Assembly (NCBI RefSeq): GCF_037126435.1 | Contig: NZ_CP147020.1 | Span: forward strand, 2,779,293 to 2,843,292 | DNA from: Bernardetia sp. ABR2-2B | Lineage (GTDB): Bacteria > Bacteroidota > Bacteroidia > Cytophagales > Bernardetiaceae | DNA: 64,000 nt | Reading direction: 5' to 3' | Shown here: in pieces, positions 1 through 64,000 of the stretch | Layout of the letters: the number at the start of each line of letters is the position of its first letter | Position numbering within the stretch: the first letter of the stretch is position 1 | The notes under the pieces: model-generated | The model's input: the letters and a program-made list of their open reading frames with translations, nothing else | Told to the model about the DNA's origin: nothing | The model's database searches: none | Program-made: the position numbers and the translations under genes

Positions 1-220
1 AAAAAGGTTTATTTTTTAGTAAGAATGAAAATAGGTACAATAAGATTCATTCAAGATAGAGTTTCTAAAGTACAAATTTATACAATCAAGTGGCTAAAAA
101 TAGCTAAATAAATAAGGTTTTTTATAAACTTTCAATTTATTTTGAAAGAAATGAAACTTCTCTAAAGTCTTTTCGTTTACATAGCTGTAAAGTAACTTCG
201 AAATTAATCCAAAATTTGTT

Positions 221-673
221 ATGATTTCCCCTTATAAAAAACCTTTATTACGAATTGATTTAGTTGTCCAACTACTTTTTTTGATTATTCTTTTTGGAGG
301 GTATGGAATGACTTTTTTAAGTTTTCATTTTCCCTTAGAAGAGTTTGACTTTGCTTTCCTTTTTCCTATTTTGGCTTTGGCTATTTTAGGTTTGATAAAT
401 CCAATAATGAATATTCTTCATTTAGTTTTAGGAGATTATTCTGATGAAACACATCAACTTCGTAAGAACTATACTTTTGCTATTTTGGCTTATTTAGGCA
501 TTGGTGCTTTAGGATATTTGACTGCCCTTGCTTTTAATGCAATGTGGCTATTAGGTATTGTGGGTTACTTTTACATTTATGGAATTAGTCATTTTTTTGC
601 AATTGGTTATGTTTATATTACTATTTTGGAAAACAAAACCCAAAAAATAGTTGAGAGAAGATTATATTATTAA
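221..673 (+). CDS. four-helix integral membrane protein, function unknown
   Basis: I do not recognise this 150-residue protein. Four hydrophobic stretches are visible (about residues 13-35, 45-67, 84-106 and 107-132), separated by a short acidic/basic loop after the second (GDYSDETHQLRK), and the C-terminus is basic (KTQKIVERR). It is therefore likely a small inner-membrane protein with four membrane spans. The stop codon overlaps the stop of the convergent DUF389 gene by four bases, so the two genes share a tail-to-tail junction with no room for a separate terminator. The 220 bases upstream are AT-rich and show no gene. Confidence 0.6.
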   Translation: MISPYKKPLLRIDLVVQLLFLIILFGGYGMTFLSFHFPLEEFDFAFLFPILALAILGLINPIMNILHLVLGDYSDETHQLRKNYTFAILAYLGIGALGYLTALAFNAMWLLGIVGYFYIYGISHFFAIGYVYITILENKTQKIVERRLYY

Positions 674-2199
674 TAATTAATAATTCCAATTTTCTTGTCT
701 TTGAGTTTTACATTAATAAAATTCTTCAAACGGTCTTCGTATTTTTTGCGTGTGTATCTATTTCTTGCTGGTTCGCCTTCCCATTTTACCAACAACATAA
801 AGGCTAACGAATCATTCTTAAAATCTGTTTGGCGCACTCTAGCTACACCAATTTCTTTGAGTTCTGGATAAATAGCCTTGAGTTCATTCTTTATGGTTTC
901 GAAAGGCAACGTATCTCCTCTAGCATACAAAAGCTCTTGTTTTAGGTCTTCAATTTCTTTGTCTTTGCCTGTTATGATTTCATCTTTTTGCTTATATGTT
1001 CCCATTTCTTCCCTAAATTTTATCTCAATATAACGCTTTGCATTATTCATTACCGTACGCTCTACACGAGTTTCAGAATCGGCAGGTTCTTCTGATTGAA
1101 CTAGCTCAATATGCACACTATCTTCGCTATCAAAGCCTGTCAGTTTCCAAGAACTTTTTACCTCATCATTAAATGTTTTTTCTAAGTTGAGGAGCGAATC
1201 ATAATTGATATAACTTCCTGCCCCAAAGCTAATGACACGCAGCCTATAAATATTAGTAGAATCTAACTTTACCTTCCATTGTACTGAATTCAAATCATAA
1301 TTTGGATTTATATTTTCGGTAATAAAAGTAGTAATACGCTGATTACGAAAGTTTTCAGTTAGTTTTTTGAATAGAAAAATTACACTAGGAACAAGCAAAA
1401 GTGTAAGAACAATATAAGCTGTAATTCTTGCTCGTCTTGCCAAAACAGGATTTAAAACTTCCACATAAGGAAATTTCAAAAAACGCACAATCATATACGT
1501 AGAAAGACTTATAAAGACAGCGTTAATAAAAAACAAGTAAAATGCACCTGCAAAAACATCCCATTTTCCTGTTGCTAATCCAAAACCTGCCGTACAAAGA
1601 GGAGGCATTAAAGCTGTTGCAATCGCTACTCCCGGAATGGCATTGGTCTTTTCAGTACGAGAACCTGCAATAATACCAGCCAAGCCTCCAAAAAAAGCAA
1701 CCAAAACATCTAATAAATTAGGTTCAGTTCGTGAAAGCATTTGGTCGGTCAGAAGCCCTAGAGGAGTAATTTTAAAATAAATAACACTTGTAACCAACGT
1801 TAGAATAATGGCACTCAAAAAATTACGAAGCGACTTAATAAGTGTTTCTCTGTCATTAATCGCAGCTCCCAATCCAATCCCCAAAATAGGAGACATTAAG
1901 GGAGAAATAAGCATCGCACCAATAATGACAGCAGCCGAATCTAAGTCAAGACCAATAGAAGCAATCATGACTGAACAAATCAGCACCCAAAGGTTCGAAC
2001 CTTCCAAAACAACACCTGACTTAATACTTTTGACTGTTCCAACAAAATCTGTATCAGAAGCTAAGTGTGTTAGGCGAAAGAAAAAATCTTTAATGAATCC
2101 CCATGAATCACGAATTCCGTGTTGCCATTCAGGATAGTCATGTTTTATATTTTCTGAATCGTAGTCCTGTTTGGGAGTAGAATTTGGTTCTTCGTTCAT
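670..2199 (-). CDS. DUF389 family membrane protein
   Basis: A 509-residue protein with the DUF389 hydrophobic core at about residues 60-280. It begins with the characteristic ASIGLDLDSAAVIIGAMLIS segment and PLMSPILGIGLG, continues through an AGIIAGSR turn and AIPGVAIATALMPPLCTAG, and ends in a hydrophobic helix. Five to seven membrane spans are likely. The C-terminal half (about 290-509) is hydrophilic and probably faces the periplasm or cytoplasm as a folded domain; it contains a short coiled-coil stretch near residues 400-430. The family has no established biochemical role, although some members are linked to potassium or stress tolerance. The ATG at 2199 is the only good start. It converges on the small membrane protein gene at 221-673. 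Confidence 0.85.
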   Translation of the reverse strand: MNEEPNSTPKQDYDSENIKHDYPEWQHGIRDSWGFIKDFFFRLTHLASDTDFVGTVKSIKSGVVLEGSNLWVLICSVMIASIGLDLDSAAVIIGAMLISPLMSPILGIGLGAAINDRETLIKSLRNFLSAIILTLVTSVIYFKITPLGLLTDQMLSRTEPNLLDVLVAFFGGLAGIIAGSRTEKTNAIPGVAIATALMPPLCTAGFGLATGKWDVFAGAFYLFFINAVFISLSTYMIVRFLKFPYVEVLNPVLARRARITAYIVLTLLLVPSVIFLFKKLTENFRNQRITTFITENINPNYDLNSVQWKVKLDSTNIYRLRVISFGAGSYINYDSLLNLEKTFNDEVKSSWKLTGFDSEDSVHIELVQSEEPADSETRVERTVMNNAKRYIEIKFREEMGTYKQKDEIITGKDKEIEDLKQELLYARGDTLPFETIKNELKAIYPELKEIGVARVRQTDFKNDSLAFMLLVKWEGEPARNRYTRKKYEDRLKNFINVKLKDKKIGIINY

Positions 2200-2417
2200 A
2201 ATTTAAAATAACTTACTAAGTTATAAATCGTTGTCTTATAATGAGTTTTTGCTATTTCGACATTCTAAAATACTATTTTCTAATTAAGAACCGAAATTTA
2301 GTTTGTTTTTAGACTTCTCACAAGTATTATTTTTTTTAATACGTCTTTTTTTATCTTATTTTATACTCAAACTGTTTGATATTTAGAATTTTGTAAAAAT
2401 AGTGTTATTTTTATTTT

Positions 2418-2756
2418 ATGAACTCATTTTTAAGTCAAGATAGCCGTAGAGAACTGGAGAAACTTCAACGCAGCACTTCAAATAATAATAAGTTTTACGT
2501 AAAAGTTACGGTTTTGCTTGGCTTAGATAGTGGTCATAGTGCAGAAAGTTTGAGCAGTTTGTTGGGCATTAGTTTGTCATCAGTTTATCATTACCATTCT
2601 GTTTATCAAAGCAAAGGTTTAACCTATTATTTATCGTTTCATTATCAAGGTTCTTCTAGTTACTTAACCAATAATCAATTAGAGCTGCTATCTGCTGAGT
2701 TAGAAGCTACCTTATACACTACTAGTCAGCAGATTTGTGAATGGATTTATGAAAAC
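2418..2756 (+). pseudogene. IS630-family transposase, N-terminal fragment
   Basis: The first ~113 residues look like the N-terminal helix-turn-helix/winged-helix part of an IS630-type transposase: a polar start, VLLGLDSGHSAESLSSLLG (first HTH), SLSSVYHYHSVYQSKGL, then the loop before a second winged-helix unit ending in TTSQQICEWIYENF. No DDE catalytic domain follows. At about 2756 the sequence switches into the antisense of another transposase fragment, and the open frame runs on meaninglessly to 2900. It is a dead fragment. The family assignment rests on general pattern similarity. Confidence 0.6.
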
Positions 2757-3111
2757 TTCCACACAGTTCTTTACCATCACCTGCAAACCACTCTTTTTGC
2801 TCATTATTTAATTCTATTCCATAATTTTCAAAGAGTAACCTTTCAAAGTGAGACAAAGACACCTTTTTTAAGCAAACAGGAAGATGAGACCGAGAGATAA
2901 CTCTAACAGAAGAAGATAAGCCTAAAAAAGCACATAATTCTTGATGCTTATTTTTCATACTACGATGAAGGCTTGATAAATTTCCATCACGTTTTCGCAA
3001 AAGAGCTATACTTAAACCAAGTAAAACAAAAGCTAAATCGTGAAGTTTGCCTCGGCAATCTCGTAAGTCTAAACCTACTAAATTTTGTAATTGAACATAA
3101 AAACTATTTTC
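2755..3111 (-). pseudogene. ISAs1/IS4-like transposase, N-terminal fragment
   Basis: Reading the minus strand from just after an in-frame stop near 3112, the frame gives LVGLDLRDCRGKLHDLAF, then VLLGLSIALLRKRDGNLSSL and finally NNEQKEWFAGDGKELCGS. This matches the N-terminal 'DDE_Tnp_1-associated' region (DxRRxxGKxHxLxxVL) and the first catalytic-domain motif (WFAxDGKELRGS, containing the first acidic residue) of ISAs1-like transposases. No start codon remains for the full N-terminus. The gene breaks off directly after GKELCGS where it meets the IS630 fragment, so the rest of the catalytic domain is missing. Confidence 0.6.
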
Positions 3112-3222
3112 TTAGAAGAGTAAATTAGGGGAATTTCGTACTTGAGGAATACAAAATTGAACCTTTTTTTACTCTTTTATTTTTTCATAAGAAAACCCTG
3201 CTCTAGTAAATCATCTCGCTTT

Positions 3223-4470
3223 ATGCACAAACTATTTGTTGTTGCCCTTTTGATTTTTATTTCCTGTCAAAATATATCTAAATCTCAAATCAAAACAGAG
3301 ATAGAAAAACCTATTTTGCCAAAAGTATGGTTATCTCAAATACAAAGTCAAGAAGCCCAAAATCGTTTTAAAGATGTTTTGGAAGAAATACATAAATCTA
3401 CTTTTTATACAGATTCTCAAAAGGATAGTCTTTCTGGCATTCAAGTTCGGTTTGCAAATTGTGAAGATATAAAAGTACAGTACAAACTACTTTCATTTTT
3501 AACAGGAGAAAAAAACAGTATAGACTTAGTAGATATTTCACAAAGTAGAGAAGTAGAATGGATAAAAAAAATGTATCTGAAAGATAAAACTGTTGCTACT
3601 CAATCTTTAAAAGCATTAGTAGGAACTACTCGCCTAGATTTTGCTGATTATTCTAGTTCTTATTATGATACGACTTATCATCCATCTAAAAGTTTTGATT
3701 CTCTTTCAGTAGCCAAACCTTCTGAAAAAGTCAAAAAAATGGAGCAAGAAGCTATTTCACTTATAAGAAAACTAAGACAAATATCTAGGTTTAGCTATGA
3801 GGAGCGAGAAAAAGAGTATAACCCAGTTCGACAAAAGTTAGCAGAAAAAGTCAAGACACTTTTAGAAGAACCAACAGCTTATGAATACGCTTTACCACTT
3901 CTTTCAGAACAAATGTATTCTTTGTTTTCTCCAGATAAAAAGTTTAGGATATACTTTATCAATTATCATGGAGAAGGCTTTGAAGGTATTTATGCTTATG
4001 CTCACTATCGTAATGCTGCTGATTCTAAAGTTATGGTTGAAGAAGTAGATTGTCATTCTGAAGACGGAGAATGTTACACACTCGTTCCGACAGCAATTTT
4101 TCAAACTAAAAAAGATAATAACCCTCTTTATGTTCTTGTTAGTGATATTAGTAATAAAGGCATGGAATGGAATGTTGATGTACAAACTTTAGAAATAAAA
4201 GATGACAAAATCATAAATTGTAAAGATTGTGTAGAGAACAAAATTATCAAAAATTATGATAAATATGTAAGATATAATGCAAACCCATCTTTTGATACAT
4301 TGAAACAAGAATTATCTTTTTCAAAAGGACAATTAGTAAGCTCATTAGTAACACCATTCGAAACCGAAAGTAGAAGGCGACGGTCATATAGAAGCCTTTT
4401 AACAAGATATATTCTAAAATGGAATGGAAAAACATTTGAAGAGGTAGAATTAAAACCTTACTGTGAATGA
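3223..4470 (+). CDS. lipoprotein of unknown function
   Basis: A 415-residue protein starting at the ATG at 3223. A TTG further upstream would add a poor N-terminal extension and is not preferred. The first ~20 residues (MHKLFVVALLIFISC) form a lipoprotein signal peptide, with the lipobox Cys at residue 15. The mature part is hydrophilic, with a Lys/Glu-rich helical segment near residues 165-220 and a C-terminal beta-rich half containing a CHSEDGEC motif (about 290) and a CKDC pair (about 350), the latter suggesting a disulphide or metal site. No known domain was recognised. It is followed at once by a strong hairpin terminator shared with the convergent BNR gene. Confidence 0.65.
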   Translation: MHKLFVVALLIFISCQNISKSQIKTEIEKPILPKVWLSQIQSQEAQNRFKDVLEEIHKSTFYTDSQKDSLSGIQVRFANCEDIKVQYKLLSFLTGEKNSIDLVDISQSREVEWIKKMYLKDKTVATQSLKALVGTTRLDFADYSSSYYDTTYHPSKSFDSLSVAKPSEKVKKMEQEAISLIRKLRQISRFSYEEREKEYNPVRQKLAEKVKTLLEEPTAYEYALPLLSEQMYSLFSPDKKFRIYFINYHGEGFEGIYAYAHYRNAADSKVMVEEVDCHSEDGECYTLVPTAIFQTKKDNNPLYVLVSDISNKGMEWNVDVQTLEIKDDKIINCKDCVENKIIKNYDKYVRYNANPSFDTLKQELSFSKGQLVSSLVTPFETESRRRRSYRSLLTRYILKWNGKTFEEVELKPYCE

Positions 4471-4509
4471 AAAATCCCCTATCTAATCAAAAATCAGATA
4501 GGGGATTTT
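4471..4509. terminator. bidirectional hairpin terminator
   Basis: A perfect 14-bp stem (AAAATCCCCTATCT / AGATAGGGGATTTT) with an 11-nt loop lies between the convergent genes ending at 4470 and 4529. The A- and T-rich flanks let it work in both directions. Confidence 0.9.
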
Positions 4510-4528
4510 CAAAAAAACTCTGCTTCTA

Positions 4529-7500
4529 TTACTTCTCCACCTCAACAGCAGGAATATTTTTATCAGCCACCAGTTTATTAAAAGCAGGAATATCAGTTTT
4601 CAAGATTTCGTAATACATCTTTAGCTGCTCATCGATTTTCTTGGTAATATCTGCTTTTACTTCTTTTGCGCCTTCGTTTGGTGGGAAATTTCCATAACCT
4701 ACCGTAGTTGCTAGTGCGCTTAATTTATTATTCAAACGAATAGGGAAGTTTAAAGGGTCTTGACCACTTCTATTTTGAGTTTGGTAAAGAGCTTTTTCAA
4801 TAGCTTCTAGTTCTTTAGTAATACTTTGAGCTGAATCTGCAACGGCTTTCCAATCTTCGTTTCCACTTGCTTTTGTTCTCCAATCGCTTAGGCTAGATTT
4901 GATTTTACGAATATTGATAATCGCTTCATGTGTTTCGGTAAGTTTGTCTCTTACTTCTGTCAAAAACACAAAACGCTCTTTCAAATCTGCATCCGAAACA
5001 CTCCAACGTGGGTCTTTCAAAAGTTTAAAATCTACTTCTTGTGTTTTTCCATCAAAGGTTACTTTTGCTTTATAGTCGTCTGGCATTGCCTGTACACCTT
5101 GTGTTCCACCAAACCAAAGAATCATTCCATCAAACTTTTTAGCATCTTCGTAGCGCATATTCCAAGTGATGGTGTTTGCTCCTTTTTGAGCTTTCAGTTT
5201 TTTGATATTTGAGTCTTTGTCTTTCGTTACTTTTTCGTCAGAAGATAATTTTTGAATTAAATTTCCGTCTTTATCCAAAATTTCAATTTCTAAAACCTTT
5301 GAAGTATCTGGTTTCTGATTTAGATAAAAATTCAATTTCATATTTCGTTCACTCAAATAAGTGTCGCTCGGCTTATAAACTAAGAAGTTTTCAGTTTTGA
5401 TTTTTTCTAAATCTGCTTTTTCAAAATTACGAAGAGGATTAAGGTCATCAAAAATCCAAAAACTCCTTCCTTGTGTAGAAACAATCAAATCATTTTCCTT
5501 AACCTGCATATCCGTAATTGGAACGATTGGCAAATTATAACGCATTGGTTGCCAATTAATTCCATCATCAAAAGAAACATAAACGCTGCTTTCAGTTCCT
5601 GCATACAAAAGACCATCACGAGTAGGGTCAAGTCTTAGCACTCTTGTAAAATCATCTTTTGGAATGCCATTTGTGATTTTTGTCCACGTCTTGCCATAAT
5701 CTTTTGTTTTGTATAAATAAGGCGCAAAATCATCAGACTTATAACGAGTAGCAGCAACGTAAGCAACTCCTTTTTTTGTTGGATGCAAATCAATAGAGTT
5801 TATCATTGCCCATTCTGGGAGTTTTTTTGGCGTGATGTTTTCCCAATTCTTGCCTCCGTCTTTTGTAATGTTGATAAATCCATCGTCCGAACCTGTCCAA
5901 ATCACACCACTTTCAGCAGGAGATTCAGCAGCAGCGAAAATAGTCCCATAATATTCTACACTTGTGTTGTCTTTCGTTATTTCTCCACCAGAAGACTGCA
6001 TTTTTGATTTATCATTTCTAGTCAAATCTGGACTAATGGCTTCCCAACTCTGCCCTTCATTGGTTGTCTTGAATAATACATTTGCAGCCGTATAAAGTGT
6101 ATTATTATCATTTGGAGAGAAAAAGATAGGGAAATTCCATTGAAAACGATATTTCAGTTCAGCAGCTCCCCAACCCATCGGATTATCTGGATAAACATCA
6201 ATCAGACGAGTTTCTTTAGTTTTATGGTTGTAACGCATCAAAAAACCATCATACGAACCACCATAAACGATGTCATTATCTTTTGGGTCGGCTACAATAT
6301 GTCCACTTTCTCCACCTGCCGTCGATTCCCATTCAGATTCATCTTGTGAAGAGATACGAATGGAAGAATTATCTTGCTGCCCTGCGTAAAGTCTGTATGG
6401 AAAAGAATTGTCTGTGCTTACTCTATAAAATTGCGCTGTTGGCTGATTCATATAAGTAGAAAAGCTCTTTCCTGCATTCTTAGAAACTTGCGCTCCTCCA
6501 TCATCTCCAATAATCATTCTTTCTGGATTTTGGGGGTCTAGCCAAAGGTCGTGATGGTCGCCGTGTGGTGTCTGTATTCTCTTATAACTTTTTCCTCCAT
6601 CAGATGAGAAGTGAAAATTTACATTCAAAACATAAACACCTTCTGGATTAGTTGGATGTGCATAAATACGAGTATAATACCACGCTCTCTGACGTAATTT
6701 TCGCTCATCATTTATCTTTTTCCAGTTTTTTCCTCCATCATCAGAACGAAAAACGCCACCTTCTTTAGATTCAATAATTGCCCAAACTCTGTCTTTTTGT
6801 GCAGCAGAAACAGTTACTCCAATTATTCCCAAAGCTCCTTTTGGCAATCCTTTTATAGATTCATCTTTTGTTAAGTTTTTCCATGTATCTCCACCGTCTG
6901 TACTTTTCCAAAGGGCAGAACCTTTTCCACCACTTTCAAGACTGTATGGAGTTCTACGGATTTTCCATGTACTTGCATAAATTACTCGTGGGTTCGTTGG
7001 GTCAAGAATTAAATCTACTGCACCTGCATCTTTGTTTGAGAATAAAATACGTTCCCAGTTTTTGCCTCCGTCTTTACTTCTATAAACACCTCTTTGCTCA
7101 CTAGAACCAAATAAATGACCCAAAACAGCAGCATAAACCAAGTCTGGATTTTTTGGATGAATACGAATGCGAGTAATATGACGAGAATCGTCTAAGCCTA
7201 TTTTTTGCCATGTTTTTCCTGCATCAAGGCTTTTCCAAGCTCCACTTCCGTGCGAAACATTTCCACGAACTGTTTTTTCTCCTCCTCCTACATAAATCAC
7301 ATTGTTGTCGTATTCACTAACAGCGACAGCACCAATAGAACCACCAAAGTCTGGGTCAGAAATATTTTCCCAACTCATTCCTCCGTCTTCAGTTCGCCAA
7401 ACGCCACCTCCTGCTGCACCAAAATAAAATAGGTCTGGATTTCCTGTTACACCTGTTACGGCTGCCGAACGTCCACCACGATAAGGACTGACTTGTCGCC

Positions 7501-7618
7501 ATTTTGTAGAAGAAAAATAAGTAGTGTCAGGCTTGAAAGTTTCTTGAGCTTTTGTGAATGTAATTGTACTTACTAAAAGCAATATTGCTATGAAGTATGT
7601 TTTTAATTGTTGTTTCAT
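4529..7618 (-). CDS. secreted VPS10/BNR-repeat beta-propeller protein
   Basis: A 1029-residue secreted protein. After a signal peptide (MKQQLKTYFIAILLLVSTIT...KAQ) come many BNR/Asp-box repeats of the form S.DGG..W, for example TEDGGMSWENIS, SLDAGKTWQKIG, SKDGGKNWERIL, STDGGDTWKNLT, SDDGGKNWKKIN, SDDGFINITKDGGKNWENI and SFDDGINW. These fold into one or two beta-propellers of the sortilin/VPS10 or 'glycosyl hydrolase-like' kind covering about residues 35-720. The last ~300 residues hold a beta-sandwich-like region and a helical tail. In Bacteroidota such proteins are often annotated as glycosyl hydrolases, but no catalytic residues are evident, so ligand or surface binding is as likely. It is probably monocistronic, with a 224-bp gap to uppP. 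Confidence 0.85.
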   Translation of the reverse strand: MKQQLKTYFIAILLLVSTITFTKAQETFKPDTTYFSSTKWRQVSPYRGGRSAAVTGVTGNPDLFYFGAAGGGVWRTEDGGMSWENISDPDFGGSIGAVAVSEYDNNVIYVGGGEKTVRGNVSHGSGAWKSLDAGKTWQKIGLDDSRHITRIRIHPKNPDLVYAAVLGHLFGSSEQRGVYRSKDGGKNWERILFSNKDAGAVDLILDPTNPRVIYASTWKIRRTPYSLESGGKGSALWKSTDGGDTWKNLTKDESIKGLPKGALGIIGVTVSAAQKDRVWAIIESKEGGVFRSDDGGKNWKKINDERKLRQRAWYYTRIYAHPTNPEGVYVLNVNFHFSSDGGKSYKRIQTPHGDHHDLWLDPQNPERMIIGDDGGAQVSKNAGKSFSTYMNQPTAQFYRVSTDNSFPYRLYAGQQDNSSIRISSQDESEWESTAGGESGHIVADPKDNDIVYGGSYDGFLMRYNHKTKETRLIDVYPDNPMGWGAAELKYRFQWNFPIFFSPNDNNTLYTAANVLFKTTNEGQSWEAISPDLTRNDKSKMQSSGGEITKDNTSVEYYGTIFAAAESPAESGVIWTGSDDGFINITKDGGKNWENITPKKLPEWAMINSIDLHPTKKGVAYVAATRYKSDDFAPYLYKTKDYGKTWTKITNGIPKDDFTRVLRLDPTRDGLLYAGTESSVYVSFDDGINWQPMRYNLPIVPITDMQVKENDLIVSTQGRSFWIFDDLNPLRNFEKADLEKIKTENFLVYKPSDTYLSERNMKLNFYLNQKPDTSKVLEIEILDKDGNLIQKLSSDEKVTKDKDSNIKKLKAQKGANTITWNMRYEDAKKFDGMILWFGGTQGVQAMPDDYKAKVTFDGKTQEVDFKLLKDPRWSVSDADLKERFVFLTEVRDKLTETHEAIINIRKIKSSLSDWRTKASGNEDWKAVADSAQSITKELEAIEKALYQTQNRSGQDPLNFPIRLNNKLSALATTVGYGNFPPNEGAKEVKADITKKIDEQLKMYYEILKTDIPAFNKLVADKNIPAVEVEK

Positions 7619-7715
7619 TTTTTGAGTTTTGTTTGTAAAGGGTTTTGATAGAGTATGATTTTTGAAGAATAATTTTACATCATAGTAAGCAGTTAAATAA
7701 GATTTAATATAAATG

Positions 7716-7842
7716 ACAAATTAATTAGCGAGTGATTATTATGATTACTATGATAATTACAGGATAATACAATGAGACTTGACTTATTATTTGTAATTGA
7801 AGTTTACTTTATATTTTAATACAAATCAATTAGCAAGTGATT
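7716..7842. repeat. pair of 22-nt direct repeats (ATTAGCGAGTGATT type)
   Basis: Two near-identical 22-mers (7716-7737 and 7821-7842, 20/22 identical, core ATTAGCNAGTGATT) flank an AT-rich spacer between the BNR gene and uppP. A third copy of the core lies in inverted orientation at 42325-42338, just downstream of gltB. Confidence 0.55.
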
Positions 7843-8706
7843 TTATACAAAAAGTGCAATCAAACCAACAACCAAACAATAGGCTGCAAAATAAATCAGT
7901 TTGCGTTTCTTGACTAACTCTACCATCCAATAACAAGCAATCAGCCCCACTATAAAAGCTGTAATAAAGCCAATAGAAAGAAAAGAAATATCTAAAGAAG
8001 CTGAATTTGAACTTTCAAGATAGTCTTTTACTTCCAAAAGTGTCGCTCCAAAAATAGGTGCAAGAACCATCAAAAAAGAGAAACGAGCAGCTTCACTACG
8101 AGGAACACCAATCAAGAGAGCTGTTGCGATAGTAGCACCTGAACGAGAAATACCAGGTAAGACAGCAATTGCTTGTGCAAGTCCGATAATAAAAGCTTGT
8201 AGATAAGAAATATTTTGATTGAGGGCAGCCGTTTGGCTATGTGTTTCTTTGGGAGTGGTTTCATCATCTAAAATTGCTTTCTGACCACTTGTCGGAAGGT
8301 TTTTTTCTTGTTTTAGACGAGTAATCATCAATAAAACTCCTGTAACTAAAAGCATCCCCCCTACAAAGGGAATATTTCCTTCAAAAAAAGACTCTACCCA
8401 TTTCTTAAAAAACACACCAATTATTCCCACAGGAATCATCGAAATTACGATTTTGACAGCAAACTCCCATTCGTCATTCCACTTAAACTTTAGCATTCCT
8501 TTCAGAATAAAACCAATTTCTTTTCTAAAAATAACAACTGTACTAAGAGCTGTTGCAGCATGAAGAATAATAGAAAAAAGAAGATCATCGGAAGGTTCAA
8601 TTTTCAGAAGAGCTTTTCCAAGTTCTAAATGCCCACTACTACTGACAGGCAAAAATTCAGTTAATCCTTGTAAAATACCCAAAATTAGAGCTTCAATCCA
8701 TTCCAT
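7843..8706 (-). CDS. uppP: undecaprenyl-diphosphatase UppP (BacA)
   Basis: This 287-residue integral membrane enzyme dephosphorylates undecaprenyl diphosphate, recycling the lipid carrier for peptidoglycan and surface polysaccharide synthesis. Both signature motifs are present: QGLTEFLPVSSSGHL at residues 13-27 (with Glu17 and the S-S-S-G-H run) and PGISRSGATIATALL at about 184-198. The length equals that of typical UppP/BacA, with an enlarged hydrophilic loop (about residues 130-165) between central membrane helices. The start at 8706 is an ATG with a well-formed promoter upstream. Loss or overexpression of the family changes bacitracin sensitivity in other bacteria. Confidence 0.95.
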   Translation of the reverse strand: MEWIEALILGILQGLTEFLPVSSSGHLELGKALLKIEPSDDLLFSIILHAATALSTVVIFRKEIGFILKGMLKFKWNDEWEFAVKIVISMIPVGIIGVFFKKWVESFFEGNIPFVGGMLLVTGVLLMITRLKQEKNLPTSGQKAILDDETTPKETHSQTAALNQNISYLQAFIIGLAQAIAVLPGISRSGATIATALLIGVPRSEAARFSFLMVLAPIFGATLLEVKDYLESSNSASLDISFLSIGFITAFIVGLIACYWMVELVKKRKLIYFAAYCLVVGLIALFV

Positions 8707-8756
8707 AAATTACCTTTTATATGTTCTCTGAAAATATTTTTTGTTTGTACAAGTAA

Positions 8757-8786
8757 CAAAATTACGAGAGTTTGGCAACTAGACAA
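8757..8786 (-). promoter_or_regulatory. Bacteroidota-type promoter of uppP
   Basis: On the minus strand there is TTG (8784-8786), then exactly 19 nt, then TAATTTTG (8757-8764), matching the Bacteroidota -33/-7 consensus TTG-N19-TAnnTTTG. The predicted transcript start is about 45 nt before the uppP ATG. Confidence 0.65.
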
Positions 8787-8922
8787 CCACTTTATCCTAA
8801 AAAAAACTAAATCCTTTCCTAAATAAAGATTTATTTCATCTTCAAACCTTTTTTTTACGTAAATTTTGGATAAATTAGAATGTATTACTCACTATTTTTT
8901 ATTTATTACAACCCTTCTTTCT

Positions 8923-9801
8923 ATGAAACATTTACACACACTTTTAATTGTTCCAGTTATTATTGCGCTTTTTTTACTTGCCATTCAACAGTCTTGCGCT
9001 CAAGTAGAAATGCCTGTTCCTAGTCCTGCTGCTTCAGTTTCACAGGTTATTGGGGTTACCAAAGTTTCGGTAGATTATTCAGCTCCTGCTGTTCGTGATC
9101 GTGAAGTTTGGGGAAGTTTAGTTCCTTATGGCGAAATGTGGCGTACGGGTGCAAACTCTCCTACAAAAGTTACTTTTAGCACTGATGTTATGGTAGAAGG
9201 AAAAAAAGTAGAGGCTGGTTCTTATACACTTATTACTATTCCAACAGAAGATAAATGGACAGTTATTCTGAATAAAGACTCAAAAGGAAATGGCGTTTTT
9301 TCTTATTTAGAAGAAGATGATGTAATTCGTGTAGAAGTAGCTCCAAAAAAATCTGAAATGAAGGAATATTTAGCTTATACCATTGTTCCAAAATCAGATA
9401 TGGAAGCGCATTTGGTAATGAATTGGGAAAAAATAATGCTTCCTATCAAAATTACAACAGACACAAAAGCAAATGCTGTTGCTTCTATTGATAAGGGAAT
9501 GGGTATTTATGGAAGAGCATGGTATGATTATGCTTCAGCTGCTGAGTATTATATTCAAAATGATTTGGATGTAGAAAAAGCAAATGAATGGGCTACTATG
9601 TCAATGAATATTCGTCAAGACCACTTTTTCAATAGATGGGTAATGGCACAAGTAAAAGCAAAACAAGGAAACTACAAAGAAGCTATTATACACGCCACAA
9701 AAGCAAAAGAAATGGGTGAAGAAAACGGAGGTGGTTTTTATGCTGCTCGTAAAGCAAGTCTTGAAAGTAGCTTAGCCGAATGGACAAAAAAAGCAAAATA
9801 A
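8923..9801 (+). CDS. DUF2911 domain secreted protein
   Basis: I start this at the ATG at 8923 because it gives a clean signal peptide (MKHLHTLLIVPVIIALFLLA...CAQ); a TTG 57 bases upstream only adds an unlikely extension. Residues ~30-170 form a DUF2911 domain, recognisable by SPAASVSQVIGVTKVSVDYS, then VRDREVWGSLVPYGEMWRTG and ANSPTKVTFSTDV, as well as AGSYTLITIPTEDKWTVILN. The C-terminal ~100 residues (YYIQNDLDVEKANEWA ... ARKASLESSLAEW) are helical and look like two TPR-like repeats. The family is common in Bacteroidota secretomes and has no known activity. A hairpin terminator follows at 9836. Confidence 0.88.
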   Translation: MKHLHTLLIVPVIIALFLLAIQQSCAQVEMPVPSPAASVSQVIGVTKVSVDYSAPAVRDREVWGSLVPYGEMWRTGANSPTKVTFSTDVMVEGKKVEAGSYTLITIPTEDKWTVILNKDSKGNGVFSYLEEDDVIRVEVAPKKSEMKEYLAYTIVPKSDMEAHLVMNWEKIMLPIKITTDTKANAVASIDKGMGIYGRAWYDYASAAEYYIQNDLDVEKANEWATMSMNIRQDHFFNRWVMAQVKAKQGNYKEAIIHATKAKEMGEENGGGFYAARKASLESSLAEWTKKAK

Positions 9802-9835
9802 TAAACCAACGAAGAAATTTAAGTTATATATAAAG

Positions 9836-9870
9836 GCTATTCATTCTATCTTGAGTGAATAGCTTTTTTT
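9836..9870 (+). terminator. rho-independent terminator
   Basis: An 8-bp stem GCTATTCA / TGAATAGC (9836-9843, 9856-9863) is followed by seven T residues, 35 nt after the DUF2911 stop codon. Confidence 0.8.
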
Positions 9871-9943
9871 GAGTATAACTAGATTTAGTTTTTTTTCGTA
9901 TATAGTAAGATAACACAAATTTTACAACATTACCTTTTTCATT

Positions 9944-10246
9944 ATGATAGAAATTATAGCCATACTTGCAGTTTTTTCTGTTCCTGTGAGTGCCATTGTT
10001 GGTGGATATTATTACAAACTCAAAAAACTAGAAGTTGCTCGTCGTCTTAGTCATGAAGAACAACAGAAACTTGACATGATAATGCAAGAAAATGACGAAT
10101 TACGTCAGCGTTTGGAAAATGTAGAAGTTATTGTTTCTAGCGCAGATTTGGATATTCTGACAGCAGGAGCTTCTATGGAAGATATTACTCGTATCAAAAA
10201 TACAGTGAGCCAAGTAAAACAAGAAAAGCGTTTCAAATTGCGTTAA
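9944..10246 (+). CDS. small membrane-anchored coiled-coil protein, PspB-like architecture
   Basis: A 100-residue protein with one N-terminal membrane helix (residues 2-22, IIAILAVFSVPVSAIVGGYY), a basic juxtamembrane stretch (KLKKLEVARR) and an amphipathic coiled coil (about 36-66: HEEQQKLDMIMQENDELRQR). This arrangement and the wording resemble phage-shock protein B, where a single membrane helix is followed by a leucine-zipper-like helix that binds PspC. No pspC or pspA lies nearby, so the similarity may only be architectural. It stands alone, between a terminator and a 320-bp gap. Confidence 0.7.
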   Translation: MIEIIAILAVFSVPVSAIVGGYYYKLKKLEVARRLSHEEQQKLDMIMQENDELRQRLENVEVIVSSADLDILTAGASMEDITRIKNTVSQVKQEKRFKLR

Positions 10247-10568
10247 ATAAGAGTAACTCCAAGAGAAATTAGAAGACTAATAGACGACTCATATTCAACC
10301 CTTTCTTTCTAAAAAAAGTGAGGGTTTTCTTGTCGAATGACTAAGCTAAAATTTATTCTTTAAAGCTCTTTAAGAGTGATTACTCTGATAATTTCTATAC
10401 AGGTCAGCTCTCGTAGAGCAGACTGTTTGCAGTTGGTACTTAGACTGTTTCTAGTTTTCGACAGACGGTCTGCCCTTTGGGACTGACCTATTTACCATAA
10501 AAATCAACTTATTTAAAAATAAGATATTCAGCATTTTTCAAACCTATAAAAGTATAATAAAATTACTT
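10247..10568. other. gene-free interval with weak terminator
   Basis: No coding sequence was seen. Near the left end AACCCT (10298-10303) and AGGGTT (10321-10326), followed by TTCTT, form a weak terminator for the PspB-like gene. The centre holds the long inverted repeat listed at 10401-10489. The right end is AT-rich and leads to the stop of the convergent helicase gene. Confidence 0.5.
10401..10489. repeat. 89-nt imperfect inverted repeat (GC-richer than surroundings)
   Basis: The ends AGGTCAG (10401-10407) and CTGACCT (10483-10489) are perfect complements, and the inner GCAGAC (10418-10423) pairs with GTCTGC (10468-10473), giving a long imperfect cruciform or hairpin. The loop contains two copies of AGACTGTTT. 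Part of the right arm (TTTCGACAGACGGTCTG) recurs, with a 3-base insertion, inside the DUF4175 gene at 21624-21643. The element looks like a mobile intergenic repeat; I do not recognise a named family. Confidence 0.6.
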
Positions 10569-12068
10569 TCAAATTTTCTTAACTTCTTCTCTAGCTCGTG
10601 TAAGAGCCACATAAAGTATATTTATTTCTTCGTTAATGGCTTGTTTTCTAGCTTCCGAAATTGGCTTTCCTGTTTTGGTTTGTATGCCTTTGAGAATCTG
10701 TTTTTCACTAACAAAATCATTCAGAAGATAGACTTTATCCCATTCTAACCCTTTTCCTTTGTGTGCCGTTGTGAAAGTAATGTCTGCTTTATGAGGTTCT
10801 GTAATCCTGTTTTGAAGCCGTTCTAAAAGGTCTGGAAGCTCATTTCCATATTTTTTAACCAGTTCTACCAATCTTTTGAGTGAACGGTCTTGAGAAGCTG
10901 CTGCTGTTTCCTCAATTTGTTTCCAATCGTGCCAAAAGGCTTTTTTTCTATTGGCTTTATTATTCAGATTTACCAATTGTGAAATAGAAGAACCATCATC
11001 TAATTTTAGATACTGCTCAAAATTTCCTTCAAAAGCTACAGAACTTACTTTTTTAGATTCAAAAAGCCATTCTATTGCTGTCTGAATTAATCCTAGATGA
11101 GTTCTGGCAATGACTGCGTGAGTTTTCTTCTGATTGTTTATTTCTTGATTTGATAAAATAGAACGAGGAGTCATTTCAAAGTTTCCTACTTCAAAATCTG
11201 GAAAAATATGTTTTTTCCACGCCACTACTTCCTTTGCATACTCGGTTACAGCAGCAGGACAACGAAAACTCTTTTGTAGATTTAATGTCGGAAAATCAGT
11301 ATTTGAAAGTGAATTAATAGCACTTCGCCAACCATAAATTTGTTGATGCTTATCTCCTACAATCAATTTTGTAGCTTCTTGATTCATAAAAACATCTAGC
11401 ATAACAGGAGAAGCGTCTTGCCCTTCATCAAATAAAATCCATTCAAAAGACAACTTAGGATTTGATAATTGATATTTTTTGAGATAAAAATCGTGTGTAA
11501 TTGGAATTTTGGTATCGCTCATTTTATCAAAAAGCCATTTTACTTGTCGCTCTAGTTGGTCATAATTTTTCTGAGCAAATGAAAGTCCTTTTCGTGGAGT
11601 GAGCTTTTCAGTATAATCAAATGCTGAAATATTTTTGTGTGTACTCTGGCAAAATGTATCAAAAAAGTTTTTGGTATGACGAGCCAATAAGTAACTATTT
11701 GTAGCATCTGAATCTGACAAATGAAAATAGTTTTTGATAGAAGAAAGCGATAAGTCAAAAATCAGAGGAGGTGTTTTTTTTCTAAAAAGACTTCTATAAG
11801 CTAATGAATGCGCTGTTTCTACCCAAAGTGTCGGAATATCATTCTGATTGTTTAATCGTAATTTTCGTAAAATTTCTTCTTTTATGGCTCTATTAAAAGC
11901 TAGATATAACATAAAACCTTCGCCTTCTCGTTTTTTGGCGTACTCCAAAAGAGCTGTCGTTTTTCCAGAACCAGCCACAGCTTCCACTTTCAAATCGCCT
12001 TCTGATTCGATGATAGACTCTTGTTGTGAAGTGAAAATAGGTTGTATATTATTTTGAGTAGCGATAAT
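10569..12068 (-). CDS. superfamily I DNA helicase, UvrD/FBH1-like
   Basis: An ATP-dependent DNA helicase with all SF1 motifs: Walker A AVAGSGKTT, motif II ILFDEGQDASPVM, motif III GDKHQQIYGWRSAINSL, motif IV LQKSFRCPAAV, motif V TTAHKGKGLEWDKVYLLNDF and motif VI NILYVALTRARE at the C-terminus. The wording HQQIYGWR and GLEWDxVxLxxDF resembles the F-box helicase 1 (FBH1) subgroup rather than UvrD/Rep proper. At ~499 residues it is a compact form. The conserved Q-motif (FTSQQESIIES) lies upstream of the first usual start codon (TTG at 11993), and no ATG, GTG or TTG exists between it and an in-frame stop. I therefore extend the gene to the ATT at 12068, which is an inference. Confidence 0.85.
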   Translation of the reverse strand: MIATQNNIQPIFTSQQESIIESEGDLKVEAVAGSGKTTALLEYAKKREGEGFMLYLAFNRAIKEEILRKLRLNNQNDIPTLWVETAHSLAYRSLFRKKTPPLIFDLSLSSIKNYFHLSDSDATNSYLLARHTKNFFDTFCQSTHKNISAFDYTEKLTPRKGLSFAQKNYDQLERQVKWLFDKMSDTKIPITHDFYLKKYQLSNPKLSFEWILFDEGQDASPVMLDVFMNQEATKLIVGDKHQQIYGWRSAINSLSNTDFPTLNLQKSFRCPAAVTEYAKEVVAWKKHIFPDFEVGNFEMTPRSILSNQEINNQKKTHAVIARTHLGLIQTAIEWLFESKKVSSVAFEGNFEQYLKLDDGSSISQLVNLNNKANRKKAFWHDWKQIEETAAASQDRSLKRLVELVKKYGNELPDLLERLQNRITEPHKADITFTTAHKGKGLEWDKVYLLNDFVSEKQILKGIQTKTGKPISEARKQAINEEINILYVALTRAREEVKKI

Positions 12069-12227
12069 TTAGAACTTATTTAGATTTTTATATCTGAACT
12101 TGAACACAAAAAATGATTATTTTTCATAAATTGAAAGATAAAGAAACTTTTCTAAAAATACTGGCGTTTAGAAATTCATACAACAAATATCAAATTTATT
12201 TATCAAAAAATTAAACAAACACAACTT

Positions 12228-12980
12228 ATGTCAAACAAATTACACGAGCTTTTAGCTGTCGAACAAGAAAGAAAGAATAAAGCCAACCAAGCAATTGGTG
12301 AAGCAAAAAAGACATTTACCAAAAATGACCCTTATTTTGATGGAATGGTGAAGCACTATGTTTCTTTAGAGGAAAATTCTGATGAAATTCCAGATGAAAC
12401 GAAGGAAATGGTTACGACCGTCAAAAAGAAATTAGAGGATGCGATGGAACTTATCATTGCAGGAATTGATGCTAATATTTCGAAAGAAGAAACCAATTCT
12501 GCTGATGTTGCAAAGGCTGAACTTACCATTGGAAACAAGAAGTTCGGTACGTTTTCAGCTACTTCTCTTTTGGCATTAGAGAGTAATATTAACCGTTTGA
12601 AAGATTTGTATAATGCAATTCCGACACTTGACCAAACTCGTAAATGGGAGTTTGATAATAAAACAAATGTCTATCGTACGCCAGAAGAAGTAAAATTTCG
12701 TACAGTTAAGCGTCCGAAAGTGATTGTAAAATACGAAGCTACAAAAGAACATCCAGCACAAACTGAACTTTTGAACCTTGATTTTCAAGTAGGTAAATAT
12801 GAAACAGTTTATACATCTGGAAAAGTTACTTCCTCTCAAAAAAGCGATATGATTGCACGTATTAATGAGCTTTTGGAAGCTGTGAAAGTGGCTCGTTCGA
12901 AGGCAAATAACGCCGAAGTGAAGAATACAAAAGTAGGAAAAGATATTTTTGAATTTATTCACAAAGGGATTTTAAAGTAA
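12228..12980 (+). CDS. DUF7873-like protein
   Basis: A 250-residue soluble protein without signal peptide or membrane segments. The pattern of an N-terminal LLAVEQERK, then WEFDNKTNVYRTPEEVKFRT (about 140-160), YEATKEHPAQTELL (about 168-181) and a glycine-kinked VGKYETVYTSGKVTSSQK matches what I remember of the uncharacterised DUF7873 family, which is also found in actinobacteria and phages. The C-terminus is helical (INELLEAVKVARSKAN). The function is unknown. It is a single gene with its own hairpin terminator, divergent from the helicase. The family name is from memory and moderately certain. Confidence 0.7.
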   Translation: MSNKLHELLAVEQERKNKANQAIGEAKKTFTKNDPYFDGMVKHYVSLEENSDEIPDETKEMVTTVKKKLEDAMELIIAGIDANISKEETNSADVAKAELTIGNKKFGTFSATSLLALESNINRLKDLYNAIPTLDQTRKWEFDNKTNVYRTPEEVKFRTVKRPKVIVKYEATKEHPAQTELLNLDFQVGKYETVYTSGKVTSSQKSDMIARINELLEAVKVARSKANNAEVKNTKVGKDIFEFIHKGILK

Positions 12981-13007
12981 TTATTAATGAAATACTAAGT
13001 TCTATTT

Positions 13008-13046
13008 AAAAAAGGTTTTGAAAACAATGTTTTCAAAACCTTTTTT
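13008..13046. terminator. bidirectional hairpin terminator
   Basis: A perfect 18-bp stem (AAAAAAGGTTTTGAAAAC and its complement) with a 3-nt loop lies between the DUF7873-like gene and the convergent outer-membrane protein gene. Confidence 0.9.
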
Positions 13047-13122
13047 AATTCTAAATTTTTCGAAGACAAAAAAAGAAATTGATTTTATTTCTAACTTCTA
13101 AAACCTGACTTCTTACTTAGTT

Positions 13123-15216
13123 TTATCGCCCTTCATTTCCTTTATGAAAATAAATAACATCTGGTTTTTCTATATCAAAATCTTCAATTCTTAGACGTGG
13201 AACGTTGTCAATAACAGTTTGAAGGTAATAAGGAGCATCATCAAAGCCTGTATAAAATCCAAAACGAATTTGAAGTGTATGGAAAGAAAAACGTTCATTA
13301 TACATTCTAAAACCAATATTATATCCTTGAAAAATAGGACTTTGTGAAATAGAACTCCCAAAAGTAGCTACTCCAATATCTGCACGAGCAAAAAATGCCC
13401 ATTGAAAATCTAAAAACCTCCAAGGTGTAAAAAATACGCTTTCAGTTCCAATAAAACCAACTTCTGTGCCTCGTAGTTGATTATCACGTATTCCCCAAAT
13501 TCCAGCACTACTATTTATATCAGTAAATTCTCTTTCAAAACGATTTATTCCTTTTGTAAAACGTCCCCTCAAAAATTGTCTCAAACGCCATTTTCTCAAA
13601 CATAATAAAGGGGTAAAATAAGTGAATTTTGATTCAAAAACTCCTTGTTCAAACTCTTTTTCAGTTGTCATATACGAACCTAAAGCTAAAGAAGCACGAA
13701 CATAACCTATTTTGTTAGTCTTGATTCCTTTACTAAGTTCTACTCCTGTATAATATCTAGTTTCTAGGTCTGTATTTGATTTTCCAAAAGTTAAGACAGC
13801 ACGTCTTCCAATAGGAATATCTTCTGTTCGTCCAAAACCATAAATCATGTAATCTCTCTGATATTTTCGTTTGGTAAGTCCGACACTCAAAAGCATTTGA
13901 GTATGATTTTGATACAAAAGATTTGTGTCAGCACTTATTTCGGGACGGTTTAGAAAATAATAGTTGGTAAAACGAGCAGCTGTAATAATAGCACTTCTTC
14001 CTTTCCCATCTAGATTTTTCTTTTTAATAGGAAAAGAATATGCTCCCCATCCATCAGTAAGTAAATAACTATAAAAAAAATTGGGTGTAATTGTATCATT
14101 TTCCATCAAAGGAAGAGCCAACCAACGCCTATAACCAAGCTCTACGCCACCTGCCCAACGCATACTAGGAGAAAGAAAACCACGCTCTAGGGCTGCATTA
14201 TAACTTTTTCTTTCATACGTATTCCAATATTCAGCACTCAAAACTGAAAATGAGTTTCCCAAATAAGCAGATTCAAATTTTGCTCTATGTCCAAACTCTT
14301 GTTCAGAATCAGGTGAATAGATTAACTCTCCTTCTACATTATGCCCAAACCCTAATAAATTTCGTTCTTGTAATTGAATCCAGCCACTACTTATTCCTGA
14401 TGCACCTGCACTTGGAATAAGCGACCAAATATCGTGAGTAATTACTTCAATATCTACTGTATCACTTGTTGTACCGTCTTCTCTTTGCCTTGCTTTTACA
14501 TAAATACGAGCATCTCCAATGGCTCTAAGTTGTCTCAAAATTCGCTCTGTATCTTTTATTAAATCAGGGTTTAACTTATCACCTTCTTCAAACAATAAAT
14601 AACGCCTTTTGACTACACTACTTTGTGTTTGAATATGAATTGTATTTGCAGCTCTTTCTAACCAATTTCTTGTTTTTCGTAATGTATCAGTCGCCTTTGC
14701 TCCAAACACATCTAATGTCAAGACACTTATTTTTCCCATTATTTTTCCTTCTTGCTCTTTCCAATCTGGATAATGCAAAACATCGGGAGGAGGGCAAAAA
14801 ACAGGTTCTTTTTTTGAGCTAATAACCCAACTTACAATTTCTTTTGTCCATTTTCTTTTTGCAGCCCAATTCTTAATTCTATCAGTAGTGGTAGTATCAT
14901 TTATTTCTTTATCGTAATCCGAAACCATCCTATCAATACTATCTAGCGTAACTTTATCAATAGCGTAATCAGGAAAATAAGGAGCTTTTTGTGCTTGACT
15001 TTCTTGAAAAAGGAGTAAATAAGAAAGCATCACAAAAAAGGCTATTGATAGCTTTTTATCAAAAATAAGTCTAAAAATAGGGTCAAAAAAATACCGAAAA
15101 GGAGGAAGACAACTAACAAAAATAGAATTTAATAAGCCTAAAATTAATTTAAAAAATGAAATTCTATCTTTCTTTAAGCTGCCTTTATTTTGGTCAAAGA
15201 CCAATTGCTTATTCAT
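13123..15216 (-). CDS. Omp85-like outer-membrane protein (POTRA plus beta-barrel)
   Basis: A 697-residue outer-membrane protein. Following a long N-terminal region, a hydrophobic segment ending in QESQAQ (about residues 56-76) looks like the export signal. Residues ~155-265 resemble POTRA domains (GKIMGKISVLTLDVFG, then LLFEEGDKLNPDLIKDTERI, ending DTVDIEVITHDIWSL). From ~270 to the end alternating amphipathic strands form a beta-barrel, closing with SFHTLQIRFGFYTGF. This is the plan of BamA/TamA-type Omp85 proteins, though no BamA-typical VRGF motif was seen, so the substrate is unknown. The ~55 residues before the signal are unusual, but no good internal ATG precedes the hydrophobic core. 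Confidence 0.7.
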   Translation of the reverse strand: MNKQLVFDQNKGSLKKDRISFFKLILGLLNSIFVSCLPPFRYFFDPIFRLIFDKKLSIAFFVMLSYLLLFQESQAQKAPYFPDYAIDKVTLDSIDRMVSDYDKEINDTTTTDRIKNWAAKRKWTKEIVSWVISSKKEPVFCPPPDVLHYPDWKEQEGKIMGKISVLTLDVFGAKATDTLRKTRNWLERAANTIHIQTQSSVVKRRYLLFEEGDKLNPDLIKDTERILRQLRAIGDARIYVKARQREDGTTSDTVDIEVITHDIWSLIPSAGASGISSGWIQLQERNLLGFGHNVEGELIYSPDSEQEFGHRAKFESAYLGNSFSVLSAEYWNTYERKSYNAALERGFLSPSMRWAGGVELGYRRWLALPLMENDTITPNFFYSYLLTDGWGAYSFPIKKKNLDGKGRSAIITAARFTNYYFLNRPEISADTNLLYQNHTQMLLSVGLTKRKYQRDYMIYGFGRTEDIPIGRRAVLTFGKSNTDLETRYYTGVELSKGIKTNKIGYVRASLALGSYMTTEKEFEQGVFESKFTYFTPLLCLRKWRLRQFLRGRFTKGINRFEREFTDINSSAGIWGIRDNQLRGTEVGFIGTESVFFTPWRFLDFQWAFFARADIGVATFGSSISQSPIFQGYNIGFRMYNERFSFHTLQIRFGFYTGFDDAPYYLQTVIDNVPRLRIEDFDIEKPDVIYFHKGNEGR

Positions 15217-15819
15217 GTTTTTATAAATAATAAGCTAATGCTATATGGTACAGAATATAAAAAAATGGAGAAATATAATTTTTATTAAATCATAAAACTA
15301 CTTAACTCTGTTAGTTTATATCAACATTATTGTGAAACGAATGTTTTCTAAAGTGTACTCTATTTATTTAAAATAAAGTATCATTTTTTGATAACGTCTA
15401 ATTTTTCTTTGTTACAAAGCTTATTTTGATATAAAAATATAGAATAAACCTACTAACGTAAAAAAACACAATTTATAGTCTTAGCATCAAGCTTTACCTA
15501 ATTTTATTTATCATTTCTGTACTTTAACCTAAAAAAAACAGTTTTTTTAAGAAAAAAAAGAAATTTGTTATGTGGATTATATTTTTCACAACTAAAAAAA
15601 TTACTTTTTTAGCAAAAAACACACATCAAACCTTACTTATTCTTCTTTCATTTATTTGTAGTTTACAAACTTTAGGGTTAGTTTTTGCAGTTATTAGATT
15701 GAATAGTAAGCTGATTAGTACACTTTTAACTTCTTATTCTGAAACTATTCATTCAAGTGATGATAATTAATTTTTATCATCATCAAAAAAATTGCAGACA
15801 CTTCCTTTCCTATATTTCT
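15217..15819. other. 603-bp divergent intergenic region
   Basis: This AT-rich region separates the Omp85-like gene (minus) from the DUF3857 gene (plus) and presumably contains both promoters. A 66-codon frame at 15570-15770 encodes one hydrophobic stretch but shows no recognisable family and poor coding character, so I do not call it. No convincing hairpin or repeat was seen. Confidence 0.4.
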
Positions 15820-17877
15820 ATGAATAAATACTTACGGTTCTTTTTTCTCTTCTCTTCTCTATTCTTGATTGCTTCTTTTTCATTTTATGTAAAAGCTCAA
15901 GAGATAATGACTGGTTTTTCTGAAAATGAGAATGAAAACAGCGAAATTTTTCCTTACTCAGAGCCTTTCCAACTTCTCAATTATGATTGGGATATTTCTC
16001 CTACTATTGCAAAAGTAAGTACAGAAAAAAATACTGACCAAACTATCTTTCAAAAATATCATTATGCCTTAGAGTATTTTTATGATGAAAAAGGAGATTT
16101 TAAAATGTGGGAACTGACACATCATATTATAAAAATAAACTCTGAAAATACTCTCAAGCAGTATAATAAAGTATTTGTTCCTCTTCAAGATGGAGAGAAA
16201 TTAGTAAGTTTGAAAGCTAGAAGTATTCAAACTGATGGAAAAACAATAGAGATAGACCTTTCTCAGATTCGTAAAGTAGAAGAAAATGGTTTTTTTGCTT
16301 CTTCTACTCGTTTTCCTATTGAGGGAGCGCAAGTAGGAAGCAATATTGAATATTTTTATGTAATAGAGCGTTCGGCTTCTCTTTCTGGACATTATATGTA
16401 TCCTGCTAATGTAGTTCTTAAAAATGTTAGTTTTGAGCTTATTACTCCTACAAATATTCTTTTTACAAGCAAAAGTTATAACGGACTTCCACAAGCAAAA
16501 CAACAGAGCGATGCCATGGGAAGAAATCTGCTTTCTATTACAACTGATAAAATAAATACACTATCTTCAAAATCTGTTTTGGGAGAAGGAAATTTGATGC
16601 GTTTGCATTACCGTTTTTCACACATTTTGGCTGATGAGAAATATGCAGATAATAGTTGGGAAAGTATTGCAAACCAACTTGCTTCAGTAGTTTATCCATT
16701 GAGTTTGAAAGATGAGAACAGAAAAATTAGTTCTATTTTAGAAGAACTAAGTGCTGACAAAAAATCTTTACTTCCTCAAGAACAAAAAATAAAGGCAATT
16801 GAAGATTATATAAAAAATCATATTCGTATAGATGAAAATATTAGCCACGACTCGTACTCTCTTCTTTCTTCTTTAGAAACTGGAATGAGTGATAGTTATG
16901 GTGTTTTGCGTTTGTTTGGAGCTTTCTTTCAAAATGCAGGAATAGACCATCGTTTGGTAGGAACTTCTGATAAAAAATATTTTACTTTTGATGAAGAATT
17001 TCCTTCGTGGGATTTTATTCACGCTTATTTATTTTACTTTCCTTCTCTGAAAAGTTATTTGATGCCTACTGAAGTTAATTATCGTTATGGGCATATTCCT
17101 TATTCACTTATCAACAATAAAGGTATTTTTGTAAAACCTCCTGTAATTATAGGAGAGGATATTATTGCTTATTCAGATATTCGTACTATTGATTTTGTTC
17201 CTACTCAAAGCCATACCAATACACATTATAAGGTAAGTTTTGAAGATGAACTAAATACTACAAAAATTAATTTGAAAAGAGAGCTAACAGGATATTCAGC
17301 CATTGATTATCACGCTTATTACTATCTGTCTGACGAACCTGAAAAGGCAGTTGCTAGTCGTTTTGATATTCGTGCAGGAGAACAAGCTATTCCAGAACGT
17401 GTAGATATTACAACCATAGAAAATAACTATTCTGATACTCAAACAGTTCGTATGGATATATTTAATGTAGAGGGAAAAATATCTTCAAATACACTAGTAG
17501 AACAAGCAAATGAAACCTATTTATTCAAACTAGGAAGCCTTTTAGATGCACATCCAAAATCATATTTACAAAAAGGAAATATAGAAAAAGGTTACCCAGA
17601 AGAGTTCAAGACAATTATCGAAATAAAAATTCCAGAAGGCTATTATGTCAGAAATTTCGAATCACTCAAAAAACAGATTTGGAATGTAGAAATGGGACAA
17701 ATGCTTATGCACTTCAAAACAGAAGCACACATAAAAAACGGAGTTCTGATGGTAGAAGTAACAGAGTTTTATAGAGATGCGATCCAAACAAAAGAACAAT
17801 TAGCTGCCTTTGAGCGTATTAATGCTGCGTCAGTGAGCTTTAGCAATGCAGTTGTGATGCTTCAAAAAATGAAATAA
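15820..17877 (+). CDS. DUF3857 protein with degenerate transglutaminase-like domain
   Basis: I start at the ATG at 15820 because it gives a signal peptide (MNKYLRFFFLFSSLFLIASF...KAQ); the upstream ATG at 15757 would bury it. The 685-residue secreted protein has a DUF3857 beta-domain (about 60-260, with YNKVFVPLQDGEKLVSLKAR and FPIEGAQVGSNIEYFYVIE), then a helical transglutaminase-like core (about 315-420) and a C-terminal beta-domain ending QLAAFERINAASVSFSNAVV. In the core the expected catalytic Cys (normally G-x-C-K-D) is replaced (GMSDSYGVLRLFGAFF), while the later His (FIHAYLFYF) remains, so proteolytic or transglutaminase activity is unlikely. A terminator follows at 17955. Confidence 0.75.
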   Translation: MNKYLRFFFLFSSLFLIASFSFYVKAQEIMTGFSENENENSEIFPYSEPFQLLNYDWDISPTIAKVSTEKNTDQTIFQKYHYALEYFYDEKGDFKMWELTHHIIKINSENTLKQYNKVFVPLQDGEKLVSLKARSIQTDGKTIEIDLSQIRKVEENGFFASSTRFPIEGAQVGSNIEYFYVIERSASLSGHYMYPANVVLKNVSFELITPTNILFTSKSYNGLPQAKQQSDAMGRNLLSITTDKINTLSSKSVLGEGNLMRLHYRFSHILADEKYADNSWESIANQLASVVYPLSLKDENRKISSILEELSADKKSLLPQEQKIKAIEDYIKNHIRIDENISHDSYSLLSSLETGMSDSYGVLRLFGAFFQNAGIDHRLVGTSDKKYFTFDEEFPSWDFIHAYLFYFPSLKSYLMPTEVNYRYGHIPYSLINNKGIFVKPPVIIGEDIIAYSDIRTIDFVPTQSHTNTHYKVSFEDELNTTKINLKRELTGYSAIDYHAYYYLSDEPEKAVASRFDIRAGEQAIPERVDITTIENNYSDTQTVRMDIFNVEGKISSNTLVEQANETYLFKLGSLLDAHPKSYLQKGNIEKGYPEEFKTIIEIKIPEGYYVRNFESLKKQIWNVEMGQMLMHFKTEAHIKNGVLMVEVTEFYRDAIQTKEQLAAFERINAASVSFSNAVVMLQKMK

Positions 17878-17954
17878 AATTTATAAAATAAAAAACAGGA
17901 AAACATAAAGGAAAATTCCCCTTTTAATTTTTATTATAAAACTTATAAATCCTT

Positions 17955-17988
17955 AATCCTATGAGATAACTTCTTATAGGATTTTTCT
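17955..17988 (+). terminator. rho-independent terminator
   Basis: An 8-bp stem AATCCTAT / ATAGGATT (17955-17962, 17976-17983) is followed by a T-rich run (TTTCTTTTC), 78 nt after the DUF3857 stop. Confidence 0.65.
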
Positions 17989-17996
17989 TTTCTCTA

Positions 17997-18066
17997 AAAC
18001 TTTAACTTTTTTAAAGTACAATCTCTTTTTAATACTCTATCAAATTGATTATCTTGTATAGTTATT
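17997..18066 (+). repeat. 70-nt direct repeat, left copy
   Basis: This copy begins AAACTTTAACTTTTTTAAAG and ends TTGTATAGTTATT. It aligns without gaps to 18950-19019 (56/70 identical by hand count, with both ends almost perfect). The two copies bracket the minus-strand gene at 18114-18866. Confidence 0.75.
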
Positions 18067-18077
18067 GATTGACATTA

Positions 18078-18108
18078 TGTCGCTTGTAGTGACACCAACA
18101 AGGGCAAG
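18078..18108 (+). repeat. REP-like palindromic repeat, copy 1
   Basis: A diverged member of a four-copy family with core GTYGGTG-GAGA-CACCRAC. It lies six bases beyond the stop codon of the minus-strand gene at 18114. The other copies are at 35913, 40618 (inverted) and 42182. Confidence 0.65.
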
Positions 18109-18113
18109 AAGAA

Positions 18114-18866
18114 TTACTTTGATAAAGATTTTAGTTTAGTTTTGAAGTCTTCACTTAATAATTCAATGGGTTTTTTATCATTAATTACTGTTTCAAAATC
18201 TACTCCTTGTTCTCTTAGAAATAAGATATAATTTCGTATTGTTTTGGTATGCTTTTCTATCCCTTCTTCTGTTTCTAACTTTTCTAATTTACAAAGTTCT
18301 AAGAGATAATTTTCTCTTTCTCCTGTAATATTTATAACATTCTTTTCTGCCTTTAAACCTTTACTTATTAATGCTTTTACGACTGGTTGCATTACGATAT
18401 ACCATTCAGGAACAACATCAAAGTAACAGTTTAGCCTTCCCAACAAAGTAGGTCTAACACGTACATAGTCATTTTCCACAAGCATAGTATAGGACGAAAT
18501 CAAACATTTTTGATTTTTTTCAGAAAGGAAACAACTCAAATCATCTATATAAATATCTAAGATTTCTTCTGAGTTTTCTTCTGTATATCCTATAATAGCT
18601 TTGTTCTTAGCAAGTAAATCTACTACTTTTAGCTTACACTCATCAATGGCATATTTCAGATAGGTTCTTTCTGTTTTGCTGTAATAATTGAGAACATACT
18701 CTTTGAAAGTAGCATCTTTATCCATTAATTTTTCTAACTTTTTTGCATTATTCCTGTCTATAAGTTTATAAACTAATCTCTCTTTTTTGTCTAGTTGAGC
18801 AAATGTGGAAGTCGATAAGGCAACTAAAAATAATATACATACAAAAGTTTTAAAAGTATTTTTCAT
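18114..18866 (-). CDS. secreted protein of unknown function, helical repeat-like
   Basis: The ATG at 18866 gives a signal peptide (MKNTFKTFVCILFLVALSTS...FAQ) and a 250-residue product; an upstream ATG at 18914 only adds basic residues. The mature part is helical, with segments such as LVYKLIDRNNAKKLEKLMDK and YLKYAIDECKLKVVDLLAKN that resemble degenerate ankyrin-type helix pairs, and two Cys pairs in the middle. I do not recognise a family. It is transcribed against both neighbours and lies exactly between 70-nt direct repeats, with a REP-like element just past its stop, which suggests it was inserted. Confidence 0.6.
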   Translation of the reverse strand: MKNTFKTFVCILFLVALSTSTFAQLDKKERLVYKLIDRNNAKKLEKLMDKDATFKEYVLNYYSKTERTYLKYAIDECKLKVVDLLAKNKAIIGYTEENSEEILDIYIDDLSCFLSEKNQKCLISSYTMLVENDYVRVRPTLLGRLNCYFDVVPEWYIVMQPVVKALISKGLKAEKNVINITGERENYLLELCKLEKLETEEGIEKHTKTIRNYILFLREQGVDFETVINDKKPIELLSEDFKTKLKSLSK

Positions 18867-18949
18867 AATTTTTATCTTTATTTTAAAAGTAAAATGATAT
18901 TTGATTTTGTTCAAATATTGTGCATATATTTTTATTAAACAGCATTACT

Positions 18950-19019
18950 AAACTTTAACTTTTTTAAAGTACGCTATTTTTTCAATCTAATTTTGAATTG
19001 ATTATATTGTGTAGTTATT
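18950..19019 (+). repeat. 70-nt direct repeat, right copy
   Basis: This is the partner of 17997-18066. It ends 27 nt before the ATG of the next plus-strand gene (19047), so this copy may carry that gene's promoter. Confidence 0.75.
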
Positions 19020-19046
19020 ATTATATCTTTCTATAAAAATCAAAAA

Positions 19047-19505
19047 ATGTTAAAGTATCTTTTTATTTTTGTTATCTGCCTATTATCTAGTTTTTCTGTT
19101 TTTCAAGAAAAAGAAAACCAAAAAAGTTTTTACTTTGAGGAGTTTGAGCCTTTGGATTATAGATACGCTCTTGAAGATAGTATTTTACTAATGTATAAAG
19201 ATAAAATCAACGGAGATAAGGATTTGGAAGCAAGAGCCAAAGAAGCCTCACGTACTTTTTTCCACAAGATGGAGGATAATCAGAAAGAAGAAAAGCAAAA
19301 AATTCTGAAATTGATAGATAAAAAAGGATACAAATTAGTACAAGAGAAGGGAGAAAATACATACGTAATTCAGTCAAAATTGAATGTTTTGGCTAGAGAA
19401 AGCAAAAAAGCAACAGAAATTCTCTACGATATATCTAAGAATACTAAAGAAATTGAGAAAGATATGAACCTAAAAGAATTTAGTAAGTTTTTAAAAAAAT
19501 TATAA
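19047..19505 (+). CDS. secreted helical protein of unknown function
   Basis: A 152-residue protein with a short N-terminal signal peptide (MLKYLFIFVICLLSSFSVF) and a highly charged, mostly helical mature part rich in Lys and Glu (for example KMEDNQKEEKQKILKLIDKK and ILYDISKNTKEIEKDMNLKE). No family was recognised. Its stop is 33 nt before the DUF4175 gene with no terminator between, so the two may be co-transcribed; the shared coiled-coil character would fit interaction, which is inference. Confidence 0.55.
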   Translation: MLKYLFIFVICLLSSFSVFQEKENQKSFYFEEFEPLDYRYALEDSILLMYKDKINGDKDLEARAKEASRTFFHKMEDNQKEEKQKILKLIDKKGYKLVQEKGENTYVIQSKLNVLARESKKATEILYDISKNTKEIEKDMNLKEFSKFLKKL

Positions 19506-19537
19506 ATATCATTTAGTTAAAGAAGATAAATTTAAAA

Positions 19538-22500
19538 ATGAAAACATCAATAGAGGCGTTATATGCCAATATCCAGTCCTATAAAAGAAAATATTATAAA
19601 AATTTACTCCTAAAAGGTTCTCTACTTGCTATTTCGGCATTTCTAGGTGCTTTTGCCATTGTGAGTATTTTGGAATATTTTGGTAATTTCAGTTCTACTT
19701 TTAGAGCTGTTTTGTTTTATAGTTTTATTTCGGTCAGTATTTTTTCCCTTGTCTATTGGGTAATTATTCCGATTTATCAGCTTTTTACGATGGACAAACA
19801 GCTTCCTCACAACGAAGCTGCAAAACAAATCGGAAAATATTTTCCACAAGTGCAAGACCGTTTATTGAATGTTTTGCAACTTCATTCTACAAATTCGAAC
19901 CCTCAAAATTCAGATTTGTACCAAGCCAGTATTGAACAAAAAGCCTCTCAATTTGCGCCTATTTCCTTTGCTGATGCCATTGAATACGAACAAAATCGTC
20001 GTTATTTGAGATTTTTATTTATTCCTATTGTCTTGATTGCTGCTTTTTTGGTTTGGGATTTGGATTTTTATAAAGCAAGTGCTGTTCGTTTGGTAAATTA
20101 TGAACAAGATTTTGCTCCAAAAGCTCCTTTTCAGTTTTCATTAGATACAAAACAACTGATTGCCTTTAAGGGAGAAGATTTGAATTTTGATGTAAATCTT
20201 AGTGGAGAAGCATTTCCAAATGAAATATTTTTGATTACAGAAAATGGTCGTAAAATTAAGTTAGATAAAAATTCGGCTTCTTCGTATTCGTATCAGTTTA
20301 CAAATATTCAACGTCCATTTGAGTTTTCATTAGATGGCGAAGGTTATACTTCAAAAATGTATGAAATTATTGTGCGTGAGCGTCCACAACTTCGCAATTT
20401 TGTGGCATATCTAAATTATCCAAACTACACAGGAAAAAAAGATGAACGTTTAGAAAATACAGGAAATCTCATCGTTCCAGCAGGAACGCAAATTGAGTGG
20501 CGTTTTCAGACACAAGAAACCGAAAAATTAAATTTTGTTTCGATTATTTCAGATGATTCTATCAATGTCAAAACAGCCAAAAAAGAAGAGGACGGATTTT
20601 TACTTCAAACCACAGCTTTGAAATCCGAAGCCTTTGAAATAGAATTGGAGAATAAATACAGTAAAAATAAAGAAAAGATTAGCTATTTACTGACAGTTAT
20701 TCAAGATGAATTTCCGAAGGTTTCGCTTAATCAGTTTCAAGATTCTGTGATGTACGATTATTTGATGTTGGGAGGAAATATTTCAGACGATTATGGAATT
20801 ACAAATTTGCGTTTCAATTATCGTGTTCGTTCTGGAAAGAAAGTTTCAAAATATAAATCTTTGTCTCTTAATTTCAATCCAAATGCTATTAATCAGCAAT
20901 ATTTTCATCAAGTGGAATTAGAACCTCTTGAACTGAAAGCAGGAGATGAGTTAGAATACTTTGTGCAAGTTTGGGATAATGATGCCGTTCGTGGTCGTAA
21001 AAGCAGCAAAACAGGAAGTTACCGTTTCCAAATTCCGAAAGAGTCAGAAATGCGTGAATCGGTGGCTGAAACAAGTAAAAGCGCAGAATCACAAATCGAT
21101 AAAACGCTAGAAGATGCCAAAGAATTAAACAAAAAAATAGAAAAACTTGCCGAAGACTTGAAGGGTAAGAAAAAACTAAGTTGGCAAGAACAAAAGGAAC
21201 TAGAAAAGCTTTTGGAAGACAAAAAACAGCTTGAAGAAGACATCAGAAAGATGCAAGAGCAAAACAAAAAGCTCAATGAGCAGCAAGAAAAATTTACAGA
21301 ACAAGATGAGCGAATTGCAGAAAAATCTAAAAAACTGCAAGAACTCATGGACGAACTCATGGATGAGAAAACAAAAGAGTTGTATGACAAATTACAAGAA
21401 CTTTTGAATGAAGAAACCAATAGTGAGGAGATAAAAGAAGTCTTGGAAAAGCTCCAAAACAAAGAAATGAACCTTGAAAAAGAGCTTGACCGAACACTTG
21501 AAATGTTCAAAAAACTAGAGGTCGATAAAAAAATGAAAGACATTGCGGAGCAGCTTGAAGAACTAGCCGAAGAACAAAAAGACCTTGCCGAAGAAACCAA
21601 AGAACAACAACAGAAAGAAGAGACAGACCGTCGTCTGTCGAAAGAAGAAAAAGAAAAGGCAGATAGTCTTTTGTCTGAAAAACAAGAGGAGTTGAATGAG
21701 AAATTTGAGGAAATGAAAGAGCAAATGGAAGAGCTTGACAAAATGAATGAAGAACTCAAAACTCCGAAAGATTTAGAAGAAACCAAGAAAAAAGAGGAGG
21801 AAGTAACCGAGCAGCAAGAGCAAAGTAAGGAGCAACTTCAAAATAATGAAAAGGAGAAAGCTTCTCAATCGCAAGAAAATGCAGGTGAAAAAATGGAACA
21901 AATGGCACAACAGATGAAACAAATGACCTCTTCTTCTGAAATGGAACAAGCGCAAGAAGATTATGATGATTTGCGTCAGCTTTTGGAAAATCTATTAAAA
22001 CTCTCTTTTGAGCAGGAAGAAATTATGAATGGTTTTAATGAAATTGACCAGCGAGACCCAAAATATATTACGCTTAGTCAAGATCAATTAAAACTCAAAG
22101 ACGATGCTCAAATTGTGGAGGATAGTCTGCGTACACTTGCAAAACGTGTTTTTCAGATTGAGAGCTTCGTTATGCGTGAACTTACCGATATGAATGATTA
22201 TATGGGACAGGTTACGCAAGAAGTAAAAGACCGTAAAAACCCTCGTATGTTGGCTAGTCGTCAGCAATCTGTGATGACTTCAATTAATAATTTGGCGTTG
22301 ATGCTCAATGATGTTTTGGAACAGATGCAACAATCTATGTCGTCGATGGGAATGGGAAAACCAAAGTCAGGTAAACCAAGTGGAAGTCCATCGATGAGTG
22401 AAATGCAGCAATCTATCAATCAGCAGATAGAAAACCTAAAGAAAAGTGGAAAATCGGGAAGGCAGCTTTCTGAAGGTCTTGCCAAAATAGCAGCACAACA

Positions 22501-23005
22501 AGAAGCCTTGCGCCGTGCCTTACAAAAAGCTATGCAACAAGGAAAAGGTAAGGACGGAAAAGAGGGTAAAGGCAAAGACGGCAAGGAAGGAAAAGAAGGA
22601 GGACAGAAAGGACAAAACGGAATGGGAGAAGGCGAAGGTGGCGAAAACGGAAACCAAGATGGTGGCTCTATGGGCAACGGTGGCAATATGTCTAAGATGA
22701 TAAAAGACATGGAAAAAACCGAAGAAGACCTAGTAAACAAACGCCTAACTCAAGAACTCATCGAACGCCAAAAGCAAATTATGACACGCCTTTTACAGTC
22801 TGAAAAAGCCGAAAGAGAACGTGATTTAGATGAAAAACGAGAAGCCGAACAAGCCAAAGCCACAAAAAGAAGAGTTCCACCACAGTTTGAGGAATATTTC
22901 AAGCAAAAGGAACAACAAATCGAACTTTTAAAAACGATTCCTCCTACGCTTAGTCCGTATTACAAGCAGCAAGTGAATGAGTATTTTAAGAAATTGGAGG
23001 AGTAA
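19538..23005 (+). CDS. DUF4175 family membrane protein with long coiled coil
   Basis: A 1155-residue protein typical of Bacteroidota DUF4175. Residues 1-90 hold two membrane helices (LLKGSLLAISAFLGAFAIVS; FISVSIFSLVYWVIIPIY) and a third lies near 160-180 (FLFIPIVLIAAFLVW). A beta-sandwich-like periplasmic part (~190-500) follows. A very long Glu/Lys/Gln-rich coiled coil spans about 510-820, a Met-rich helical part comes next, and a Gly/Lys-rich low-complexity stretch (about 1000-1060, GKGKDGKEGKEGG type) precedes a final charged helix ending YYKQQVNEYFKKLEE. The function is unknown. The last 51 bases are duplicated downstream at 24400-24450 and, more degraded, at 23579-23624. Confidence 0.85.
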   Translation: MKTSIEALYANIQSYKRKYYKNLLLKGSLLAISAFLGAFAIVSILEYFGNFSSTFRAVLFYSFISVSIFSLVYWVIIPIYQLFTMDKQLPHNEAAKQIGKYFPQVQDRLLNVLQLHSTNSNPQNSDLYQASIEQKASQFAPISFADAIEYEQNRRYLRFLFIPIVLIAAFLVWDLDFYKASAVRLVNYEQDFAPKAPFQFSLDTKQLIAFKGEDLNFDVNLSGEAFPNEIFLITENGRKIKLDKNSASSYSYQFTNIQRPFEFSLDGEGYTSKMYEIIVRERPQLRNFVAYLNYPNYTGKKDERLENTGNLIVPAGTQIEWRFQTQETEKLNFVSIISDDSINVKTAKKEEDGFLLQTTALKSEAFEIELENKYSKNKEKISYLLTVIQDEFPKVSLNQFQDSVMYDYLMLGGNISDDYGITNLRFNYRVRSGKKVSKYKSLSLNFNPNAINQQYFHQVELEPLELKAGDELEYFVQVWDNDAVRGRKSSKTGSYRFQIPKESEMRESVAETSKSAESQIDKTLEDAKELNKKIEKLAEDLKGKKKLSWQEQKELEKLLEDKKQLEEDIRKMQEQNKKLNEQQEKFTEQDERIAEKSKKLQELMDELMDEKTKELYDKLQELLNEETNSEEIKEVLEKLQNKEMNLEKELDRTLEMFKKLEVDKKMKDIAEQLEELAEEQKDLAEETKEQQQKEETDRRLSKEEKEKADSLLSEKQEELNEKFEEMKEQMEELDKMNEELKTPKDLEETKKKEEEVTEQQEQSKEQLQNNEKEKASQSQENAGEKMEQMAQQMKQMTSSSEMEQAQEDYDDLRQLLENLLKLSFEQEEIMNGFNEIDQRDPKYITLSQDQLKLKDDAQIVEDSLRTLAKRVFQIESFVMRELTDMNDYMGQVTQEVKDRKNPRMLASRQQSVMTSINNLALMLNDVLEQMQQSMSSMGMGKPKSGKPSGSPSMSEMQQSINQQIENLKKSGKSGRQLSEGLAKIAAQQEALRRALQKAMQQGKGKDGKEGKGKDGKEGKEGGQKGQNGMGEGEGGENGNQDGGSMGNGGNMSKMIKDMEKTEEDLVNKRLTQELIERQKQIMTRLLQSEKAERERDLDEKREAEQAKATKRRVPPQFEEYFKQKEQQIELLKTIPPTLSPYYKQQVNEYFKKLEE

Positions 23006-23008
23006 AAT
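22958..23008 (+). repeat. 51-nt direct repeat, parental copy (DUF4175 3' end)
   Basis: The 3' terminal 48 bases of the DUF4175 gene plus AAT, starting TATTACAAGCAGCAAGTGAA. It is repeated at 24400-24450 with one mismatch (50/51). Confidence 0.85.
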
Positions 23009-23018
23009 TATAAATTAG

Positions 23019-23555
23019 GTGAAGACAGAAAATAATAACACGAAGGATTATATCATCATGATAAGTTGTGCTATATCACAATTTTTATCATGGGTTTTTG
23101 CTATGTTTTTTTTAGGAATAGGCTACTCAAAAACGTTTTCTTTCTTGTTGATTTTGGCACTAATTATATGTTTTGGAGAATATTTATACTGGAAATTATA
23201 TAAGATCAAGACTTTGATTGTTTTTTTAGGCTTAGGTTTACATCTATTAACCATCATATTTCTTCCTATATACAGAGGCATACTTTATAATCATCTGTTG
23301 AATAAAAATTTAGTGGAGCATACTCTAGGTGTGGTAACAGGTGTGGATGACAATGAGGTATATTATATGTTTGAAGGAGACGATACTGAATATGTTGTGA
23401 AGAATGAAGTATATGAAGTTAATATAATAGGTGAAGAACTTTTTGATTTTGAAATAGGAGATAGTCTATTAATTTTTCATAATAGGTATTTTCATACTAT
23501 AAGCCTTCCTTTACCTTTGAATGATGCTGATAGATTCATAAAAGATAAAAAATGA
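23019..23555 (+). CDS. small membrane protein of unknown function
   Basis: A 178-residue protein whose longest frame starts with GTG at 23019; an ATG at 23058 is an alternative that begins just before the first membrane helix. Three or four hydrophobic helices (about residues 14-35, 39-56, 63-85) are followed by a C-terminal soluble domain of ~85 residues with beta character (GVVTGVDDNEVYYMFEGDD; FEIGDSLLIFHNRYFHT), possibly an SH3/OB-like barrel. No family was recognised. It lies between the true end of the DUF4175 gene and a degenerate copy of that end. Confidence 0.5.
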   Translation: MKTENNNTKDYIIMISCAISQFLSWVFAMFFLGIGYSKTFSFLLILALIICFGEYLYWKLYKIKTLIVFLGLGLHLLTIIFLPIYRGILYNHLLNKNLVEHTLGVVTGVDDNEVYYMFEGDDTEYVVKNEVYEVNIIGEELFDFEIGDSLLIFHNRYFHTISLPLPLNDADRFIKDKK

Positions 23556-23578
23556 CCCTCGTATAACCTTTATCACAA

Positions 23579-23624
23579 ATAGCAGTAAGTCAATGAGTAT
23601 TTTAAGAAGTAGGAATGAGTAATT
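23579..23624 (+). repeat. degenerate copy of the DUF4175 3' end
   Basis: The core CAATGAGTATTTTAAGAAGT is clearly related to the last ~45 bases of the DUF4175 gene but has several substitutions and an indel. It sits 24 nt after the stop of the 178-aa gene. Confidence 0.65.
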
Positions 23625-23716
23625 TTACTTAAATTCAAAACTATATAATACCTTTTTTATAATATTGTAATTCAATAAAAAATAGAACAAAAAACTATCT
23701 CAAAAATTCAATTGCT

Positions 23717-24319
23717 ATGGATAATAAAGCAAAACCTTTCGCTTTCTTAACTGCTTTTTTTACAATATTATTTATGTTATTTCCAATGCTATTTCTTGAC
23801 ATATCTTTTGGGTCTAGTATGAAAAGTATTATATTCAGTACTGCTTTTGCTGTTGTAGGAGGTCTTTTATTTGTTGCTTTACCTTACTTTTTTAAAGATT
23901 TAAGTGATATATCTTGGAAGTCTGTATCAATAATTTGTTTAATTTCCATTTCTGCTTACTTTGGATTAGCTCTTATATTAAAAAAAACAAATAATGAAGA
24001 TGTATCTCAAACAGTAAATTTACATGAAAATTTAAAAGGTAATTGGAAGAGTGAAGTAGATAGCAATGCAGTATTAATGTTAAGGGTCATATCGAATGAT
24101 TTACTTACAATAAATGTTGAAACAGTAAACAAAGATACAGCTAATTATGATTACTCTGTATTTGAATGGAATTACTTTTTTCTCAATGAAAGAGAGATAT
24201 ATGGATCGGATTCTACGGGTGAGTATGAGTTAAATATGAAGATTGTAAATGACTCTACAATCATAGTAGAGGAAGAATCAGGGAATTTAATTTTTAAAAA
24301 AGAAAGTCCTGCTATTTGA
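23717..24319 (+). CDS. membrane protein with C-terminal lipocalin-like domain, unknown
   Basis: A 200-residue protein. Four hydrophobic segments occupy about residues 8-28, 35-58, 67-86 and the stretch between, and end in a basic KKTNNED turn. A soluble C-terminal domain of ~95 residues then starts LHENLKGNWKSEVDSNAVLM and continues with strand-like repeats (LLTINVETVN; YELNMKIVNDSTIIVEEES), similar to lipocalin-like 'GxW' domains. The function is unknown. It lies between the degenerate and the good copy of the DUF4175 3' end. Confidence 0.5.
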   Translation: MDNKAKPFAFLTAFFTILFMLFPMLFLDISFGSSMKSIIFSTAFAVVGGLLFVALPYFFKDLSDISWKSVSIICLISISAYFGLALILKKTNNEDVSQTVNLHENLKGNWKSEVDSNAVLMLRVISNDLLTINVETVNKDTANYDYSVFEWNYFFLNEREIYGSDSTGEYELNMKIVNDSTIIVEEESGNLIFKKESPAI

Positions 24320-24399
24320 TGACCAAAAATATAAATACCCATGAGCTTAGGTAAAATGATTGTTTTCTTTCTCATAAATCTACCTTTGCTCTTGGTTCA

Positions 24400-24450
24400 T
24401 ATTACAAGCAGCAAGTGAATGAGTATTTTAAGAAGTTGGAGGAGTAAAAT
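24400..24450 (+). repeat. 51-nt direct repeat, downstream copy (DUF4175 3' end)
   Basis: Near-perfect duplicate (50/51) of 22958-23008. Read in frame, the sequence from about 24379 still encodes STFALGSYYKQQVNEYFKK and the final LEE plus stop, so the similarity to a DUF4175 tail extends a little upstream of the identical part. Confidence 0.85.
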
Positions 24451-24459
24451 ATCTATTTT

Positions 24460-25404
24460 ATGAAAAAAATAACTTTGCTATTTTTAGTCTGTTTTTTATT
24501 TGGTTGTGCTGAAAAGCAAACTTCTAAAAGTATAGCTAGAAATTTTAGCATCACTACAAAACAGATTCAAAGAGAACCTAAAATTGATAAAAATCAAACA
24601 CAAGTAATTAAAGACTCTAGCTTTACTAAAGATTTAGTCCACAAAACTTATAAACTTGATGGCACTCAAACACAAATATTCAAAGATTATAATTTTGATA
24701 AAGGTGGATATTATATTCTCGGCACTATTGGAGAACACGACAGACATGTGAAAACCTTGTGTGATACTTTGGGAGAGTTTTATACTGATAAAATTGATAT
24801 CCTAAATGAATTTAAAAATGAGTGGGTATTTTCAGAACCAGACCCACATTTTGCTTGTGGCTATCATTATCGTATTTATATTTGTAAAGACGGTTTAGAA
24901 GTTGAAAGTGTATCAGTCAATTTGCAATGTAATACAATCGTTACAAAAAGTGGAGATTTTCATTTTGATTCAGAGAAATTAAGACATTTTTTAGGGCGTT
25001 TGAAAAAACCATTGAGTGGCGAAAAACAGTTTGACTCAATAGCTAAAGCAAGGGAGTATAGAAATAATCTTTTAAAGAATAATGAAAATTTAATAATGAC
25101 AGAAACTCCCAAGTGGACAGAATATGAAGGTAATTTTAGATTTGAATATAATTGTCCAGAAAATACAACTCATTGTAGTGAAAAAAGAAAAAGTTTGCTA
25201 CAAAAAATGCGTAAAGAAATAGCAAAAACATATCCTAATGAAGAATTTGAGCTTGAGCAAATGGGTGGTTCGCTAACGAGTATTATTGTAGAAGTACGTT
25301 GCAAAAAGCGTCTTTTTGATAAGTTTAAACTTTATGATAGGAGCATTTATAACACGTGGAATCCTTATCGTTGTTCTCTCAAAAGTTATTGGGTAGGTAG
25401 ATAA
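24460..25404 (+). CDS. lipoprotein of unknown function, upstream of barstar-like gene
   Basis: A 314-residue lipoprotein with signal MKKITLLFLVCFLFGC (lipobox Cys16). The mature part is hydrophilic. Residues ~25-75 contain a short internal repeat (DKNQTQVIKDSSFTKD versus LDGTQTQIFKDYNFDKG), the central part resembles a beta-domain (WVFSEPDPHFACGYHYRIYI), and the C-terminal ~110 residues are Cys-containing and basic (NCPENTTHCSEKRKSLLQKM ... CSLKSYWVGR). No family or nuclease motif was recognised. Its stop overlaps the start of the next gene (TAATG), so the two proteins are translationally coupled. Confidence 0.6.
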   Translation: MKKITLLFLVCFLFGCAEKQTSKSIARNFSITTKQIQREPKIDKNQTQVIKDSSFTKDLVHKTYKLDGTQTQIFKDYNFDKGGYYILGTIGEHDRHVKTLCDTLGEFYTDKIDILNEFKNEWVFSEPDPHFACGYHYRIYICKDGLEVESVSVNLQCNTIVTKSGDFHFDSEKLRHFLGRLKKPLSGEKQFDSIAKAREYRNNLLKNNENLIMTETPKWTEYEGNFRFEYNCPENTTHCSEKRKSLLQKMRKEIAKTYPNEEFELEQMGGSLTSIIVEVRCKKRLFDKFKLYDRSIYNTWNPYRCSLKSYWVGR

Positions 25405-25733
25405 TGCAATACACAGAAAAAATAAAAGACAAAGAGTATTTCGTAACAGAAATAAACGCTTCTAAATGTAAAGGCTATAAAAATTTGATAGAAGAATTTA
25501 GTCTTACTTTTTCTATTCCTTCTTCTGTTCCTAATCTTGATGCTTTAAATGATTTTTTGACTGGTTTGGAATGGATAGAACAAAAAAACTATAAACTCAT
25601 CATCAAGAATATGAATAAAGTAGAGAAAAATAGAAATGATTATGAAGGTTTTTTTTCTGTGATTGAACACTTAGAAGACCATTGGAAAGGCAAAGAAAAT
25701 GATTTGATTGTAGAATATGTAGGTAATTCTTAA
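25404..25733 (+). CDS. barstar-like protein
   Basis: A 109-residue acidic protein. The segment VPNLDALNDFLTGLEWIEQK followed by YKLIIKNMN and a helical C-terminus (FSVIEHLEDHWKGKENDLIV) follows the barstar family pattern (LDALxDxLTxL, then a beta strand xLxxxN). Barstar proteins inhibit extracellular-type ribonucleases such as barnase, and barstar-like genes are widely used as immunity genes. The start codon overlaps the stop of the upstream lipoprotein gene. No barnase-like gene is evident in the neighbourhood, so the partner is unknown. Confidence 0.65.
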   Translation: MQYTEKIKDKEYFVTEINASKCKGYKNLIEEFSLTFSIPSSVPNLDALNDFLTGLEWIEQKNYKLIIKNMNKVEKNRNDYEGFFSVIEHLEDHWKGKENDLIVEYVGNS

Positions 25734-25833
25734 TCAAAAATAAATCATTATTTAATAAGATTTTTTATTACTCAATACTTCAAAATTTCGTATCTTTTCG
25801 TTCTTGAACCAAAATTATATCAAAAACGAATTT

Positions 25834-28395
25834 ATGCCTACTTCTTCGCTCGTTTCTAATGTTGCTTATATAACTGATTATTACAAAGAGTTTCGCTACA
25901 AACAGCTCTTGACAGACAGTCGTAAACTTGCCATTCCTCACGACACTATATTCTTTGCCATAAAAGGACAACGACAAGATGGACATAATTTTATAAAAAG
26001 TCTCTATAAAAAAGGCGTTCGATGTTTTATTATTGAAGACAAAGAAGCTGCTTTAAGGCATTTCAATGAAGAAGAATTACTCATCGTTCAAGATGCACAA
26101 TTTTTACTTGTCAAAAATAGCATTCGTGCCTTGCAAGAACTGGCTGCCCACCACAGAAAACAATTCAAACTTCCTGTTATCGGAATTACGGGTAGTAATG
26201 GAAAAACAATTATTAAGGAATGGTTATCACAGCTTTTATCAGATAGTTTTCAGATTATCAAAAGCCCTAAAAGTTATAATTCTCAAATTGGAGTTCCTCT
26301 GTCAGTTTGGGAGCTTTCAGAAGAACATACACTTGCCATTTTTGAAGCAGGAATTTCGCAGCCCAATGAAATGGAATATTTAGAACCAATTATCCAACCT
26401 AATATCGGTATTTTCACAAATTTAGGAAGCGCACATGATGATGGTTTTGAAAACAGAATAGAAAAAGCAACTGAAAAAGCAAAGCTTTTTGAGCATTGTA
26501 AATTCTTGATTTCAAGAGATATTTATTCAGCAGTAAATACAGCGATTCTTTATCTAAAAGAACGAAAAGGCGACCCTCATTTTTTTGGTTGGACTACTCA
26601 AGATGTGGCTATCTATCCTTCTGCTGTTGATATGCGCTACCTTGACCCAAATGTGGGAGGCGTAAATGTTGGATTGTATGACCCTCATACCGACAAAAAA
26701 CTTAATTTTTACTTACCTTTTTCTAATCCTGCTCACGTAGAAAACTGTCTTCATTGTATTGTTACGATGCTACTCTTTGAGTATAAAGAAAAGGAAATTC
26801 AAGAAAAAATAAATAAGCTAAAAGCTGTAGAAATGCGTCTTGAACTCAAACAAGGTCTTTTTAATTGTAGCTTAATTGATGATACTTACAACAATGATTT
26901 TGCAGGACTAAATGTAGCTTTAGACTTTCTTTTGCAGCAAAGTAACAAACCAAAACGAACCGTTATTTTGTCGGATATGCCAGAAGAAAATCAAAAAGGG
27001 TTATATGAAAAAATATTTCAACTCTGCGCCAAAAAGGGAGTAGAACGTGTGATTGCTGTTGGTGAAAATATAAAAAGAACACTTATTCCAGATACAGAAA
27101 CGTTGATTGATACTCAGTTTTTTGCCACAACAGAAGATTTTTTGAGTGATTTTGCAGATGGAGAAATTCGTTTTGGTAATGAAGCTATTTTGATAAAAGG
27201 AGCAAGAAGATTTGAGTTTGAGAAAATTGTAGATGCTTTAGAGCTAAAAGTTCACGGCACAAAACTAGAAATCAATCTCAATAATTTAGCGCATAATTTG
27301 GATTATTTCCGTTCGCTTATTTCTCCCAGAACAAGAGTAATGGCAATGGTAAAAGCCTTTGGTTATGGAAGTGGAACAAATTTCGAAATCGCTCATCTGT
27401 TGCAATATCATAGAGTAGATTATTTGGCTGTGGCGTATGTAGATGAAGGAATTGCGCTGCGAAATGAAGGAATCAGAACGCCAATTATGGTAATGAATCC
27501 GTCAGTAGATAGTTTTGAGAAGATGTTTGTACATAACCTAGAACCCGAAATTTATAGCGTTGCTACACTCAAAAGATATGCAGAATATGCAAAAGAAAAA
27601 ACGTATGAACTAAACTTAGCAGACTTTGGGGCAGATGTAAAAGATGTATTCAAAATTCATTTGAAATTAGATACAGGAATGAATCGTTTGGGTTTTGCAA
27701 CCAATGATTTACCTGTTTTATTGGGTTTGATTCAATCTGTTGGAGAATCCTTAGAAGTCGCAAGTGTTTTTACTCATTTGGCTGCTGCCGATGATGGAGA
27801 AATGGACGATTTTTCACGTCAGCAAATCAAAGAATTTGAAGAATGGGCTGCCGAATTAGAACAACAATTAGGTTATTCTTTCCTTCGTCATGCCGTCAAT
27901 TCAGCAGGAATTATTCGCTTCAAAAATGCCCATTTTGAAATGGTACGTTTGGGTTTGGGATTATATGGTGTTGATTCTTCCAAAAAGGCACAAGAACATT
28001 TATTGCCAATTAGTTCATTGAAAGCAACAATTTCACAAATAAAAGTAGTTCATCCAAGCGATAGTGTCGGTTATTCAAGAAAAGGAAGAGTAGAACGTAT
28101 CTCAAAAATTGCTACGATTGCCATTGGTTATGCTGATGGCTATGATAGGCGTTTTGGTAATGGAGTTGGAAAAGTATATTTGCATGGAGAACTCGCTCCT
28201 ACGATTGGAAATATTTGTATGGATATGTGTATGGTAGATGTTACTGATATTGAAGAGGCAAAAGAGGGCGATGAAGTAATTATTTTTGGAGAATACCCTA
28301 CTGTAACCGACCTTGCCAATACCATCGACACTATTCCGTATGAAATCTTGACCAATGTAAGTGAGCGTGTGAAACGAATTTTTTATGCAGACTAA
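25834..28395 (+). CDS. murF-alr: bifunctional MurF-alanine racemase
   Basis: An 853-residue fusion characteristic of Bacteroidota. The N-terminal ~450 residues are UDP-MurNAc-tripeptide:D-Ala-D-Ala ligase (MurF): a DSR motif at 28-30, the ATP-binding GITGSNGKT (117-125), a FEAGISQPNEMEYL segment and DDTYNNDFAGLNVAL. The C-terminal ~390 residues are alanine racemase: the PLP lysine in MVKAFGYGSG (about Lys507), HLKLDTGMNRLGF, VRLGLGLYG and the second catalytic Tyr in SVGYSRKG (about 746), ending with GNICMDMCMVDVT and YEILTNVSERVKR. Together the halves make D-alanine and add D-Ala-D-Ala to the peptidoglycan precursor. I use the ATG at 25834, not an upstream TTG at 25804. Confidence 0.95.
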   Translation: MPTSSLVSNVAYITDYYKEFRYKQLLTDSRKLAIPHDTIFFAIKGQRQDGHNFIKSLYKKGVRCFIIEDKEAALRHFNEEELLIVQDAQFLLVKNSIRALQELAAHHRKQFKLPVIGITGSNGKTIIKEWLSQLLSDSFQIIKSPKSYNSQIGVPLSVWELSEEHTLAIFEAGISQPNEMEYLEPIIQPNIGIFTNLGSAHDDGFENRIEKATEKAKLFEHCKFLISRDIYSAVNTAILYLKERKGDPHFFGWTTQDVAIYPSAVDMRYLDPNVGGVNVGLYDPHTDKKLNFYLPFSNPAHVENCLHCIVTMLLFEYKEKEIQEKINKLKAVEMRLELKQGLFNCSLIDDTYNNDFAGLNVALDFLLQQSNKPKRTVILSDMPEENQKGLYEKIFQLCAKKGVERVIAVGENIKRTLIPDTETLIDTQFFATTEDFLSDFADGEIRFGNEAILIKGARRFEFEKIVDALELKVHGTKLEINLNNLAHNLDYFRSLISPRTRVMAMVKAFGYGSGTNFEIAHLLQYHRVDYLAVAYVDEGIALRNEGIRTPIMVMNPSVDSFEKMFVHNLEPEIYSVATLKRYAEYAKEKTYELNLADFGADVKDVFKIHLKLDTGMNRLGFATNDLPVLLGLIQSVGESLEVASVFTHLAAADDGEMDDFSRQQIKEFEEWAAELEQQLGYSFLRHAVNSAGIIRFKNAHFEMVRLGLGLYGVDSSKKAQEHLLPISSLKATISQIKVVHPSDSVGYSRKGRVERISKIATIAIGYADGYDRRFGNGVGKVYLHGELAPTIGNICMDMCMVDVTDIEEAKEGDEVIIFGEYPTVTDLANTIDTIPYEILTNVSERVKRIFYAD

Positions 28396-28489
28396 TTTTG
28401 CAGTAATCAGTTACCAGTTAATTTCAGAGTACAAATTATTTCAAAGATGAAAAAATATATTATTCATTCTATTTTCTACTTCTACACTA

Positions 28490-30328
28490 ATGGCACAAAA
28501 TCTAACTTTTGAAGAAGCAAAAAAAATAGCTCACGAGCTTTATGAAATAGAATTGTTATCTAAAAAAGGAGAAAAACAGTTACTTCAAGAGTTAGAGAAA
28601 AATTGCACAAAAAATAAAAGTGATAGTATAGAGAAGAGTTTTGTGTTGCAACAATTAGTCAATATGTTTCAAGTAGATTTGATGTATAGAATGGGAATGG
28701 ATAGAGATATACCTTTCGATAAAAATACAAGACATAATAGACAAAAATCTTCTTCAGCCATTCCAACAAAAGAAGAAATAGAAGAGTACGAAAAACTATT
28801 AAAGAAAATGGAAGAAGAGTTTAATAAACAAGAATGGCATAAAATAGAACCCAAAATTGAAGATGAAGACCCACAAAAATCTGAAACAAAAGGCTTTATT
28901 GTTTTTCCTATGGTTTCTCGCTTAAAAGAACATGGGTTTATTAGTGAAAAAAGAAGTGTTTTAGGAAAAACTCGCACTCGCACTTTGAATGATTTATTGA
29001 AAATTGGTCTTATTGATAGTTTGGTTTTTGAAGATGTATATAAAGAATTTAAAAATGGAAATCTTTCAACAGAAGGATATATTTGTTCAGCAGCTTTGGA
29101 TACAGTTGAATTTTATCAAAAGTTTGAAAATGAAAAAAATAAACAAATTGAACTCATCAATAAATTAGAAAAAGGAAACGTTATTTCTCAATCTAACAAA
29201 GAAAAACTAATCAATTCATATCAAAAATGGGAGTTAAAAAAACTTTATGAGTTTATTTTCTACTGTAACAACGCAAAAACTTTCAATTTGAAAGAATATT
29301 CAAATGATGTAGAAAAAGCCTATAAATCTATTTTTGAGGAAATGAAAGAGGTTATTCCAAAATTTTATTTTCAGAGTTTCAAAATAGATTTAAAAATTGA
29401 AAAATCAAGTTATGGAGGTTTGGACACACAGAATTTAATTATTTCTTTCGATGTTGATTCTGTTCATTATACGCATTCTGTTTTATATGACTATTTAAGA
29501 GCAGACGAAAAACCAGATTCTACTTTGAAAATTGCTCATAACTTTCATAAGATTGTAAATAAATTCTTGTCAGACCAAAACTCTGATACAAGGCTTTATT
29601 TTGCCGAAAAAACAAACAATCCTAACCGTGATGAGAATGAATTTGGTATTATCCTCTTGACAAAAGAACAAAGAAGATTATGGAAATATAAAATTGAGAG
29701 TTTTTATTTTTCAGATGTAAAACTAGAAGAGTACTACTCTGATATAGAAGCCTCATTTCTATCTACCGAAATACATGATAACAGATTCAATACTAAAAAC
29801 GTAGAAAAAATAATTGCTGAATATGAAGAAATAGGTTTGTTTTCACACCTTTCAGAAGCAGAAATAAAGGAAGGAAAAGAAAAAATTAAGCAAAATGAAA
29901 TAAGTACGTATTCAGATATTTTGATGTTATTTCCAAAACAAATTATTTTTTTTGATTGGGAATCTGGCAATTTGGAAAACCCTTATGAAGAACTTACTCA
30001 AGAATTTGGAGAAATAAGTAGAGGAAAATTTGTGCCTACAAACATAGAAGATTCTTTTTGGAACAGTATTGAAACAAGAAAAAAAACCTGTTTTTATTCT
30101 TTTGATTTTAATGGAAAGACATATAAAGCAGATCTAAGAATAAAAAGTGATTGGTTAGCTCCTCATTTTATGGAATTGATAGAGTCAGCAATAAAGGAAA
30201 ACAATGTAGATGGGAAAATTTACGTATGTATAGATGATATACAAGCAGCAGGTTATATTTTCCTCTCAAAATCGCAATACGAATATTTGAATAAAAATCA
30301 ACCTGAATTATTCCCAAAATATCCTTAA
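28490..30328 (+). CDS. unknown protein; signal peptide lies upstream out of frame
   Basis: The 612-residue product of the ATG at 28490 begins MAQNLTFEEAKKIAHELYE. Just upstream, in the same frame, the bases encode NILFILFSTSTL, and an ATG followed by six A residues (28447-28455) is one base out of phase. With five A residues the protein would start MKNILFILFSTSTLMAQ, an ordinary signal peptide cut before Gln-Asn. The gene is therefore either frameshifted, slippery or affected by a sequencing error. The rest is hydrophilic and helical, with no recognised domain; it contains two related segments of the form EKIIAEYEEIGLFSHLSEAE and FYFDF/YKADLRIKSDWLAP. No membrane segments were seen. Confidence 0.6.
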   Translation: MAQNLTFEEAKKIAHELYEIELLSKKGEKQLLQELEKNCTKNKSDSIEKSFVLQQLVNMFQVDLMYRMGMDRDIPFDKNTRHNRQKSSSAIPTKEEIEEYEKLLKKMEEEFNKQEWHKIEPKIEDEDPQKSETKGFIVFPMVSRLKEHGFISEKRSVLGKTRTRTLNDLLKIGLIDSLVFEDVYKEFKNGNLSTEGYICSAALDTVEFYQKFENEKNKQIELINKLEKGNVISQSNKEKLINSYQKWELKKLYEFIFYCNNAKTFNLKEYSNDVEKAYKSIFEEMKEVIPKFYFQSFKIDLKIEKSSYGGLDTQNLIISFDVDSVHYTHSVLYDYLRADEKPDSTLKIAHNFHKIVNKFLSDQNSDTRLYFAEKTNNPNRDENEFGIILLTKEQRRLWKYKIESFYFSDVKLEEYYSDIEASFLSTEIHDNRFNTKNVEKIIAEYEEIGLFSHLSEAEIKEGKEKIKQNEISTYSDILMLFPKQIIFFDWESGNLENPYEELTQEFGEISRGKFVPTNIEDSFWNSIETRKKTCFYSFDFNGKTYKADLRIKSDWLAPHFMELIESAIKENNVDGKIYVCIDDIQAAGYIFLSKSQYEYLNKNQPELFPKYP

Positions 30329-30333
30329 ATCAA

Positions 30334-30371
30334 AAAAACGACATTCCTTCAAAAGAAGCAATGTCGTTTTT
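30334..30371. terminator. bidirectional hairpin terminator
   Basis: A 12-bp stem (AAAAACGACATT / AATGTCGTTTTT) encloses an inner CTTC-AAAA-GAAG stem. It lies between the unknown gene ending at 30328 and convergent yceI. Confidence 0.85.
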
Positions 30372-30397
30372 ATTCTCTACTCTCCACTAATTTAACT

Positions 30398-30937
30398 CTA
30401 AGCTGTTTCTTCTACTACCTTTGCAACTTGTACGTTCATAAGTAATTTTACTTCATCACTTACTACTACGCCACCTGCTTCAGTTACGCCATTCCAAGTC
30501 AGACCAAAATCTTTACGATTGATTTTTCCTTTTAGCTCAAAACCTGCTTTTGTGTTTCCGTACATATCATCTGCTGTTCCACCATATTCTACATCTAATG
30601 TAACTGGTTTTGTTGTGCCTTTAATAGTCAAGTTTCCTTTTAACTCATACTCATCCCCTGATTTTTTTTCAAAAGAAGTAGATTCAAAAGTAAGTTTAGG
30701 GAATTTTTCGGCACTAAAAAAATCATCCGACTTCAAGTGTCCATCACGCTGTTCGTTTCCTGTTGTGATACTGTCTATGTTTGCCTCAAAAGAAATTTGA
30801 GCATCTGTTAAGTCATCTTTAGTAGCTTCTAATTTTCCTGAAAACTCTTGAAAAGAACCTGTTACGGTAGAGATTACAAGGTGTTTTACTTTGAACTGAA
30901 TTTCAGTGTGCATTGGGTCAATATTCCAAATAGCCAT
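30398..30937 (-). CDS. YceI family protein
   Basis: A 179-residue lipocalin-like YceI domain protein. It shows MAIWNIDPMHTEIQFKVKHL, then GSFQEFSGKLEA, ITTGNEQRDGHLKSDDFF and FPKLTFESTSFE, followed by LKGNLTIKGTTKPVTLDVEY and GFELKGKINRKDFGLTWN. Family members bind polyisoprenoid lipids in a hydrophobic barrel and are often stress-induced. Unlike periplasmic YceI there is no signal peptide, so this form is predicted to be cytoplasmic. A promoter with a palindromic operator-like site lies upstream at 31056-31086, suggesting control by a repressor of the MarR type. Confidence 0.92.
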   Translation of the reverse strand: MAIWNIDPMHTEIQFKVKHLVISTVTGSFQEFSGKLEATKDDLTDAQISFEANIDSITTGNEQRDGHLKSDDFFSAEKFPKLTFESTSFEKKSGDEYELKGNLTIKGTTKPVTLDVEYGGTADDMYGNTKAGFELKGKINRKDFGLTWNGVTEAGGVVVSDEVKLLMNVQVAKVVEETA

Positions 30938-31055
30938 AATAAAAAGTGTTTGTCTGAAAGTGATTAAAAAAAATGATAGAACAAATAATAGCAGAAAAAA
31001 TAAAAATTTTGAAGTTATTCCTTCTGTTAGTTCGTTGCTCTTGCTTAGTTATACG

Positions 31056-31086
31056 CAAAGATAAAAAAATAGTTGTATATACAATT
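31056..31086 (-). promoter_or_regulatory. yceI promoter overlapped by palindromic operator
   Basis: On the minus strand TTG is followed 18 nt later by TATCTTTG (31056-31063), a Bacteroidota promoter. The perfect 12-bp palindrome TTGTATATACAA (31073-31084) covers the TTG element, which is where a dimeric repressor would block RNA polymerase. Confidence 0.55.
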
Positions 31087-31157
31087 ATTTTTTCAAAAAA
31101 AATTTGTTTTTAATGCCTCATTCTCCCCTTGCAATTAATTAAAGTGAATTATTTTAG

Positions 31158-31169
31158 TTGTATAGACAA
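31158..31169. promoter_or_regulatory. second operator-like site
   Basis: TTGTATAGACAA, one mismatch from the palindrome at 31073-31084, in the same sequence context (TTAGTTGTATA-ACAATTATTTTT) 85 bp away. It may be a second binding site for the same regulator. Confidence 0.4.
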
Positions 31170-31385
31170 TTATTTTTCCAAATAAATCTATAAAAGCTTC
31201 ATACTTTAAAGCATACTATCAGCCAAAATAATGTATTGATGTAGGTCAGTATCCTAAAACAGCTCATTAGCAATCTATTTCTTCTATTTGATTTGAAAAA
31301 AATATTGATAAGCTTCTGAAAAACCTTAGTGTTAAAAAAAACAAAAAATATTCAACACAAGTAGTATTTTCGTAATTATTTTTTG

Positions 31386-31449
31386 TATATTTGAAGTGAA
31401 GGAACAACTTAGATCCTTCATTTATTAGTTTTTTTCGTTAATTAGTTTT
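31386..31449 (+). promoter_or_regulatory. RRM1 promoter and 5' leader hairpin
   Basis: TATATTTG (31386-31393) matches the -7 box. Three bases on, TGAAGGA (31397-31403) and TCCTTCA (31414-31420) form a hairpin that is followed by a T-rich tract, 30 nt before the ATG. The transcript would therefore begin with a terminator-like hairpin. The same layout precedes the paralogue at 32011. Confidence 0.55.
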
Positions 31450-31737
31450 ATGAATCTTTACGTATCAAATTTGCCTTATTCTATCTCAGAGGAAGAATTA
31501 GAGGCTGTATTTTCAGAACTTGGTGTAGTTACATCAACAAAAATTATCACAGACCGTGAAACACACCGTTCAAGAGGTTTTGGTTTCGTTGAAATGGAAT
31601 CAGAAGAAGATGGCGAAGCAGCTATCGAAGAATTGAATGGAATCGAACTTAAAGGTCGTGAAATCCAAGTAAAAAAAGCCATTCCTAGAGAAAACAGAGG
31701 TGGTGGAAACTTTGGTGGTGGTCGTCGTGACTACTAA
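31450..31737 (+). CDS. RRM-type RNA-binding protein 1
   Basis: A 95-residue single RNA-recognition-motif protein. RNP-2 is LYVSNL (residues 3-8) and RNP-1 is RGFGFVEM (42-49), both with the aromatic residues that stack on RNA bases. The C-terminal tail is Gly/Arg-rich (NRGGGNFGGGRRDY). Such small RRM proteins are abundant in Bacteroidota and cyanobacteria, where several are cold-induced post-transcriptional regulators. The next gene encodes a near-identical paralogue without the Gly-rich tail. A terminator (31848) separates the two, and each has its own promoter and leader hairpin. Confidence 0.93.
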   Translation: MNLYVSNLPYSISEEELEAVFSELGVVTSTKIITDRETHRSRGFGFVEMESEEDGEAAIEELNGIELKGREIQVKKAIPRENRGGGNFGGGRRDY

Positions 31738-31847
31738 ACAAAACAATTGATTAGTTATCGATAGTTATAGTTTCTTACTAACCTGTTTTTAATTTAATCA
31801 ATATATTTGCTCAGTGTAAAATTTTTAATTTATACATTGACGATAAG

Positions 31848-31880
31848 AAAGCAACTTTCGAAAGAGAGTTGCTTTTTTTT
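31848..31880 (+). terminator. rho-independent terminator
   Basis: A stem of AAAGCAACT (31848-31856) with AGTTGCTTT (31867-31875), containing an inner CTTTCGAAAG, then eight T residues, 110 nt after the RRM1 stop. Confidence 0.85.
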
Positions 31881-31950
31881 ATTATCAGGCATGAATACTC
31901 TTGTAATTATAAAATGCTAAGTAAAAATAGGAATTGCAATATTTTTTTGT

Positions 31951-32010
31951 TACCTTATAGACGGAAAGAGTAATCTTATACTCTTTCATTTTTTACAGTT
32001 AATTAGTTTT
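31951..32010 (+). promoter_or_regulatory. RRM2 promoter and 5' leader hairpin
   Basis: TACCTTAT (31951-31958) is a near-match to the -7 box. It is followed by GAAAGAGTA (31964-31972) and TACTCTTTC (31979-31987), a 9-bp stem with a 6-nt loop, then a T tract and GTTAATTAGTTTT directly before the ATG. The last 13 bases are identical to the RRM1 leader, whereas the hairpin sequence differs. Confidence 0.55.
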
Positions 32011-32280
32011 ATGAATATTTACGTATCAAATTTGCCTTATTCTATTTCAGAAGAAGAATTAGAGGCAGTATTTTCAGAGCTTGGTGTAGTTACATCAACA
32101 AAAATCATTACAGACCGTGAAACACGTCGTTCAAGAGGTTTCGGTTTCGTAGAAATGGAAACAGAAGAAGATGGCTTAGCAGCTATCGAAGAATTAAATG
32201 GTATTGAACTTAGTTCTCGTGAAATCCAAGTAAAAAAAGCCATTCCTAGAGAAAATAGAAGCTATAACAATGCTTACTAA
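32011..32280 (+). CDS. RRM-type RNA-binding protein 2
   Basis: An 89-residue paralogue of the preceding protein, nearly identical over residues 1-80 (RNP-2 IYVSNL, RNP-1 RGFGFVEM) but with a short tail (NRSYNNAY) in place of the Gly/Arg-rich one. It binds single-stranded RNA by family inference. The tandem pair probably arose by duplication that included the promoter/leader; loss or gain of the tail may change RNA affinity or interactions. Confidence 0.93.
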   Translation: MNIYVSNLPYSISEEELEAVFSELGVVTSTKIITDRETRRSRGFGFVEMETEEDGLAAIEELNGIELSSREIQVKKAIPRENRSYNNAY

Positions 32281-32344
32281 GAAACTATTGGTTTAATTAC
32301 ATCAATGTAATTCAAGGTAAGATTTAAAATTACTTCTTGAATAT

Positions 32345-32381
32345 AAAAAAGCCTTTTCAATGCTATTGAAAAGGCTTTTTT
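32345..32381. terminator. bidirectional hairpin terminator
   Basis: A perfect 16-bp stem (AAAAAAGCCTTTTCAA and complement) with a 5-nt loop sits between RRM2 and the convergent biotin carrier gene. Confidence 0.9.
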
Positions 32382-32405
32382 GTGTAGTTTTGTTTTAATA
32401 ACATT

Positions 32406-32918
32406 TTATTCAAACTCTATCAAAATAGCTCCTTTTTCTACATTTTGTCCTTTTTTTACAGGAATACCCTTTATTACTCCTTCGCCTGTTGCTTTCAAAA
32501 CATTTTCCATTTTCATAGCTTCCAAAATCATAAGGGGAGTTCCTTTCTCTACGGTTGCATTTTCTTCTATCAAAATATCTAATACCAACCCTGGCATTGG
32601 AGCTTTCAAATCGCTCACTTTAGCAGAAGCTGCATTTTCCATTCCTAGGCTTTCCAAAAGCAAATCCATTCTATCTTTTGCTGTTAGCGTATGAATATTT
32701 CCATTGATACGAATTTCAAATTCTTTTGTCTCATAATCAGCCTTCAAAACTTCCACTCTATAAGAAATATTATTTCTCAAGACATGAAATTCTCTTTCTG
32801 AGATTTTCTGAATATCTGATTCGACTAAGTTATCATTCAAAAAAAGAGATTCTGTTTTAGTAGAATTATTCTTTTCTGTTCTGATTTGATAAGTATTTGA
32901 TTTTGTTGTGATTTGCAT
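32406..32918 (-). CDS. biotin carboxyl carrier protein of an acyl-CoA carboxylase
   Basis: A 170-residue protein with a C-terminal biotinyl domain (about 100-170). KAPMPGLVLDILIEENATVE precedes the biotinylation motif EAMKMENV with acceptor Lys136, and the domain ends VKKGQNVEKGAILIEFE. The N-terminal ~95 residues form a small beta-rich domain. This size and layout match the carrier subunits of Bacteroidota propionyl/acetyl-CoA carboxylases (or of oxaloacetate decarboxylase-like enzymes) rather than E. coli AccB. No carboxylase or carboxyltransferase gene is adjacent, so the enzyme complex cannot be fixed from context. Confidence 0.88.
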   Translation of the reverse strand: MQITTKSNTYQIRTEKNNSTKTESLFLNDNLVESDIQKISEREFHVLRNNISYRVEVLKADYETKEFEIRINGNIHTLTAKDRMDLLLESLGMENAASAKVSDLKAPMPGLVLDILIEENATVEKGTPLMILEAMKMENVLKATGEGVIKGIPVKKGQNVEKGAILIEFE

Positions 32919-32934
32919 TTTATTTAATTACGAA

Positions 32935-32970
32935 TTGAAAATTACGGATTACGGATTACGGATTAAAAAC
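32935..32970. repeat. short tandem repeat of ATTACGG
   Basis: Three exact ATTACGG units in a row, preceded by ATTACGAATTGAAA and followed by an inexact complement (TTAATCCGTAG) near 33060. This is a low-complexity intergenic repeat between the biotin carrier and DUF983 genes. Confidence 0.5.
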
Positions 32971-33075
32971 TACGAATATTCAATTACAAATCAAAAACTA
33001 ATTCTTATGATTAATAGCAATTAAAATGTAATTGAAGTACATATTCACTTCGTAACTTTTAATCCGTAGTCAATT

Positions 33076-33480
33076 TTATTCCCCTTGTGCTTCCCAAACT
33101 TCAGGGTTAGTAGTATAATTTGTACCTCCTAAGAAATACAAAACAATTACTCTTGAATACCTAAAATAAGCAGGTACAAAAAATATAAAACTTCCTAGAA
33201 TAGCTGTGAAAAACACCCATAAAGCAGGACGTTCTTTGGTCAGAATGTTTATAGCGACCATAACTGTAATCAAATGAGCCACAGTAAAAGCATAACTCAC
33301 ATACATAGCACTCCACCAAAAACCCATTGTTCGCTCAAATTTTAGGTTACAAACAGAACAATTCCTGTATGTTTTGGCAAAATTGAGACTAAAGGCAGGT
33401 TTTTCAAAAACATCTCCCTGTCTGCATCTAGGGCATTTACATTGCAGGATTCCTTGCAATTTTGAACGTTCTTTTTCCAT
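33076..33480 (-). CDS. DUF983 family protein
   Basis: A 134-residue protein with two zinc-ribbon-like CxxC pairs (CPRCRQGDVF near residue 13, CSVCNLKFER near 39) followed by two membrane helices (about 55-75 and 80-100) and VPAYFRYSRVIVLYFLGG. This is the DUF983 layout, common in Bacteroidota. I use the ATG at 33480; an upstream TTG frame is not needed. The start lies inside the previous gene (44-bp overlap), so the two are translationally coupled. Confidence 0.85.
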   Translation of the reverse strand: MEKERSKLQGILQCKCPRCRQGDVFEKPAFSLNFAKTYRNCSVCNLKFERTMGFWWSAMYVSYAFTVAHLITVMVAINILTKERPALWVFFTAILGSFIFFVPAYFRYSRVIVLYFLGGTNYTTNPEVWEAQGE

Positions 33481-33748
33481 TGCGTTTGTTTTTTTGTTTA
33501 TTACGATACCAGAAAAAAGCAACTGTTCCGATGAGTATATAAGGCATACATAACAGGTACAAAATCCCTGAATTTAGGCGTGTACTTGCTTCTCCTGCGC
33601 CATTATTGTAATTAGTTTCGACGGTTGCTCTACACATAGCACACTGCGCTTCGGCATCTATAATTCCGAATGTGAAAGTAAATGCTATCAAAACAACAAA
33701 AGCAAAGAGTAGTTTTGAAAGATTGATATTTGTAAATGAGCTTTTCAT
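33437..33748 (-). CDS. small membrane protein with periplasmic CxxC
   Basis: A 103-residue protein starting at the ATG at 33748. A signal or anchor helix (LLFAFVVLIAFTFTFGII) is followed by AQCAMCRATVETN and a second helix (LYLLCMPYILIGTVAFFW), ending in a basic tail. The CxxC on the outer face could bind metal or a thiol. The protein is conserved in Bacteroidota as far as I recall, but has no known role. It overlaps the DUF983 gene, which also carries CxxC motifs, suggesting a joint function. Confidence 0.65.
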   Translation of the reverse strand: MKSSFTNINLSKLLFAFVVLIAFTFTFGIIDAEAQCAMCRATVETNYNNGAGEASTRLNSGILYLLCMPYILIGTVAFFWYRNKQKNKRNGKRTFKIARNPAM

Positions 33749-33854
33749 AGTGATATATCTTATTTTTATTAATATTATTTTATCTCTCAACTTATTGATA
33801 CATACAAAGTTCGGTATTTTTTGAAATTTATTTAGTGATAAAAGTCATAATATT

Positions 33855-34523
33855 TTAAAAACCACCATGTTCTCGTAGTTCTTTTTCTGTATCCCTAATA
33901 CTTTTAATTACAAGAACAGTAAATAAGGCATCAAGAACGTCTATTACACTCAAAATTATATCGCCAAATGTGGGAATAATAGTTTGCAAGGTTTCAACTT
34001 CTCCTCTCATTTCCGTTTTAAAAGAAAAATAATAACCAATGAAGCTTACTAACCAAAAAAACCACCACCAACCGTGGATTCCCCCTTTCAAGTAATGTCT
34101 TATTCCATTTCCCTCTGCTGTAAGTTTCATTTTCTGCCATATTTCAGTTATTATATTGTAAGGATAATATAGAGAAATAACAGGTACAAAAAATCCTCCT
34201 ACTGCCCAACCATCTTTGTGTTGAGTTTCATATCCTATGAGTTGAATATTTTTGTATGCTCTTCTAAACCACATTAAAAAGAAAATAAAAGCTACTATAA
34301 AGACTAATAAGTTAATCCCAAGAATAAATTTTTTTATAGATATTAAAAAACTTTCAGTAGAAGGATTACTAATAATATAGACATTCGCTAATAAAACAAT
34401 TAAAGATAAAAAGAGAATAAAACTATACGCATAAATAGCATAATTTGCTCTATTGATATTATTACGCATCAACTCTTCTTTTGTCTCGCCCAAACTATTA
34501 TCATCTAATATTTGACTTTCCAT
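33855..34523 (-). CDS. DUF4328 membrane protein
   Basis: A 222-residue protein with about six membrane helices. Diagnostic segments are FLMWFRRAYKNIQLIGYE, then GWAVGGFFVPVISLYYPYNI and ITEIWQKMKLT, and a Trp-rich helix GWWWFFWLVSFIGYYF, matching DUF4328. The N-terminal ~25 residues are cytoplasmic and acidic. The function is unknown. A 40-bp gap separates its ATG from the stop of trpA upstream. Confidence 0.85.
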   Translation of the reverse strand: MESQILDDNSLGETKEELMRNNINRANYAIYAYSFILFLSLIVLLANVYIISNPSTESFLISIKKFILGINLLVFIVAFIFFLMWFRRAYKNIQLIGYETQHKDGWAVGGFFVPVISLYYPYNIITEIWQKMKLTAEGNGIRHYLKGGIHGWWWFFWLVSFIGYYFSFKTEMRGEVETLQTIIPTFGDIILSVIDVLDALFTVLVIKSIRDTEKELREHGGF

Positions 34524-34563
34524 TATTTTTTAAATTTCAGAAATTAAGATTTAACATAAAGTT

Positions 34564-35367
34564 TTATCTAGTAATTGAATCAACAAACTCTTTCACAGTT
34601 TTTCCACTTTCTAAATGACGAATAAAAGCTGAACCTATAATAGCTCCGTTAGCATAAGAAGTAGCTTGTTTGAATGATTTTTTATCAGAAATACCAAAGC
34701 CAATTTGCGTTGGGTTTTTGAGTTGTAATGACTTTATTTTATTAAAATACTCACTTTGTTTTTCAGATATATTTTGATTATTTGATGCTACGTTTCCTGT
34801 TGTGCTATTAGAAGAAACCATATAGACAAAACCATTACTCAACTCATCTATTTTTTTGATACGTTCTTCTGAAGTCTGTGGTGTGATAAGGAAAATAGTA
34901 TGTAATCCATATTTTTCGAAAACAGATTTATAGGTCAATTCATATTCAAACAATGGTAAATCTGGCAAAATAAGTCCATCAATACCTATCTCTTGACATT
35001 TTTTACAAAAATTTTCTATTCCAAACTGCAAAACTGGATTCAAATAACCCATCAAAACAATTGGAGTTTCTTTTATATTTCCTTCTTCATTTCTGATTCC
35101 TTCTAATTGCTCAAACATTTTTTTGATACTCATTCCATTATCCAATGCTATTTTATTGCTGTATTGGATAGTTTCTCCATCTGCAATTGGGTCAGAAAAA
35201 GGCATTCCAATTTCTATTAAATCTGTTCCTGCATCAGAAAGTTCTGTCAAAATACGACGAGTATCTTCTAGTTTTGGAAAACCTGCTGTAAAATAAATCG
35301 TCAGAACTCCATTTGTTTTTTTTTGGAAAAGAGAATCTATACGGTTTCTTGTGGTTGTTTCTATCAT
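34564..35367 (-). CDS. trpA: tryptophan synthase alpha chain
   Basis: A 267-residue TIM-barrel lyase that cleaves indole-3-glycerol phosphate to indole and glyceraldehyde-3-phosphate, passing indole to TrpB. LIEIGMPFSDPIADGETIQ carries the catalytic Glu and Asp; IDGLILPDLPLFE, TTGNVASNNQN (diverged phosphate-binding loop), IGFGISDKKSFKQA and GAIIGSAFIRHLE follow in the expected order. The length is normal. No other trp genes flank it here, so it is either detached from the trp operon or the operon is split. Confidence 0.95.
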   Translation of the reverse strand: MIETTTRNRIDSLFQKKTNGVLTIYFTAGFPKLEDTRRILTELSDAGTDLIEIGMPFSDPIADGETIQYSNKIALDNGMSIKKMFEQLEGIRNEEGNIKETPIVLMGYLNPVLQFGIENFCKKCQEIGIDGLILPDLPLFEYELTYKSVFEKYGLHTIFLITPQTSEERIKKIDELSNGFVYMVSSNSTTGNVASNNQNISEKQSEYFNKIKSLQLKNPTQIGFGISDKKSFKQATSYANGAIIGSAFIRHLESGKTVKEFVDSITR

Positions 35368-35382
35368 ATCATTAATTCTAAA

Positions 35383-35416
35383 AAACCCTAAGAGTCTTCT
35401 AAGACCCTTAGGGTTT
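35383..35416 (-). terminator. hairpin terminator downstream of the DUF3127 gene
   Basis: A long stem, AAACCCTAAG-AGTCTT against AAGACC-CTTAGGGTTT with a 2-nt loop, lies between the DUF3127 stop (35449) and the trpA start. It implies that trpA has its own promoter or relies on read-through. Confidence 0.8.
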
Positions 35417-35448
35417 GGGTTTTATTTCAACACAAATAATTTCAAAAT

Positions 35449-35871
35449 TTAAAATGGCAAATCATCGTCTCCCATTTCTGATGAAGAAGAAGTATCTTCT
35501 GTTGGAGGTGGAATATCTCCAGCAAACGGATTATCACCACTTCCACTTTGTGCAGTATCTTGATTCATGTCACTCATCATTGGGTCAGAGTGTTCTATCG
35601 AACGAGCTGCCAAACTATTAAACCAGCGAGGTTCGTCTTGAGGCGAACGTTGCCATTTTTTGCCACGAATCCAGCTACTTACTTTTACTTTTTCTCCTTC
35701 TTTGAATTTGTCTAACAAATCACAACTATCTTGTGTAAACTGGAAAATAATTTCTTGTGGATAATTTCCCTCTTCTATATTGAGTACAAATTCTCTTAAC
35801 TGAAAACGCTCTGATTTTACGCTAGTAGGAAATATTTTTATGAGTGTTCCCTCGGTTTCGAATGATGGCAT
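35449..35871 (-). CDS. DUF3127 OB-fold protein, SSB-like tail
   Basis: A 140-residue protein. Residues 1-95 form a DUF3127 OB-like domain (FETEGTLIKIFPTSVKSERF; QEIIFQFTQDSCDLLDKFKE; GKKWQRSPQDEPRWFNSLAA). The remainder is disordered and ends in the acidic tail GDDDLPF, which is the protein-interaction tail typical of single-stranded DNA-binding proteins. A role as an SSB-like DNA-binding or SSB-partner-recruiting protein is plausible but inferred. A REP-like repeat lies 42 nt upstream of the ATG. Confidence 0.85.
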   Translation of the reverse strand: MPSFETEGTLIKIFPTSVKSERFQLREFVLNIEEGNYPQEIIFQFTQDSCDLLDKFKEGEKVKVSSWIRGKKWQRSPQDEPRWFNSLAARSIEHSDPMMSDMNQDTAQSGSGDNPFAGDIPPPTEDTSSSSEMGDDDLPF

Positions 35872-35912
35872 TTTATATTGAGTTTTTGAAGTTCTTAAAT
35901 TTGAATTTATGC

Positions 35913-35943
35913 TGTCGTTGGTGGAGACACCAACAACGGCAAG
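35913..35943 (+). repeat. REP-like palindromic repeat, copy 2
   Basis: TGTCGTTGGTGGAGACACCA and the following bases to 35943 fit the four-copy family; the core GTTGGTG-GAGA-CACCAAC is a perfect 7-bp hairpin. It lies between pheS and the DUF3127 gene. Confidence 0.75.
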
Positions 35944-36005
35944 TGAAATGAAATAGTATAGATTATCATTTCATTTGAAATTTAACTGATTACTGGTTAC
36001 TGATT

Positions 36006-37022
36006 TTAGAACTGACGCAAGAAACGCATTTCATTTTCGAAGAGCATACGAATATCTGGAATATCATAACGTAGGAGTGCAATTCTTTCTATTCCCATTC
36101 CGAAAGCAAAGCCATTGTATTTTTTAGAATCAATATTTACATTTTCCAAAACGTTGGGATGAACCATTCCACAACCCAAAATTTCTAACCAACCTGTTCC
36201 TTTCGTAAGACGATAATCAGATTCTGTTTTTGTTCCTAAATAAACATCAACTTCTGCACTTGGTTCTGTAAATGGAAAATACGAAGGACGAACACGAATT
36301 TTGGCATGTTGTCCGAAAAACTCTTTTGCAAAATAAAGAAGTGTTTGCTTCAATTGTGCAAAACTAACTCCTTCATTGACATACAAACCTTCAATTTGAT
36401 GAAACATACAATGCGAACGAGCAGAAATAGTTTCATTACGAAAAACTCTACCAACTGATAGTGTTCTAATTGGTGGTTTTTGATTTTTCATGACACGCAC
36501 TTGCACAGGCGATGTATGCGTACGAAGTAAAATATCTGGATCTTTTTCGATGAAAAAAGTATCTTGCATTTCTCGTGCAGGATGATTTTCAGGAAAGTTG
36601 AGTGCTGTAAAATTATACCAATCCAATTCTATTTCAGGTCCTTCAGAAAGATTGAAACCTATGCGTTCGAAAATCTGAATAATTTCATCACGCACCTGTG
36701 AAACGGGATGCAAACTTCCCAAAGTTTCATATGAAGCAGGTAGAGTAATATCTAAATCTGTTCCGGCTGTTGCATCTTGGGCATCTTCGATTTCCTGTTT
36801 TTTTGTACGGAACTTTGATTCAGCAGCTTGTTTTAATACGTTTATTTGTTGCCCTAATGTTCTTTTTTCTTCTTTAGGAACAGTCTTAAATTCATCAAAG
36901 AGAGTAGAAAGTTTGCTGTTTCGGCTTATAAAATCCAAACGAAATGTTTCTAACTGCTCTACACTTTGTATTTCAAAATTTTCTACTTCTGAAAGTAGTA
37001 AATTTACTTTTTCTTGTAACAT
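36006..37022 (-). CDS. pheS: phenylalanyl-tRNA synthetase alpha subunit
   Basis: A 338-residue class II aminoacyl-tRNA synthetase subunit. The N-terminal ~90 residues form the coiled-coil tRNA-binding arm. The catalytic part shows SLHPVSQVRDEIIQIFERIG, then FTALNFPENHPAREMQDTF, LLRTHTSPVQVR (motif 2 region), FRNETISARSHCMFHQIEGL and the motif 3 segment FAFGMGIERIALLRYDIPDI. It pairs with PheT, which is not in the window. The length is usual. It appears to be transcribed alone. Confidence 0.97.
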   Translation of the reverse strand: MLQEKVNLLLSEVENFEIQSVEQLETFRLDFISRNSKLSTLFDEFKTVPKEEKRTLGQQINVLKQAAESKFRTKKQEIEDAQDATAGTDLDITLPASYETLGSLHPVSQVRDEIIQIFERIGFNLSEGPEIELDWYNFTALNFPENHPAREMQDTFFIEKDPDILLRTHTSPVQVRVMKNQKPPIRTLSVGRVFRNETISARSHCMFHQIEGLYVNEGVSFAQLKQTLLYFAKEFFGQHAKIRVRPSYFPFTEPSAEVDVYLGTKTESDYRLTKGTGWLEILGCGMVHPNVLENVNIDSKKYNGFAFGMGIERIALLRYDIPDIRMLFENEMRFLRQF

Positions 37023-37171
37023 AAATTTTTATCAATGAATGATTGATGAATAAAGACTATTTTCTATTGAAATGAAGTTGCAATTTCGTTAAAAAAGTGG
37101 TTTTGTGCAAATATTGGAATTTGTAAACAGAATTTTCTTACAACTAAATGAGGTAGATTAAAGAAACTAAA

Positions 37172-37714
37172 TCAATCTTGAACTGTACTTATCGATTCAA
37201 ACATATTTTTGGCAAGACTAGAGAGTGTGCTTTGTTCTTCTTTGAAAACCATCCATTCATACAAAAACTCTTTACCAACAATATGCGCCCCTACTCTACA
37301 TTTGGCTTGACTAAGCAAAAGTATTCTTTCAAAAAGAGCTACATTTTGATTACTGATACAGAATAGATAGTCAAATTTGGTGGAAATAAATTTTTGCACT
37401 GCCACTACATCCATATTTCCACTCCAATCCATTTGTTCTGGATGAACCAAAAAAAATCGATACGAAACTCGTAACTCTTCTTTTATTTTTTTGGTTTGAA
37501 ATAATATTACTTCTACTTTTTTATTATCTTTTTGAAGCTTTTCTATAATGGGACTGATTTGCTTTGCATCTTCTGCACTTTCTACTTGTAATAAAATACC
37601 AAAATGCTTTGCTTCCTCATAAGGCAAAGTTTGGTGTTTGGAAGCCGAAGGTCGAATTTGTCTATTCTTACGACTGACCAAATAATTTTTTATGGGATAA
37701 AGTAAATTATTCAT
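37172..37714 (-). CDS. conserved Bacteroidota protein (DUF6913-like)
   Basis: A 180-residue soluble protein beginning with a basic region (SRKNRQIRPS) and continuing with an alternating alpha/beta pattern: FGILLQVESAEDAKQISPII, VEVILFQTKK, FDYLFCISNQNVALFERILL and KCRVGAHIV. This looks like a small Rossmann-like fold and, from memory, fits DUF6913, a family of unknown function limited to Bacteroidota. The upstream region contains one copy of the 73-bp repeat bordering the ATPase cassette. Confidence 0.6.
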   Translation of the reverse strand: MNNLLYPIKNYLVSRKNRQIRPSASKHQTLPYEEAKHFGILLQVESAEDAKQISPIIEKLQKDNKKVEVILFQTKKIKEELRVSYRFFLVHPEQMDWSGNMDVVAVQKFISTKFDYLFCISNQNVALFERILLLSQAKCRVGAHIVGKEFLYEWMVFKEEQSTLSSLAKNMFESISTVQD

Positions 37715-37845
37715 TTTTCTATAACGCTGACAAAGGCTGTAAAATTATTATTTTACAAGAAATCACTTGATTATTCGTGGGTTATTCAAGATGATTTTTA
37801 TAAAAACTAATACCTTAATTTTACAAAATTAGTCATTTTTTGTCT

Positions 37846-37918
37846 AAGTGAGCAATTAAAAACTATCCAAAATGAATATTCTGTAAAATCTAATAGGGAG
37901 AATTTTTTGGGGTTGTTT
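37846..37918 (+). repeat. 73-nt direct repeat, left copy
   Basis: The sequence from AAGTGAGCAATTAAAAACTA to GGTTGTTT is repeated at 39992-40064 with only two mismatches (71/73). It lies 7 nt beyond the stop codon of the 239-aa gene at 37926. Confidence 0.95.
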
Positions 37919-37925
37919 AGATAAT

Positions 37926-38645
37926 TTATTTGCTCAAATTAAAAGACAAAATTTGAATAAATTTTCTAGCTTCTGGAATGTGTTTATAAACCTGTTCTAT
38001 ATTTTGAGGTATGATATGCTTTGCTAAAGTTCGCTGCAAATATTCTTTATTATAGGCTATTGGAATGCTATCAGTTCCCCAAACTTCTTGTTTTAAATCT
38101 GGTTTTGCATTAAAACTTCTGTATTTTTCTTTGTAATTTGGCATTGCTGCACGAACTAAAATTTCGATACAAGGAAATGGAATGAGAGGCAAAATAAGAG
38201 GTAGATATTCATAAGTGTAACCTTCTTTAATTCTGTTATCATAAAAATGCTCAATAGCTTTCCACAAAACAGGATATACAAAGTAAAACCATTCTTCAAA
38301 ATAAGAGTCCGTTTTTTCTAATATAATTTCAGAATCTGCATTAAAGATGAGTATATCTTGATTGGTAAGATACGTTCCTTTTTCATTTGCTAGTTTGAGA
38401 AATGCTGTTCCCAAAAACTCATTTATATCCTCTACAAATTGAGTTGTATGTTTATGATGCAAACCATAGCCTTCTTTTTTACAAGTTTGAAAGTAGTTTT
38501 GTACGACTTTAATAGTATCTATATTATCAAACCTATAAAATTCTTCTTCTAAACTATTTTCTTTGTGATGTTTTTCAAAAATAGCTTCTATAAGTTTTTT
38601 CAAAACATGGAAATCACTATCTCCATCACTAATAATTCCTATCAT
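37926..38645 (-). CDS. TOPRIM-like/DUF4276-like partner of the ATPase (uncertain)
   Basis: A 239-residue soluble protein. The N-terminus GIISDGDSDFHVLKKLIEAI has the shape of the first TOPRIM motif (acidic-G-x-x-D followed by a helix), and QDILIFNADSEIILE could be the second acidic motif. The middle is aromatic-rich (YFEEWFYFVYPVLWKAIEHF) and the C-terminus helical. TOPRIM-type or DUF4276/DUF4435-type proteins are the usual second component of two-gene OLD-like ATPase systems (for example PARIS and RloAB). It is 36 nt downstream of the ATPase gene and evidently co-transcribed. The acidic residues differ from the classical E-x-D-x-D set, so the assignment is tentative. Confidence 0.55.
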   Translation of the reverse strand: MIGIISDGDSDFHVLKKLIEAIFEKHHKENSLEEEFYRFDNIDTIKVVQNYFQTCKKEGYGLHHKHTTQFVEDINEFLGTAFLKLANEKGTYLTNQDILIFNADSEIILEKTDSYFEEWFYFVYPVLWKAIEHFYDNRIKEGYTYEYLPLILPLIPFPCIEILVRAAMPNYKEKYRSFNAKPDLKQEVWGTDSIPIAYNKEYLQRTLAKHIIPQNIEQVYKHIPEARKFIQILSFNLSK

Positions 38646-38681
38646 TTCTGTATAAATTTATTCTGTTGATGAAGGTTTATA

Positions 38682-39896
38682 TTATAATTCTCTTAAAATT
38701 CCATTATAAAAAAGTTCGGTAAGTGCATACTTTCGAACGTGTAAAACTCCATCCACTTCCTCAACCGTTCCTTCTTTCAATACACCCAAACGATTTATTT
38801 TTTTCAGAGCTTCATTTAGATTAGTAACTTCACTAACATATCCTTTTTTTCTTTTCAAATGAAAAGTATAAACAGAATCCAAATTATCTGAAAACTCACG
38901 AATTACAGAAGGACTATGAGAGGTAAGAATAAATTGTGTATTTTTTCCATTATCAGAAATATATTTTAGCCAACCTAAAAACTCTTTAACTTTACTTTGA
39001 TTGATTCCATTTTCGATTTCTTCTAACATAATAAGAGAAGGCTTTTTTTCTAAGGCACAAATCAACGATACAGCAGTCGCTTTCAAAAGTCCATCTGAAA
39101 TTGCATCAGCATCAAAATTGATACTATTATGATTTCCTAAATCAAACTGCCAAACTAATTTATCATCTTCTATTTCTACTCCTATTAAACTAGGTTCGAA
39201 AGTTCTTATAAAAGCCAAAAATCTACTGTACGAATTTTTCTCATTCTCTTTGATATAAATAATAAGAGCAGCAAATAATTCATTAAAATTAGAAATATCT
39301 ATTCTATTAGGTTCATTAAATTTTAGTTCTATATTTTTATCAATTTTGCTATGTTCTCTAAGTAGTTGAGGATAGAAATTGAAATAATACATAGTAGCTA
39401 ATGACTTAATTTTTTCATAAACTTTATGTTTAAATTTAAAATCATTAATTGTCTTGTTGTTGCTATCTTCAATCAATTTGTGCAATTTCAAGGAATAAAT
39501 ATCACATTTTTCATTTTTGAATTTTATTATTTCTTCATCAATTTCTATACTCATTATTTCAGATAATTCTACTAATTGATTCAAACCAATAGTATGAATT
39601 ATAAGACTATAACTCATTTTTACTTCTTTATCTAAATAAATTAATGTTGTTTCATAACCTAAAATAATATCTTTATCAGAATGCAAACTATGCTTATTGC
39701 TCAACAAATTTGTAAAAATGACTTCTTCATTTCTTTTATGAAAATTAGCTCTAACAATTTCCGAAAAAAAACTAATCGCTTTCAAAAGATTAGTTTTTCC
39801 AGAGTTATTCGAACCTATCAATAAAGTAAGGTCTTTGAGTTCTATTTCTGTGTCTAAATGTGTCTTGAAATTTTGTACTCTGAATTTGGTAAACAT
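38682..39896 (-). CDS. AAA15/AAA21-type (OLD/RecF-like) ATPase
   Basis: I choose the ATG at 39896 (404 residues), which places the first strand FTKFRVQNFKTHLDTEIEL at the N-terminus as in all relatives; the open frame continues upstream to 40001 without a sensible start. ABC/SMC-type ATPase motifs are complete: Walker A GSNNSGKT (28-35), signature-like ISDGLL (266-271), Walker B SLIMLEEIENG (Glu292/293) and H-switch TSHSPS (325-330). A variable middle region (about 90-240) replaces a coiled coil. Such ATPases occur with nuclease-like partners in phage-defence systems. The two genes lie precisely between 73-bp direct repeats. Confidence 0.85.
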   Translation of the reverse strand: MFTKFRVQNFKTHLDTEIELKDLTLLIGSNNSGKTNLLKAISFFSEIVRANFHKRNEEVIFTNLLSNKHSLHSDKDIILGYETTLIYLDKEVKMSYSLIIHTIGLNQLVELSEIMSIEIDEEIIKFKNEKCDIYSLKLHKLIEDSNNKTINDFKFKHKVYEKIKSLATMYYFNFYPQLLREHSKIDKNIELKFNEPNRIDISNFNELFAALIIYIKENEKNSYSRFLAFIRTFEPSLIGVEIEDDKLVWQFDLGNHNSINFDADAISDGLLKATAVSLICALEKKPSLIMLEEIENGINQSKVKEFLGWLKYISDNGKNTQFILTSHSPSVIREFSDNLDSVYTFHLKRKKGYVSEVTNLNEALKKINRLGVLKEGTVEEVDGVLHVRKYALTELFYNGILREL

Positions 39897-39991
39897 ATAA
39901 AAATGTAGTCTATGGTATTTTTTATTCTCTATAAACCAAATATAATTTATTTTTCTTAAATTTTTATTTAGATTACTTTTGCTTGTTTTCA

Positions 39992-40064
39992 AAGTGAGCA
40001 ATTAAAAACTATCCAAAATAAATATTCTGTAAAATCTAATAGGGAGAATTTTTTGGCGTTGTTT
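39992..40064 (+). repeat. 73-nt direct repeat, right copy
   Basis: Partner of 37846-37918 (two mismatches). It lies 96 nt upstream of the ATPase ATG, so it could also contain the promoter of the cassette. Confidence 0.95.
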
Positions 40065-40082
40065 GGGTAGAAGTTAGTTATT

Positions 40083-40562
40083 CTATTTTATTAATTGCTC
40101 ATTAATGATTTTGATATTATGGCGAATATCATCAGTTATATTTTGATAATAAATTGGTTCTTCTCCTTTATCAATCTGAAATTGTCGTTTAATTCCTAAT
40201 ATTTCAAATTCAAAAAAATATCCACCTTGGTCATAACAATCTGGACAGCCAAAACCACTTCTAGGATCAAGTATCATAATTAAAGGTACTCGTAATTTAT
40301 AAAAATCATAATCTTTTATACCCTCTTGATTTATAATTTTTTGACCGAGTATTTCTAGTTTTTCATCTTTGAATCTAAAATCCCAAAAAGATGTTGTATC
40401 AACCAAGATAGTTTTATCACTAACTTCATACATTGTAGCGCAATTTCCATCACACATCCCTGCAAAAAAACCAAAAGTAGTTTTATTTGGAGTAACTTCT
40501 ATTAGTGAAAGTCCAACGATGAAAACAGGAATTATCAATAACTTACCTAGTAATTTCTTCAT
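40083..40562 (-). CDS. membrane-anchored or secreted protein, unknown
   Basis: A 159-residue protein with an N-terminal hydrophobic helix (LLGKLLIIPVFIVGLSLIEV) that may be a signal anchor. The mature part has CDGNCATMY, then FGCPDCYDQGGYFFEFEIL, giving two C-x2/3-C pairs that could form disulphides or bind metal. No family was recognised. Its own promoter is suggested by TATCTTTG on the minus strand at 40593-40600, 31 nt before the ATG. Confidence 0.55.
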   Translation of the reverse strand: MKKLLGKLLIIPVFIVGLSLIEVTPNKTTFGFFAGMCDGNCATMYEVSDKTILVDTTSFWDFRFKDEKLEILGQKIINQEGIKDYDFYKLRVPLIMILDPRSGFGCPDCYDQGGYFFEFEILGIKRQFQIDKGEEPIYYQNITDDIRHNIKIINEQLIK

Positions 40563-40592
40563 TATTTAAAAAAATCGTATTCTGTTTTTTCA

Positions 40593-40600
40593 CAAAGATA
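40593..40600 (-). promoter_or_regulatory. putative -7 box
   Basis: TATCTTTG on the minus strand, upstream of the 159-aa gene. No clear TTG lies at the expected -33 distance. Confidence 0.4.
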
Positions 40601-40617
40601 TGTAAATAAAATTGTAC

Positions 40618-40648
40618 TAAGCCGTTGTCGATGTCCTCACCGACAACA
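40618..40648 (-). repeat. REP-like palindromic repeat, copy 3 (inverted)
   Basis: Minus-strand copy of the 31-nt family, 11 nt beyond the gltD stop; its hairpin (GTTGTCG ... CGACAAC) could help end or stabilise gltD mRNA. Confidence 0.7.
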
Positions 40649-40658
40649 GATGAAAAAC

Positions 40659-42164
40659 CTACCCAAAAACCACCTTCTGTTGAGTATCCAACTTAGAAAC
40701 AGCTTTTGCTTCTAATTCAGTATGTCCCATCAACTGCAAATCAATCTGACGAGCAGCTTCACGCCCTTCTGAAATTGCCCAAACGACAAGCGATTGCCCT
40801 CTTCTCATATCTCCTGCTGCAAAAACTTTAGGGTTTTGAGTTTGGTAATTTTGTGCTTGAATATTTCCTTTTTCGTCTAACAAAACACCTAGTTCTTCTA
40901 GCATTTCAGCACGTTCTGGATGTAGAAAACCCATCGCCAAAAGCACCAAATCACAGGGAACAATTCTTTCTGTTTTTGGATCTTCTTCAAAACCCATTTT
41001 TCCATTTTCTGTTTTCCATTCTATATCGACGAGTTTTACTCCTGTCAGTTCGCCTTTTTCATTGCCTACAAATTCTTTTGTCAGAATAGACCAAGTACGC
41101 TCACAGCCTTCTTCATGGGAAGACGAAGTTCGCATCATCATAGGCCAGTTGGGCCAAGGCGTGTTTTCTGCTCGTTCTTTGGGAGGCATTGGCATAAGTT
41201 CGATTTGTGTTACTGATTCTGCTTTGTGTCTGTTAGACGTTCCTACACAATCCGAACCTGTATCTCCTCCTCCGATTACGACTACTTTTTTGTTTGTTGC
41301 CAAAATTTCGCCTTGTTGATAGCTATTTCCTGCGTGGTCGTAGTTGAGTTTTTTGTTTGCTGTTCGTTTGTTTTGCTGACTCAAAAAATCCATTGCAAAA
41401 TGTACGCCTTTGAGTTCTCGTCCTTTAATATTCAAATCTCTAGGAACAGTAGAACCACCACAAAGTAAAATAGAATCAAATTCTTCCATCAAACCTTTGA
41501 CACGAACATTTACACCTACATTCGCATTCGTTTTGAAAATAATACCTTCGGATTTCATTATTTTCAAACGACGGTCTATGATATTTTTTTCTAATTTAAA
41601 ATCAGGTATTCCATAACGAAGCAATCCACCAATAGCATCAGCACGTTCGAAAACAGTTAGCGTATGTCCTGCTTTGTTGAGTTGTGAAGCTGCTGCAAGT
41701 CCTGCTGGTCCTGAACCTACGACAGCTACTTTTTTTCCTGTTCGTACTTCTGGAACTCTTGGTTTTACATAGCCTTTTTCGTATGCTTTTTCTATAATAA
41801 ATCGCTCAATCGCCTCTATGGCTACGGCAGGTTTATTGATTGCCAAAACACAAGACGATTCACAAGGTGCAGGACAAATCCTTCCTGTAAACTCTGGAAA
41901 ATTATTTGTAGAAGCGAGTATTTCATAAGCCTGTTCCCAGTTTTTTTGATATACAGCATCATTAAAATCTGGAATAATATTGCCCAAAGGACAACCACTA
42001 TGGCAAAAAGGAACGCCACAATCCATACAGCGTGAAGACTGTTCGACGGCTTTGTCTTTAGAAAGTGTTTCTTCAACTTCTAAATAATCTTTTACCCTTT
42101 CGTTTATATTTCTTTTGGTGGGTATATCTCTAGTAAATTCTATAAATCCTGTTGGTTTTCCCAT
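40659..42164 (-). CDS. gltD: glutamate synthase small subunit
   Basis: A 501-residue NADPH-dependent flavoprotein that feeds electrons to GltB. The N-terminal cysteine-rich domain SRCMDCGVPFCHSGCPLGN and a second set (GRICPAPCESSCVL) bind two 4Fe-4S clusters. The FAD-binding GSGPAGLAAASQL and NADPH-binding VVIGGGDTGSDCVGTSNRH folds follow, with the C-terminal VFAAGDMRRGQSLVVWAISE. The length is normal. It lies downstream of gltB on the same strand with a 195-bp gap that contains a REP-like repeat, consistent with a gltBD operon. Confidence 0.97.
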   Translation of the reverse strand: MGKPTGFIEFTRDIPTKRNINERVKDYLEVEETLSKDKAVEQSSRCMDCGVPFCHSGCPLGNIIPDFNDAVYQKNWEQAYEILASTNNFPEFTGRICPAPCESSCVLAINKPAVAIEAIERFIIEKAYEKGYVKPRVPEVRTGKKVAVVGSGPAGLAAASQLNKAGHTLTVFERADAIGGLLRYGIPDFKLEKNIIDRRLKIMKSEGIIFKTNANVGVNVRVKGLMEEFDSILLCGGSTVPRDLNIKGRELKGVHFAMDFLSQQNKRTANKKLNYDHAGNSYQQGEILATNKKVVVIGGGDTGSDCVGTSNRHKAESVTQIELMPMPPKERAENTPWPNWPMMMRTSSSHEEGCERTWSILTKEFVGNEKGELTGVKLVDIEWKTENGKMGFEEDPKTERIVPCDLVLLAMGFLHPERAEMLEELGVLLDEKGNIQAQNYQTQNPKVFAAGDMRRGQSLVVWAISEGREAARQIDLQLMGHTELEAKAVSKLDTQQKVVFG

Positions 42165-42181
42165 TTTATTTTTTGTTTAAA

Positions 42182-42212
42182 AGTCGTCGGTGGAGACACC
42201 GACAACGGCTTG
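42182..42212 (+). repeat. REP-like palindromic repeat, copy 4
   Basis: AGTCGTCGGTGGAGACACCG and the following bases to 42212, in the gltB-gltD gap, 17 nt before the gltD ATG. The core GTCGGTG-GAGA-CACCGAC is a perfect hairpin. Confidence 0.75.
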
Positions 42213-42359
42213 TTTTTTTATTCAACTATTGTCAGAGCTATTTCGGATTACCGAAAAACTACTGACAAAGTTTTTTCTGAAAATGTATTTGTATTTATCC
42301 TGATTTCATCATAAAAATCATATAAATCACTCGCTAATCAGTTACGGTATTTTCAAAAA

Positions 42360-45300
42360 TTACTCACTCACTACCAGCTCATCATCAAGTTTTTGCAGTA
42401 AAGTAATATTTCTATCTAACAAAGCTCGTTTGAAATCAATCGGCATTATTTTGATAAAGTGAGCAATAGAACTTTCCCAATTATTGAGTATTTCTTTAGC
42501 AAGTAAAGATTCTGTATAATGAAGATGATTTTCTACGTACATCCTGATAATATTCTCGTCTTCGCTAGTGATCTGCTCTATTTCTACCATTTCGGAATTG
42601 AGTTTTTCTTCAAAATTTCCTTTTTTATTCCAAATATAAGCTACTCCTCCACTCATTCCTGCTGCAAAATTTCTACCTGTATCGCCTAGATTAATCACCA
42701 AACCACCTGTCATATATTCACAACCGTGGTCGCCGATTCCTTCTACTACCGTTTTTACGCCAGAGTTACGGACTGCAAAACGCTCGCCTGCCATTCCTCT
42801 AATATAGGCTTCTCCAGAAGTTGCACCATAAAAAGCAACATTTCCAATTATGCTATTTTCGGCTGGAACAAATTTGGCTTTGTGGTCGGGATAAAAGATA
42901 AGTTTTGCACCTGAAAGTCCTTTTCCGACATAATCATTTGCATCGCCTTCTATTTCCATGGTTATTCCTTTTACGGCAAAAGCTGCAAAACTTTGTCCTG
43001 CTGTTCCTTTGAATTTTAGATGTAATGTGTTTTGAGGAAGTCCTTGTAAACCGTATTTTTTGGAAATTTCGTGAGAGAGAATAGTACCTACGGCACGGTC
43101 AGTATTTTGGATTTTAAAGTCGGCTTTTATAGACTGTGAATTTTCAATAGAAGATTTTACTTTTTCTAAGATTTTCCAGTCCAATACATTATCTATTCCG
43201 TGGTCTTGCTCTTCTTGTTTGAATAAGCCAACATCTGAACTTGCAGGAGCTTTGTATAAAATTTTTGATAAATCAAGATTTTGGTGTTTCCAATGGGTAA
43301 TGTTATCTCGGATTGCTAAACAGTCGCTTTGTCCTATCATTTCGTCGACAGTTCTGAAACCCATTTCTGCCATAATTTCTCGTAGTTCTTCTGCTAAGAA
43401 TTTAAAAAGATTGACTACATATTCTGGTTTTCCAGTAAATAAAGCTCGTAATTCTTTTCTTTGTGTAGCCACTCCAACAGGACACGTATTGAGATGACAT
43501 TTTCGCATCATAATACAACCTGTACTTACAAGTGCTGCCGTTGCTACTCCCCATTCTTCTGCACCCAATAAGGCTGCAACAGCTAAATCTTTTCCTGTTC
43601 GGATTTGTCCGTCTGCTTGTACAGTTATTCGGCTACGCAATTTATTTTTGACTAATGTTTGATGCGTTTCTGCCACTCCCAACTCCCAAGGAAGTCCTGC
43701 ATGGCGAATCGAACTAAGTGGAGAAGCACCAGTTCCACCATCATGACCAGAAATAAGAACGACATCAGCATGAGCTTTTGCAACTCCAGCAGCAATAGTT
43801 CCGACACCTGCTTCTGAAACTAATTTTACATTAATTCTTGCATGACGATTTGCATTTTTCAAATCAAAAATCAGTTGTGCCAAATCTTCAATCGAATAAA
43901 TATCGTGATGAGGAGGAGGAGAAATCAACCCAACCCCTGGTGTAGAATAACGCACTTTTGCAATCCAATCATCCACTTTATGCCCTGGTAATTGCCCACC
44001 TTCTCCTGGCTTTGCGCCTTGTGCCATTTTGATTTGAATTTCAGTAGCATTACTCAAATAATAGCTATTTACACCAAAACGACCAGAGGCAACTTGCTTA
44101 ATAGATGAGTTCATGGAATCGCCATTTTCTAAAGTTTCATAGCGTTTTGTATCTTCTCCACCTTCTCCACTATTACTTTTTCCTCCTATTCGGTTCATTG
44201 CAATAGCAAGTGTTGTGTGCGCTTCCCAAGAAATCGAACCAAAAGACATTGCACCTGTCGCAAATCGCTTGAAGATGTTTTCAGCAGGTTCTACTTCTTC
44301 TATCGGAATTGGTTTTGATGGTTTAAATTTGAGCATTCCACGCAATGTCATTGCTTTTTCGGTTTGCTCATCTATTAAGCGAGTATATTTTTTGAATAAT
44401 TGATAATCTTCTCTTTTGGTTGATTGTTGAAGTAAATGAATGGTTTGAGGATTAAAAATGTGTTCTTCGCCTCGTTGTTTCCATTGATAAATTCCTCCTC
44501 CTTCTAGGCGTAATTTGTTTTTTGTTATTTGATTTTTGGTAGGGTAAACAATTTGATGACGAATAAGAACTTCTCTAGCAATATCATCTAGTTTTAGTCC
44601 TCCAACTCTTGAAACCGTACCAGCAAAGTATTTATCAATTACTTCCTTATCAATTCCAAGAGCTTCGAATATTTGCGCTCCTTGATACGATTGCAGCGTC
44701 GAAATTCCCATTTTGGCAAAAATCTTTAATAATTCTTTTCCTACTGCTTTGATGTAATTTCTTTGTAATTCTTCGGTTATTAGCTCTGTATTTATTCGCT
44801 CTTTTCTTTTTAGGTAATCAATGGTTTCCAATGCCAAATACGGATTGATGCCAGAAGCTCCAAAACCAATCAAAGTAGCAAAATGATGAGACTCCCAAGC
44901 ATCAGCCGTTTCTGCAATCAGTCCAATATTATCACGAAGACCTTTATTGATAAGATGATGATGAACTGCTGACATAGCAAGTAAAGACGGAATTTGAGCG
45001 TGATTGCTGTCCGAAGTTCTGTCTGAAAGAATAATAATCGAAAAACCATCTTCGACGGCATCTTCGGCATAATTACAGATTCGTTCCAAACCTCGTTCTA
45101 ATCTTCCTGCTTTTGCATCGGCTTTGAAATAGGTAAAAATTGTTTTGGTTTGAAAACCTTTGTGGTCAAGATGTCTGATTTTCTCTAAATCTTTGTTGTT
45201 TAATATTGGTTGATGGAGTTCTAGCGTATGACAATGTTTTGGGGTTTCGGAAAGTAAATTTTGTTTTGGTCCTACAAAGGAAATCAAAGACATGACACTT

Positions 45301-46904
45301 CGCTCTCTGATAGAATCAATCGGTGGGTTGGTTACTTGTGCAAATAATTGTTTGAAGTAATTGGATAAATGCTGACTTTGCTCCGATAATACTGCCAATG
45401 GCGTATCCAAACCCATAGAACCTAATGAACCTTTGGCTGAAGTTGCCATAGCTCCAATAATGTATTTCAAATCTTCGGTAGTATAGCCTGCTTCTACTTG
45501 CCTTCTGACAAGATTTTTATTTCTCAAAGGAACAAACCTACTTGCAGGTTTAACGATTTCCTTTAGCTTGATTTTATTTTCTTTGAGCCAATCTCCATAC
45601 GGTTGTTGAGCGCAAATTTTGGCTTTTACTTCTTCATCACTCAAAATTTTTCCCTGTTCCATATCTACAATAAACATTCTCCCCGGTTGTAAACGTCCTT
45701 TTGAGATAATCGTAGATTGGTCAATATCCAAAACACCTGCTTCTGATGCCATAATTACTCGGTCATCATCAGTTACCCAATACCTTGACGGACGCAAACC
45801 GTTACGGTCTAAAGTTGCGCCTACAATTTTTCCATCAGTAAAAGTAATAGAAGCAGGACCATCCCAAGGTGCCATTAATGAAGCGTGATATTCGTAAAAC
45901 TTCTTACGCATCTTTTCCATTTGCTCATTTCCGTCCCAAGCCTCTGGAATAAGCATCATCATGACATGAGGAAGCGAACGACCACTCAACACTAACATTT
46001 CGATAACATTATCTAAATTGGCAGAATCAGATTGCGACGAGCCACAAATAGGACGCAGCATATCTAACTCTTCTTTCGTAAAATATTCGGATTCAAACTC
46101 CGTTTCTGAAGCTTGAAACCAATTTACATTTCCTTTTACGGTATTTATTTCGCCATTGTGAGCGATGTATCTAAAAGGCTGCGCTAGTTTCCAAGAGGGA
46201 AAAGTATTTGTAGAAAAACGAGAGTGAATTACTGCCAATGCCGAAACGACATTTTCGTGGTGCAAATCCGAAAAATAAGGGCGAACTTGTCCAGTCGTGA
46301 GTTGTCCTTTATAAATAATGGTTTTGTAAGAAAGGGAAGCAAAATAAAAATTACTATCTACTCCCTGCACACTTTCATTGATGACTCTAGTGGCATAATT
46401 GCGTAAGACAAAGAGTTTTCTCTCAAAGTGAAGTGGGTCGGAGGCTGGAGTAGGTAATTTTATAAAAACTTGTTCGATAAATGGCTCTACATTCAAAGCA
46501 CTTTCTCCTATTCCTTCATTATTGGTGGGAACTTTTCGATAACCGATAAGCTCAAAACCAAGCTGTTTTATTTTTCGGTCAAGAATGGTTCGGCATTCTT
46601 CTTTTAGCTCGGTATCTTGTGGAAAAAATACCATTCCTACGCCGTATTCGCCATAGGGAGGCAAAGTAAAACCTAATTTTGTGCATTCATCTAAAAAAAA
46701 CTCGTGAGGCATTTGTATCAAAATACCTGCTCCATCTCCTGTATTTTCTTCGCAGCCACATGCTCCTCGGTGTTCCATGCGTGTGAGCATCTTGATGGCA
46801 TCTTCTATAATTTGGTGTGATTTGCGTCCTTTTATGTTGGCGACAAATCCAATTCCACAAGCATCGTGTTCAAAACTAGGGTCGTATAGTCCTTCTGTAT
46901 TCAA
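42360..46904 (-). CDS. gltB: glutamate synthase large subunit
   Basis: A 1514-residue enzyme that transfers the amide of glutamine to 2-oxoglutarate, giving two glutamates. A short propeptide precedes the nucleophile Cys16 (HDACGIGFVANIKG) of the class II amidotransferase domain. The central domain and the FMN/3Fe-4S synthase domain follow (FATGAMSFGSISWEAHTTLA; GEGGEDTKR; CIMMRKCHLNTCPVGVATQ supplies the cluster cysteines). The C-terminal beta-helix domain ends the protein. The start codon is TTG at 46904: no ATG exists upstream in frame, and this start gives the usual distance to the catalytic Cys. Confidence 0.97.
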   Translation of the reverse strand: MNTEGLYDPSFEHDACGIGFVANIKGRKSHQIIEDAIKMLTRMEHRGACGCEENTGDGAGILIQMPHEFFLDECTKLGFTLPPYGEYGVGMVFFPQDTELKEECRTILDRKIKQLGFELIGYRKVPTNNEGIGESALNVEPFIEQVFIKLPTPASDPLHFERKLFVLRNYATRVINESVQGVDSNFYFASLSYKTIIYKGQLTTGQVRPYFSDLHHENVVSALAVIHSRFSTNTFPSWKLAQPFRYIAHNGEINTVKGNVNWFQASETEFESEYFTKEELDMLRPICGSSQSDSANLDNVIEMLVLSGRSLPHVMMMLIPEAWDGNEQMEKMRKKFYEYHASLMAPWDGPASITFTDGKIVGATLDRNGLRPSRYWVTDDDRVIMASEAGVLDIDQSTIISKGRLQPGRMFIVDMEQGKILSDEEVKAKICAQQPYGDWLKENKIKLKEIVKPASRFVPLRNKNLVRRQVEAGYTTEDLKYIIGAMATSAKGSLGSMGLDTPLAVLSEQSQHLSNYFKQLFAQVTNPPIDSIRERSVMSLISFVGPKQNLLSETPKHCHTLELHQPILNNKDLEKIRHLDHKGFQTKTIFTYFKADAKAGRLERGLERICNYAEDAVEDGFSIIILSDRTSDSNHAQIPSLLAMSAVHHHLINKGLRDNIGLIAETADAWESHHFATLIGFGASGINPYLALETIDYLKRKERINTELITEELQRNYIKAVGKELLKIFAKMGISTLQSYQGAQIFEALGIDKEVIDKYFAGTVSRVGGLKLDDIAREVLIRHQIVYPTKNQITKNKLRLEGGGIYQWKQRGEEHIFNPQTIHLLQQSTKREDYQLFKKYTRLIDEQTEKAMTLRGMLKFKPSKPIPIEEVEPAENIFKRFATGAMSFGSISWEAHTTLAIAMNRIGGKSNSGEGGEDTKRYETLENGDSMNSSIKQVASGRFGVNSYYLSNATEIQIKMAQGAKPGEGGQLPGHKVDDWIAKVRYSTPGVGLISPPPHHDIYSIEDLAQLIFDLKNANRHARINVKLVSEAGVGTIAAGVAKAHADVVLISGHDGGTGASPLSSIRHAGLPWELGVAETHQTLVKNKLRSRITVQADGQIRTGKDLAVAALLGAEEWGVATAALVSTGCIMMRKCHLNTCPVGVATQRKELRALFTGKPEYVVNLFKFLAEELREIMAEMGFRTVDEMIGQSDCLAIRDNITHWKHQNLDLSKILYKAPASSDVGLFKQEEQDHGIDNVLDWKILEKVKSSIENSQSIKADFKIQNTDRAVGTILSHEISKKYGLQGLPQNTLHLKFKGTAGQSFAAFAVKGITMEIEGDANDYVGKGLSGAKLIFYPDHKAKFVPAENSIIGNVAFYGATSGEAYIRGMAGERFAVRNSGVKTVVEGIGDHGCEYMTGGLVINLGDTGRNFAAGMSGGVAYIWNKKGNFEEKLNSEMVEIEQITSEDENIIRMYVENHLHYTESLLAKEILNNWESSIAHFIKIMPIDFKRALLDRNITLLQKLDDELVVSE

Positions 46905-47201
46905 TTTTTTATATTTTTAATTCATTCTGTATATCTAATTTAGTGTGTTTTTATGTTTTGTGTGTTTTTATTGCATTTTTGACAAAAAACAAAAGTTTTT
47001 ATTGAAAATACTTATGAATTTAGTGAATTATTTTGAATTTGGCAAGAATTATTTTTTTAGTTTTAGTAGAAGTTTTATAAATTATACTCGTGTTGTTGAT
47101 AACCTTTTTTGAAAAATAGTTGGATATTGGTTTGAATTATCGATAGTTATTTTGTGTATATTTGAAAATATTATTTTAATGCATTTAGTTATCAAATAAG
47201 C
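46905..47201. other. divergent promoter region gltB / 216-aa gene
   Basis: AT-rich and gene-free. TATATTTG (47157-47164) with TTTG about 22 nt upstream is a likely promoter for the plus-strand gene at 47202. No clear consensus was seen for gltB. Confidence 0.45.
47157..47164 (+). promoter_or_regulatory. -7 box of the 216-aa gene promoter
   Basis: TATATTTG matches TAnnTTTG exactly, 37 nt before the ATG at 47202, with TTTG at 47131-47134 as a candidate -33 element. Confidence 0.5.
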
Positions 47202-47852
47202 ATGAAAAAAACAGACTATATAAAAGTCCTTTTTATTTACTTAATATTTTTTGTTCAAAGTAGTGTTGCACTTTCACAAACAACTGGCGACATAATTACA
47301 CTCAAAGGGTATTTTATTGTGAGCAGTTTCGATACAACTTTTAAGAGTGGTTGCGACTTAAATATTAAAAATACAACATCAATTACAGGTGATAGTATGA
47401 TTTGTGGTGATGGCAATTTTTATAAAAACATTTCTGTTATCAAGTATGTTAAGCCAAAAAATTTAGATTTGAAGCAAATAGACAAGTTTAGTTACCAAAT
47501 AAAACTTCAAAAAAACGAACACTATATTTATCTATCAATAGATCCATTTATACTTTCAGAAGCAGATAAAGGCGATTCTTCAATTATTAAAAATGTTGAT
47601 TTACTTAATGCAGTAAAACAAAACCAAATTACAGCAGACCAAATCCAAAAAGAGATAGAAAGGCTGAAAATTGACTTTAAAAAGAAAAAGCATTGTGATA
47701 TTTTAATGGAAATATCTGTTAAGGTATTAGTATTACCAAAGCGAAAAAAGCCTATAACATTTAACGATCCTTGTGGACTTGATCAATACCTCATTTTATT
47801 TGATAAAAAAAATAAAATTAAAGCTTTAAAAGTAATTGATGACTCTTTTTAG
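47202..47852 (+). CDS. secreted protein of unknown function
   Basis: A 216-residue protein with a signal peptide (KVLFIYLIFFVQSSVALSQ, cut before Thr-Thr-Gly). The mature part begins GDIITLKGYFIVSSFDTTFK and looks beta-rich, followed by a helical, Lys-rich segment (QITADQIQKEIERLKIDFKK) and a final VLVLPKRKKPITFNDPCGLD. Cysteines are scattered. No family was recognised. It is a single gene with its own promoter and a gap of 460 bp after it. Confidence 0.55.
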   Translation: MKKTDYIKVLFIYLIFFVQSSVALSQTTGDIITLKGYFIVSSFDTTFKSGCDLNIKNTTSITGDSMICGDGNFYKNISVIKYVKPKNLDLKQIDKFSYQIKLQKNEHYIYLSIDPFILSEADKGDSSIIKNVDLLNAVKQNQITADQIQKEIERLKIDFKKKKHCDILMEISVKVLVLPKRKKPITFNDPCGLDQYLILFDKKNKIKALKVIDDSF

Positions 47853-48312
47853 GTAGTAATTCTTTTTGGTCTATATCATAGCTTTCTCTCGTTTTAATGA
47901 TTATTACCCCAATAATAATTGACTTATTAACTCAATTTCGATAACATATAATGTATAGCTTTTTGTTACAGTAAAAGGCATTTTGGATATTAAAAAATAC
48001 AATCAAAAAAATATTGATAGTCTAAAACAAAATTAGTTTTATATAATTTTTTTGTCCTTACTTTACATAAGTGAATATTTACTCTATATACTATCGTTTA
48101 GTTATATAAAACACAAAACATTTATCCACCTAAACAACTGATTTAAAGCAATTTATACGGAAAAAATAATTTTATAAGAAGTAATATGGGTAAAATTGTA
48201 ATTTTCTTTTAAAAAGTTTAACAAATCAATTACTAATTTAGGGCTTTAAATAAATGTATTTTATTTATTTTGGCTTCTTAAAAAATATGTACTCAAGAAC
48301 TTTAAATCAACT
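47853..48312. other. 460-bp gene-free AT-rich interval
   Basis: No coding sequence, clear terminator or repeat was seen. It presumably holds the terminator of the 216-aa gene and the promoter of the TolC-family gene. Confidence 0.4.
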
Positions 48313-49797
48313 ATGAAAGATATACAATGTAATAGAGATAAGAGGCTAGTGATGCTGACTAGCTTTTTTTTTAGCGTTTGTTTTTTCTTCTTCTCACAAC
48401 AAACAATTGCTCAAAATACAACAGAATGGTCGCTTGACTCTTGTATTTCGTATGCCTTACGTCAGAATATTCAGCTCAAAATCAATGAATTGGGTATTGA
48501 AAACTCTGAATTGGCATTAAAACAATCAAAAGATGATAGATTGCCGAATGCAAACGCTTCTATTTCCCATAATTACAACTGGGGACGTTCGATTGACCCT
48601 TTTTCGAATAGTTTTGTTAATCAACTTATTCGAACTAATAACTTATCTCTAAATTCTTCTGTTACTCTCTATAATGGTTCTCGTCTAAATAATACAATTG
48701 CACAAAATGAACTACAAGTAGAAGCTGATAAGCTCAATTATGGACAGGCTCAGAATGATTTGATGCTCAATATTGCCAGTAATTACTTACAAGTTGTTTT
48801 GAATAAAGAAATTGCAGCCAATGCTCGTCGTCAGAAAACAAGTACACAAGCGCAATATGACCGAACACAGCAACTTGTAGAAGCAGGTGTTTTGCCTAGA
48901 GCAAATCTATATGATTTGGAAGCTCAACTGGCAGCTGACCAGCAACAAATAATTTTGGGAGAGAATAATCTGATGCTTGCAAAACTTCAACTTCGTCAGT
49001 TGATGCAGCTCTCTCCTACTGAAGATTTTGATATTGTTACTCCACAAGTAGATGACCCTTCGGCTATTTTAGATTCAAAAAATCCATATCAAATTTATCA
49101 AATTGCAGAAACAACACAGCCTAATATAAAAGGAGCAGATGTAAATATAGAAGTAGCAGAAAAAGGAATTGACATTGCCGAAGCAGGAAGACTACCTACG
49201 CTTTCCCTAGTAGGTGGAGCAGGTGCAAACTATACAAGTAGTCAAAAAGAACGGTTTGATGTTACAGACCAAACTATTGTAGGTTTAGATACACTGGGTT
49301 ACATTGCAAATGGAGCAGGAATACCGACTGATTATGTAGTTCGTCCTGATGTAGCTTTAGGAAAAGAAAATTTTGGTTTTTTCAATCAACTTAACGAATC
49401 TTTTAGATATAGTGTAGGCTTGAGATTAGATATTCCTATTTTTAATCGTTTTCAAGTAGATAACAATGTTCAGAGAGCAAAAATTCAGACTCAGAATGCA
49501 CAATTAAATTCTAAACTTATCCGTACGCAGCTTTATCAAACTATCGAACAGGCATATATTTCAGCTCGTGCAGCAAAGGCATCTTTTGAAGCAAGTAAGC
49601 AGCGAGTAAAAGCTTTAGAAGAAACTGTCCGTGTAATGGAGAAACGATTAGAAGCAGGTGCAGCCAACAGCACAGAATATACAGTTGTTAAAAATAATCT
49701 TTCGGTAGCACAAGCTGATTTGCTTAGAGCTAAGTACGAATTTATTTTTAGAATAAAAGTATTAGAGTTTTATGAGGGAGAAGAGTTGAAGTTTTAA
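48313..49797 (+). CDS. TolC-family outer-membrane efflux protein
   Basis: A 494-residue outer-membrane factor forming the exit duct of a tripartite efflux or secretion pump. A signal peptide (LTSFFFSVCFFFFSQQTIAQ) is followed by the typical first helix WSLDSCISYALRQNIQLKIN, a Bacteroidota TolC segment HNYNWGRSIDPFSNSFV, and two repeats of helix-strand-helix, the second ending EAGAANSTEYTVVKNNLSVA. The length is normal. The membrane-fusion and transporter subunits that normally follow are absent: a terminator comes next and carB is on the other strand, so it must pair with proteins encoded elsewhere. Confidence 0.93.
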   Translation: MKDIQCNRDKRLVMLTSFFFSVCFFFFSQQTIAQNTTEWSLDSCISYALRQNIQLKINELGIENSELALKQSKDDRLPNANASISHNYNWGRSIDPFSNSFVNQLIRTNNLSLNSSVTLYNGSRLNNTIAQNELQVEADKLNYGQAQNDLMLNIASNYLQVVLNKEIAANARRQKTSTQAQYDRTQQLVEAGVLPRANLYDLEAQLAADQQQIILGENNLMLAKLQLRQLMQLSPTEDFDIVTPQVDDPSAILDSKNPYQIYQIAETTQPNIKGADVNIEVAEKGIDIAEAGRLPTLSLVGGAGANYTSSQKERFDVTDQTIVGLDTLGYIANGAGIPTDYVVRPDVALGKENFGFFNQLNESFRYSVGLRLDIPIFNRFQVDNNVQRAKIQTQNAQLNSKLIRTQLYQTIEQAYISARAAKASFEASKQRVKALEETVRVMEKRLEAGAANSTEYTVVKNNLSVAQADLLRAKYEFIFRIKVLEFYEGEELKF

Positions 49798-49831
49798 AAT
49801 TAGGGTTTTCTTATACAGAATATTTCAAAGT

Positions 49832-49880
49832 GTCATTATTGGTGTTGCTTCTGCTAAAATACCAATAATGACTTTTTTTT
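49832..49880 (+). terminator. rho-independent terminator
   Basis: A 12-bp stem GTCATTATTGGT / ACCAATAATGAC (49832-49843, 49861-49872) followed by eight T residues, ends the TolC-family transcript. Confidence 0.88.
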
Positions 49881-49958
49881 ATACTTCAAAGGCAAACGAA
49901 CCATTCCCTTTTCTATTTTTACTTTGAATTATAATGCTTTCGAATTACAAGAAGATAA

Positions 49959-49992
49959 AAACCTATAAGGATTTTAGAATCCTTATAGGTTT
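49959..49992 (-). terminator. hairpin terminator of carB
   Basis: A 15-bp perfect stem AAACCTATAAGGATT / AATCCTTATAGGTTT with a 4-nt loop, 12 bases beyond the carB stop; A/T runs flank both sides. Confidence 0.88.
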
Positions 49993-50004
49993 CAAAAAAT
50001 AATA

Positions 50005-52818
50005 CTATCTACTCAAATACAAATTACGTTCATTATAAATTTCTTTAAAGAAAGGGTCTTTTAAGTGATGAATAAAATAAATTGCTTCTCCAGTAGATTT
50101 CATTTCAGGTCCTAATTCTTTGTTTACATTAGGGAATTTATCAAAGGAGAAAACAGGAATTTTGATAGCATAACCGTTTTGTTGTGGCTCAAAATTAAAA
50201 TCTTTTACCTTCTTGTGGTCTAGCATTACCCACGTAGCATATTTGATATACGGTTCTTGGTAGGCTTTACAGATAAAAGGAACAGTTCGTGATGCTCGTG
50301 GATTGGCTTCGATGATATAAACAATTCCATCTTTTATGGCAAACTGAATATTAATAACCCCTTTTGTTTTGAGGGCAATGGCAATTTTTTTGGTGTGGTC
50401 ATGAATCTGTTTCATGATATTTTCGTCCAAATCAAAAGGAGGCAAAACGGCATACGAATCGCCCGAATGAATCCCAGCAGGCTCAATATGCTCCATTACA
50501 CCAATAATATAAACATCTTCAGTATCACAAATTGCATCAGCTTCGGCTTCGATTGCACCATCTAGAAACTCATCTATCAAAATGGTTTGTTGTCCCAAAT
50601 CTTTAAAAATATTGATGATGTGTTCTTCTAATTCTTGCTCGTTGATGACAATTTTCATACGCTGTCCACCCAAAACATACGACGGACGAACTAGCAAAGG
50701 AAATTCCATTTCAGCAGCCTTTTCTATCGCTTCTTCTGCCGTTTTGATGGCGTGGTACTTTGGATAAGGAATATCATTTTCTTTCAATAAATCGGAAAAG
50801 CGTCCTCTATCTTCTGCCAAATCTAGTGCTTCATAGCTTGTACCTAAAATTGGAATGCCATAACGTTCTAGTTTTTCAGCAAGTTTTAAAGCTGTTTGTC
50901 CTCCTAATTGAACAATTACGCCCTCTGGTTTTTCATTCAGAATTATATCATAAATATGTTCCCAAAAAACAGGCTCAAAATAGAGTTTGTCAGCAATATC
51001 AAAATCTGTCGAAACTGTTTCTGGGTTACAGTTTATCATAATGGTTTCGTAACCTGCTTCTTTTGCAGCCAAAACACCATGAACACACGAATAATCAAAC
51101 TCAATTCCTTGTCCGATACGATTTGGTCCTGAACCCAAAACGACTACTTTTTTCTTATCACTTTTGATAGATTCATTTTCTGTTTCGAAAGTAGAATAAT
51201 AATAAGGCGTTTGTGCTTCAAATTCGGCTGAACATGTATCCACCATTTTCCAAACACGATTTATTCCTAAGTCTGTTCTTTTGGTATGAATTTCACTTTC
51301 CAAACAACCTATTAAGTGAGCAATCTGACGGTCTGCCAGTCCTTTTTTCTTTGCTTTTAATAACAACTCATAAGGAAGAGTAGCCAGTTTATACTTCTGA
51401 ATTTCGTTTTCAAGCTCTACAATTTGTTCAATTTGATGCAAAAACCATTTATCAATTCTTGTCAAATCAAAAATACGTTTCATTGGTATTCCTAACTTAA
51501 AGGCATCATAAATTCTGAAAAGTCTATCCCACGAAGGAACTTTTAGTTTTTGGTGGATTTCATCTTGATTTCTGACTTCTTTTCCATCTGCTCCTAATCC
51601 ATTTCTACGAATTTCTAACGACTGACAGGCTTTTTGTAATGCTTCTTGGAAGTTGCGCCCAATTCCCATAGCTTCTCCTACTGATTTCATTTGGAAACCC
51701 AAACGAGAATCTGAACCTTGGAATTTATCAAAATTCCAACGAGGAACTTTTACGATTACATAATCAATGGCAGGTTCGAAAAATGCAGAAGTTGTTCCTG
51801 TAATGGCGTTATCTAATTCGTCAAGGTTGTAACCAATAGCAAGTTTTGCAGCAATTTTGGCGATTGGATAACCTGTTGCCTTCGAAGCAAGTGCAGACGA
51901 ACGAGAAACACGAGGGTTTATTTCAATAGCAATAATATCGTCGTTTTCTGGATTGACAGCAAACTGTACATTACAACCACCTGCAAAATTTCCGATGCCG
52001 TTCATCATCTTGATTGCCAAACTACGCATTTCTTGATAAACTGTATCAGGAAGCGTCATTGCTGGTGCAACCGTAATGGAATCTCCAGTATGCACACCCA
52101 TTGGGTCGAAGTTTTCTATCGAACAAATGATGATTACATTTCCTGCCGAATCTCTCAAAAGTTCTAACTCAAATTCTTTCCAACCAATTACACATTGTTC
52201 TATCAAAACTTCATGAATAGGCGAAGTATGCAAACCTCTTGAAAGGCAGCTATCAAATTCTTCTTTGTCATAAACAACACTTCCACCTGTTCCACCTAAA
52301 GTAAAAGAAGGACGAATTACTAAAGGAAAACCAATCTGTTGAGCTATTTTTTTTCCTTGTAAAAATGATTTTGCTGTTTGTCCTGTCGCAACTCCTACAT
52401 CCATAGCTTCCATACAGGCTTTGAACTTATCTCTGTCTTCTGTCGTATCAATGGCTTCAAAATCTACACCGATGACATCAACGTTGTATTTTTCCCAAAG
52501 TCCAATATCATTACATTTTATAGATAAATTTAATGCCGTCTGACCTCCCATAGTAGGCAAAACGGCATCAATTTCTTGTTCTCGTAAAATAGTTTCTATT
52601 GAATCTGGTGTGAGTGGCAACAGATAGACGTGGTCTGCATTAATAGGGTCGGTCATTATCGTTGCAGGATTGGAATTGATGAGCGATACTTTTATTCCTT
52701 CTTCACGAAGCGAACGAGCAGCTTGAGAACCTGCATAATCAAACTCACAGGCTTGTCCGATGACAATAGGGCCACTTCCGATGATGAGAATATGGCGAAT
52801 GGAATTGTTTTTTGGCAT
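50005..52818 (-). CDS. carB: carbamoyl-phosphate synthase large subunit, without MGS domain
   Basis: A 937-residue enzyme making carbamoyl phosphate for pyrimidine and arginine synthesis. The two ATP-grasp halves are evident. The carboxyphosphate half starts HILIIGSGPIVIGQACEFDY and includes SRSSALASKATGYPIAKIAA. The carbamate half starts VVVLGSGPNRIGQGIEFDYS and includes VRPSYVLGGQRM and IEANPRASRTVPFICKAY. The chain ends soon after GPEMKSTGEA, so the ~120-residue C-terminal MGS-like allosteric domain found in the ~1070-residue E. coli enzyme is missing. The end is clean, with a terminator directly after it, so this is not a frameshift. carA is not nearby. A TACCTTTG box lies upstream. Confidence 0.95.
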   Translation of the reverse strand: MPKNNSIRHILIIGSGPIVIGQACEFDYAGSQAARSLREEGIKVSLINSNPATIMTDPINADHVYLLPLTPDSIETILREQEIDAVLPTMGGQTALNLSIKCNDIGLWEKYNVDVIGVDFEAIDTTEDRDKFKACMEAMDVGVATGQTAKSFLQGKKIAQQIGFPLVIRPSFTLGGTGGSVVYDKEEFDSCLSRGLHTSPIHEVLIEQCVIGWKEFELELLRDSAGNVIIICSIENFDPMGVHTGDSITVAPAMTLPDTVYQEMRSLAIKMMNGIGNFAGGCNVQFAVNPENDDIIAIEINPRVSRSSALASKATGYPIAKIAAKLAIGYNLDELDNAITGTTSAFFEPAIDYVIVKVPRWNFDKFQGSDSRLGFQMKSVGEAMGIGRNFQEALQKACQSLEIRRNGLGADGKEVRNQDEIHQKLKVPSWDRLFRIYDAFKLGIPMKRIFDLTRIDKWFLHQIEQIVELENEIQKYKLATLPYELLLKAKKKGLADRQIAHLIGCLESEIHTKRTDLGINRVWKMVDTCSAEFEAQTPYYYSTFETENESIKSDKKKVVVLGSGPNRIGQGIEFDYSCVHGVLAAKEAGYETIMINCNPETVSTDFDIADKLYFEPVFWEHIYDIILNEKPEGVIVQLGGQTALKLAEKLERYGIPILGTSYEALDLAEDRGRFSDLLKENDIPYPKYHAIKTAEEAIEKAAEMEFPLLVRPSYVLGGQRMKIVINEQELEEHIINIFKDLGQQTILIDEFLDGAIEAEADAICDTEDVYIIGVMEHIEPAGIHSGDSYAVLPPFDLDENIMKQIHDHTKKIAIALKTKGVINIQFAIKDGIVYIIEANPRASRTVPFICKAYQEPYIKYATWVMLDHKKVKDFNFEPQQNGYAIKIPVFSFDKFPNVNKELGPEMKSTGEAIYFIHHLKDPFFKEIYNERNLYLSR

Positions 52819-52867
52819 GAGAACAGATGTTTTGTTTCCTTTTAAATAGTTGTATCTATAAATTGCA

Positions 52868-52875
52868 CAAAGGTA
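52868..52875 (-). promoter_or_regulatory. -7 box upstream of carB
   Basis: TACCTTTG on the minus strand, 50 nt before the ATG; it matches TAnnTTTG, but the -33 TTG is not clear. Confidence 0.45.
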
Positions 52876-53032
52876 ATAGACTTTCTGGTTTTTGAAAAAT
52901 GAAATTTGGATAAAATAAGAGCTACTTGCTATTTTTATAATTAGAACTAGATTACAGATTCCAAAATGCTTTTGGTTTTATATAAAAAACTGTATCTATA
53001 AAGTATAAAAATCCTTGATTAGTCAATACATT

Positions 53033-53596
53033 TTAATCGTGTAAGTCTTCTAAAATAATACCTAATTTTGGATGGTAATAATCGTGATTTTTAGTATTTA
53101 TAAATCCATTACCTGTTAAAAACTTTTGCACGTCTTCTAAGTTGTTTATCGTATCTGCTTTCACAAAATTCTGTTGTACTACTGCATAAAAGGATTCTTT
53201 TTTTGAATAAAAGCCTAAAAACTGGTAAGCTGTGTCAGCAAAGAAGTAATTATGTAAAAGTAGATTATGAAAATAATCTTCCCACGAAGCATAATAAACA
53301 CCATCGTTGAGCTTGATTACTTTTTTGCTGTCTTTTATATAAACTTTTTGCTCTGCACCACTCGCTATAAATTTTTCTTCTTCCAATTCCTCAATTAGTA
53401 AGTTATTGTTTTTAGCAAAAGAAGTTAATCTTTTGACTTCTTCTTGTTTGTTTTGGTGTTTTTCTTCAGCCATTGGACTTGTTCTTTGGCTTGTTCTAAG
53501 GTAACTGGCGATTGTTTGGATAAGTGCATCATAGCTATGGCTGCTCTTTCCTGAAAGGAGATTTTGGAGTTCATATTTTGTTTGTTTTAAGGTCAT
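53033..53596 (-). CDS. polyvalent-protein kinase-like domain protein
   Basis: A 187-residue protein. The part from residue ~72, FIASGAEQKVYIKDSKKVIK, followed by LNDGVYYASWEDYFHNLLLH and NYFFADTAYQFLGFY, matches the small kinase-like domain found in phage and plasmid polyvalent proteins: a glycine-containing loop, a Lys strand, then a long helix. The C-terminus KNHDYYHPKLGIILEDLHD carries the D-x-H/N-like end of that domain. The N-terminal 70 residues are helical and basic. Catalytic Asp motifs of true kinases are not complete. It suggests traffic of mobile DNA in this accessory stretch. Confidence 0.65.
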   Translation of the reverse strand: MTLKQTKYELQNLLSGKSSHSYDALIQTIASYLRTSQRTSPMAEEKHQNKQEEVKRLTSFAKNNNLLIEELEEEKFIASGAEQKVYIKDSKKVIKLNDGVYYASWEDYFHNLLLHNYFFADTAYQFLGFYSKKESFYAVVQQNFVKADTINNLEDVQKFLTGNGFINTKNHDYYHPKLGIILEDLHD

Positions 53597-53788
53597 AATT
53601 TTTTACAAATTAACTTATAAGGTCTGCATCAAGTGTTATTCTTTCTGTTAAGCATTTCATTATTTTTAATTTGATAGTATTTTTGATAAAACGATTGTTT
53701 GATTTATAAGGTTGTAAAGGAAATTTTAGTTCTGTTTTTATTGTAGAAAATAGACGATATTTATTATTGCAACTAATTTAACAAAAAT

Positions 53789-54361
53789 ATGATTTTAATA
53801 AATGAACTCATTGATTTTTATTCTCATAAATATAGAAATCAACAAATGAGGAGAATAGAAACTGTTTTGAAAAAAAGAGGTATTGATAAATATGTCATTT
53901 ATAGATGTATGAATGTATTTGATGAATTTGTTTATGCAATTTCGGCATCTCGTTATCAATTAGAAATTACAGAAAGCAAAATCATATTTGAATTTCTTGG
54001 TAGTGAATTTCAAAATCCTATTCTACTAGATTTTACAAAACAATTAGAATTTCATTCGAATAATATTTACAAACTATCGAATACAGAAAAAGGTATTTGT
54101 TTTCAGCCCACTTTTGAGGACTATCTTACAAAAGAAGAGCGAAAGAAAATAAAGAAGAACATTAAGAAAATAAAAATTCAAAAGAGAAGTAGAGAAAATA
54201 TATTTTTTATGGGAGATTGTCTTTGTGCTGGAGAGTGTGTGGTAAGGTGTAGTACAAAAGCTATATTTTCACGACTTGTAGTAAAAAAACACACAAGGTT
54301 TTATTTGTCTTTTACTAAAAATAATATTCCAACTTTAAAAATTGAACTAAGCACACTATGA
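53789..54361 (+). CDS. unknown protein coupled to a macrodomain gene
   Basis: A 190-residue protein that I do not recognise. Features: a helical N-terminus with basic residues (YSHKYRNQQMRRIETVLKKR), a central beta-rich segment (YQLEITESKIIFEFLGSEF), a very basic helix (LTKEERKKIKKNIKKIKIQK) around 130-150, and a Cys-rich motif CLCAGECVVRC (about 153-163) before a C-terminal strand region. There is no signal peptide. Its stop overlaps the start of the macrodomain gene by 4 nt (ATGA), the usual arrangement of toxin-antitoxin operons. It does not look like DarT, the ADP-ribosyltransferase normally paired with such macrodomains. Confidence 0.6.
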   Translation: MILINELIDFYSHKYRNQQMRRIETVLKKRGIDKYVIYRCMNVFDEFVYAISASRYQLEITESKIIFEFLGSEFQNPILLDFTKQLEFHSNNIYKLSNTEKGICFQPTFEDYLTKEERKKIKKNIKKIKIQKRSRENIFFMGDCLCAGECVVRCSTKAIFSRLVVKKHTRFYLSFTKNNIPTLKIELSTL

Positions 54362-54807
54362 ACTACACAAAAGGAAATATCCTAGAATCAAGTACAGAAG
54401 TAATCATCAATCCTGTCAATACAGTTGGAGTAATGGGAAAAGGTCTTGCTTTAGCATTCAAAAAAGAGTTTCCTCATAATTACAAAATCTATAAGGAGGC
54501 TTGTAAAAATAAAACTATCGATATTGGAAAATTGCTTTTGGTTGATGAATCTAATTTGGAGAGAAAGAAATTTATCATAAATTTTCCTACCAAAAAACAT
54601 TGGCGCAATCCTTCCAAAATAGAATACATTGAAGAAGGATTAAAAGACTTAGTTCAAATTTTGAAAAATAATAATTTTGAAAGTATGGCTATTCCTGCTT
54701 TGGGTTGTGGCTTGGGAGGTTTGGAATGGGAAGATGTAAGGTTATTACTTGAGAATCATTTGGGGAACTTGGAAGAAATTGAAATTGTGATTTATGAGCC
54801 TAAATAA
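54358..54807 (+). CDS. macrodomain protein, DarG-like
   Basis: A 149-residue macrodomain of the DarG type. The ADP-ribose-binding loops are clear: TEVIINPVNTVGVMGKGLAL (13-32, with Asn21 and the G-V-M-G-K-G loop) and IPALGCGLGGLEWEDVRLLL. INFPTKKHWRNPSKIEYIEE is characteristic of the subgroup that removes ADP-ribose from DNA or proteins. It corresponds to the N-terminal macrodomain of DarG only; the C-terminal DarG domain is absent. It overlaps the preceding unknown gene by 4 nt, suggesting a joint function such as neutralising an ADP-ribosylating partner. Confidence 0.9.
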   Translation: MNYTKGNILESSTEVIINPVNTVGVMGKGLALAFKKEFPHNYKIYKEACKNKTIDIGKLLLVDESNLERKKFIINFPTKKHWRNPSKIEYIEEGLKDLVQILKNNNFESMAIPALGCGLGGLEWEDVRLLLENHLGNLEEIEIVIYEPK

Positions 54808-54838
54808 TTTCTTTAGTTCAAAATTATATTTCCTAGAA

Positions 54839-55432
54839 TCAATTTTCTTTCAGAATCATCTCAAAGCTCACAATTCCTCCATCAATTACTGCTTTTTCTA
54901 AACTTCCATTCTTATAAAAAAAGAAACTTTCTTTTCCTCTTGAATTTACCTTCTTGTATTTATGATTTCCCAAATGAGTAATCGTATTAAAATCTCCTTC
55001 TTGTTCTGAATAGCAACGCTTAATATTTACAGGTTCTTCGAAATACATAATGATAGTAGAATATCGGACTATTTCTTTAAAGGTATTTTCAAGTTTTCCA
55101 TCTTTGGTAACTTGATACTCGTTATTTTTTCGCTTTGTGTCAGCTTGTGCGTGATTATTTCCATTATAGTTTATATCCACGTGTGCTGTTTGAAGTATCT
55201 CATTATCAAATAAAACATCATATTCATAATTTATATCAAAGGTTTTGATAAATTTTATTTGTATGTCCGTTGAGCTATGGTAGTAGGTTTTAGAACCTAT
55301 TTTTTCTTGTGTTGCATACAAAGTTCCTACTGATTTGTCTCTCCAAATCATATCATAGGAAAGCTCTTTTTGAGGTGGATTAGAAACGTTGAATTGGCAA
55401 ATAATAAAGCTGAAGAGAAATAAATATGACAT
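54839..55432 (-). CDS. DUF6134-like secreted protein
   Basis: A 197-residue protein with a short N-terminal hydrophobic signal (MSYLFLFSFIICQFNV). The mature protein is beta-rich with repeated strands: LSYDMIWRDKSVGTLYATQE, YYHSSTDIQIKFIKTFDINY, IIMYFEEPVNIKRCYSEQEG and SFFFYKNGSLEKAVIDGGIV. This matches the DUF6134 pattern from memory (a barrel-like fold seen in Bacteroidota). The function is unknown. It converges on the macrodomain gene with a 31-bp gap. Confidence 0.6.
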   Translation of the reverse strand: MSYLFLFSFIICQFNVSNPPQKELSYDMIWRDKSVGTLYATQEKIGSKTYYHSSTDIQIKFIKTFDINYEYDVLFDNEILQTAHVDINYNGNNHAQADTKRKNNEYQVTKDGKLENTFKEIVRYSTIIMYFEEPVNIKRCYSEQEGDFNTITHLGNHKYKKVNSRGKESFFFYKNGSLEKAVIDGGIVSFEMILKEN

Positions 55433-55561
55433 GCTATTTTTTTTATAAATCTTATTTACAAATATAACTCTTCTAAAACAGCTCTATTATATTTAATTAT
55501 TTTTTTAGAGATATTTATTCTTAAAAAATACTGTTGAAAGCAGAAATCTACTTTATTAAAT

Positions 55562-56728
55562 TCATATTTTTATTCCCAAAACAAGCACGTCGTCTATTTG
55601 CTCTTCTTTTCCTTTCCAGCTCTCAAAAGTATTTTCTAACTTTTCCAACTGCTCTTTCGGTGTTACTTCGCTAATAGTTTGATATAAAGATTTGAGGTTT
55701 TGACTTGTAAAAGGCTTATTTTCTTTCTCACCAAGTTGGTCTTGATAACCGTCTGAAAATAAATAAATTTGTGTATTTGGCTTCAAGTCAAACTCTTGTT
55801 TAGTATATGTTATGCTTTCTTTCCCATCAATAGCTGTTTTATCTCCTTCTATATATATTAGGTTTTCATTTTCTATTATACAAATCGGTCTTTTAGCTCC
55901 AGCAAAAGAAACCTTGCTTTCTTCTTTATCTATTACACATACAGCTACTTCCATTCCACTCTCTCCTTTTTTCTGTTTGCTAGTAAGCACTTCCCCTATT
56001 ACACTATTCATACTTTCTAATATTTTCTCTGGAGAGTATATCTTTTTCTCTATGGTAGCACGGTTAAGCAATTGATTTCCAATCAACGACATAAAAGCTC
56101 CTGCTACTCCATGTCCTTTACAGTCAGCTAGAGCAATAATTATTTTACCCTCTATTTCTCTGCACCAATAAAAATCTCCACTTACTATATCTTTTGGTTT
56201 ATAAAACACAAAATGATTGGGTAACAATTTATTTAGATAATCAGAAGAAGGAAGAATGGCACTTTGAATGCGCTCTGCATAATTTATACTGTCTGTTATT
56301 TTTTTTCTTTGAGTTTTTATCGTTTTATCTCTATTGTACTTTTCGATAGCAGATTCTATAGTCATGATAAAATCTGCTTTTTTCCAAGGTTTGGAGATAT
56401 ATCTATATAAATCTATTTTATTTATGACGTTGGTTACTCCCTCTATACTAGCCTCACCAGTAAGTAGAATTTTCATTGCGTTAGGAAGGTGCTTGTGAGC
56501 TTCTATCAAAAATCTGTCACCACGCATTTGAGGCATTATATAATCTGAGATAATTATAGTGATATTCTTTCCTCTACTCTTCAAAAAATCGATTACTTCC
56601 AACCCTTCATCGCCACTCTCTGCTGTTTCAATAAGCATAGACTCAGCAAAATGCCCAGCTAATTCTTTTTTTAGACTCTTTAAAATAATAGGTTCATCAT
56701 CAACACAGAGAATCACGTTTTTTTCCAT
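55562..56728 (-). CDS. response regulator with SpoIIE/PP2C phosphatase output (paralogue A)
   Basis: A 388-residue protein. A receiver domain (1-120) has the acidic pair Asp10/Asp11, phospho-acceptor Asp62 (IIISDYIMPQMRGD), Thr90 and Lys113 (RYISKPW). A short coiled coil (about 130-150) leads into a PP2C/SpoIIE serine phosphatase (about 160-388) with KDIVSGDFYWCREIEGKIII, LADCKGHGVAGAFMSLIG and LFSDGYQDQLGEKEN. Such RsbU/HsbA-like proteins control anti-sigma antagonist partner-switching. All metal-binding Asp/Gly residues are present, so it should be active. It lies 56 bp downstream of its paralogue; both likely come from one transcript. Confidence 0.93.
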   Translation of the reverse strand: MEKNVILCVDDEPIILKSLKKELAGHFAESMLIETAESGDEGLEVIDFLKSRGKNITIIISDYIMPQMRGDRFLIEAHKHLPNAMKILLTGEASIEGVTNVINKIDLYRYISKPWKKADFIMTIESAIEKYNRDKTIKTQRKKITDSINYAERIQSAILPSSDYLNKLLPNHFVFYKPKDIVSGDFYWCREIEGKIIIALADCKGHGVAGAFMSLIGNQLLNRATIEKKIYSPEKILESMNSVIGEVLTSKQKKGESGMEVAVCVIDKEESKVSFAGAKRPICIIENENLIYIEGDKTAIDGKESITYTKQEFDLKPNTQIYLFSDGYQDQLGEKENKPFTSQNLKSLYQTISEVTPKEQLEKLENTFESWKGKEEQIDDVLVLGIKI

Positions 56729-56784
56729 TTAACCAATAATTTAATAGTTTTTATTCACACAATTTTAATGAAAGATAATATACC

Positions 56785-57951
56785 TTATATTTTTATTCCT
56801 AAGACAATTACATCATCAATTTGATGATGCATTCCTTTCCAATCATTAAAAACAGTCTTTACTTGTTCCAACTGTTCTTGCATTGGCTTATTACTTATTT
56901 CTTGGAGTAATTTTCTAAGGTTTCTACTCATAAAACGCCTATTATCTTTTCCTCCAAACTGGTCTTGATACCCATCAGAATAAAAATACAGACTAGTATT
57001 TAATTGTAAGTCAATATCATGTTTTGTAAAAACAGAATTTTCTTTTCCGTCTATACCTACTCTGTCTCCTTTTATATGATGTAGCTTACCGTCTTTAATA
57101 ATACAAACTGGTCTTCTAGCTCCTGCAAAAGAAATTTTGTTTTCTTTTTTGTCAATCACACAAATAGCCATTTCCATTCCTTCATGAATACTAGCACGTT
57201 GTCCACTCCAAACATCTTTAATAGCAATATTTATATTTTCTAAAATTTTTTCTGGCGAATATATTTTTTTGTCTATCACAGCACGATTCAGAATTTGATG
57301 TCCAATCAGTGACATGAAAGCTCCTGGAACGCCATGACCTGTGCAATCAGCAACAGCTACTATTACTTTATTTTCTTCTTCTCTGCACCAATAAAAATCT
57401 CCACTTACTACATCTTTCGGACTGTAAAATACAAAGTGGTTGGGTAATAATTCAGAAAGGACTTGCTCAGAGGGCAAAACAGCATTCTGAATGCGTTCTG
57501 CATACCTAAGACTAGCTTGAATCTGCTCATTTTGTTCTTTTAATGTTTTTTCTTTTTCGTAGTTTTCGATAGCAGACTCTACTGTCATAATCAAGTCTTG
57601 TGTTTCCCAAGGCTTTGAAATGTATCTATATAAGTTAGTTTCATTGATGGCGTTTGTAACTCCTTCCAGACTTGCTTGTCCTGTAAGAAGGATTTTTATT
57701 GTTTGTGGCAATAAATTATGAGCTTTTATCAAAAACTCATCTCCACGCATTTGGGGCATTATATAATCTGAAATGATAAGAACTACTTCTCTTTCCTTTT
57801 CTTCAAAGAATTCGATTATCTCTAACCCTTCTTCTCCACTTTCTGCTGTTTCGATAAGCATAGTATCAGCAAAATATTGAGATAGCTCTTGTTTTAAGCT
57901 ATTTAAAATAATAGGTTCATCATCAATACAAAGAATGATTTTTTTATTCAT
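56785..57951 (-). CDS. response regulator with SpoIIE/PP2C phosphatase output (paralogue B)
   Basis: A 388-residue tandem paralogue with identical length and domain order: a receiver domain (IIILCIDDEP-like start, SDYIMPQMRGD, RYISKPWETQD), a coiled coil, and a PP2C domain (KDVVSGDFYWCREEENKVIV; VADCTGHGVPGAFMSLIGHQ; YFYSDGYQDQFGGKDNR). It differs from paralogue A mainly in the loop before the C-terminal strands (WSGQRASIHEGMEMAI versus a Lys/Gly-rich loop). The duplication is old, judging by many substitutions. Partner anti-sigma or histidine kinase genes are not in the window. Confidence 0.93.
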   Translation of the reverse strand: MNKKIILCIDDEPIILNSLKQELSQYFADTMLIETAESGEEGLEIIEFFEEKEREVVLIISDYIMPQMRGDEFLIKAHNLLPQTIKILLTGQASLEGVTNAINETNLYRYISKPWETQDLIMTVESAIENYEKEKTLKEQNEQIQASLRYAERIQNAVLPSEQVLSELLPNHFVFYSPKDVVSGDFYWCREEENKVIVAVADCTGHGVPGAFMSLIGHQILNRAVIDKKIYSPEKILENINIAIKDVWSGQRASIHEGMEMAICVIDKKENKISFAGARRPVCIIKDGKLHHIKGDRVGIDGKENSVFTKHDIDLQLNTSLYFYSDGYQDQFGGKDNRRFMSRNLRKLLQEISNKPMQEQLEQVKTVFNDWKGMHHQIDDVIVLGIKI

Positions 57952-58074
57952 ATTATATAATCAATAGTTTTGAGAGAAAAAGTAGATTTATAGCCTTGTC
58001 AATTATTTGCATAAAATAGGTAATTATTTTTACTGCACCAAAAAGTAATCTTGTTTAATAGTATTTATTTAGAC

Positions 58075-59193
58075 CTAGCTCTTTATTTTTTCTACCAAAA
58101 ACTGAGCTGCTCGTTTTGCTCCATCTGACTGAACAAATGAAGAAGCTTTTTGAGAAAACTCACTTTTCATAGTAAGTAATGTTTTTAGTTTTGTTATTAG
58201 GTCTGAGTCTATCTGATTTTCTTCTAAAAACAAAGCTGCCTTTGCATCAGAGGCTCGTTTGGCTCTTCCATATTGGTCGTCATAACCTCTTGATTTTGGA
58301 ATAAAAATAGTTGGGATGCCACAGGCTAAAAGTTCATGAAAGGTATTATACCCTGTTGCAGAAATAGCTAAATCCAAAGCAGGTATTAGTTCCATAAGGG
58401 GAAAATGTGAAAATGAAATAGCAGAAGAAGGCAATTCAGAAAAAATTTCTTTTAGTTCTTTTGTAGCATTTAAAGGCGGTTTGGGAACAAATAAACGTAT
58501 TTTTTTCTGTCTTAATAATGAAGAAGAGTTTAGAATTAAATCAAAAATCTGTTTGTAGTTTTCTGTGGTGGTGGTATCTCCTCCTCCTCCAAGATTAACC
58601 AGAAGAAAGTTTTCATCTTTCTCTACTCCTATTTTTTTTCTAATCTCTTCTCTTGATTGAAGTTCTGATTTTTCTCGTATCAAAATTTCATTGCTCCAAA
58701 ACAAATTTTCTTTTTTTGAGACTGGTACTGGTATTTTTACGCTTCCTTTGCTGTGTGGCGCAATAATAAAATCATAAAAATTTTGTGTTTCAATTTTATT
58801 TCTATCCATATTCATTTGTTCTCTATGAATAAAAAACTTTTTCCATTTGAGTGGTAATCCTAAAACAGAAAGCAAGTCGTTCATTGAACCCAAAGGAAAA
58901 GTATCAACTACCAATGCCACAGGGCGATAGGTATTAACAATTGAAGTCAGTATTTCGGAATAAGAAATAGCTAGGTTTCGTTTCAAAAGCCGAGTTTCTC
59001 TTGCAATCGTTTTGCTAGGCACTTTGTAGTAGGCAAAGCCTTCTTGATACAACAAATGAGAACCTTCTGAAGCTGTAAAAAATAAGGGAACTAAAGAAGA
59101 ATCTTGTTTTTTGAGCTGACGAGCAATAGCCAAACTTCGACTAAGATGTCCTAAACCCAGACCATTGACGGTATAAAAAAGTACGTATTTCAT
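58075..59193 (-). CDS. glycosyltransferase, GT-B fold (MurG/GT28-like)
   Basis: A 372-residue protein using the ATG at 59193 (the TTG six bases upstream is not preferred). The N-terminus MKYVLFYTVNGLGLGHLSRS is the glycine-rich acceptor/donor loop of GT-B enzymes. Further motifs are FLLVNLGGGGDTTTTENYKQ (start of the nucleotide-sugar domain), ALDLAISATGYNTFHELLAC and GIPTIFIPKSRGYDDQYGRA, the classical donor-binding E-x-x-x-x-G-x-P pattern. Donor and acceptor are unknown. No neighbours point to a polysaccharide cluster; the adjacent divergent SDR may supply a modified sugar, which is inference. Confidence 0.82.
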   Translation of the reverse strand: MKYVLFYTVNGLGLGHLSRSLAIARQLKKQDSSLVPLFFTASEGSHLLYQEGFAYYKVPSKTIARETRLLKRNLAISYSEILTSIVNTYRPVALVVDTFPLGSMNDLLSVLGLPLKWKKFFIHREQMNMDRNKIETQNFYDFIIAPHSKGSVKIPVPVSKKENLFWSNEILIREKSELQSREEIRKKIGVEKDENFLLVNLGGGGDTTTTENYKQIFDLILNSSSLLRQKKIRLFVPKPPLNATKELKEIFSELPSSAISFSHFPLMELIPALDLAISATGYNTFHELLACGIPTIFIPKSRGYDDQYGRAKRASDAKAALFLEENQIDSDLITKLKTLLTMKSEFSQKASSFVQSDGAKRAAQFLVEKIKS

Positions 59194-59339
59194 AAGCAAA
59201 ATTTTGTTTTCTCTAAACTACTAAAAAAGTCTATGACATAGAAATTCACCTTAGTAAAAAATGAGACTATTAATTTTTGTAATTTTGAGGATTATTAATT
59301 GATTATTCGAAATTCATTTATCACTAATCACTACAACAG

Positions 59340-60374
59340 ATGAATTACTTTATTACAGGAGCAACTGGTTTTTTGGGAAGTTATTTGGTGGAGGAATTAA
59401 TCAAGAGAAATCAAGAAAATTCTATCAAAATAATTGCCTTAAAAAGAGAGAACAGTAAAATCCCTACAAAGCTTCAAAACCATCCAACTTCTATCTTAGA
59501 ATGGGTAGATGGCGATTTACTGGATGTTGTTTTTTTGGATAAAATAATGAAGCAAATTGATAAAGTTATTCACGGTGCTGCCATCGTTTCTTTCGATCCA
59601 AAAGATAAAAAAGAAATGAAAAAGACGAATGTAGAAGGCACAGAAAATATGATAAATGCTGCTCTAGCAAACGACGTAAAAGTTTTTTGTCAGATTAGCT
59701 CCGTAGCTGCATTGGGGCAGCCATTGGCATCACAACAAGAACAGAATATTAAGATTAATGATAGAGAAATTACTTTTATAGATGAAAAAGCACGTTGGAC
59801 ACCTGAATACACAGGTTTTAGTGCATACGCTTTCACAAAGCATTTGGCAGAATTAGAAGTTTGGCGAGGACAAGCAGAAGGACTTGATGTAGTAATTGTA
59901 AATCCTTCTTTTGTTTTGGGATATGATGAAAATGGACGAAGTAGTACAGCACTTATTGATTATATAAAAAGCGAAAAGCCATACTACGGAGGTGGTTTTA
60001 GTAATTTTGTAGATGTACGTGATGTAGCAGAAATGACTATTTCACTTTTAGAAAAACCTGAACTTCATAACGAACGCTATATTTTGAATGGGGGAACAGT
60101 GGCTTATTCGGAGCTTATGCCTAAAATTGCTATTGCTCTTGATAAAAAACCACCTCATAAACCTGTTCCGAGTTGGATAAAAAAATACGGTTGGAGAGTA
60201 GCCAAAGCGTGGAGTTTTGTGAGTGGAAGTTCGCCCATTATTACGAAAGATTCTTTAGAAGCAGCCAGCCGAACAGTTACTCATTCTAACCAAAAAGTAA
60301 AAGATAAATTAAATACAGAGTTTAGAAGTTTGGAGGAAACTGTGGCGTGGATTGGGGAGAAGTATGGGGATTGA
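59340..60374 (+). CDS. NAD(P)-dependent SDR (epimerase/dehydratase-like)
   Basis: A 344-residue extended short-chain dehydrogenase. NAD(P) binding TGATGFLGSYLVEEL (6-20), DKVIHGAAIVSFDP, NVEGTENMINAAL, SISSVA-type strand (QISSVAALGQP) and the catalytic Y-x-x-x-K in AYAFTKHLAELE (Tyr and Lys four residues apart) are all present; VVIVNPSFVLGYDENGRSST follows. The wording resembles dihydroflavonol-reductase/3-beta-hydroxysteroid-type SDRs rather than sugar epimerases, so the substrate is uncertain. It ends 7 bp before the convergent lipoprotein gene. Confidence 0.88.
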   Translation: MNYFITGATGFLGSYLVEELIKRNQENSIKIIALKRENSKIPTKLQNHPTSILEWVDGDLLDVVFLDKIMKQIDKVIHGAAIVSFDPKDKKEMKKTNVEGTENMINAALANDVKVFCQISSVAALGQPLASQQEQNIKINDREITFIDEKARWTPEYTGFSAYAFTKHLAELEVWRGQAEGLDVVIVNPSFVLGYDENGRSSTALIDYIKSEKPYYGGGFSNFVDVRDVAEMTISLLEKPELHNERYILNGGTVAYSELMPKIAIALDKKPPHKPVPSWIKKYGWRVAKAWSFVSGSSPIITKDSLEAASRTVTHSNQKVKDKLNTEFRSLEETVAWIGEKYGD

Positions 60375-60381
60375 TTATTTT

Positions 60382-60948
60382 TCAATTTACTTTCGTCCAT
60401 TTCATATTATCTGCTGTTGTATATTCTATCAAACCTTCTTGTTTTGTAAAAATAAAGCCTTTAATAGGGTAACCAAAGTAATTCAAACTATTTTTGTAAA
60501 AAATATTAATATAATCTGTATTACGATTTACGCCTATTTTCATGGAAGAAGCATAAATATCATTATTATCTACATTAAAAGAACCCGAAAGATACTTATC
60601 TTCAGGATAATAAACATTGATATCTACGTAAGAGGAACGGCTTGCATAAAGGTTAAATTTTATCTCATCATTTTTGGTAGAAAGTAAACTAACCATTTCA
60701 GTTTCACAACTACCTAGACATTCATCTCCTCCACAAATTTGTGTTTCAGATATTCTTTCTACTTTCAAAGAATCAATATTACCACTTTCATCTTCAAAAA
60801 TAAAAAACTTTTTGTCTTCATAAGGTATAATCCACTCAAAAGCATTTTGGCTTACTTTATAATCTGGAGAGTTGCAAAAACAATCTTGAGAAGTAACAAT
60901 ACAACAACTACTTAAAAAAAGCAATCCAATTATCACAAAGTATTTCAT
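60382..60948 (-). CDS. lipoprotein of unknown function
   Basis: I use the ATG at 60948 (188 residues), which gives a lipoprotein signal MKYFVIIGLLFLSSC (lipobox LSSC, Cys15); a longer frame starting at 61050 would bury it. The mature part is Cys-rich at its start (CCIVTSQDCFC) and in the middle (QICGGDECLGSCETE), then beta-rich (NAFEWIIPYEDKKFFIFEDE; YVDINVYYPEDKYLSGSF). No family was recognised. Confidence 0.6.
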   Translation of the reverse strand: MKYFVIIGLLFLSSCCIVTSQDCFCNSPDYKVSQNAFEWIIPYEDKKFFIFEDESGNIDSLKVERISETQICGGDECLGSCETEMVSLLSTKNDEIKFNLYASRSSYVDINVYYPEDKYLSGSFNVDNNDIYASSMKIGVNRNTDYINIFYKNSLNYFGYPIKGFIFTKQEGLIEYTTADNMKWTKVN

Positions 60949-61075
60949 ATCAATTTTAGTTTTTTTGAGGAATTTTGGTTTTGAACTAGTACGAACTAAT
61001 TTACTAATGTGCGACAATCTAAATAAATTATTTTTTCTTATAGATTCCAAATTCCGAAAAATCTATAAAGTTTTG

Positions 61076-61083
61076 TAACTTTG
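61076..61083 (+). promoter_or_regulatory. -7 box upstream of mdh
   Basis: TAACTTTG matches TAnnTTTG and lies 80 nt before the mdh ATG, giving a leader of about 75 nt. No obvious -33 TTG. Confidence 0.45.
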
Positions 61084-61163
61084 AAACATAAGTAAGGAGT
61101 AATTTATTATATCCTTATTCAGATTTATTTTTTTATTAAATATAGATAAACTTAACTAACAAG

Positions 61164-62105
61164 ATGACAAAAGTAACCGTAGTAGGCGCAGGAAATGTAG
61201 GCGCAACGTGTGCAGACGTACTTGCAACTCGTGAAATATGCCAAGAAGTAGTTTTAGTAGATATTAAAGAAGGTTTTGCAGAAGGCAAGGCATTAGATAT
61301 TTGGCAAAAAGCTCCAGTTATTGGATATGATACTCGTACAGTAGGCGTAACAGGAGATTATAAGCGTACAGCAGATTCAGATGTTGTTGTTATTACTTCT
61401 GGTTTGCCTCGTAAACCAGGTATGACTCGTGATGATTTGATTGCAACCAATGCAAAAATCGTAAACGAAGTTACTTCAAAAGTAATTGAGCATTCTCCAA
61501 ATGCAATTATCATTATCGTTTCGAATCCTTTGGACGTAATGACGTATGCAGCTCATTTGGCTTCTAAAAAAGACCGTCGTCAAGTAATGGGAATGGCTGG
61601 TATCTTGGATACAGCTCGTTACCGTGCATTTTTGGCTGAGGCATTAGACGTTTCTCCAAAAGAAATTCAAGCTATTTTGATGGGTGGACACGGCGATACA
61701 ATGGTTCCACTTCCTCGTTATACAACAGTTGCTGGTATTCCTGTAACTGAAATGATTGATGCAGACAAGTTAGAGGCAATCGTTCAACGCACTAAAAAAG
61801 GTGGTGGAGAACTTGTTAAATTGATGGGAACTTCTGCTTGGTATGCTCCAGGGGCTGCTGCTGCTCAAATGGTAGAGGCTATCGTTAAGAATCAGCGTAG
61901 AGTATTCCCTGTTTGTGTGAAACTAGAAGGAGAGTACGGTATCAAAGATTGTTACTTAGGCGTTCCTGTAATTTTGGGTAAAAATGGTATCGAAAAAATT
62001 ATCGAACTTGACCTTAACGACGATGAGAAAGCACTTTTAGAAACTTCTCGTCAGCACGTTAAAGAAGTAATGGATACTTTTGACTCTATGAATGCAACTG
62101 CATAA
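61164..62105 (+). CDS. mdh: malate dehydrogenase
   Basis: A 313-residue NAD-dependent dehydrogenase of the LDH-like MDH type, interconverting malate and oxaloacetate in the TCA cycle. It shows NAD-binding GAGNVGATCAD (8-18), LPRKPGMTRDDL with the Arg that selects malate over lactate, VSNPLDVMTY, GMAGILDTARYR and the catalytic His in GGHGDTMVPLPR. The length is normal and the codon use ordinary. It is transcribed alone, with a strong terminator after it. Confidence 0.97.
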   Translation: MTKVTVVGAGNVGATCADVLATREICQEVVLVDIKEGFAEGKALDIWQKAPVIGYDTRTVGVTGDYKRTADSDVVVITSGLPRKPGMTRDDLIATNAKIVNEVTSKVIEHSPNAIIIIVSNPLDVMTYAAHLASKKDRRQVMGMAGILDTARYRAFLAEALDVSPKEIQAILMGGHGDTMVPLPRYTTVAGIPVTEMIDADKLEAIVQRTKKGGGELVKLMGTSAWYAPGAAAAQMVEAIVKNQRRVFPVCVKLEGEYGIKDCYLGVPVILGKNGIEKIIELDLNDDEKALLETSRQHVKEVMDTFDSMNATA

Positions 62106-62126
62106 GTTGAATCAAATATTTTTTAT

Positions 62127-62161
62127 AAAAAAGTCCATAATTCATTTTATGGGCTTTTTTT
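62127..62161 (+). terminator. rho-independent terminator of mdh
   Basis: A 14-bp stem AAAAAAGTCCATAA / TTATGGGCTTTTTT (one G-T pair) with a 6-nt loop and T run. Confidence 0.88.
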
Positions 62162-62292
62162 GTGGATAATATTTCAAAACTATATGTACTGGTTAAACTT
62201 GTAAAGTCAGTTCAAACATGTTTATTATATAATTCGTATTTTTAGTGTTTTGTTAATCACAATTCAATTTATTCTTTTAAGATTCTATTATT

Positions 62293-62916
62293 ATGCCTAA
62301 TGGCGTTCACTATTTAGATACAAAATCTGCTCAAATTTATCAAAGTTCTTCTGACCAGTTATATTTCTTCAAAGTATTTATTGGAAACCAAACTATCGAA
62401 GTAGAAGAAGGTGATTGTATTTATTATTTTGATGATGTTCTTGAGTATGCACATTTAAAAAAAGGAAAGTGTAGCATCAACTCTTTGCATTGTGCTACAC
62501 TTATACGAGGTTATATGCCTCCAGAAGCTAGTATTTCTCTCAAAGGAGTTACGGTTCTGCCGTATATCAATGGCTGTTCTACTAAACAGCTTTTTCCTCC
62601 CATTAGGCAAGGCGACCCTACTTTGCAATATCTTTATATGCCTCCTAATAGTAGTGAACAGGCTCATCACATACACTCTACAGCACGAGTGGTTCTTGTA
62701 CTGAGAGGAAAAGGACAAAGCATTGTCGGCTTAGATAAACATGCACATACTGAAGAATTATATAAAGGAAAAGTTTGTATATTAGAGCCTATGTGTCCTC
62801 ATCATTTTGAAACACCTTTTGACGAACCTCTAGTTGTAGTTCCTCTGCATATTTTTTCGTCTATACCTCAATCTGAACAAAATCACCCTATGTATAATGG
62901 TACTTACAGAATATAA
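62293..62916 (+). CDS. cupin-fold protein, first gene of a three-gene run
   Basis: A 207-residue protein. The C-terminal ~90 residues form a single cupin barrel: SSEQAHHIHSTARVVLVLRG supplies His-x-His of motif 1 (the usual Glu is replaced), and LEPMCPHHFETPFDEPLVVV supplies motif 2 with another His. The N-terminal ~110 residues are a second beta-rich domain (VFIGNQTIEVEEGDCIYYFD). The three His residues could bind a divalent metal, so an oxygenase, isomerase or sensor role is possible. Its last 20 bases overlap the next gene, indicating co-translation. Confidence 0.7.
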   Translation: MPNGVHYLDTKSAQIYQSSSDQLYFFKVFIGNQTIEVEEGDCIYYFDDVLEYAHLKKGKCSINSLHCATLIRGYMPPEASISLKGVTVLPYINGCSTKQLFPPIRQGDPTLQYLYMPPNSSEQAHHIHSTARVVLVLRGKGQSIVGLDKHAHTEELYKGKVCILEPMCPHHFETPFDEPLVVVPLHIFSSIPQSEQNHPMYNGTYRI

Positions 62917-63289
62917 AACTATTTTTGATGACTTCATCAAATCATTTAATAAAATGTGTGGGGAGTCAGGGCATACCTACTTGGTTCGTCAGCAGACCTA
63001 TAACTATGAAACAGGTTCTCGGACAGTTGATGAAAAATATAAAGTTAAATACAAACATGATAGAAAAGACAATACTTGGGAAATTTATGCTACTCCAAGA
63101 AGTTGGTTTTCGTTCAAGAAATTTCCACTTATCAAACTTGAATTTTCTGATAAGATAGTTATTACAGGCATTGCTACTAATAAAATAGACTCTATTGTAG
63201 AGAATAATGTTGATAGCTTGAAAAAGCTACTTAAAGACTACCAAGAAAAAGTTAGAAATCTCAATCCTGATACTTTTGCTCGTCTATAA
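62897..63289 (+). CDS. unknown 130-residue protein between cupin and AsnB-like genes
   Basis: A soluble, basic protein (MVLTEYKTIFDDFIKSFNKM start). It has a central aromatic beta segment (NTWEIYATPRSWFSFKKFPL) and a helical C-terminus (VDSLKKLLKDYQEKVRNLNP). No motif was recognised. Its ATG lies 20 bases inside the cupin gene and its stop is 6 bases before the next ATG, so the three genes form one tight operon. Confidence 0.6.
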   Translation: MVLTEYKTIFDDFIKSFNKMCGESGHTYLVRQQTYNYETGSRTVDEKYKVKYKHDRKDNTWEIYATPRSWFSFKKFPLIKLEFSDKIVITGIATNKIDSIVENNVDSLKKLLKDYQEKVRNLNPDTFARL

Positions 63290-63295
63290 ATTAAA

Positions 63296-64000
63296 ATGAT
63301 GAACACTCCACTAACTTTTCTACCTTTATCAAAACTGCTGCGAAATCCTTTTTATTACAGAAAATGTAAAAAGGAATACTTAGCTGCTTGTCGTTTTTTT
63401 GGGTGTACACTCATAGATCGTACACAAACATTAGATATTGGACATTTAAAGTTTAAGGTTCTTGACCCTCTCTATGATTTTCAAAAAACAGAACTTAGTT
63501 TCAAACAGATATCCCTTCTCAGAGCAAAACAATTACTAACATTTGCCCAAGAAACTGATAAAAGAATTTGCTTGTTATGGTCTGGAGGAATCGATTCTAC
63601 TGTTGCTCTTGTGGCTCTTATTCAAGTAGCACAAGAAAAAGGTAATTTAGATAATCTTGAGGTATTATTATCTGCAGAATCTATCAATGAATTTCCTAAC
63701 TTTTTTGAACAAGTTATACAAAGTAAAATTAATTATACGCTTTATCAGCCTCCTCTTTATCCACTTTTAGAAGACAAAACCAAAATCTTTATTACAGGCG
63801 AACACGGCGACCAGCTTTTTGGTAGTGATAAAGCAAAATATTATGTTCTATCAGAAGATGCTTTCAAGCCTTATCCAAATATTTTACCTTTTATGATTGG
63901 GCGAAAATTGGGTACAGAAAAACACACCCAAAAAATGCTAGACTTTCTAGTTCCACAAATCAAAAAATCGCCTTTTCCTATTGACACACTTTATGATTAT
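63296..64000 (+). CDS. asparagine-synthetase-like ATP-pyrophosphatase (partial, runs off the window)
   Basis: An open frame from the ATG at 63296 to the window end (235 codons, no stop). ICLLWSGGIDSTVALVALIQ is the PP-loop (SGG-I-DS) of asparagine synthetase, beta-lactam synthetase and related AMP-forming amide ligases. ITGEHGDQLFGSDKAKYY matches the G-x-x-x-D-x-x-F-G motif, with Gln in place of the usual Glu. The N-terminal glutaminase domain of AsnB is absent; only ~85 unrelated residues precede the PP-loop. It is probably an amide- or amine-forming ligase for a small molecule or peptide. Confidence 0.8.
   Translation, partial: MMNTPLTFLPLSKLLRNPFYYRKCKKEYLAACRFFGCTLIDRTQTLDIGHLKFKVLDPLYDFQKTELSFKQISLLRAKQLLTFAQETDKRICLLWSGGIDSTVALVALIQVAQEKGNLDNLEVLLSAESINEFPNFFEQVIQSKINYTLYQPPLYPLLEDKTKIFITGEHGDQLFGSDKAKYYVLSEDAFKPYPNILPFMIGRKLGTEKHTQKMLDFLVPQIKKSPFPIDTLYDY

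Follow-up and report, generated by a model that had tools for sequence, protein, structure and literature searches.

An ATPase/Toprim-like gene pair between two copies of a stranded glycosyltransferase gene tail: a candidate insertion with long target duplication in Bernardetia

Two genes of Bernardetia sp. ABR2-2B, encoding an ATPase and a Toprim-like protein, lie between two nearly identical direct copies of the 3' end of a glycosyltransferase (GT) gene. Because the pair sits between two copies of the tail of an unrelated gene, insertion without a transposase, by an event that duplicates its landing site, is suggested. We favour, with modest confidence, a reading in which a split OLD/PARIS-like module was inserted with a long target duplication (about 73 bp) into a stranded GT tail beside gltD. 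Unless a contig or locus is named, positions are those of the window, the whole 64,000-nt stretch of DNA that was analysed; its own genome is G000 in a set of seven genomes of the genus (G000 to G006). The locus is made up as follows.

37172-37714, minus strand: DUF6913 gene, the left flank; present in 7/7 genomes of the genus, with differing neighbours
37846-37918, plus strand: 73-bp direct repeat, left copy; the GT gene tail at 37856-37924 translates as LKTIQNEYSVKSNRENFLGLFR followed by a stop (blastx to GT residues 354-375)
37919-39991, no strand: inserted segment between the repeat copies, 2073 bp, GC 26.5% vs 32.5% for the window
37926-38645, minus strand: gene for a 239-aa Toprim-like protein, with DGxxD after strand 1, DxE after strand 3 and E161 after strand 4 of the predicted model
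38682-39896, minus strand: gene for a 404-aa ABC/OLD-type AAA_21 ATPase; the Toprim-like gene follows directly downstream
39992-40064, plus strand: 73-bp direct repeat, right copy; the GT gene tail at 40002-40070 translates as LKTIQNKYSVKSNRENFLALFG followed by a stop
40083-40562, minus strand: 159-aa gene adjoining the right repeat, found in this genome only among the seven of the genus
40659-42164, minus strand: gltD, glutamate synthase small subunit, which adjoins a single GT tail in G005 too

A sequence-only reading had proposed two direct repeats in the same orientation with only two co-oriented genes between them, and both points were reproduced. The repeats, found again independently, are 71/73 identical, and both genes are on the minus strand. 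An independent repeat search returned a family at 37837-37923 and 39983-40069 (92% over 87 nt, 2146 from start to start), and a 36-bp repeat core occurs twice in the window at up to 3 mismatches, with 0 occurrences expected from 100 shuffles. That reading had the genes the wrong way round: it is the stop codon of the 239-aa gene, not its start, that lies 7 bases from the left repeat, and the start of the ATPase gene, not its end, that lies 95 bases (rather than 96) from the right one. We place the ATPase start at the ATG ending at 39896 by homology with G002, where the automatic open reading frame call gave a TTG at 40001. The absence of an integrase or transposase from the insert also held. 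The att-like repeats enclose two genes, neither of them a recombinase, and a Pfam scan of 15 neighbouring proteins (30.4-52.8 kb, leaving out the small ORFs at 32011-32280 and 33437-33790) found no recombinase either. A discrete insertion with a duplicated target is supported, and the earlier interpretation as a whole is borne out in part.

Where it needs amending is in the nature of the target, which had been taken for plain intergenic DNA. A genome search for further copies of the 73-mer, as had been proposed, returned three strong matches (E 1.3e-39, 5.5e-30 and 5.8e-15; next best 0.005), which rules out a common intergenic repeat. The third strong copy, G000:C1:2889077-2889140, coincides with the 3' end of the gene for a 375-aa group-1 GT, and both window copies, read in frame on the plus strand, correspond to the last 22 codons and stop of the GT protein. 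The repeat is coding-derived, and the target is the stranded 3' tail of a GT gene. A full-length GT match occurs once per genome in 7/7 genomes of the genus, and in G000 about 70 kb separate the repeats from the intact gene, which has the inverse orientation. The repeat begins with 10 bases, AAGTGAGCAA, that are non-GT sequence and common to both copies; because of this shared prefix, and because the copies differ at only 2/73 positions, we consider them to be derived from each other once the GT tail was stranded. An inverted GT gene some 70 kb away would fit an inversion that duplicated its ends, with gene order too scrambled for proof: reconstruction of the GT-to-repeat region as a single inversion failed against the gene orders of G001 and G002.

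The stranded tail is probably older than the insertion, as judged by sequence comparison with G005. That genome has one GT tail (L097 181-248) about 465 bp from gltD, oriented as the right repeat is here and 95.6% identical to the left repeat over 68 bp; the ATPase and Toprim-like genes are both absent from G005. Over a 55-bp core, any two of the left repeat, the right repeat and the G005 tail share 51-53 sites, against 45-52 shared with the seven GT genes, and on this account the stranding probably came before the arrival of the cassette, although the left repeat agrees with the GT tail of G003 at 52/55 sites, hardly fewer than the 53/55 for the G005 tail. G005 falls short of a full empty site: its left flank does not match, and only 180 bp of contig precede the tail. 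Among the relatives in the genus no complete empty site was seen, none of those examined having both flanks and gene order being scrambled. That the GT gene itself once stood beside gltD is a guess read from G003, both of whose contigs end near the supposed join.

Comparison with related genomes, another check that had been proposed, found the pair absent or at another site. It is present in two of the seven genomes, the G002 copies being 71% and 68% identical to those of G000. In G002 it lies between an isochorismatase-like gene (named by sequence resemblance) and a 146-aa gene, and these two genes are adjacent in G003 and G005 (5 and 81 bp apart), so that the G002 site is empty there. G004 has a decayed 3' remnant of the Toprim-like gene at the same site (L099 5352-5561; 70 residues, 93% to G002), and G001 has a different small gene between the isochorismatase-like and 146-aa genes. 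The 146-aa gene stands in another context in G000, and G006 gave no match. The G002 junctions have only short AAATA(G/A)AAAA-like similarity and no long duplication. Since the G002 pair sits elsewhere without long repeats, the repeats of the window belong to the landing site and not to the module.

The pair also occurs far outside the genus. The Toprim-like protein was found in 0/394 other genomes drawn evenly from the phylum (G002, a known positive, evidently lay outside the draw), a first scan of genome contigs gave no match, and none was seen in viral contigs and phages. A second, profile scan of genome contigs returned six Toprim-like loci in Oscillatoriales, Hormoscilla and Caldilineaceae, and one Toprim-like locus lies on a Planktothrix plasmid. 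An ATPase gene is immediately upstream of, and co-oriented with, the Toprim-like gene in 7/7 distant loci; at one of them (L118) the Toprim-like frame is without its first 48 residues. The plasmid pair (L113 2683-4702) lies within a run of DUF3883, DUF1156 (HmaB-like) and DUF499 genes, with DUF3883 on one side of it and DUF1156/DUF499 on the other. At two Caldilineaceae loci (L117 and L119, about 5700-7710) the pair seems, by eye, to be inside a sugar ABC-transporter operon, with the binding protein before it and the permease after. By sequence, the pair is a conserved two-gene family of this genus, Cyanobacteria (Oscillatoriales, Hormoscilla) and Caldilineaceae. No bracketing repeat comparable to that of the window was found within 1.5 kb on each side in the seven distant loci or in G002, the best other being 39 bp (E 0.007). 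This rules out the repeats as a conserved part of the module, and goes against the earlier proposal that they define the mobile unit.

The ATPase matches Pfam AAA_21 (PF13304) at 4.4e-22. Among defence ATPase models it matches PDC-M07A, HEC-01A, AriA (1.2e-22) and mad3, none of them specifically, and its best NCBIfam match, MAD3, scores 70.7 bits vs a cut-off of 420. For the Toprim-like protein no family match was found above the Pfam cut-off, in NCBIfam or in PHROGs, the family has no sequence match in the PDB, and PADLOC gave weak matches only, to PDC-M31B (32 residues) and Csn2. An alignment of eight Toprim-like sequences has 20 invariant columns, including D104, E106 and E161, and D7, G8 and D11 are invariant in a six-sequence alignment. 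Toprim domains carry acidic residues after strands 1 and 3. The AlphaFold model built from eight sequences (pLDDT 84.7, pTM 0.84; from two sequences, pLDDT 36.8) has strands at 2-5, 36-39, 98-101 and 150-153 that alternate with helices, with acids after strands 1 and 3. Structural matches to OLD Toprim domains (6njx, Z 6.0, 150 residues aligned at 4.2 A; 6nk8, Z 5.6, 154 aligned at 4.3 A) rank below short-Argonaute chains (Z 6.8), and values of Z < 8 may mean a common arrangement only. Foldseek returned nothing for the model at E <= 0.001. The structure comparison is only suggestive of a Toprim fold for the 239-aa protein.

We infer both the order of events and the break mechanism of the insertion, as well as a defence role for the pair. 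The pre-existing site would have been the stranded GT tail beside gltD, and a break-and-fill type of event, with no integrase, would have duplicated about 73 bp of target, namely the GT tail and the 10 bp of local sequence before it. In the proposed function, the ATPase would sense an invader and license the Toprim-like protein to cleave nucleic acid. A duplication inside a gene is harmless if the gene end is restored, so surviving insertions would be expected in gene tails or between genes. Against this explanation stands the G002 insertion of the same pair without a long duplication. Moreover, target duplication and homology borne by a donor leave nearly the same trace.

The latter is the basis of the main rival, homology-facilitated illegitimate recombination, which we consider rather unlikely. 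An incoming fragment carrying its own GT tail and the pair would have recombined at the tail and been joined illegitimately just upstream, leaving two tails, and repeated use of a locus would produce small arrays of gene plus core-gene tail. What lends it weight is a second tail array in the window, behind a 1155-aa DUF4175 gene.

22949-23008, plus strand: 3' end, with stop, of the 1155-aa DUF4175 gene; second example of a tail bracket
23581-23622, plus strand: 1155-aa gene tail, middle copy, decayed; the 178-aa and 200-aa genes lie on either side
24391-24450, plus strand: downstream copy (93%) of the 1155-aa gene tail, after the small genes at 23019-23555 and 23717-24319

The order in G000 is tail, 178-aa gene, decayed tail, 200-aa gene, tail, 314-aa gene and Barstar-like gene; neither of the two small genes between the DUF4175 tails has a Pfam match. 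A 109-aa Barstar-like immunity gene (25404-25733) ends the array, as the illegitimate-recombination account can also cite in its favour, and follows it in G000, G003 and G006. Behind the DUF4175 gene, G006 has a different gene (137 aa) and, after it, a further stretch of 71 bp that matches the end of the G000 gene (94%), and G003 has a single tail together with a 310-aa gene, to which a gene of G002 is, by eye, related. G005 and G006 also seem, by eye, to have a gene type in common there. Judged from the nucleotide comparisons, the locus is of the same architecture as the GT-tail bracket, with another gene tail and, in G006, another inserted gene; this likeness, and the single tail of G003, speak for the favoured insertion as well.

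Thus the genes behind the 1155-aa core gene differ among several relatives, and at a few positions the extra tail copies match, by eye, the tails of other species rather than the gene's own end, both of which are in keeping with donor-borne tails; informative sites are, however, few in 60-70 bp. Sections of PMC5361080 propose such recombination for Vibrio effector/immunity arrays. At the GT locus itself the evidence runs the other way. The GT tail adjoins the pair in no genome of the genus (n=7) but the window's own, and the 10-bp non-GT prefix in both window repeats is not expected from a donor tail. A broader and more doubtful reading, which we offer as speculation, is an undescribed recombinase-free cassette system in the genus: accessory and defence genes would lodge behind core genes, and every captured unit would bring with it the final 57-73 bp of that core gene in copy. 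Small arrays would grow in this way, in the order core gene, tail, gene, tail, gene; their content would differ from species to species and could later be shuffled or lost by recombination between tails.

Attachment sites often lie within gene 3' ends. The GT tail could on this ground be the attL and attR of a site-specific mobile element with an integrase acting in trans, and the in-frame stop after both repeat copies would fit. We think this improbable: the pair occurs in G002 and at the seven distant loci without comparable repeats within 1.5 kb, the second bracket is built on the unrelated tail of the 1155-aa gene, and neither the insert nor the neighbouring proteins that were scanned include an integrase.

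Wider scans place the bracket among other repeats of the genus, and their counts of repeat pairs are a further point for the favoured insertion. Repeat pairs of 35-300 bp, at least 80% identical, within 12 kb and enclosing an ORF, numbered 21 direct and 7 inverted in G000 (944 kb), 5 and 3 in G001 (380 kb) and 2 and 0 in G002 (180 kb), the unit being pairs and not independent loci. Control genomes of the order (200 kb each) gave 0 and 0 (G018) and 1 and 2 (G037), these controls differing in GC (0.37 and 0.52 vs 0.32) and one of them also having a duplicated gene tail. Gene tails account for only a minority of the 21 direct pairs in G000. One candidate tail bracket, of an 812-aa gene (2692633/2698913), was not counted; G000 has a second gene, 70% alike, at another place, and for this reason the tail may be a paralogue remnant. 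At 17997-18066 and 18950-19019 in the window, a 70-bp direct repeat (80%) lies around a 266-aa gene, and no coding match was found for it. The neighbouring RRM-type RNA-binding protein genes at 31450-31737 and 32011-32280 are 91% identical over 271 bp.

A second scan took ORFs of at least 120 aa and asked whether a 90-bp window of each had a non-coding copy. Such copies were found for 6/718 3' ends, 4/718 5' ends and 1/3590 interior draws in G000, for 5/275, 1/275 and 6/1375 in G001 and for 1/130, 1/130 and 0/650 in G002; the controls gave 0/170, 0/170 and 0/850 (G018) and 1/130, 1/130 and 0/650 (G037). Pooled over the three genomes of the genus, the counts are 12/1123 for 3' ends, 6/1123 for 5' ends and 7/5615 for the interior, with no clear difference between 3' and 5' ends and with some of the matches due to a dispersed repeat, to terminators or to remnants of paralogues. 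The opening codons of a 476-aa ORF (G000:C1:2973271-2973360) have matches of 38-65 bp at 12 non-coding sites within 944 kb and are probably part of a dispersed repeat. Seven genes have a 3'-end copy more than 15 kb away, five of these inverted and two not. The four clearest stranded tails, all inverted and 49-98 kb from their parents, are those of the GT and a 608-aa gene (G000), a 252-aa gene (G001) and a 746-aa gene (G002). In the 608-aa case, G000:C1:2946362-2946698 and 2995363-2995647 are inverted duplicated pieces with the gene tail, 49 kb from the parent.

The very scrambled gene order of the genus, and the occurrence of stranded tails far from their parents that bracket nothing, would suit a bracket left behind by two independent rearrangements, or by tandem duplication and subsequent loss, with the gene pair there by coincidence, an account to which we give little credence because repeats that share a 10-bp non-GT prefix and differ at 2/73 positions derive from each other after the stranding.

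How defence genes move without integrases is an open question, and long target duplications have been reported for Helicobacter restriction-modification genes. The insertion with target duplication that we favour would add to these cases a split module, ATPase and Toprim-like protein, from a genus unrelated to Helicobacter. On this model a gene tail may serve as the duplicated stretch, since a duplication would be tolerated when it restores the end of the gene. The locus also brings to light a two-gene family whose Toprim-like member matches nothing well in Pfam, NCBIfam, PHROGs or PADLOC.

Several known systems invite comparison. As regards integron gene cassettes, the repeat here is explained as a gene tail, and no integrase is present among the scanned neighbours. 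Like the Vibrio T6SS orphan immunity arrays, as described in portions of PMC5361080, the DUF4175 array has accessory genes stacked behind a core region with older pieces pushed back; the core genes here, however, are not known toxins and the units end in a core-gene-tail copy. MADS differs in that the MAD3 match is below the curated cut-off and no methylase is present among the scanned neighbours. PARIS consists of the AriA ATPase and the AriB Toprim protein, and in excerpts of PMC10568477 a 'Class 4 OLD' with separate genes is proposed. Here too there are two genes, for an ABC/AAA_21-type ATPase and a separate Toprim-like protein, although the latter matched no AriB model in the libraries searched.

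Nobusato et al. (2000) reportedly described insertion with long target duplication in Helicobacter pylori, and Furuta et al. (2011) are said to have described DNA duplication associated with inversion. The latter is resembled by the inverted gene-end copies tens of kb apart, as with the GT tail here. According to parts of PMC3874152, PMC1643837, PMC3031569 and PMC3154945, insertion of some restriction-modification systems leaves long target duplications, variable in length and around 100 bp in order of magnitude, involves no transposase and is connected with rearrangements; a section of PMC4978471 also covers insertion with long target duplication. The present case differs from these in that the genes are an AAA_21 ATPase and a Toprim-like protein, restriction-modification genes being those of the reported cases and not a structural requirement, and also in its target, a stranded gene tail, in its unrelated genus and in having no strain pair that differs by the insertion alone. 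It resembles them in having no transposase, a direct duplication of tens to about 100 bp, genes of defence type and a rearrangement-rich genome, the flanking direct duplication being 73 bp long with 71/73 positions identical.
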